A stretch of 36,199 nt of DNA, from contig CAJXAC010000021.1 of NCBI GenBank assembly GCA_913050035.1, positions 1 to 36,199 of the forward strand, written 5' to 3'. Shown piece by piece: positions 1-36,199 of this stretch. The notes beneath the pieces are model-generated. The model was given only the letters and a program-made list of their open reading frames with translations, was not told the DNA's origin and made no database searches. The position numbers and the translations under genes were made by a program. Source of the stretch: an uncultured Gammaproteobacteria bacterium (GTDB lineage Bacteria; Pseudomonadota; Gammaproteobacteria; Pseudomonadales; Azotimanducaceae). The first letter of the stretch is position 1, and each line of letters starts with the position of its first letter.

Positions 1-204
1 GAAACCACCAGACGCGTAGAATACTTCTTCAGTGCCGTCTTCCATACGCAGAGTAACCGCTCCGGGCTGAATACCTGTCAACAAAGGCGCGTGACCTGGC
101 ATTACGCCTAACTCACCAATGGTACCGCGTGCCGATAACATCGTAATGGTGCCAGAGAACAACGACTGTTCGGCGCTAACGATTTCACACTGCATACTTG
201 CCAT
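1..204 (-). CDS. atpC: ATP synthase epsilon subunit, partial (N-terminal 68 residues)
   Basis: The reverse strand encodes an open frame from an ATG at 204 to the window edge. It begins MASMQCEIVSAEQSLFSG and contains GELGVMPGHAPLL, the typical beta-sandwich start of the F1 epsilon subunit, which is the inhibitory central-stalk subunit contacting gamma and the c-ring. About half of the usual ~140 residues are present; the C-terminal helical domain lies beyond the edge. A second in-frame ATG at 195 is an alternative start. It is the last gene of the atp operon, 36 bp after atpD. The frame is cut by the window and not damaged. Confidence 0.95.
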   Translation of the reverse strand, partial: MASMQCEIVSAEQSLFSGTITMLSARGTIGELGVMPGHAPLLTGIQPGAVTLRMEDGTEEVFYASGGF

Positions 205-240
205 AGGGTTCTACCTGTCGTTTAGCCTGATTACCCGGCG

Positions 241-2527
<2,287 letters not shown>

Positions 2528-2596
2528 GTTTTCTTCTCTTTAGCCGCGTTACGCTTTTAATCGATCGTATTTAGGTCAACGCCAATTGGGGCCGCT

Positions 2597-4141
2597 TTAA
2601 TACGTTTGTGTCGCTTTGAACTTTTCGATCGCTTCGCGCAGGGTGTTCACAACGTCGTCGTTGTAGGCGCCAGTTTCGTTAATGGTGTTAAAAAAGTCCG
2701 CGTATTCAGACTTCATAAAGCCCAGCAGCGCTTGTTCGAAATCAAGCACTTTATCAACCGCAACGTCGGTTAAATAACCTTCATTAGCGGCGAATAGCAC
2801 CGTACCCATTTCCGCAACAGACATAGGCGCGAACTGCTTTTGCTTCATCAATTCGGTTACCCGAGCCCCATGCTCCAGCTGGCGACGCGTCGCATCATCG
2901 AGGTCAGAGGCGAACTGAGAAAACGCCGCAAGCTCACGGTACTGGGCTAATGCCATTTTGATACCGCCAGAGATTTTTTTCATAAACGGCGTTTGCGCTG
3001 AACCACCCACCCGCGATACCGAAATACCAGGACTCATTGCCGGACGCAGTCCAGAGTTGAAGTTATCAGTTTCAAGGAAAATCTGACCGTCAGTAATAGA
3101 AATTACGTTCGTTGGAACAAACGCTGATACATCACCCGCTTGAGTTTCAATAATTGGTAGTGCCGTTAATGATCCGGTTTTACCTTTTACCGCGCCGTTA
3201 GTCTGCTGCTCTACGTAGTCAGCGTTAACTCGCGCAGCGCGCTCCAGCAGGCGTGAGTGCAAATAGAAGACGTCACCAGGGTAAGCCTCACGGCCCGGCG
3301 GACGACGCAGCAACAGGGAGATCTGCCGATATGCCCACGCCTGTTTGGTGAGGTCGTCATAAATTACCAGAGCGTCTTCACCGGTGTCGCGGAAGTACTC
3401 TCCCATGGCACAACCTGAATAGGCTGAAATAAACTGCATAGACGCTGGGTCGGATGCGCCCGCGGCAACAACCGTGGTGTACTCCATAGCGCCGTGCTCT
3501 TCCAAAGATCGCACGATGTTAGAAATGGTCGACATCTTCTGCCCAATGGCCACGTAAACGCATTTAATGCCACTGTTCTTTTGGTTGATGATGGCGTCTA
3601 CCGCGATTGCCGTCTTACCAATTTGACGGTCACCGATAATCAGTTCCCGCTGACCTCGGCCAATCGGCACCATGGCATCAATACACTTAAAACCAATCTG
3701 TACCGGCTGATCTACCGACTGACGCGCGATAACGCCGGGCGCCACTTTTTCAATCGGAGAAGACTGAGCAGCATTAATCGGCCCCTTGCCGTCGATGGGA
3801 TTACCCAAGGAGTCAACAACACGGCCAAGCAACTCTGGACCTACCGGCACTTCCAGAATACGGCCGGTACAACGAGCGGTCATGCCTTCTGTAAGGCTGT
3901 CGTAGTCGCCTAATACAACCACACCAACCGAGTCCCGTTCCAAGTTAAGCGCCATTCCGTAGAGTGATCCATCAAATTCGATCATTTCACCGTATTGCGC
4001 GTCCGCCAAACCATGGATTCGCACAATGCCGTCAGACACGCCAACAATCGTGCCTTCGTTCTGCGCTTCAGCGGTGACGTCGAGACCCTGAATACGACCT
4101 TTAATAATGTCGCTGATTTCAGATGGGTTTAGTTGTTGCAT
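2597..4141 (-). CDS. atpA: F1Fo ATP synthase alpha subunit
   Basis: This is the non-catalytic nucleotide-binding subunit of F1, 514 residues. It begins [17 protein letters not shown], the conserved segment that holds the peripheral stalk. The P-loop at residues 170-177 reads GDRQIGKT, where most relatives have GDRQTGKT, so position 174 is isoleucine. The arginine-finger region [11 protein letters not shown] and the C-terminal helical domain are intact. A ribosome-binding AGGA lies 8 nt before the ATG. The gene sits 53 bp after atpH and 69 bp before atpG. Confidence 0.98.
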
Positions 4142-4194
4142 GTTCAGTTCCTGTTAAAACCTGTTTCTACTCAAGGATGTTGTGGTGCTTTTCG

Positions 4195-4734
4195 TCAAAC
4201 CTGCACGAGCGCATCGACCAGCTTGGTCAGTCTGCCTCTTACCGAGCCGTCAATCACAACATCGCCCGCACGAATAATGGCGCCGCCCATCAGCGACGCA
4301 TCTACAGTGGATTCAATGGCGATTTCTTTATCGAACTTTTTACGCAGGGCCGTTACCAAGGCATCCGTCTGCGCCGCGCTCAACTCATAAGCAGCGGTTA
4401 CTTTGACATCTAAGCTGCGCAATTCTTCTGCGCGCAGCGTTTCAAATTGAGCAACGATTTCATTCAACAGCGCAAGGCGGTCGTGGTCTGCAAGCGCTAG
4501 GAGAAATTTTCGTGCCTGATCATCGATTTCGTCAGCGCACAACTCACCGAGCTTGCCCGCCTTTGCCATGGGCGAAAGGTCGGGACTAGTTAGCAGCACA
4601 CTAACGGTTTCGTGTTGGGCTGTTGAAGCAAGCACACCCAGCATGCGTGACCAGTCCTCTAAAGCGCCCCCGCTCTTGGCGATATCGAATACCGCATTTG
4701 CGTAAGGACGAGCAATTGTTGCGAGTTCAGCCAT
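4195..4734 (-). CDS. atpH: F1Fo ATP synthase delta subunit
   Basis: The 179-residue product matches the delta (OSCP-like) subunit that caps F1 and binds the b-subunit stalk. It starts MAELATIARPYANAVFDIAK, the typical first helix, and ends with GGAIIRAGDVVIDGSVRGRL, the conserved C-terminal signature. It begins 3 bp after the atpF stop codon, so translation is probably coupled. Confidence 0.96.
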   Translation of the reverse strand: MAELATIARPYANAVFDIAKSGGALEDWSRMLGVLASTAQHETVSVLLTSPDLSPMAKAGKLGELCADEIDDQARKFLLALADHDRLALLNEIVAQFETLRAEELRSLDVKVTAAYELSAAQTDALVTALRKKFDKEIAIESTVDASLMGGAIIRAGDVVIDGSVRGRLTKLVDALVQV

Positions 4735-4737
4735 TGT

Positions 4738-5208
4738 TTAAAGCTCTGCCGCCAGTTGTTTGAGCATTTGCTCGTGCTTTTCTGCATCGATGCTGTCTTT
4801 CAGCACCTGTTCGGCGCCGTCAATGACCAATGCCGCCACTTGACCACGCAGCGCCTCTTTTGCTCGATTCACTTCCTGCTCAATTTCAGCTTTGGCAGCA
4901 TCAACCAGCCGCTCGCCTTCGGACCGCGCTTCAGCTTTCGCATCTTCAACCATCTGATTGGCACGAGTGCGAGCCTGCTCGATGATTGATGCGGCTTCCG
5001 CCTTCGCCGCAACGAGCTCTTGCTCCGCATTGTCCGCTGCCTGAGCTAGCTTTTCGTCTGCCTCTTCCGAGGCGCGCAATCCGGCGGCAATGGCCTCTTG
5101 CCGATCATGCATGGCCTGACGAATAGGCGGCCAGATGTACTTCATGCAAAACATTACGAAAACTAAGAACGTAATACTTTGGCCGATTAGCGTTGCGTTT
5201 AAATTCAT
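4738..5208 (-). CDS. atpF: F1Fo ATP synthase b subunit
   Basis: This encodes the peripheral stalk subunit, 156 residues, the usual length in gammaproteobacteria. One N-terminal membrane helix (about residues 5-25, with [20 protein letters not shown]) is followed by a long charged, alanine-rich coiled coil that dimerises and contacts delta. A purine-rich AGGAAGAG lies upstream of the ATG. A 98-bp spacer separates it from atpE, longer than other gaps in the operon, which fits the differing amounts of c and b subunits needed. Confidence 0.97.
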
Positions 5209-5306
5209 CGCCTGTCTCTTCCTATGGGTCTTACTTAACCGTTATCGGCGCCCCTTATGGAGCCACCGAACAAACATCCGCCGCTGACAAATCTGTCGCG
5301 AGGGGT

Positions 5307-5561
<255 letters not shown>

Positions 5562-5597
5562 TTACTTTGCGACCACAGCCGCCTTTTTTATGTATTT

Positions 5598-6897
<1,300 letters not shown>

Positions 6898-6981
6898 CGC
6901 TTTTACACCCTGTAGAGCTGGGAAACAGTAGATTAATTTTTATCGACACACCAAGGCAGGTCGCGCCCCCCTGAGCAAGGG

Positions 6982-7878
6982 TTATGTGGGTAAGCGCAAG
7001 CGCTGCAGCACTCCGTCCAACTCATCCAAGTTGCCATACTTAATTACTAACTCGCCACGCCCTTGCGCGCGCTGAGTAATCCGCACATTAGCGCCCAAAT
7101 GGTCTGACAAACGCCGCTCCAGTAGTGCAGTATCGCCGTCTTTGTCGCTGGTGCGTTGGCCTTGCTTGGGCGAAACTGCCGACAATTTACGCACAAGCGC
7201 CTCGGTTTGACGCACCGATAGTTGCTTCATCGCAACATCTTGGGCAATCAAATCCTGTTCGGTACCCGCCAAACCCAACAAAGCTCGGGCGTGGCCCATG
7301 TCGAGTTTGCCTTCCATCAACAGATCCCGCGCGACGCTGCCAAGATTGAGTAGGCGCAAACTATTGGCGATAGCGGCACGGGATTTCCCCACTACCTCGG
7401 CAAGCTCTTGCTGGGTTAACTCAAATTCCGAGCGCAGCCGCGCCAACCCGAGCGCCTCTTCCACTACATTCAGGTTTTCGCGCTGAATATTCTCAATAAG
7501 CGCAAACGCCGACGCTTCTCTGTCGCTGACATCACGCTGCACCACCGGAATAGTTTGTAAACCCGCTTGCTGAGCCGCGCGCCAACGACGCTCGCCCGCA
7601 ATAAGTTCAAAACCGCCTTGGGGCAGAGCGCGAACAACAATGGGCTGCAGCACACCATGGTGCTGGATAGAGGTTGCCAACTCATCTAACGCCTCCGGTG
7701 CGAAGACTCTTCTGGGTTGAAAAGGGCTTGGTTTGATTTGAGCTACCGCAATTTCAGTAACACGCTGGGTTGCGGTCGAAGTTGCGACGTTTTCCTCCGC
7801 AACTTGGCTATCCGACGTTACTTTAGTCGGGCGAGAGAGTAGGGCATCCAGTCCTTTGCCTAGTTTCTTTTTCGTCAT
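6982..7878 (-). CDS. parB: Chromosome partitioning protein ParB (CTP-dependent DNA clamp)
   Basis: This is the centromere-binding protein that loads on parS and spreads, 298 residues. The N-terminal LGKGLDALL peptide is the ParA-contacting segment. The CTP-binding GERRWRA motif is at residues 95-101 and ENIQREN at 129-135. A helix-turn-helix follows (ELTQQELAEVVGKSRAAIANSLRLL, near 155-180), then a C-terminal dimerisation domain. Two perfect parS sites lie in recF at 18572-18587 and 19208-19223, so protein and target are both in this window. It follows parA by 34 bp. Confidence 0.98.
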   Translation of the reverse strand: MTKKKLGKGLDALLSRPTKVTSDSQVAEENVATSTATQRVTEIAVAQIKPSPFQPRRVFAPEALDELATSIQHHGVLQPIVVRALPQGGFELIAGERRWRAAQQAGLQTIPVVQRDVSDREASAFALIENIQRENLNVVEEALGLARLRSEFELTQQELAEVVGKSRAAIANSLRLLNLGSVARDLLMEGKLDMGHARALLGLAGTEQDLIAQDVAMKQLSVRQTEALVRKLSAVSPKQGQRTSDKDGDTALLERRLSDHLGANVRITQRAQGRGELVIKYGNLDELDGVLQRLRLPT

Positions 7879-7912
7879 GTGCTGATGCTCTTTACTGGTT
7901 ACAGGGACTGGT

Positions 7913-8677
7913 TTATTGGGCGTTACGTTTGCGAACTTCTGCCGCCAACGCTTGGTACGCTAGCGATCCACGGGAGCCTCTATCGTAAAGCAATATAGGG
8001 AGACCATGACTTGGCGCTTCTGCAAGACGCACATTGCGCGGCACCACGGTACGAAAAACTTGGTCACCAAAATAGTGAATCAATTGTCGTGACACATCTC
8101 GTGTCAACCCGTTGCGGGGGTCATACATGGTGCGCAACAGGCCTTCAATCTGCAGGTTCGGATTAGCCTTTTCGCAAATTCCATCAACCGTATCCAACAA
8201 CGCACTGAGCCCCTCTAAGGCGTAATACTCGCACTGCATTGGAATCAGCACACTGGTCGCTGCAACCAACGCATTTACCGTCAAAATATTCAGTGAAGGA
8301 GGGCAGTCAATTAATACATAGTCGAAATCAGCCGCATGGCCGCGAAGTAAATCGCGCATAACAAATTCGCGCTCACTATGTTGCAGCAACGCAACTTCTG
8401 CTGCGGTCAAATCAATATTCGACGGCATCACCTGATAACTGGCAGGTGACGTCTGGGCGGCTTCGGCAAACGGCACCTCGGCCATCAACCAGTGGTAGCT
8501 CGATACCGGCAGATCATTTTTATCCACACCGCTGCCCATGGTTGCGTTGCCTTGCGGGTCGAGATCAATCATCAAAACCCGTTCATTCAGCGCGGCCAAG
8601 GCCGCGGCGAGATTCACCGTTGTGGTGGTTTTGCCAACACCACCTTTTTGGTTAGCTACTGCAATAATTCTGGTCAA
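7913..8677 (-). CDS. parA: Chromosome partitioning ATPase ParA (Soj)
   Basis: This is the ParA/MinD-type ATPase that binds DNA non-specifically and moves ParB-parS complexes, 254 residues. The deviant Walker A KGGVGKT is at residues 11-17, Walker A-prime DLDPQGNAT follows at about 39-47, and the B motif DYVLIDCPPS is near 119-128. No N-terminal DNA-binding domain is present, as expected for the short chromosomal class. The start codon is TTG at 8677, overlapping the rsmG stop in the sequence TTGA, so translation is probably coupled to rsmG. Confidence 0.97.
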   Translation of the reverse strand: MTRIIAVANQKGGVGKTTTTVNLAAALAALNERVLMIDLDPQGNATMGSGVDKNDLPVSSYHWLMAEVPFAEAAQTSPASYQVMPSNIDLTAAEVALLQHSEREFVMRDLLRGHAADFDYVLIDCPPSLNILTVNALVAATSVLIPMQCEYYALEGLSALLDTVDGICEKANPNLQIEGLLRTMYDPRNGLTRDVSRQLIHYFGDQVFRTVVPRNVRLAEAPSHGLPILLYDRGSRGSLAYQALAAEVRKRNAQ

Positions 8678-9312
8678 AGTCTTTCCAAAACTTCTACAAC
8701 GTGGGGCTGGTCACTACCAGGAACAGCGACCCGCTCGGTGCGGTAATGGTAGGTCATGTCTTCTCCACCGCTCTTAGCTACAGGGTCGGCTGTTTCCATC
8801 TGAGTGCTGCTAAACACTACCACGCGCGCGCCCGGGTTTAACGCTGGCTCCAGCATTGGCCATAATTTCGCAGCCGGCGCCACCGCTCGGGCTACCGCAG
8901 TATCGAAACGTTTTTGTGGGGCTGCTGTGCCAAAATCTTGTTCCAAGAGCTCTACGTTTGGCAGTTCCAGCTGGCTTTTAACCACCTGCAAAAACCGTAT
9001 TCGCTTCGCCATCCGATCGCACAATGTGAACTGTCGTTGCGGGTTAACAATAGCTAAGGGTATTCCTGGTAATCCCGCCCCAGTTCCTACATCCAGTATG
9101 GATATTCCGTGTAAGTATGCGCTCACACTCAAACTGTCCAATACATGTCGCGATCTAAGACGGTCGATGTCTTGGCGCGACACCAGATTAATGCTGCGAT
9201 TCCATTTTTCCACCAAAGCCACGTAGTCCAACAGTTGCTGGTGTTGTGCTTCGGTGAGACAGACACCCAGCTGCTTAGCGCCTGCAAGTAATTGGTCGTT
9301 CGGCGCGTTCAG
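8674..9312 (-). CDS. rsmG: 16S rRNA (guanine-N7) methyltransferase RsmG (GidB), non-canonical start
   Basis: RsmG methylates N7 of G527 in 16S rRNA. The SAM-binding motif [15 protein letters not shown] and the following [12 protein letters not shown] are clear. The only ATG/GTG/TTG in frame before the core is a TTG at 9231, giving 185 residues and removing the conserved first helices. The frame continues upstream with [19 protein letters not shown], which matches the family N-terminus, so translation probably begins near the CTG at 9312-9310. That CTG overlaps the mnmG TGA stop and gives 212 residues, the normal length. The coordinates given use this CTG; the core call is firm, the start is inferred. 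Confidence 0.9.
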
Positions 9313-11177
9313 ATGGAAGCCACTTTTTTTGCGTGAATTAATAAGATGGACAGGGCAGCGGGCGTCATGCCTTGGATTCGCGCCGCGCGTGCTAATGATT
9401 CTGGTCGTTGTTGATCCAGTTTTTGCCGCAATTCGTTAGATAGTCCATCAATACTTGAATAGTCCAACTCTGCTGGTATTTGCATGGCTTCATGCCGCCG
9501 AATCTTCGCGATCTCGTCGTCCTGGCGCTTTATATAACCAGCGTATTTTGTTTCGACTTCCAGTTGGCGGAGTACGTTCACCGCTAACTCGTTTTGCGTG
9601 TCAATGGATAGGGCCACGGCAACCCGGTCTGCCGTAACTTCCGGGCGTCGCAATGCGTCCAGCAATGTTGTTTCTTTGCGTAGTTTAAGCTCTAGTGCGC
9701 CATCTAAATCACTTCCTGGCATTACACATTCGCCTGCAAATTTCAGCTTCAACGCCTGTAGTTGGCCCATCTTTTCCTCATAGTGGGCGCGCCGTTGCGC
9801 CCCCACTAACCCCATATCAACACCCAGAGGAGTCAATCGTTGGTCTGCATTATCCTGACGTAAGCGCAGTCGAAACTCCGCGCGACTGGTAAACATTCGA
9901 TACGGCTCTGTCGTACCCAGATTAATAAGGTCGTCAACCAGAACGCCAATGTATGCCTCATCCCTTCGTGGCTCCCAAAAGCTCTCGCCTTGAACCTTGC
10001 GGGCCGCGTTAATGCCTGCAAGCAGGCCTTGGGCACCCGCCTCTTCATAACCTGTCGTGCCGTTTATTTGCCCTGCGAAAAATAATCCTTCAAGGGCTTT
10101 CGTTTGCAGTGAGTAGGTCAAATCACGAGGGTCGAAATAATCGTATTCAATGGCATAGCCGGGTCGAGATATGTGGGCTTGCTCAAAGCCTCGCATGGTT
10201 CGCACGAAGGCCAACTGAACATCAAAAGGCAGACTAGTAGATATACCATTCGGATACAGTTCTGTAGTCGTTAAACCCTCTGGCTCTATAAAGATCTGGT
10301 GCTGGGTCTTATCCGCAAAACGTACGACTTTATCTTCAATACTTGGGCAATAGCGCGGTCCGACGCCTTCGATCGCTCCACTAAACATAGCTGAGCGATG
10401 CAAATTTTCGCGAATAATTTGATGGGTGCTGTCATTAGTGTAGGTGATGTGACATTCGGTTTGCTGCGGATGTTCAGACCTTTGGCCTATCGACGACATG
10501 ACCGGCCGCGGATTATCTCCCGGCTGCTGTTCGAGTTCAGTAAAGGCTACCGTTCGGCCATCAATGCGGGGCGGGGTGCCCGTTTTTAATCTGCCAACCC
10601 GAAAGGGCAGCGCTCGCAAGCGCTGCGCCAGCAGACTCGAAGGCGCGTCACCAGCGCGACCGCCCGGTTGCTGTTCATCACCAATATGTATTTTTCCGTC
10701 TAGAAATGTGCCTGTGGTTAGCACAACACAGGGTGCGTAAAAATCCAGACCCATCTGGGTTTTACAACCAACCACTCGATCGCCTTCAACCAGCAGATCG
10801 ACTACAGACTGCTGAAAAATCTTTAACCCTGGTTGGTTTTCCAGAATACGCCGCACCGCATTGCGATAAAGGGCCCGATCCGCTTGTGCGCGTATCGCTC
10901 GCACAGCTGGCCCCTTACTGGAATTGAGTACGCGAAAGTGTATTCCCGCTTGGTCGGTTGCACGACCCATAACGCCATCCAGCGCATCGATTTCAGCAAC
11001 AAGATGGCTTTTGCCAATCCCGCCAATCGCTGGGTTGCATGACATTTGGCCAATAGTTTCGATGTTTTGCGTAAGTAAAAGCGTCCGCACACCCATGCGC
11101 GCAGCAGCAGCAGCAGCTTCTGTACCGGCGTGGCCTCCGCCGATAACGATGACATCAAATTGTTCTGGGTAACGCAT
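9309..11177 (-). CDS. mnmG: tRNA uridine-5-carboxymethylaminomethyl synthesis enzyme MnmG (GidA)
   Basis: MnmG is the FAD-binding partner of MnmE and makes the cmnm5 modification at wobble uridine 34 of several tRNAs. The dinucleotide-binding motif [10 protein letters not shown] lies near the N-terminus, followed by [18 protein letters not shown] and, later, [17 protein letters not shown], all strongly conserved. I place the start at the ATG at 11177 ([15 protein letters not shown]), which fits relatives and has GGA upstream; another in-frame ATG at 11186 would add three residues. The product is 622 residues. A run of GCT codons encodes an alanine stretch just after the FAD motif. Confidence 0.97.
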
Positions 11178-11207
11178 ACCTTCCATCCAGGCTGCGACGG
11201 GCGCGAT

Positions 11208-11235
11208 AGTATAGTGATTAGGGTTTGTTTTGGAA
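11208..11235 (-). promoter_or_regulatory. Possible internal promoter before mnmG
   Basis: On the reverse strand a TATACT box (11213-11208) lies 16 bp after a weak TTCCAA (11235-11230), in the gap between mnmE and mnmG. The -10 is good and the -35 poor, so this is only a candidate. Confidence 0.3.
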
Positions 11236-11240
11236 GGTGT

Positions 11241-12608
11241 CTACTTACCAATACAGAATTCGGAAAATATCCGCCCGAGCAGGTCATCAGCGCTGATATC
11301 TCCAGTAATACTCCCCAAATAGTGCTGAGCCAATGCTAATTCCTCTGCAACCAGTTCTGCCGCAAGCCCATCATGCAGCGCCAACTGTGCTGCTGCCACT
11401 TGATCTGCCGAGGCTTTGAGAGCGTCGACATGCCGGGCGCGTGCAGAAAATTCTGTGCTTTCATCAGCGAAGCCAACGAATTCATGCAGTTTTGTTTTCA
11501 ACTGATCTATGCCGGCACCAGTAAGCGCCGATACCGTTATATGGTTTACCTCTTCTGGCAGATCCGGCGGCAATGCCAAATCTGCCTTGTTAACAACAAC
11601 AAGGACCCTCGCAGATGAAAACTGCTCTTCTTGGTCTTCTGCTTTTAAGTCGGCCAGCTGCTGAGACACGGCAGCGACACTGAGGTCCGGAGCTGCCATA
11701 ACCAATAGCACAATGTCTGCCTGAGCTATCTGCGCACGCGCACGGGCCACTCCCTGCTGCTCGACTGCGTCCGAGCTGTCCCGCAAACCCGCCGTGTCGA
11801 TTAGCCGTATCGGTAGGTTGTTAACCAACAAATCTATTTTTAACAGATCACGCGTTGTTCCAGGAATATCCGTGACAATGGCTGCGTCTTCCCCAGCCAA
11901 AGCATTGAGCAAACTCGACTTACCTACGTTCGGCGCGCCAATCAATGCGACCTGCACACCATTACTAAGCAACCTGCCTTGGTTAGCGCTGGCGATAATA
12001 TTTGTCAGTATTTTGTCCAGACTGCCGAGTGCGTTCACCACTCCTGCTTGTTCGAGGATTTCAATCTCTTCATCGGGAAAGTCGATCGCCGCCTCAACTT
12101 GCACTCGTAACCTTGTTAGTTCTTCGATTAATACATTGACCTTGTTAGAAAAATCACCGCGCAGGGTATTAAGCGCTGCCCGGGCTGCGGCTTCTGAAGT
12201 ACTGGCAATTAAGTCAGCGACGCCCTCAGCTTGAGCTAAATCCAACTTACCGTTATGGAAAGCGCGCTCGCTGAACTCTCCGGGCCTTGCTAGCCGCGCT
12301 CCAAGACCGCATAGGGCGTTAATAATTCGTTGTTGCACCACCGGTCCGCCATGGCCCTGAAGCTCTACCACCTCCTCCCCGGTAAATGATTGAGGCTCTG
12401 GAAACCACAGCGCTATGCCGTCATCTAAGTGTTCGGATCCGTGTACAAATTGACAATAAACGGCACTGCGCGCCACTAACTTTCGCTCGCAAATTGTTTC
12501 TGCTACTTGCTTAGCCCCAACCCCCGACAACCTCACGATACCGATGCCGCCTTGCCCTGGTGGGGTGGCAATAGCGCATATCAGATCTTGGTCAAGAACC
12601 TGGGTCAT
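11241..12608 (-). CDS. mnmE: tRNA modification GTPase MnmE (TrmE)
   Basis: MnmE is the potassium-dependent GTPase that works with MnmG on wobble uridine modification, 455 residues. An N-terminal folate-binding domain (residues 1-118) is followed by a helical domain and the inserted G domain. G1 is GAPNVGKS at 224-231, the G2 region has TTRD near 251, G3 is DTAG at 271-274 and G4 is NKAD. The protein ends in the catalytic CIGK motif (452-455). It lies 44 bp after yidC and 63 bp before mnmG, so the MnmEG pair is encoded together. Confidence 0.98.
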   Translation of the reverse strand: MTQVLDQDLICAIATPPGQGGIGIVRLSGVGAKQVAETICERKLVARSAVYCQFVHGSEHLDDGIALWFPEPQSFTGEEVVELQGHGGPVVQQRIINALCGLGARLARPGEFSERAFHNGKLDLAQAEGVADLIASTSEAAARAALNTLRGDFSNKVNVLIEELTRLRVQVEAAIDFPDEEIEILEQAGVVNALGSLDKILTNIIASANQGRLLSNGVQVALIGAPNVGKSSLLNALAGEDAAIVTDIPGTTRDLLKIDLLVNNLPIRLIDTAGLRDSSDAVEQQGVARARAQIAQADIVLLVMAAPDLSVAAVSQQLADLKAEDQEEQFSSARVLVVVNKADLALPPDLPEEVNHITVSALTGAGIDQLKTKLHEFVGFADESTEFSARARHVDALKASADQVAAAQLALHDGLAAELVAEELALAQHYLGSITGDISADDLLGRIFSEFCIGK

Positions 12609-12652
12609 ACCTTAACGGAGGGCGGTAAAATACGTTATGCCGCGTTACTCAA

Positions 12653-14368
12653 TTAGCCGCTGGCCTGGGCCTTTTCAACCTGTCTATAAACGAAGGTTTG
12701 CTGGGCGATTGACAGTAGGTTATTTACCAGCCAGTACAGGACTAATCCCGCAGGGAAGAACAAAAATAACACCGTAAACATAATAGGCATCATCTTCATG
12801 ATTTTAATCTGCATTGGGTCACCTACTTGAGGATTCAGCGCCTGCATCAGGTATGTGCTCGCTCCCATCAATAGCGGCAAAATAAAGTATGGATCCATAG
12901 CCGCTAGGTCATTAATCCAAAAAACGAAAGGTGCCTGCCTGAGTTCAACGGATTCCAATAACACCCAATACAGCGCGAGAAAAATCGGCATCGGCAGCAG
13001 CATGGGCAAACAACTGCCCAGCGGATTAGCACCCTCCTTTTTGTAAAGAGCCATCATTTCTCGGGATAATTTCTCGCGGTCATTGGCATAGCGTTCCTGA
13101 ATGCGTTTCATTGCTGGCGCAACTCTTCGCATATTCGCCATAGACCGGTAACCTTTTGCCGAAACCCAGTACAGTGCTGCCTTTACCGCGAGCGTAAGCA
13201 GGATAATCGACAGACCCCAGTTACCCGTTACCGAGTGGAAGTAATTTAGGACCTTGAACAACGGTTCCGCAATCCACCACAGAAACCCATAGTCGACGGT
13301 CATGTTCAAATTGGGCGCAATCTCTTCTAGAGTAATTTGGTCTTTGGGACCAGCATAAAAACCTGTTTGCCACAGACCGACACCTCCCGGTGCAACCTGC
13401 TTAGCCTGTCCAATGGTTCGAAAAAGGTAGTTACCATCACGACTGCGACTGGCCTCGAAGCGGTTTTTTTCATCCGCGGGCGGCACCCAGGCTGACAAGA
13501 AATAGTGCTGAAGAAAGGCCATCCATCCGCCTTCCAAAGTAAAACTAAGAGGCCGTTCATCGAGATCATCGAATTCCACTTTTTCGTAACGGTTTTCAAG
13601 GGTCGTCGTTGCACCACCAAAAAACGGCTGCGGCGCTAGTGGTATTGACTCGTCCAAGCTAGGTGCTCGGTTATCACGTTTTATCTGGGCGAACATCCCA
13701 GCCACAAAGTTGCTGGTTTTGTTATTCCTTACCCTGTATTCGACGTCAACCAAGTAATCATCGGCTCTAAAGCGAAAAATCTTCTCTACTGGATTGCCGG
13801 CAACGTCAGCTCGTAAAACCACCTCAATTTCACCTTGATCAATCTCGTAGCTGACCCTATCAGCTCTATAGAGTGGTCTCTCGCCATTACTGTCGGTGCC
13901 GTCAGCTCCAATTAAACCGCTTTGAGCGATATAAGTTCTTTGCACGCTTTGATCTAACAAGACAAAGGGCACATCGGGACGATCGATTTCTACCGGGAAT
14001 TTTGGCAACAAAACTCGAACTACATCGCCACCTTTAAGGTCTATCCACATCTTCAACGAAGGTGTTGTTACCCTGACAAGGCGGTTACCACCGATTGTGG
14101 ACAAAGGGTTAACCTGCTCAACGGCCGGCATACTGGCGGTGGGTAATGCCGGAATATCACCGCCTGAAACCAGTGAATTGGTTAATTCTGGGACCGAGTC
14201 TGACACAGAATCTGCAGCAAAATCCGAAGATGAAACCGCTGGTTCCACCGCATAATAGTCTTGGTCTCGTGCTTCTTGGACGTCTCCATTCCACGCGAGA
14301 ATAAGCAAGTAACCAGTAGCTGCTAGGCAAATTAATAAAACTACGCGTTGAATCTCAGCCGGCAACAT
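12653..14368 (-). CDS. yidC: Membrane protein insertase YidC
   Basis: YidC inserts and folds inner membrane proteins, alone or with Sec; known clients include the ATP synthase c subunit, encoded downstream. The 571-residue product has one N-terminal helix (about residues 7-26), a large periplasmic domain, and a C-terminal group of five helices starting near 370. The groove's positive charge is a lysine in LAVKAALYW, where E. coli has arginine. The conserved [21 protein letters not shown] is present. The ATG lies inside the end of yidD, preceded by AGAGGTGA, so the two genes overlap by 14 bp. Confidence 0.98.
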
Positions 14369-14630
14369 GCTTCACCTCTGTTTTTTGTTTTTCTGCTTCT
14401 GGCACTGGATCCGCCCCGCCATCGCTCCATGGGTTACAACGCAAGATACGCCAAGTCGCCAACAACATGCCGCGCCACGGGCCATGTTCGCGTAATGCGA
14501 TGATTGCGTAGTTTGAACACGTCGGATGGTACCGGCAGCAGGGAGCGTTTACTGGGCTAATTACCAATTGATACATTCTTACAAAAGCAATGAGCAAAGC
14601 ACTTATTGATCGATTAATTCGCTCGATCAT
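14355..14630 (-). CDS. yidD: Membrane protein insertion efficiency factor YidD
   Basis: This small membrane-associated protein aids YidC-dependent insertion. It has 91 residues with the family signature: an amphipathic N-terminal helix ([15 protein letters not shown]), then [20 protein letters not shown] and [17 protein letters not shown]. The start ATG directly abuts the rnpA stop (TAA then ATG), and the 3' end overlaps yidC by 14 bp. This indicates one transcriptional unit. Confidence 0.97.
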
Positions 14631-14975
14631 TTAAGCACCGCCAGCAGATAATTTTGCAAATTGCTTGGTTAAAGTCTCTCTCAGTTGATTAGCCGGTATT
14701 TTGTTGAATACCTGTATCACAATGTCTTTCGCAGGCAGGTCCTGTTGTGAGGTTCTGAATAACTCACGGATGACACGCTTTATTCGATTGCGGTCATGGG
14801 CTTTAGCTGTGCCCCGCTTAGGTACGATCAAACCAAGACGCGCTCGCTCGCAGCCGTTGTCACGGGTTTTCATTTGCACCGCTCCTTCGACCAATTTCTT
14901 TTGCGGTCGTCTTAAGACTAACGAATATTCAGTGCCTTGGAGGATGCGGGCTTGCTTAGGAAAACCCTGTTTCAT
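14631..14975 (-). CDS. rnpA: Ribonuclease P protein component
   Basis: This is the protein subunit of RNase P, which matures tRNA 5' ends, 114 residues from the ATG at 14975 (MKQGFPKQARILQGTEYSL). The RNA-binding signature is KAHDRNRIKRVIRELFR. The same frame is open for 32 more codons upstream to an ATG at 15071, but that stretch runs through rpmH in another frame and does not resemble the family, so I use the inner start. The ribosome-binding site is weak (GGA close to the ATG). It starts 7 bp after the rpmH stop. Confidence 0.93.
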   Translation of the reverse strand: MKQGFPKQARILQGTEYSLVLRRPQKKLVEGAVQMKTRDNGCERARLGLIVPKRGTAKAHDRNRIKRVIRELFRTSQQDLPAKDIVIQVFNKIPANQLRETLTKQFAKLSAGGA

Positions 14976-14982
14976 GTCCGTA

Positions 14983-15117
14983 TCAGACAGTAAGGCGCTT
15001 ACGACCTTTCGCTCTGCGAGCGTTAAGCACTTGGCGCCCTGCTTTTGTCGCCATTCGAGCACGAAAACCATGGGTTCGCTTACGTTTAAGATTACTTGGC
15101 TGAAATGTTCTTTTCAT
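14983..15117 (-). CDS. rpmH: 50S ribosomal protein L34
   Basis: A 44-residue reverse-strand frame encodes a very basic protein beginning [20 protein letters not shown] and ending [11 protein letters not shown], an unmistakable L34. It is the first gene of the rpmH-rnpA-yidD-yidC group and borders the origin region. A strong promoter lies 70-100 bp upstream. The rnpA frame is also open across most of this gene. Confidence 0.99.
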
Positions 15118-15145
15118 GGTTTACGATGACTCTTCTTAACCTTGA

Positions 15146-15162
15146 ACAAAGCAGTGCTTTGT
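15146..15162. repeat. Inverted repeat in the rpmH leader
   Basis: ACAAAGC and GCTTTGT flank a 3-nt spacer, forming a 7-bp stem within the untranslated leader of the rpmH transcript, about 30 bp upstream of the ATG. It has no T-run on the rpmH side and is not an obvious terminator. It may affect L34 translation or transcript stability. Confidence 0.45.
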
Positions 15163-15188
15163 CTTGGTCGTATATTTACGGGGGCGCG

Positions 15189-15217
15189 ATTCTATGAACT
15201 GCCTTTTACCCTGTCAA
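15189..15217 (-). promoter_or_regulatory. Sigma-70 promoter for the rpmH operon
   Basis: On the reverse strand a perfect TTGACA (15217-15212) is followed after 17 bp by TAGAAT (15194-15189). The expected transcription start is near 15183, leaving a leader of about 65 nt before rpmH. This is the best promoter match in the window and suits a ribosomal protein gene. Confidence 0.85.
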
Positions 15218-15331
15218 TCAAATGAATTTATATCTATGTATATGATTTGTTGCTTGTTATTAAGGCGAGCCCTTTGTGTGGGAAAAAGGCCTAAACCTTT
15301 GTCAGCGTTCGGCTTTAGAGATCGGACTAAC

Positions 15332-15340
15332 TGTGGACAA
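15332..15340 (-). promoter_or_regulatory. DnaA box (one mismatch)
   Basis: The reverse strand reads TTGTCCACA, one change from TTATCCACA. It faces the consensus box at 15389 and is about 50 bp from it. Confidence 0.7.
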
Positions 15341-15388
15341 CACGCGCGTAAATGTTCGAAAGGAGGTGGACAAATTAGTTATTAAAAG

Positions 15389-15397
15389 TTATCCACA
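15389..15397 (+). promoter_or_regulatory. DnaA box (consensus)
   Basis: TTATCCACA is a perfect match to the high-affinity DnaA box. It lies 262 bp upstream of dnaA and close to two further boxes in the opposite orientation. Confidence 0.85.
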
Positions 15398-15658
15398 GGT
15401 TGTCAAAGTAATTGCGCACAAATAAGTTGTGGTTTGGTTTGGTAAGCACAGGATCTAATCGGTGCTAAGTGTATGAAAAAGCAGGAATAGCTAATTTAGT
15501 CAGCAAAAATTGATATCCGTAATGGATCTTATATTCATCAAAGGAATACAATGCAGGCCGAAGCAAGAAGCAATTCATCCTGCGTCAAAGTATAGTCGTT
15601 AGAGCAGTAATAAACGGCGTCAACACAGCGAAAAATTTTACAAGAGGCAGCATTCCGG

Positions 15659-17014
15659 GTGACATCAACAATTTGGCAACAATGTTTGGCGCAGCTGGAA
15701 GTGGAGCTGGGCCAGCAGCAGTTTGAGACCTACATTAGGCCATTACAGGCAAACTTTGATGCGGGACAATTAACGCTAAAGGCGCCAAACGTCTACGTCG
15801 AAAAACATGTGAGGCAATCTTACCTAGAGCGTATTGCTGAATTTTTGGACAGTGTGGACGACATCGCCCCCGTCGAGTTGTCAGTTGGTGAGTTCGTAAA
15901 AGTAAATAGTGACGCTGTAGAAAAAGAAGAGCAGCCAACGGACCAAAGAGAAGCAAAATCCGCAAAAAAGAACACTCAGCGACATAATGCGGAATCCCAC
16001 AATCTGAATAGAGAATTCACCTTTGATACCTTTGTTGAAGGCAAGTCAAATGAACTAGCACGAGCCGCCGCTACCCAGGTTGCTGATAACGCAGGTCGTA
16101 CCTATAACCCGTTGTTGCTTTACGGCGGGGTTGGGCTTGGTAAGACACACTTAATGCAGGCAGTGGGCAATGAACTGCTGCAGAGAAATCCCAACGCCAA
16201 AGTGTTGTATCTGCATTCCCAAAGGTTTGTGCAGGATATGGTAAAGGCTCTGCAAACAGGAACGATGCAAGACTTCATGAAGTTTTATCGTTCGGTTGAC
16301 GCACTACTTATAGACGACATTCAGTTTTTTGCGAAAAAAATGCGCTCGCAAGAGGAGTTTTTTCACGTATTTAACGCACTACTGGAACGCGGCCACCAAA
16401 TGGTGCTGACCAGCGATAAATACCCACGCGAGATAGATGGCTTAGAAGAGCGACTGAAGTCTCGTTTTGTATATGGATTGACCGTTGAGGTTGAAGCGCC
16501 TGATTTAGAAACGCGTGTCGCAATCCTTATGAAGAAAGCAGAAGCCGAGCAAATAGCGCTAGATCAAAGCGTTGCTTTCTTCATGGCGGAACGGATTCGA
16601 TCGAATGTTCGAGAATTGGAGGGGGCGCTAAGGCGGGTCATTGCTAATGCTCGGTTTACTGGCAGCCGCATTTCTGTTGATCAGGTCAAGCGCGCCTTAA
16701 GAGATTTGTTTGCGATTCAGGACCGGCAAATTTCTATCGATAATATTCAGCGCACAGTAGCGGAATATTTCAACATCAAAATGGCAGACATGTTGTCTAA
16801 ACGCCGCAACCGCTCCATCGCGCGGCCGCGCCAAATTGCCATGGCATTAGCGAAAGAGTTAACCAATCACTCCTTGCCAGAAGTTGGTGATGCTTTTGGC
16901 GGGCGCGATCACACCACAGTGCTGCATGCATGCCGTAAAATTGACGATTTGCGTGCTACAACAGCTGATGTTGCTGAAGATTATAAAAATCTGACGCGAT
17001 TGTTAGCAGGTTAG
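15659..17014 (+). CDS. dnaA: Chromosomal replication initiator DnaA
   Basis: DnaA is the AAA+ initiator that binds DnaA boxes and opens oriC, 451 residues from a GTG start. Domain I begins [12 protein letters not shown]. Domain II, near residues 90-115, is short and charged. In domain III, Walker [10 protein letters not shown] is at 156-164 and Walker [10 protein letters not shown] starts at 216. Domain IV carries the DNA-binding signature [15 protein letters not shown]. Domain I departs from common sequence where NRFVLDWV-type segments are usual; here it reads [12 protein letters not shown] lies 11 nt before the GTG. It is 8 bp from dnaN. Confidence 0.98.
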
Positions 17015-17022
17015 GGATTGTT

Positions 17023-18129
17023 ATGAAATTCACAATTGCAAGAGATCGATTACTCAAGGCTTTGCAGCTTGCTACAGGGGTAGTAGAGCGAAGACAAACC
17101 TTACCGGTGCTGGCAAATTTGTTAATTAAAGCCAACGCAGACGGCGTTGCACTTACGGGTACGGACCTGGAAGTTGAAATGGTCGCGCATACGGATGTGG
17201 ATGTAGAACAGGTCGGAGAAATTACTATACCCGCGCGCAAGCTCGCAGATATTTGGCGAGCGCTACCGGATGGAGCGGATGTCTCTGTAAGCGTGGAGGG
17301 AGATCGTGCGACGGTAAAAAGCGGCCGCAGCAGGTTTACTCTGGCAACTCTTCCGGCAAACGACTTTCCGGAGATCGAAGGCGGAGAAACGGACGTTGTT
17401 GTTAGTGTCGCCCAAGCGGATCTGCGCGCGCTGATCGATCAGGTCGGATTTGCCATGGCCCAGCAAGATGTGCGGTATTTTTTGAATGGCATGTTGTTTG
17501 AGGTGACAGAAGATCATTTGCGTACAGTCGCGACAGATGGGCACCGCTTAGCCATGTGCACTAAGGGCTGTACCCTTGAGTCGCCGATTGCCGCGCGTCG
17601 CCAAGCTATTGTGCCGCGTAAAGCTGTACTAGAACTCAGCCGGTTGTTGGATGAAGAAGACGAGGCCATTCGTATCCAGTTGGGTTTAAATCACCTAAGA
17701 GTTACTAAAGGCCCTTTCACGTTGACAACAAAACTCGTTGATGGGCAATTCCCAGACTATGACAAGGTTGTGCCCAAGGATGCGTCCCGCACCCTGGTTG
17801 GCGATCGAGACACACTGCGTCAGGGCTTCCAGCGAGCCTCCATTCTGTCCAATGAGAAATATAGAGGCGTCCGCCTAGCTATAGCGTCCGATCAGCTAAC
17901 GATACAAGCGAACAATCCTGAGCAAGAAGAGGCTGAGGAAGTGGTGCCGGTAGAATTCAATGGCAGCGATTTAGAAATCGGCTTTAACGTCAGTTACCTG
18001 CTGGATGTGCTCAGCGTTATGTCAGCTGCTGGCGTGAAGCTGTCGGTCTCGGATGCCAACAGCTCTGCACTACTGGAATCAGCTACGTCGGACGATGCGT
18101 TATACGTTGTTATGCCGATGAGGCTCTAA
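17023..18129 (+). CDS. dnaN: DNA polymerase III beta subunit (sliding clamp)
   Basis: This encodes the ring-shaped processivity clamp, 368 residues with three repeated clamp folds and the usual ending YVVMPMRL, which forms part of the hydrophobic partner-binding pocket. MKFTIARDRLLKALQ is a normal N-terminus, and ARQAIVPRKAVLELSRLL sits at the domain 2 position. The ATG follows AGGGA by 6 nt. It is transcribed with dnaA (8-bp gap) and recF (21-bp gap). Confidence 0.98.
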   Translation: MKFTIARDRLLKALQLATGVVERRQTLPVLANLLIKANADGVALTGTDLEVEMVAHTDVDVEQVGEITIPARKLADIWRALPDGADVSVSVEGDRATVKSGRSRFTLATLPANDFPEIEGGETDVVVSVAQADLRALIDQVGFAMAQQDVRYFLNGMLFEVTEDHLRTVATDGHRLAMCTKGCTLESPIAARRQAIVPRKAVLELSRLLDEEDEAIRIQLGLNHLRVTKGPFTLTTKLVDGQFPDYDKVVPKDASRTLVGDRDTLRQGFQRASILSNEKYRGVRLAIASDQLTIQANNPEQEEAEEVVPVEFNGSDLEIGFNVSYLLDVLSVMSAAGVKLSVSDANSSALLESATSDDALYVVMPMRL

Positions 18130-18150
18130 CCCCTAACCCGCGATGCACTG

Positions 18151-19260
18151 TTGCTGCTTAATTTTCTTGAAGTAGAGCAATTCCGCAACCTGACGTCGGC
18201 GCGGTTGGAGTTTTGCCCGGGGTTTAACTTAATAGAAGGCCCGAATGGCGCGGGCAAGACAACACTTCTAGAAGCGATTCACCTGTTGGCGCGGGGCAAA
18301 TCTTTTCGTTCATCAAAGCTCAGTAACCTCATTCAAAGGGATGGGCGCATGTTGCGTGCGCGTGCGCAAGTAGAAAGGGGCTCTGGCCAGCACCACTCCT
18401 TAGGGCTGGAGAAGCAAATTGGCGGACAAACCCGGTTACGGCTCGATGGACAAGAGGCGAAAAGCGCGGCTTCTCTAGCGGCATTTTTACCCGTCCAACT
18501 GGTTTTACCCAACGTTGCGGGTTTGATCTTTAATGGGCCTGCTGATCGCCGTGAGTTCCTCGATTGGGGGGTGTTTCACGTGAAACAAGATTATGTGCGG
18601 TTGGCCCGCCAATATAGAAAGGTTCTGCGTCAAAGAAACGCCTGGCTGCGCGATGATCAGCATGGGCCGATCACAGAAGACCCTTGGATGCCGATGATTA
18701 CAGAAACCGGGCAACTAATAAGCGAGTTACGAGAAGGGTATCTCGCAACCTTCAGCCCGATCTTCGACGACATACTCAACCGCTTGGACCCGGACCTTGA
18801 CTGCGTTTTGGCCTACCAAGCTGGAGGGTATGAGAAAAACCTAACAGAAACGCGGAAAAAAATGGCCGAAACCAAGCTGCGCGATGTAAAATCAGGGAGC
18901 ACGCAGCTGGGCCCGCATAGAGCGGACGTTGTTATCAAGCTGGCTGGGGTTTCGGCGCAAGAGACAGCTTCTCGCGGTCAAGGCAAAACTATTGGTAGTG
19001 CCGCCGCGCTGGCTCAATCCGCACTGTTAGCACAGCATAATAAACAGCCGTCGCTAGTTTTGATTGATGATTTTGGTGCCGAGCTTGATGAGGCTCATCG
19101 GTTGAGATTGTTGCATACACTGCTGGCCATAGGTTGCCAGGTCGTTGCAACGTCGACAGAGCCGTTGTCGGGGCTGCTCAGCGAATTGAGTGGTGAGCAC
19201 CTCAGGGTGTTCCACGTGGAACATGGTTCCGTGCGTGTTACAGGGGGTGGGGGGTTATAA
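18151..19260 (+). CDS. recF: DNA replication and repair protein RecF
   Basis: RecF is an ABC-type ATPase that loads RecA at gaps with RecO and RecR, 369 residues from a TTG start (no ATG or GTG fits the N-terminus MLLNFLEVEQFRNL). Walker A is GPNGAGKTT near residue 30 and Walker B is LVLIDDFGAELDE near 304. The ABC signature reads TASRGQGKT, less standard than the LSRGQ of E. coli. Two parS palindromes are embedded in the coding sequence at codons 141-146 and 353-358, each encoding Val-Phe-His-Val-Lys/Glu. Confidence 0.95.
   Translation: MLLNFLEVEQFRNLTSARLEFCPGFNLIEGPNGAGKTTLLEAIHLLARGKSFRSSKLSNLIQRDGRMLRARAQVERGSGQHHSLGLEKQIGGQTRLRLDGQEAKSAASLAAFLPVQLVLPNVAGLIFNGPADRREFLDWGVFHVKQDYVRLARQYRKVLRQRNAWLRDDQHGPITEDPWMPMITETGQLISELREGYLATFSPIFDDILNRLDPDLDCVLAYQAGGYEKNLTETRKKMAETKLRDVKSGSTQLGPHRADVVIKLAGVSAQETASRGQGKTIGSAAALAQSALLAQHNKQPSLVLIDDFGAELDEAHRLRLLHTLLAIGCQVVATSTEPLSGLLSELSGEHLRVFHVEHGSVRVTGGGGL
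18572..18587. promoter_or_regulatory. parS: parS centromere site 1
   Basis: TGTTTCACGTGAAACA is a perfect 16-bp palindrome matching the bacterial parS consensus bound by ParB. It lies within recF about 3 kb from the DnaA boxes. The codons covering it encode VFHVKQ. Confidence 0.95.
19208..19223. promoter_or_regulatory. parS: parS centromere site 2
   Basis: TGTTCCACGTGGAACA is a perfect 16-bp palindrome, the common pseudomonad form of parS. It is 636 bp downstream of the first site and in the same reading-frame register, encoding VFHVEH near the RecF C-terminus. Confidence 0.95.
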
Positions 19261-19291
19261 ATTCGTTACACACACCTTTAGGCGTTGGTAA

Positions 19292-21721
<2,430 letters not shown>

Positions 21722-21763
21722 TTTCCTCGGTCAATAACATTTGCGCCGGATTTTGCACTCGCC

Positions 21764-22351
21764 ATGGTAACGGAAGATCGCAAGCGCTGCCGCTGGTGTA
21801 CTAGTGATGCCTTATACCAACGCTATCACGACGAAGAGTGGGGGGTGCCGGTTTTCGACTCTTTGGGTCTGTTTGAAAGGTTGGCTCTTGAGTCCATGCA
21901 AGCAGGCCTGTCGTGGATAACGGTACTGAAAAAACGTGAGCATATGCAGGCCCAGTTCCTAGGGTTCGATCCGTTTAAATTGGCGCGTTGCAATGAACGC
22001 CATATTCAATCATGGCTATTGGATGCCGGACTCATTCGGCACAGAGGTAAGTTGCAAGCGCTTGTGCATAACGCGCGATTGACCATTGCCGAAACGGATT
22101 TTTCAGGCCTGTTGTGGCAATTCGCCCCGGATCTAAGTGAAAGGAACCGGCATGCGATCCGACCCCCCAGCCAAACAGCAGAATCCCAAGCCATGGCGAA
22201 AATGCTCAAACGCAAAGGCTTCCGTTTTGTTGGGCCGACCACTTGCTATGCATTTATGCAAAGCGTCGGCATGGTGAACGACCATGCTGAAGATTGTTGG
22301 CGCTTTGCGGCCTGTTCGAAATTGCAGCATCGAAAGGGTATAGACCAATGA
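21764..22351 (+). CDS. tag: DNA-3-methyladenine glycosylase I
   Basis: Tag removes 3-methyladenine from alkylated DNA, 195 residues. The zinc ligands expected from E. coli Tag are Cys9, His22, His174 and Cys178 (RCRW, YHDEEWG, VNDHAEDC), and the base-recognition glutamate is Glu43 in LESMQAGLSWITVLKKRE. No clear ribosome-binding site precedes the ATG. The stop overlaps the start of the next gene (ATGA). The gene neighbours an LpxL-like acyltransferase in pseudomonads too. Confidence 0.95.
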   Translation: MVTEDRKRCRWCTSDALYQRYHDEEWGVPVFDSLGLFERLALESMQAGLSWITVLKKREHMQAQFLGFDPFKLARCNERHIQSWLLDAGLIRHRGKLQALVHNARLTIAETDFSGLLWQFAPDLSERNRHAIRPPSQTAESQAMAKMLKRKGFRFVGPTTCYAFMQSVGMVNDHAEDCWRFAACSKLQHRKGIDQ

Positions 22352-23244
22352 GTGGCTGGGTTATCAACGGTCTGCTTTGGTGTTTGAGTCGAGTGCCTGC
22401 CCGGATGGCTGTTTTCGTGTGTCGGTTCATGGCCCGGCGCATGCTTGCCTGGAACACCGAAGCAGCACGGGTTTCTGCAATAAATATTGATTTGTGCTTG
22501 CCGCACCTCTGCGCAGATGAAAAACGTGAGCTGTGCTGGCAAAGCTTGATGAACTCGATGCTCCTAGTTTTCGAGCTGGCCCAGATGCGTTTTCATAATG
22601 TTGCGGATGTCCGTGAAAGCATAATAAGTGTTGATGGAGCGGAGCTGCTGCATGACGCCTGGCAACGCGGCCAAGGGGTATTGTTATTGACGCCGCACTT
22701 GGGTTGCTGGGAAATATTGGGGGCCTACCTTGGTGGCACTTATCCGGTCTCTGCCCTCTATGACCGGCCAAATTTTCTGCCTTTAGAGGAGCCGATCTTG
22801 AACGCACGTCAGCGTTTTGGTGCCACCATGCATGCCATCGGCGGTGCGGGCTTACGTCGGATCATGCGGGCAATGCGTGAGGGGCATTTGGTTGTGCTGT
22901 TGCCGGATCAAGTGCCCGATTATCAGTCCGGTGGGGAGGTGGCGCCGTTTTTTGGTCAAGATGCCTATACCATGGCGTTAGCCCATCGACTGTTGCAAAG
23001 GAATGCGCCAAGGGTACTGATCGCGTCAGCCCTTCGGTGCATAAGTGACAACCAAATCCGTTATCGGCTTACCCTAGCCGAACCTGAAAGCGGTATTTTT
23101 GACAGCGATCCAGCGGTGCACGCTACCGCCCTCAACGCGAGTATGGAAAAGGCCATATCCTTGAGCCCAGAGCAATACCAATGGTCATACAAACGCTTTA
23201 AACGCTTGAAGAAGGGCGAGGCTAATATCTATCGGCGCCAATAA
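22348..23244 (+). CDS. LpxL/HtrB-type lysophospholipid acyltransferase
   Basis: This 298-residue protein belongs to the lipid A late acyltransferase family, which adds a secondary acyl chain to lipid A at the inner membrane. The catalytic HX4E motif is His117-Glu122 in LLTPHLGCWEILG, followed by LLPDQVPDYQSGGEVAPFFG. One membrane-anchoring segment is likely at the N-terminus. I use the ATG at 22348, which overlaps the tag stop as ATGA and has AAAGGG 9 nt upstream; the frame opens 54 bp earlier inside tag. Which acyl chain or position it uses cannot be told. Its 3' end overlaps trkH. Confidence 0.88.
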   Translation: MSGWVINGLLWCLSRVPARMAVFVCRFMARRMLAWNTEAARVSAINIDLCLPHLCADEKRELCWQSLMNSMLLVFELAQMRFHNVADVRESIISVDGAELLHDAWQRGQGVLLLTPHLGCWEILGAYLGGTYPVSALYDRPNFLPLEEPILNARQRFGATMHAIGGAGLRRIMRAMREGHLVVLLPDQVPDYQSGGEVAPFFGQDAYTMALAHRLLQRNAPRVLIASALRCISDNQIRYRLTLAEPESGIFDSDPAVHATALNASMEKAISLSPEQYQWSYKRFKRLKKGEANIYRRQ

Positions 23245-24674
23245 GCAGGCGTTAGCAACACCAAGAGCGTGAAGATTTCCAGACGACCGAGGACCATGTT
23301 GAACATCAGCACCCACTTCACATCTGCTGTGATGCTGTTGTAGTTGACCGCAACATCCCCCAGCCCGGGGCCTAAATTGTTCAAACATGCCCCCACGGCT
23401 GAGAATGCCGTAATAAAGTCCATATCACTCATTATCATGAGCGTGCATACAGAGAGCAGAAAGAAGAAAACGTAGACACTAAAAAAACTCCAAACCGCGT
23501 CGACTCTGCGGTCGGGCACCGACTCGCGACCCAATTTGATGCTAAAGACACCATTCGGGTGAATCAGGCGCTTAACCTCGCGCATGCCCTGCAGATAGAT
23601 CATCAGCACCCGGATCATTTTGATGCCACCCGCAGTCGAACCCGCGCAGCCGCCTGCAAAAGCGGCAAAAAGCAGAAGAATGGGTGCGACGGACGGCCAA
23701 GCCGCGAAGTTGCTGGTGGTGAAGCCTGTGGTGGTGGTTATAGATACCGCCTGAAAAATGCCGTCGCGCAGGGCATCGTCTGTACTGCCCGGGTGCCACC
23801 ATAGAATCGCGCATACGATTATCGCTACCAGTGCCAAGACGAACAAATAAACACGCACCTCGACATCCTGAAAATAATGCAATGGGTTGCGGCGTCGCCA
23901 CACCAGAAAATGTAGGGCAAAGTTAATGCCTGAGAGTGTCATAAAAATTATTGCGACGGCCTCGACGGCACCACTATCGAAATAGCCCATACTGCTGTCA
24001 TGGGTAGAAAACCCGCCAATAGATACGGTGGAAAAACTATGGGCAATGGCGTCGAAACCGCTCATACCAGCGTACCAATAGGCTAGAGCACAAGCAGCGG
24101 TCAAACCAATATACAAATACCATAGTGCTTTCGCGGTCTCGGTGATTCGGGGCGTAAGTTTATTGTCCTTCATCGGCCCAGCCGACTCGGTGCGGTATAG
24201 TTGCATGCCCCCAATGCCCAGCATGGGATAGATTGCCACCGCAAGAACGATGATCCCCATCCCGCCCATCCATTGCAGCATCTGGCGATAGATAAGGAGC
24301 GATTTAGGTAACTGATCTAGGCCAACAATGGTTGTTGCACCGGTCGTGGTCAGTCCAGAAATTGATTCAAAAACGGCGTCGGTGAATGACAGCTGTAAGG
24401 CGTCGCCTAACCAGAAAGGGATTGCTCCAAACATGCCTAGGCCCAAGTAAAATAGCGCGGTAACTAAAAAACCGTCGCCGCCGCGGAGTTCGCGTTTGCC
24501 GCGCAGTGGCAGCCATAGCACAAGACCGCTTATGAGCGTAATCGCAAAAGCTGATAAAAAAGTAGTGAGGGTCCTTTCGGCAAAGAACAATGCAACCGCA
24601 GCGGGCAGCAAAAAAGAAAAACTGAACAGTGTCAGTAATGTGCCGGTAATGCGTAGGATAACCGTAAGGTGCAT
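23229..24674 (-). CDS. trkH: Trk potassium uptake system membrane protein TrkH
   Basis: This is the potassium-translocating subunit of Trk, 481 residues with ten or so hydrophobic segments. The four selectivity-filter loops are visible: SGLTTTGATT, FSTVSIGGFST, TTTTGFTTSNF and SAVGACLNNLGPG. It is transcribed with trkA (16-bp gap), giving the channel and its gating ring together. Its last 16 bp overlap the end of the convergent acyltransferase gene, so no terminator separates the two. Confidence 0.95.
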   Translation of the reverse strand: MHLTVILRITGTLLTLFSFSFLLPAAVALFFAERTLTTFLSAFAITLISGLVLWLPLRGKRELRGGDGFLVTALFYLGLGMFGAIPFWLGDALQLSFTDAVFESISGLTTTGATTIVGLDQLPKSLLIYRQMLQWMGGMGIIVLAVAIYPMLGIGGMQLYRTESAGPMKDNKLTPRITETAKALWYLYIGLTAACALAYWYAGMSGFDAIAHSFSTVSIGGFSTHDSSMGYFDSGAVEAVAIIFMTLSGINFALHFLVWRRRNPLHYFQDVEVRVYLFVLALVAIIVCAILWWHPGSTDDALRDGIFQAVSITTTTGFTTSNFAAWPSVAPILLLFAAFAGGCAGSTAGGIKMIRVLMIYLQGMREVKRLIHPNGVFSIKLGRESVPDRRVDAVWSFFSVYVFFFLLSVCTLMIMSDMDFITAFSAVGACLNNLGPGLGDVAVNYNSITADVKWVLMFNMVLGRLEIFTLLVLLTPAYWRR

Positions 24675-24690
24675 GAGGTATTTCGAGCGC

Positions 24691-26064
24691 TTAGAAGAAC
24701 GTTAAACCGACTTGGAATAATCGCTCTACTGCACCAATCTGCGCTTTATCAACGAGAAATAGAATCACGTGATCATCAGATGCCACAATGACGTCATCGT
24801 GCGCGATCAGCACTTTATCGTCACGCACTATGGCTCCGATCGTGGTCCCAGGGGGCAGTTTGATTTCATTGATGCGTCGACCCACCACCTTCGAGCTCTT
24901 CCTATCGCCATGGGCGATGGCCTCAATCGCTTCAGCTGCGCCGCGCCGAAGGCTGTGTACTCGAGCGACATCTGCTCTTCGTACATAAGACAGCAAGGTG
25001 CCGATCGTGGCTTGTTGAGGAGAAATCGCTACATCAATCTCACCACCTTGCACCAGATCAACATACGCTGTTTTGCCAATCAGCGTGATTACTTGGCGGA
25101 CCCCTAAACGTTTTGCCATAAGCGAGGACATGACATTAATTTCGTCATCGTCTGTTACGGCACAAAAGGCGTCGCATTGATCTATGTTTTCCTCCAGCAA
25201 CAGCTCTCGATCTGTAGCGCTGCCCTGGATTACCACGGCGGAATTTAATTGGTCTGCTAGGGTCTGAGCGCGCTGGGGATTAAGCTCCATGATTCGCACG
25301 TCGTAGCTGTTCTCGGTGGCGGCAGCCAACCTTGCGCCGATATTGCCGCCGCCGGCGATAATAACTCGGCGAAATGGCTTTTCTGCCTTGCGCAATTCAC
25401 CCATTACAGCAGTAATGTGTTCCCGTGCGGCGATAAAAAAGACCTCGTCATCGGTTTCAATGACGGTATCCCCGGAAGGGATAATAGGCTGACCGCGGCG
25501 AAAAATTGCTGCGACTCGAGTATCAACACTGGGCATGTGCTCGCTGAGAAAACTCAGCGCCTGACCAACCAAGGGCCCACCCAAATAGGCGCGCATCGCC
25601 ACCAACTGGGCGCGGCCGTCTGCGAAATCTAAAACCTCTAATGCGCCTGGGTGTGACAATAGCTCGGTGATCTGTTCGGTAACTACTTGTTCAGGGTTAA
25701 TTAAGCGGTCAATGGGAACGTGATGTTTATCGAATAGGGCGTTCTGGTTCAGATAGGCGCCAGAGCGAATCCTCGCGATTTTCGTTGGTGTGCGAAACAT
25801 CGAATAGCAGATCTGGCAAGCAACGATGTTTACTTCGTCGCTGGAGGTCACAGCAACGAGAATGTCTGCATCATCAGCACCGGCTCGTTGCAAAACATTG
25901 GGGTGCGAAGCAGCGCCTTGGATGGTTTGAATGTCGAGACGGCTGCCGAGCTCGCGTAAGCGGTCACCGTCTTGATCGATGAGAGTGATATCGAAGGACT
26001 CTTTTGCCAAGCTTTCAGCCAACGTGCCCCCGACTTGCCCTGCCCCTAGGATCAGAATTTTCAT
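24691..26064 (-). CDS. trkA: Trk potassium uptake regulator TrkA
   Basis: TrkA is the cytosolic NAD(H)/ATP-binding ring protein that gates TrkH, 457 residues. It has two RCK units: the first Rossmann motif is GAGQVGGTLAESL at the N-terminus, the second GGGNIGARLA near residue 237, each followed by an RCK C-terminal domain. The ATG shares one base with the rsmB stop (TAATG), so translation is coupled. Placement after rsmB is the same as in Pseudomonas. Confidence 0.97.
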   Translation of the reverse strand: MKILILGAGQVGGTLAESLAKESFDITLIDQDGDRLRELGSRLDIQTIQGAASHPNVLQRAGADDADILVAVTSSDEVNIVACQICYSMFRTPTKIARIRSGAYLNQNALFDKHHVPIDRLINPEQVVTEQITELLSHPGALEVLDFADGRAQLVAMRAYLGGPLVGQALSFLSEHMPSVDTRVAAIFRRGQPIIPSGDTVIETDDEVFFIAAREHITAVMGELRKAEKPFRRVIIAGGGNIGARLAAATENSYDVRIMELNPQRAQTLADQLNSAVVIQGSATDRELLLEENIDQCDAFCAVTDDDEINVMSSLMAKRLGVRQVITLIGKTAYVDLVQGGEIDVAISPQQATIGTLLSYVRRADVARVHSLRRGAAEAIEAIAHGDRKSSKVVGRRINEIKLPPGTTIGAIVRDDKVLIAHDDVIVASDDHVILFLVDKAQIGAVERLFQVGLTFF

Positions 26065-27404
26065 TACATTTGAGCCTTATGAATCAGCGCATAATAAAAA
26101 CCGTCAGTAGTTGGCTCGCTGGGTAGCATTTGCCAACCAAACTTGGTTGCTGCGCCCAACGGCAGCTGTAAGGGTTGGATGTGGGCGTCGGAATGTTCGC
26201 GGACAAACTGCTCAATCACCAGATCGTTTTCTTCGTCAAATACAGAACATGTGGAGTACAACAGGGTACCCCCCTGCTTGAGGCCACGCCATAGGTTAAA
26301 TAACAGCGCTAATTGTAGCGATTGCTGCTCTGGAATTTGTTCCGGTTGCAACAATAAGCGAATGTCAGGGTTGCGCCGGATCGTGCCGCTCCCGGAACAC
26401 GGCGCGTCCACGATTACCACGTCAAAGCTCTCTTGTGTTGTCGTATCGGGCAACGTTGCATCGAGATTTCGTAAGACGATTTTACAATCATCGCTGTGGC
26501 CGAGGCGTTGGCCGATCTTCAGGGTTTCTTCGAGCCGGTTGGGGCTTTTATCGTTACCCACAAGCTGGTGGGAGGCGTAGCGCTTACACAGCAGTTCGTG
26601 CAGTTGATAAAGTTTGCCGCCGGGCGCGCAACAAGCGTCGAACAGTACCGGTGAGTCAATGTGAGGGGGAATATTTTGCAGCACGATGTTGGCGGGAAAT
26701 TGTGCAGAGAGTTCTTGTACCGCAATTTGACCGTCAGCCCATCCGGGTAAACTGGCCGCAGGCTGTGGCGTTGTTAAAACAATCGCTGCGTTGGGCTCAG
26801 ATAAGGCGAATGGAATCTGCTGCGCCCTTAACTCGGCGCAATAATCGACAGCGCTGATTTTTGAGGAGTTAACGCGCAGTACCATGGGCGCGCGCTGATC
26901 GTTAGCGTGCAACAGGGCTGCCGCCTCATTTGGGTATTGCTGGGAAATTTTTTCGATCAGCCACTGGGGATTATTTGTGGTGGTGGTTGCCCGGGGTTCC
27001 GCGTTGCGCAGTATTTTGCGTAACACGCCGTTGATTAAGCCGCGCGCCCAAGGCTTGCCCAGTGGTCTGCAGGCATTGACTGTATTGTTGACCACCGCAT
27101 GAGCGGGACGGCGCGAGAATTCCAGTTGGTAAGCGCCCACTAACAATAGCATCTCAAGGTCATGGTCCTTATTCCGCAGGGGCTTGGCTAGATATTGAGA
27201 AATTTGCTGCCGGAGCGATAGGAAGTGGCGCACAGTGCCGTACATCAGGTCCTGATGCTGGGGTGAGGCTAATGCCGTAGATTGTCTGGAACGTAACCAA
27301 TCGAAAGTCCGTCCCTTTAGAACTACTTGCTCCAAGCCTTTGCATACTTGGGCAATAACTTGGGCGTCGTCGGCCCTTGTGGAGTCTACGTTTTGCCCGG
27401 CCAT
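26064..27404 (-). CDS. rsmB: 16S rRNA m5C967 methyltransferase RsmB
   Basis: RsmB methylates C967 of 16S rRNA, 446 residues. A NusB-like helical domain (about residues 15-150) precedes a Rossmann methyltransferase domain. SAM motif I is DACCAPGGKLYQL. The catalytic cysteine is in DAPCSGSGTIRRNPDIR, and the second cysteine in LLYSTCSVFDEEND. The gene starts 3 bp after the fmt stop and ends on the trkA start codon, so def-fmt-rsmB-trkA-trkH form one compact unit. Confidence 0.97.
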   Translation of the reverse strand: MAGQNVDSTRADDAQVIAQVCKGLEQVVLKGRTFDWLRSRQSTALASPQHQDLMYGTVRHFLSLRQQISQYLAKPLRNKDHDLEMLLLVGAYQLEFSRRPAHAVVNNTVNACRPLGKPWARGLINGVLRKILRNAEPRATTTTNNPQWLIEKISQQYPNEAAALLHANDQRAPMVLRVNSSKISAVDYCAELRAQQIPFALSEPNAAIVLTTPQPAASLPGWADGQIAVQELSAQFPANIVLQNIPPHIDSPVLFDACCAPGGKLYQLHELLCKRYASHQLVGNDKSPNRLEETLKIGQRLGHSDDCKIVLRNLDATLPDTTTQESFDVVIVDAPCSGSGTIRRNPDIRLLLQPEQIPEQQSLQLALLFNLWRGLKQGGTLLYSTCSVFDEENDLVIEQFVREHSDAHIQPLQLPLGAATKFGWQMLPSEPTTDGFYYALIHKAQM

Positions 27405-27407
27405 GGC

Positions 27408-28376
27408 TTACTGCTCGATGGCCGCATCGATTTCTGCGCCGGAGTAGAAAATATCCGGGTAGCCGTTCAGTGCTGCGGCGGCATCCATTGCTTGGCCTTT
27501 GCCGCGATTTAATTTCAGCCGAGTGATCACTAATTCGTCTTGGCCGCATTGCACATAGAACCCTTCTTTAGCGGTTTTGAGTAGTGTTCCCGGTTTTGCT
27601 TTTGTGGCTTCTGGGTTATTTTGGCCAACGACTCTGGCTGCTAAGATCTGCATCACTACACCATTTATTTCGCATCGTACCGGCATACGATCGCTGAGTG
27701 CCCGGACTATATGGTGCACAGCCTTAGCACTTCCTTGCCAGTCAGCAATACGGTCTTTGGAGGTCAACTTTTTTGCGTAAGTTGCGCCTTGTGCTGGTTG
27801 GGGTTTTGCCGCAACGGGCAGTTTTTGCAGTGTTGCTAGCAACAGCTCCGAGCCCGTGTTAGCTAAAATTTGCTCCAGTGGCTGGGTGGTGTATTCCGGT
27901 TCGATACTGATTTGCTGCTGGGCCATGACCGGCCCTGTATCTAGGCCCTCTTCCATCTGCATGATGCAAACCCCCGTCTCTTCATCGCCGGCCATGATCG
28001 CGCGCTCGATTGGCGCCGCGCCGCGCCAACGAGGCAGCAATGATGCATGCACATTAATGCAGCCAAAGCGCGGCAAAGAAAGTACCGGAGAGGGCAAGAT
28101 CAACCCGTAGGCAGCCACGACTAAAACATCCGGCGCCGCTTTTTGCAGTGATTCTAAATTTTCCGCATCACGTAAATTAACCGGTTGCGCAAGGGGCAGC
28201 CCAAGTTCCTGGGCAAGCTCCTTTACTGGGCTCGCCTGCACTGCTCTACCCCGTCCCTTAGGTCGGTCAGGTTGTGTGAGCACGAGGTTTGGGGTGAACT
28301 CGCTCTGGCAAAGCGCGGCCAAGATTGTGCGCGCGAAAGTGGGCGTCCCCGCAAACGCTATCCTTAGATCAGTCAC
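27408..28376 (-). CDS. fmt: Methionyl-tRNA formyltransferase
   Basis: Fmt formylates initiator Met-tRNA using 10-formyltetrahydrofolate, 322 residues. The catalytic region is [21 protein letters not shown] with Asn, His and, later, Asp in LDTGPVM. The N-terminal [11 protein letters not shown] and the C-terminal OB-like domain are normal. The start is GTG at 28376, overlapping the end of def by 8 bp. It is paired with def, which removes the formyl group later. Confidence 0.98.
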
Positions 28377-28872
28377 GTTCGCTTGCGAGCTGACGAAGCT
28401 TCTTGCTGATGCGGTTTCGTTTCAGGCTGGACAGATAATCTACGAACAATTTGCCGTCTAGGTGGTCGCATTCGTGTTGAATGCAAACCGCCAGTAAGCC
28501 TTCGGCGCTCATTTCCAGTGGTGCTCCGGATACATCCTGTGCCTGCACATTAATCTGCTCGGCCCGCTCCACCCTTTCATAAAACCCAGGTACCGACAAA
28601 CAGCCTTCGTCACCGGATACCCTATCGCCGAACAGCTCCAACTTGGGGTTAACTAAGATATGGGGCGCATTGTTGTCTTCAGATACATCAACAACAATAA
28701 GCCGCTTGTGTACATTTACCTGTGTCGCAGCCAGACCTATGCCAGGCGCGGCATACATTGTCTCTAGCATGTTGTCCGCCAAGGTGACTAGCGCATTATC
28801 GAATATGCTTACCGGGGCCGCTTTGGTGCGCAACCTCGGGTCGGGATGATGCAGTATGTTTAGCAGTGACAT
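28369..28872 (-). CDS. def: Peptide deformylase
   Basis: This metalloenzyme removes N-formyl groups from nascent proteins, 167 residues. The three motifs are GIGLAATQ (residues 44-51), EGCLSVP with ligand Cys91, and HECDH with ligands His133, His137 and catalytic Glu134. The ATG at 28872 opens the minus-strand unit. A TATAAT box lies about 28 bp upstream. Confidence 0.98.
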
Positions 28873-28899
28873 AGGCGTGACAGTATTTCGTGGTGGCGG

Positions 28900-28905
28900 A
28901 TTATA
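28900..28905 (-). promoter_or_regulatory. -10 element of the def promoter
   Basis: The reverse strand has TATAAT, predicting a transcription start near 28893 and a leader of about 20 nt before def. No good -35 is found at 16-18 bp upstream, so the promoter assignment rests on the -10 and its placement. Confidence 0.5.
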
Positions 28906-29020
28906 GCGCCAAGCTCTAGTTTTTTTGGAAGAATTCGGGCTCGCAAACCTATTTAGTGAAGCGCGATCTGTTCGGCAAGTGATTAAACTTCATTGGCGGT
29001 TGATTTGGGCCTTACAATGT

Positions 29021-29049
29021 TTGTGAGACTGGGTCGCGACAGGTATATT
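29021..29049 (+). promoter_or_regulatory. Sigma-70 promoter for purE
   Basis: TTGTGA (29021-29026) and TATATT (29044-29049) are 17 bp apart, predicting a start near 29056 and a 22-nt leader. A second possible -10, TACAAT, is at 29013-29018. No PurR-like operator (GCAAACGTTTGC type) was seen. Confidence 0.6.
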
Positions 29050-29077
29050 CGCGCTTCCTAAATTCGAGGTTAGAAGC

Positions 29078-29578
29078 ATGTCTTGGGTCGCAATATTAAT
29101 GGGTTCTGAGTCTGATTGGCCAACTATGCAGTCGACTACGTCAGTATTAGAAGCGTTGCAAATCAAGTTCGAGGTAAAAGTGACCAGTGCCCACCGCACG
29201 CCGGCTGCAACTCAAGAATATGTTGCAGATGCTGAGGCCAGAGGGTGCAGAGTCTTCATCTGTGCCGCAGGCATGGCGGCGCATCTGGCGGGCGCTGTGG
29301 CGGCGCATACTCAACGCCCGGTTATTGGAGTGCCTATAGACAGTGGCCCACTGCAGGGTTTTGATGCCTTATTGTCTACAGCGCAAATGCCTGGAGGCAT
29401 ACCCGTGGCAACTGTCGCCGTGGGTAAAGCGGGCGCGAAAAATGCCGGTTACCTGGCGGCACAGGTATTAGCGACTGCGGATGATGCGTTACACGAGCGA
29501 GTCGTCGCCGACCGAGCGGCAAATCGTGACAAAGTTGCAGCGCAAGATGCTTCGGTTCAGGCGTCGTTAAAAGAGTAA
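29078..29578 (+). CDS. purE: N5-carboxyaminoimidazole ribonucleotide mutase PurE
   Basis: PurE rearranges N5-CAIR to CAIR in purine biosynthesis, 166 residues. The signature GSESDWPTM (residues 9-17), the SAHRTP loop and AAGMAAHLAGAVAAHT are those of class I PurE, which needs PurK to supply its substrate. purK is not beside it: the next gene, tsaC, starts directly after the stop codon. GAGGT lies 9 nt before the ATG. It opens the plus-strand block opposite def. Confidence 0.97.
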   Translation: MSWVAILMGSESDWPTMQSTTSVLEALQIKFEVKVTSAHRTPAATQEYVADAEARGCRVFICAAGMAAHLAGAVAAHTQRPVIGVPIDSGPLQGFDALLSTAQMPGGIPVATVAVGKAGAKNAGYLAAQVLATADDALHERVVADRAANRDKVAAQDASVQASLKE

Positions 29579-30118
29579 ATGCAAGAGATATACGCCGCTG
29601 CGCAAAAACTGTCGTCAGGCGGTGTCGTTGCCCATGCGACCGAAGGTGTTTGGGGCTTCGCCGCTGACCCGAATAACGAACAAGCGTTGCTGCGTATCTT
29701 GGGTTTAAAGCAGCGAAGCGCTGACAAAGGGTTGCTTTTATTGGCAGCTCACGCCGATGAATTTGGGCCAGCGCTGGAACGGGTGCCGGCGGACGTTAGA
29801 CATCGTGTGCGGTCCAGTTGGCCCGGCCACATCACTTGGGTGTTACCCAACCCAGGATATAACGATTTAGTCACCGGCGGACGCGACACCGTTGCCTGTC
29901 GTGTGCCTTCTCACGAACAAGCGCGGCAGCTTGCGGCGGCTTTTGGCGGCCCAATAGTTTCAACGTCACTGAATCGAAGCGGCCAGGCGCCAATCCTAAG
30001 TTATGCGGATGCTCAGGCGGAATTCGGCTCGGAAGTTGATTGGGTGCTGGAGGGAGAAACTGCAGGGGCTTCGGGCCCGAGTAAAATTCTCCAGGCAAAT
30101 GGTCAGGTGTTGCGCTAG
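29579..30118 (+). CDS. tsaC: Threonylcarbamoyl-AMP synthase TsaC (YrdC/RimN)
   Basis: TsaC makes threonylcarbamoyl-adenylate from threonine, bicarbonate and ATP for the t6A37 modification of ANN-decoding tRNAs. The 179 residues match the short YrdC form without a Sua5 C-terminal domain. LKQRSADKGLLLLAA, SSWPGHITWVLP and IVSTSLNRSGQAP are the family motifs. Its N-terminal motif reads HATEGVWGF, where many relatives have PTE. The ATG is immediately after the purE TAA, so it is probably translated by coupling. Confidence 0.95.
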   Translation: MQEIYAAAQKLSSGGVVAHATEGVWGFAADPNNEQALLRILGLKQRSADKGLLLLAAHADEFGPALERVPADVRHRVRSSWPGHITWVLPNPGYNDLVTGGRDTVACRVPSHEQARQLAAAFGGPIVSTSLNRSGQAPILSYADAQAEFGSEVDWVLEGETAGASGPSKILQANGQVLR

Positions 30119-30136
30119 CACCGCTCGGAGAGGGTT

Positions 30137-30985
30137 ATGCCAGTAATGTCTCGTAAATTTGCTGTCTTGGGTAACCCGGTAGAGCACTCACTTTCGCCAG
30201 TTATTCACCAACAATTCGCCCGGCAGTTTGGCCATAACATCGACTATTCAAGACAACGTCTCGAACCCGCGTCATTTGCTCAATATGTTCGAGATTTTTT
30301 TGCATCCGGCGGCTGTGGCCTGAATGTAACGGTACCGTTCAAGTTGTTAGCGCATGAATGTGCAGATTCGCTGCACGCCACTGCACAGCAAGCAGGCGCA
30401 GCGAATACACTTACCCTGAGAGAAAACGTAATAACGGCTTGGAACACCGATGGCGCAGGTTTGGTTAACGACCTGACAGGGCGCTGCGATCTCACTCTGG
30501 CGGCGAAGAAAATTTTGATCCTTGGTGCAGGTGGCGCCGCCCAGGGGATTATCGGACCGATATTGGACTGCGGACCTATGTCTTTAACGCTAGCAAATAG
30601 GACCCAGGCAAAGGCGGAGCGACTGCTCCGCCGCACAGCACCGCGTTATCCGGAGGTCGACTTATCCGCCTACTCATTGCAGGGTCTCGCAAGTGGTGAT
30701 TCATCTTTTGACCTAATTATCAACTCTACTTCACTCGGGTTAGATGGTGGGGAAGTCAGTGTGTCGGCCGATATCGCGACGGGCGCCTTTTGTTATGACC
30801 TGAGCTATGGCGAATCCGCGGCATTCGCGCAATGGGCAAGGCGCGTTAGCGCGAGCGGCGTTGCAGACGGCTTGGGCATGTTGGTTGAGCAAGCGGCATT
30901 GAGCTATGAAATCTGGTTTGGTGAGAAACCGGAGACAGCAATAGTGCATAAACAACTAGCGGAGCAACTTGATTTAAGTGACTGA
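30137..30985 (+). CDS. aroE: Shikimate dehydrogenase (NADP-dependent)
   Basis: AroE reduces 3-dehydroshikimate to shikimate in chorismate synthesis, 282 residues. The catalytic lysine is Lys69 in NVTVPFK and its partner Asp105 in NTDG. The NADP-binding GAGGAAQG is at 130-137 with NRTQAKAE following. The ATG at 30137 has AGAGGG just upstream; a second ATG three codons on lacks one. It is 18 bp after tsaC, and its end overlaps the next gene by 8 bp. Confidence 0.97.
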   Translation: MPVMSRKFAVLGNPVEHSLSPVIHQQFARQFGHNIDYSRQRLEPASFAQYVRDFFASGGCGLNVTVPFKLLAHECADSLHATAQQAGAANTLTLRENVITAWNTDGAGLVNDLTGRCDLTLAAKKILILGAGGAAQGIIGPILDCGPMSLTLANRTQAKAERLLRRTAPRYPEVDLSAYSLQGLASGDSSFDLIINSTSLGLDGGEVSVSADIATGAFCYDLSYGESAAFAQWARRVSASGVADGLGMLVEQAALSYEIWFGEKPETAIVHKQLAEQLDLSD

Positions 30986-31256
30986 ATCACACAATTTAAA
31001 ACGCCGTTTCATCGCTGGAGCGGTATGTCCTCAATGTAGAGCGTTAGACAGGTTGGTGTTGGAATCTTCGGTGGATGGATCGCAACAGCGCCGGCGCTGT
31101 GTCGCCTGTGGTTTTAGCGAATCCATGGATGCGCCAAACGCGTCTGCGATGCCCCGTGCGCGGTTTGAGCGCTCGCGGGCGGCGCCAGGTGAACATCAGC
31201 CTGTGAAAATTCTAGATCCGAGTTGGACCCAACGCGCGGGCAAAAACGATGACTGA
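30978..31256 (+). CDS. YheV-family putative zinc-ribbon protein
   Basis: This 92-residue protein starts at a GTG inside the end of aroE. RRFIAGAVCPQC followed by RCVACGF gives four cysteines (17, 20, 41, 44) arranged as a zinc ribbon, and the RFIAGA lead matches the YheV family (DUF2387), which has no established function. The C-terminal part is polar and arginine-rich. The 8-bp overlap with aroE shows co-translation. A role in metal or nucleic acid binding is plausible but not shown. Confidence 0.8.
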   Translation: MTESHNLKRRFIAGAVCPQCRALDRLVLESSVDGSQQRRRCVACGFSESMDAPNASAMPRARFERSRAAPGEHQPVKILDPSWTQRAGKNDD

Positions 31257-31779
31257 GCGCCTCCCGATTTCGCAAATCGTCTAAAGATTGGCAAGCTTTT
31301 TTCGCGGCGTTCGCTGCTTGTTAAGCGTATGTTTGTATTGCTGAATATTTTTTCATCGCTATACTTTGCGCGCTGATGGAATAGTTGCGCAAACAAAGCT
31401 CTGCAAAGAACGATTTTAAGATAAAAATCGTCTCGTTAAAGACGGAATCGCGCCACAGACATTGGTTTCATTCGAGCCAATATCAAGGTTCTTAGGCAAC
31501 AGTATCAGCAAAAAGACGTCCTTCTGCGAGCAGAATGGAAACGTCTAAAAAGCCAGCTTGGATAAGAGAGGGAGAGCGAGGCGAATGCCTTGGGCGTCAA
31601 AAGCTGGATAGTGGTTTTGCGAGAGGGCAGACCCGCCAAAAGAGATATAGCGCGTTGCCGTGAATGGTAACTAGGCGGAGCTATAAAAACGCTGTTATCA
31701 AAGCTTTGCGTGAAACAAAAAAGGGCGCGGTATTGGCTAGCCTGCGTAAGCTGATAAGTAGAATCCACTAGCAAGAAAC
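31257..31779 (+). other. Non-coding region upstream of cox operon with structured leader
   Basis: No recognised gene lies in these 523 bp. A good promoter at 31338-31365 implies a leader of about 400 nt. Downstream are closely spaced complementary arms: 31410-31431, 31461-31481, 31514-31546 (nested), 31553-31607 (enclosing a GAAT-loop hairpin at 31577-31592), 31615-31641 and 31654-31671. Two small open frames, 31535-31663 and 31664-31771, abut as TGA-ATG and encode basic peptides of 42 and 35 residues, without good ribosome-binding sites. It may be a structured RNA, a regulatory leader or a decayed gene. Confidence 0.6.
31338..31365 (+). promoter_or_regulatory. Sigma-70 promoter upstream of cox operon
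   Basis: TTGCTG (31338-31343) and TATACT (31360-31365) are separated by 16 bp, predicting a start near 31372. This is about 400 nt from coxB, so it may drive a separate small RNA or a long cox leader. Confidence 0.65.
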
Positions 31780-32934
31780 ATGATAGAGAGACACACCGGG
31801 ATGAAGAAAATAATTTTGCAGGTTGTCGGCACAGTGATCCTGACCGTTAGTGCTTTATGGGTTCAGGCCGATGAGCTTAACTTGCGGGCTGGTGTTACCG
31901 AGATAAGCAAGGAGGTCTACAGCCTTCATATGTTGATCTTGTGGATCTGCGTGGCGATTGGCGTAGTAGTTTTTGGTGTTTTGTTTTACTCGGTCTACGC
32001 ACACAGAAAGTCAAAAGGCGTCGAAGCGGCTCAATTTCATCACAGCACCAAGCTCGAGCTTGCCTGGACGATCGTCCCTACTCTTATTCTCGTGGGGATG
32101 GCGTACCCCGCCACTGAGACGCTGATAAAGATGTATGACACCGGTGGTGAGGACATGACCGTTGAGGTTCGTGGCTATCAGTGGAAGTGGCAGTACAAGT
32201 ATTTGGATGAAGACTACAACCGCACGTTCTCCTTCTTTTCGAATCTGGCAACGCCCCGATCGCAGATTAATAATCGGCAGGTTAAAACCGACACTTATCT
32301 ACTCGAGGTTGATGAACCGCTGCGAATCCCGACTAATCGCAAGGTGCGGTTCTTGATTACTGCTGAAGACGTTATTCACGCGTGGTGGGTCCCGGATTTC
32401 GGCATTAAGCGCGATGCTGTGCCAGGGGTCGTAAATGATCTTTGGGCGATCGTTCCGGAACCGGGTATTTATCGTGGGCAGTGCACAGAGCTGTGCGGCA
32501 AGGATCATGGTTTTATGCCAATCGTAGTAGAAGCGTTACCAGAGGCGGAGTTTGACGCCTGGTACGCAAGTCGTGTGTCCACCGAGGTTGTCCGTACTGA
32601 AAGCTTCGACGATACATTTTCTCACGAGCAGTTGATGGCAAAGGGCGAGGAAGTTTATGGAACATATTGTTCTGCTTGCCATTTAGCCAACGGTCAGGGG
32701 ATTCCGCCGGCGTTTCCGGCAATTGCGGGCTCCGCTGTCGCCATGGGCCCTAAAGACGATCATTTGCGGTTGGTTATTGAAGGAGTGGCCGGGACCGGCA
32801 TGCAGGCCTTCGGTAAACAGCTTGATCCTGTGGAGTTGGCTTCGGTTGTGCACTTCCAGCGTCATTCCTTTGGCAACGACGCAGGCGATCTGTCTCAGCC
32901 TGCCGACGTCATTAATTTATCCGGCGGACAATAG
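31780..32934 (+). CDS. coxB: Cytochrome c oxidase subunit II with fused cytochrome c domain (caa3 type)
   Basis: This subunit accepts electrons from cytochrome c and passes them through CuA to heme a, 384 residues. A signal peptide (MKKIILQVVGTVILTVSALWVQA) precedes two membrane helices. CuA ligands are His200, Cys235, Glu237, Cys239, His243 and Met246. A C-terminal cytochrome c domain has the heme site CSACH at 297-301, which marks the caa3 type. The start could be the ATG at 31780 or, seven codons on, the ATG at 31801, which begins directly at the signal peptide; neither has a strong ribosome-binding site. Confidence 0.95.
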   Translation: MIERHTGMKKIILQVVGTVILTVSALWVQADELNLRAGVTEISKEVYSLHMLILWICVAIGVVVFGVLFYSVYAHRKSKGVEAAQFHHSTKLELAWTIVPTLILVGMAYPATETLIKMYDTGGEDMTVEVRGYQWKWQYKYLDEDYNRTFSFFSNLATPRSQINNRQVKTDTYLLEVDEPLRIPTNRKVRFLITAEDVIHAWWVPDFGIKRDAVPGVVNDLWAIVPEPGIYRGQCTELCGKDHGFMPIVVEALPEAEFDAWYASRVSTEVVRTESFDDTFSHEQLMAKGEEVYGTYCSACHLANGQGIPPAFPAIAGSAVAMGPKDDHLRLVIEGVAGTGMQAFGKQLDPVELASVVHFQRHSFGNDAGDLSQPADVINLSGGQ

Positions 32935-32946
32935 TAAGGAGCCGTT

Positions 32947-34551
32947 ATGAGTGAAGTAATACACGCAGATCACCACGACGACCACCACCACGGCCCCGAA
33001 AAGGGCCTACTCCGATGGTTGTATACGACGAACCATAAGGATATCGGCACACTGTATTTGTGGTTCAGTTTCGCCATGTTCTTAATTGGCGGGGTGCTTG
33101 CACTAGTGATCCGCGCGGAACTGTTCCAGCCGGGCTTGCAATTTGTTCAGCCGGAATTCTTTAACCAAATGACCACGAATCATGGGTTGATCATGGTCTT
33201 TGGTGCGATCATGCCGGCCTTCGTCGGATTGGCAAACTGGTTGATTCCGATGCAGGTGGGCGCGCCAGATATGGCGTTGCCGCGCATGAACAACCTATCG
33301 TTTTGGATTCTGCCGTTCGCCTTCGGCATGATGATCTCTACCCTGTTTATGGAAGGTGGCGGCCCAAATTTTGGTTGGACTTTCTACGCACCGCTGTCCA
33401 CGACATATGCGCCTGATTCAGTAACCTACTTTATCTTCGCCGTGCACTTGATGGGGGCGTCCTCGATCATGGGCAGTATCAACATCATCGCCACGATCCT
33501 CAACATGCGAGCACCGGGCATGACGCTGATGAAGATGCCTTTGTTTGTATGGACTTGGCTTATCACTGCCTATCTGTTGATCGCGGTAATGCCGGTACTT
33601 GCAGGCGCGGTTACTATGATGTTGTTCGATATTCACTTCGATACCAGCTTCTTTAATGCTGCTGGTGGTGGTGATCCGGTCATGTTCCAGCATATTTTCT
33701 GGTTCTTCGGTCACCCAGAGGTATACATCATGATTCTGCCGGCATTCGGCATTGTCTCGCACATCATTCCGACGTTTGCTCGTAAACCACTCTTTGGTTA
33801 CTCGTCGATGGTCTATGCGGTAGCTTCTATCGCGTTCCTATCGTTCATTGTGTGGGCGCACCATATGTTCACAGTGGGAATGCCGCTAGCGGGGCAGTTG
33901 TTCTTTATGTACAGCACCATGTTGATTGCGGTGCCGACAGGGGTGAAGGTGTTTAACTGGATTGCCACTATGTGGCGCGGGGCGATGACCTTTGAAACCC
34001 CCATGTTATTTGCTATCGCCTTTGTCGTGCTGTTCACCATGGGCGGATTCTCAGGGCTGATGCTTGCGATAACGCCTGTTGACTATCAATACCACGATAC
34101 CTACTTCGTGGTAGCGCACTTCCACTATGTGTTGGTGCCTGGGGCGTTATTCTCGATTATTGCTGCCGTATATTTCTGGCTGCCGAAATGGACTGGTAAG
34201 ATGTACGACGAATCCCTGGGTAAACTGCACTTTTGGTTGTCGTTTATCGGTGTGAACATCACATTCTTCCCCCAGCATTTCTCTGGTTTAGCAGGAATGC
34301 CGCGACGAATTCCCGACTATGCGCTGCAATTCGCTGACTTCAACATGTTGTCGAGCATCGGCGCATTCATCTTTGGCTTCTCGCAGCTGGTATTCCTGTA
34401 CATCCTGATTAACACCATCCGCAGCGGCAAACCGGCGGAAGGGCGTTCTTGGGAAGGCGCTAAAGGCCTGGAGTGGACATTGCCCTCACCAGCGCCATAT
34501 CACAGCTTTACCCATCCGCCGAAGGTAACTGAGGCCGAAATACAAGGTTAA
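32947..34551 (+). CDS. coxA: Cytochrome c oxidase subunit I
   Basis: This is the catalytic heme-copper subunit reducing oxygen to water while pumping protons, 534 residues with about twelve membrane helices. Low-spin heme ligands are His79 and His393, the heme a3 ligand is His391, and CuB ligands are His256, His305 and His306, with Tyr260 for the His-Tyr crosslink. GHPEVY includes the glutamate of type A oxidases. The N-terminus is histidine-rich (HADHHDDHHHG). AAGGAG lies before the ATG, 12 bp after coxB. Confidence 0.98.
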   Translation: MSEVIHADHHDDHHHGPEKGLLRWLYTTNHKDIGTLYLWFSFAMFLIGGVLALVIRAELFQPGLQFVQPEFFNQMTTNHGLIMVFGAIMPAFVGLANWLIPMQVGAPDMALPRMNNLSFWILPFAFGMMISTLFMEGGGPNFGWTFYAPLSTTYAPDSVTYFIFAVHLMGASSIMGSINIIATILNMRAPGMTLMKMPLFVWTWLITAYLLIAVMPVLAGAVTMMLFDIHFDTSFFNAAGGGDPVMFQHIFWFFGHPEVYIMILPAFGIVSHIIPTFARKPLFGYSSMVYAVASIAFLSFIVWAHHMFTVGMPLAGQLFFMYSTMLIAVPTGVKVFNWIATMWRGAMTFETPMLFAIAFVVLFTMGGFSGLMLAITPVDYQYHDTYFVVAHFHYVLVPGALFSIIAAVYFWLPKWTGKMYDESLGKLHFWLSFIGVNITFFPQHFSGLAGMPRRIPDYALQFADFNMLSSIGAFIFGFSQLVFLYILINTIRSGKPAEGRSWEGAKGLEWTLPSPAPYHSFTHPPKVTEAEIQG

Positions 34552-34567
34552 CCGTCCAAGGTAAGTC

Positions 34568-35161
34568 ATGACAGATCGCGACACACAACAGTCCAATATC
34601 AACAAAACAGTCGGCAGGCTGTGTTTGATGGTGTTGGGCATGGTTGGATTTGTGATCGCGCTGGTGCCTTTGTACGACCTGTTTTGTGAGATTACCGGGC
34701 TGAACGGTAAAACCGGCGGCCCGTATACATTTGACGAGGCGAAAGCGGCCCCTGATACATCGCGCTTGATACGGGTCAATTTTTTGACCAATACCAATGA
34801 AGGGATGGTCTGGAAGTTCTGGCCAGAAAAAGGCGCAGTGCGGGTTAATCCCGGTGCGGCGAATACCGTGAGCTTTTTTGTCAAAAATACGACAGACAAA
34901 GTAATGGTGGGTCAAGCGATTCCCTCTGTCGTGCCTGGTTCGGCTGCGGAGTTCTTTCACAAAACAGAGTGTTTCTGTTTTGAACAACAGGTATTACAGC
35001 CCGGTGAAGAGATGGAAATGCCCATGCGCTTTATTGTTGGGCATGAACTACCGAAAAACATCAGCTCAATCAATCTGAGCTACGCGCTATTTGACGTAAC
35101 AGATAGTGTTAAAGTAGCGCAGGTTAATCCTGCGTCTATCGCCCCGGCTGCAGGAGGCTAG
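34568..35161 (+). CDS. ctaG: Cytochrome c oxidase assembly protein CtaG/Cox11 (CuB chaperone)
   Basis: This membrane-anchored copper chaperone delivers copper to the CuB site of subunit I, 197 residues. One membrane helix (about residues 17-36) is followed by a periplasmic immunoglobulin-like domain with the copper-binding motif CFCF (Cys135 and Cys137) and a further cysteine at 40. It is located between coxA and coxC, the normal place in proteobacterial cox operons, 16 bp after coxA. Confidence 0.97.
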   Translation: MTDRDTQQSNINKTVGRLCLMVLGMVGFVIALVPLYDLFCEITGLNGKTGGPYTFDEAKAAPDTSRLIRVNFLTNTNEGMVWKFWPEKGAVRVNPGAANTVSFFVKNTTDKVMVGQAIPSVVPGSAAEFFHKTECFCFEQQVLQPGEEMEMPMRFIVGHELPKNISSINLSYALFDVTDSVKVAQVNPASIAPAAGG

Positions 35162-35185
35162 GGCTCATTCACTTGGAGGAGACAA

Positions 35186-36109
35186 ATGTCGAGCGCAACA
35201 GAGGCTGATAACTCAATTTACTACGTACCAGAGAGAGGCTGGTACCCGGTATTTTTAGCCTTCGGCCTTATGGTCATGGTGACCGGATTGGGTGGCTGGC
35301 TAAATGACACTCGTGCGGGCGATTCGGGCAGCTGGACCCAGAGTCTGGTTGGGTTAGCGATCGTCTCTTTTGTACTGTACTGCTGGTTCGCCAAGGTAAT
35401 CTCTGAGAATGCTCAGGGCATGAATAACGCCATGCTCAACCGCAGCTATGTCTGGGGAATGGGCTGGTTTATTTTCTCCGAAGTGATGTTTTTCGCGGCG
35501 TTCTTTGGCGCACTGTTCTACGTTCGCGCGTTAGTGGTGCCGTGGATGGGCGGAGAAGGCGCTAAGGGTATTACGGGCACCTACCTGTGGCCGGAATTCC
35601 AAGCGGTATGGCCGGTGGTCAGCAACCCTGATTCAGCGCTATTCGTAAATCCTGGCGAAACTATGGCGGCACCGGACCCAGGGTTGAAGTGGGCAACCTA
35701 TTTGCCGTTTATCAACACGGTGATTCTCTTGTCTTCAAGTGTCACCGTGCATTTCGCTCATACCGCCATTAAAAACGAAAATCGCATAAAACTCATGGTT
35801 TGGTTAGCGGTCACAGTATTATTAGGCATCCTTTTCTTGGGCTTACAGGTTGAAGAATACATCATTGCCTATCGGGAGATGGGTCTTACGTTGGGCAGCG
35901 GCATTTATGGCTCGACGTTCTTTTTACTAACCGGTTTTCACGGCTTTCACGTGACCATGGGGACCTTTATCTTATTGGTGCAACTATTCCGTGCAATAAA
36001 AGGCCATTTCTCCCACAAGGATTGTTTTGGTTTTGAGGCAGCCAGTTGGTATTGGCACTTCGTTGACGTAGTTTGGGTAGGATTGTTTATATTCGTATAC
36101 GTGCTTTAG
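35186..36109 (+). CDS. coxC: Cytochrome c oxidase subunit III
   Basis: Subunit III supports proton uptake and stability of the oxidase core, 307 residues with seven membrane helices. YVWGMGWFIFSEVMFFAAFF, FLLTGFHGFHVTMG and ASWYWHFVDVVWVGLFIFVY are family signatures. An insertion of about 40 residues (MGGEGAKGITGTYLWPEF onward) between the second and third conserved helices is normal for this proteobacterial form. GGAGGAGA precedes the ATG. It ends the operon and is followed by a terminator. Confidence 0.97.
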   Translation: MSSATEADNSIYYVPERGWYPVFLAFGLMVMVTGLGGWLNDTRAGDSGSWTQSLVGLAIVSFVLYCWFAKVISENAQGMNNAMLNRSYVWGMGWFIFSEVMFFAAFFGALFYVRALVVPWMGGEGAKGITGTYLWPEFQAVWPVVSNPDSALFVNPGETMAAPDPGLKWATYLPFINTVILLSSSVTVHFAHTAIKNENRIKLMVWLAVTVLLGILFLGLQVEEYIIAYREMGLTLGSGIYGSTFFLLTGFHGFHVTMGTFILLVQLFRAIKGHFSHKDCFGFEAASWYWHFVDVVWVGLFIFVYVL

Positions 36110-36124
36110 CGCATACCAAAGACC

Positions 36125-36155
36125 AAATAAGGGCCCTTCGGGGCCCTTTTATTTG
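36125..36155 (+). terminator. Rho-independent terminator after coxC
   Basis: GGGCCC, the stable TTCG tetraloop and GGGCCC form a perfect stem (36131-36146), extended by A-T pairs, followed by a TTTTATTT run. Flanking A-rich bases on the left allow it to work in both directions. Confidence 0.93.
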
Positions 36156-36199
36156 CGCCGCTAGATCATTCCCCAGCGGCTTGCGCGGCATGCCAAGGC

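Follow-up and report, generated by a model that had tools for sequence, protein, structure and literature searches.

The DNA between yheV and the coxB operon of an uncultured marine gammaproteobacterium is rich in inverted repeats, which raises the question of whether the leader of a respiratory oxidase mRNA folds into a regulatory RNA. The window, that is, the whole stretch of 36,199 nt that was analyzed, comes from a genome (G000) of 2.6 Mb that is 92% complete, and the named relatives closest to it are MAGs and single-cell genomes of marine gammaproteobacteria, including the K189A clade and HTCC2089-like bins. The region is flanked by yheV (DUF2387, 30978–31256) and by the operon coxB-coxA-ctaG/cox11-coxC. 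The coxB gene (31801–32934, + strand; Pfam COX2, COX2_TM, and Cytochrome_CBB3) encodes oxidase subunit II with a C-terminal cytochrome c domain, which identifies a caa3-type oxidase. The longest coxB ORF begins with an ATG at 31780, which is absent in the relatives. Because the relatives lack this codon and keep the ATG at 31801 together with its context, which forms a conserved block at 31780–31803 (+ strand) in the alignment of six species, the coxB start codon is most likely 31801 (MKKIILQ). With this start, the yheV-coxB gap measures 544 bp rather than the 523 bp given in an earlier note on this DNA, and the distance from the end of the last stem to the start codon becomes ~130 bp instead of about 110 bp.

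The earlier note described a dense series of six stem-loops at 31410–31671. All six inverted repeats were indeed present near where they had been placed. To assess their density, perfect stems of at least 5 bp (loop 3–45) were counted and compared with 300 dinucleotide shuffles. The region contained 11 such stems against a mean of 7.1 in the shuffles, and 36 of the 300 shuffles reached that number, so raw stem density was near chance and was rejected as evidence. Folding of 31405–31690 gave z scores of −2.25 (+ strand) and −2.73 (− strand), and that of 31372–31790 gave −1.56. Since the count was weak, the fold scores were modest, and the minus strand folded equally well, the question became which of the stems selection preserves. 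A stem density near chance, a modest overall fold score, and equal folding of the minus strand are also what favors taking the repeats as DNA-level features, such as transcription-factor sites, or as chance rather than as RNA.

Comparison with aligned relatives separated the repeats. The pairing of the stem ACGATTTT/AAAATCGT (31410–31431) and that of GTTGCC/GGTAAC (31654–31671) were broken or weak, and ATTGG/CCAAT (~31463–31481) was partly kept in one relative, as judged by eye. Only three hairpins, designated A, B, and C, received comparative support, with hairpin B carrying most of the signal.

The promoter proposed in the earlier note was examined in the same way. It consists of TTGCTG (31338–31343), a 16-nt spacer, and TATACT (31360–31365) on the + strand, with a predicted start near 31372. 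This block was 67–87% identical between the window and four relatives, and many genomes of the genus, as well as Pseudomonas, carry the pattern TTGCYN-N16-TATAAT or TATACT ~140–540 nt before coxB. The conservation supports this promoter, which the earlier note called sigma-70-like; a consensus scan had missed it because its −35 element is weak. In Pseudomonas aeruginosa, 5′-RACE placed the coxB starts at −136 and −127 (PMC5436846), and the orthologous TATACT of strain PA7 ends 143 nt before the coxB ATG; therefore, the mapped −136 start lies 7 nt after TATACT. By analogy, we infer that the transcript of the window starts near 31372, in agreement with the earlier note, which would give a 5′ untranslated leader of ~429 nt for the cox operon mRNA (31372–31800, + strand), as measured from the promoter to the conserved ATG. 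The same measure predicted leaders of 428–499 nt in the six species. No + strand terminator was found in the leader, and no short ORF was common to the leaders. A second conserved block (31262–31296, around AAATCGTCTAAAGATTGGCAAGCTTTT) was observed upstream of the promoter in all six species, and it may represent an activator site or mark where the upstream transcript ends.

Hairpin B (31553–31607, + strand), which the earlier note had recorded as CCAGCTT/AAGCTGG with an inner stem, was kept in six species, namely, the window and G004/L067, G002/L004, G015/L066, G060/L068, and G021/L069. In the window, its outer stem P1 pairs 31553–31559 with 31601–31607, and its inner stem P2 pairs 31578–31582 with 31587–31591 around a loop at 31583–31586. 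Across the species, P1 comprises 7–11 bp and P2 5 bp, and between them lies an internal loop in which AAGAGAGGGAGAG faces GGKCGU. The purine strand of this loop (31564–31576, + strand) was identical in six of six species, and the opposite strand (GGGCGT in the window; 31592–31597, + strand) varied at a single G/T position. Both P1 and P2 had been predicted from the window alone, so that the relatives test them fairly; the innermost pairs of P1 were included later, once L068 had been inspected. In the model-based alignment, 8 of the 16 pairs were changed on both sides, a count reached by 2 of 500 shuffles, and the six sequences are related, which can inflate covariation counts. These double changes are the compensatory changes that the earlier note had named as support for an RNA. 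In the same alignment, 74% of the cells were paired compared with at most 50% in slid registers, and the former value is understated because in L068 and L069 the aligned P2 is shifted by one base. When each sequence was folded alone, a matching outer and inner stem was obtained with z scores of −1.6 to −3.8, the inner stem of L066 being somewhat different. Fourfold-degenerate coxB sites were only 27–41% identical between the window and the hairpin B relatives, and the 13-nt loop was nevertheless unchanged, indicating strong selection on the loop. The possibility that the purine loop pairs with a distant complementary sequence was rejected, as no conserved partner was found in the leader or in early coxB.

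Hairpins A and C, which flank hairpin B, are shared by the four closest species. Hairpin A (31514–31546, + strand) is formed by AGACG(T)/(A)CGTCT enclosing TTCTG-CGAG-CAGAA, as the earlier note had proposed, and its individual folds had z scores of −3.75 to −4.42. At the place of hairpin C, that note had drawn TTTTG/CAAAA enclosing GGG-CAGA-CCC; the relatives instead keep the pairing GTGGTTTTGC-[GAGAGG]-GCAGACCCGC (31611–31636, + strand), of which the stem is preserved and the loop invariant (z scores, −2.2 and −2.7). For the combined A+B+C structure in the four closest species, 93.5% of the cells were paired compared with at most 46% in slid registers, and four pairs were double-changed. Hairpins A and C are less firmly supported than hairpin B, because most pairs in these two hairpins are either constant or altered on a single side.

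These results bear directly on the reading of the repeats as protein-binding sites in DNA or as chance. Neither would be expected to produce the double changes of P1 and P2, whose enclosed loops are invariant and non-palindromic, and the element lies 140–211 nt downstream of the predicted transcription start. We therefore regard that reading as unlikely. As in structured cis-acting leaders, the structure is kept through compensatory changes, here in few and related sequences, and its position is fixed upstream of coxB and downstream of the coxB promoter. It is thus well supported by comparative sequence evidence that the leader element is a real, conserved, lineage-specific RNA structure, and it is probably a gene-control RNA and not a chance set of repeats. 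The earlier proposal of a new structured RNA in a promoter-driven leader held for the promoter and for the structure, and its count of six stem-loops did not.

The distribution of the element was determined with a covariance model (R1). One copy was found in each of six genomes, always upstream of coxB, at 65–75 bits. A search of 40 genomes of the genus and 206 of the family gave no other convincing match beyond these six coxB copies, and a 390-genome sample of the order added only chance-level matches. Weak R1 matches (E ~0.005) occurred in the numbers expected by chance; the one that was inspected, in L153, is a purine-rich stretch on the minus strand and was taken as chance. A viral contig with the loop pattern (L146), where the pattern lies inside a coding ORF, was likewise taken as chance, and phage and plasmid records contained no match to the element. 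As the element is missing from most of the genus, it is not a general need of coxB.

The earlier note had matched the region to no known riboswitch, and this was borne out by Rfam 15, in which no family reached its gathering score; even relaxed thresholds brought no match beyond snoRNA models, the best with 13–14 bits against a cut-off of 100. Published candidate-RNA surveys, which were term-searched in a partially covered literature, describe no coxB motif, and an earlier description is possible; the main text of PMC2864571 mentions neither cytochromes nor oxidases. The nearest in context is the HRC-8-4 motif, which is likewise a candidate cis-acting RNA adjoining cytochrome c oxidase genes. 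However, this motif belongs to Rhodobacterales and to the cbb3 operons ccoNOQP/ccoGHIS, unlike the caa3 coxB here, and the two are likened by description only (PMC8632094). The element appears to be a structured cis-acting leader outside every described family tested, with a putative function.

Several mechanisms by which a leader could control coxB were then considered. Intrinsic-terminator attenuation was unsupported because the leader has no + strand terminator, and a leader-peptide attenuator found neither a conserved short ORF nor a terminator. An 89-aa ORF on the minus strand (31505–31774) matched close relatives only, is broken by a stop in L067, and was rejected. Masking of the start region was unsupported as well, since in predicted ensembles this region was mostly unpaired, with no strong pairing of the coxB start region in most species. 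Given no + strand terminator, no conserved upstream ORF, and no strong start-region pairing in most species, control via a bound factor remains.

We propose that the caa3 oxidase mRNA is made from the conserved promoter ending at 31365 and carries a long 5′ untranslated leader. Within this leader, the lineage-specific element would form three consecutive hairpins, with hairpin B as the core, and would act on the cox mRNA in cis once transcription has been initiated. The hairpins would show the AAGAGAGGGAGAG/GGKCGU and GAGAGG loops to a trans factor, either a protein that binds RNA or a small RNA assisted by Hfq, and this putative factor would set the translation or stability of the operon mRNA, which we think is the most likely mechanism. 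A regulatory function of the leader element is plausible, and we judge the chances to be slightly better than even for the full reading, in which the mRNA of the caa3 oxidase contains a cis-acting RNA specific to this lineage whose purine-rich loops are displayed to a putative trans factor.

Three other readings involve the same loops. In the first, hairpin B belongs to a riboswitch whose internal loop, perhaps together with A and C, binds a respiration-linked ligand (heme, copper, or a redox cofactor) and thereby regulates coxB expression. Aptamers typically look as hairpin B does, with an extensive invariant internal loop flanked by covarying stems, and the position before a single operon is fixed. 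Nevertheless, a simple two-stem hairpin would be small for an aptamer, the distribution is very narrow (six species, with no other target genes), and no expression platform is apparent, with neither a + strand terminator nor an evident pairing switch at the start codon, making this reading improbable. In the second, processing of the leader transcribed from the coxB promoter yields a distinct trans-acting small RNA that hairpins A–C form or release, and its purine loops serve as seeds for pairing with other mRNAs. Invariant single-stranded purine loops suit base pairing, and Hfq is encoded in the window's genome, but the hairpins are not followed by a + strand terminator, and we consider this reading as doubtful as the riboswitch. 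In the third, repression is of the CsrA/RsmA type, with CsrA binding GGA motifs in loops; by eye, GGGAG in an exposed loop resembles a GGA core. This reading was largely refuted and is very improbable, as CsrA was found in 0 of 13 genomes (the window's and 12 genus members, including all six with the element); several of these are incomplete, but G002 and G004 are 98–99% complete.

The closest known coxB leader is that of P. aeruginosa (PA0105), which shares the gene, the operon type, and the far-upstream promoter layout, there with a mapped start (PMC5436846, PMC8913705). It differs in being 127–136 nt long, unrelated in sequence, and without hairpin B. Its promoter is RpoS-dependent (PMC5436846, PMC8913705), whereas RpoS was not detected in the window's genome. 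Among 10 genomes of the genus, no RpoS match exceeded the cut-off, and RpoS control as in Pseudomonas was rejected since the matches resembled RpoD (~620 aa) and RpoH (~300 aa) by length and score. The failure to find CsrA (13 genomes) and RpoS (10 of these) is unusual for the order, and some of the genomes are incomplete. In P. aeruginosa, the ribosome-binding site is limiting for coxB expression (PMC5436846), and the coxB RNA binds Hfq (PMC8913705), so that posttranscriptional control of coxB is likely in that species and, therefore, plausible for the operon generally, with the reservation that the leader sequence is different. The coxB upstream regions of Pseudomonas (L110–L129) also showed conserved blocks between promoter and ATG, approximately ACCTGATGGA and TTGGCGGTC...CCCTTGGCCG.

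A different coxB leader was observed in a sister group (L073, L075, L076, L077, and L087), in which a long stem encloses the hairpin UCGG-RANGAGAAGGGA-CCGA; these leaders also carry an invariant AGTGATCTCCCRATATCGCT-like block. Covariation was stronger here than for hairpin B: fifteen pairs of this structure were double-changed, and its covariation score was 0.50 compared with 0.20 in shuffles (0 of 500 as high), a score favored by the prediction of the structure from the same alignment on which it was tested. In the MAFFT alignment of these leaders, the outer stems were misaligned. The sister-group leader has the same promoter, the same gene, and a purine-rich hairpin loop (RANGAGAAGGGA) like that of hairpin B, but its stems and their order differ from those of the window's leader. 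Homology between hairpin B and the sister-group hairpin was unsupported, as R1 run with filters off gave nothing convincing. Within the order, coxB may often be preceded by a structured leader whose RNA turns over fast. A bolder combination, in which a new riboswitch class, with hairpin B as its sensor, matches the synthesis of the caa3 oxidase to a respiratory signal (heme, copper, or a redox cofactor) and the coxB leaders of Pseudomonadales are a recurrent hot spot of RNA sensors under one conserved promoter, is a long shot.

With this finding, a largely uncultured marine lineage gains an RNA element that is supported by covariation, has no counterpart in Rfam, and would take part in controlling a major respiratory enzyme. 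A broader pattern is suggested as well, in which a single conserved promoter stands 140–540 nt before coxB and is separated from the gene by structured RNAs that are specific to each lineage. For P. aeruginosa, cox repression in rich medium has been described as unexplained, and control at the mRNA level is suspected (PMC8913705); conserved long coxB leaders make this question testable in laboratory species.
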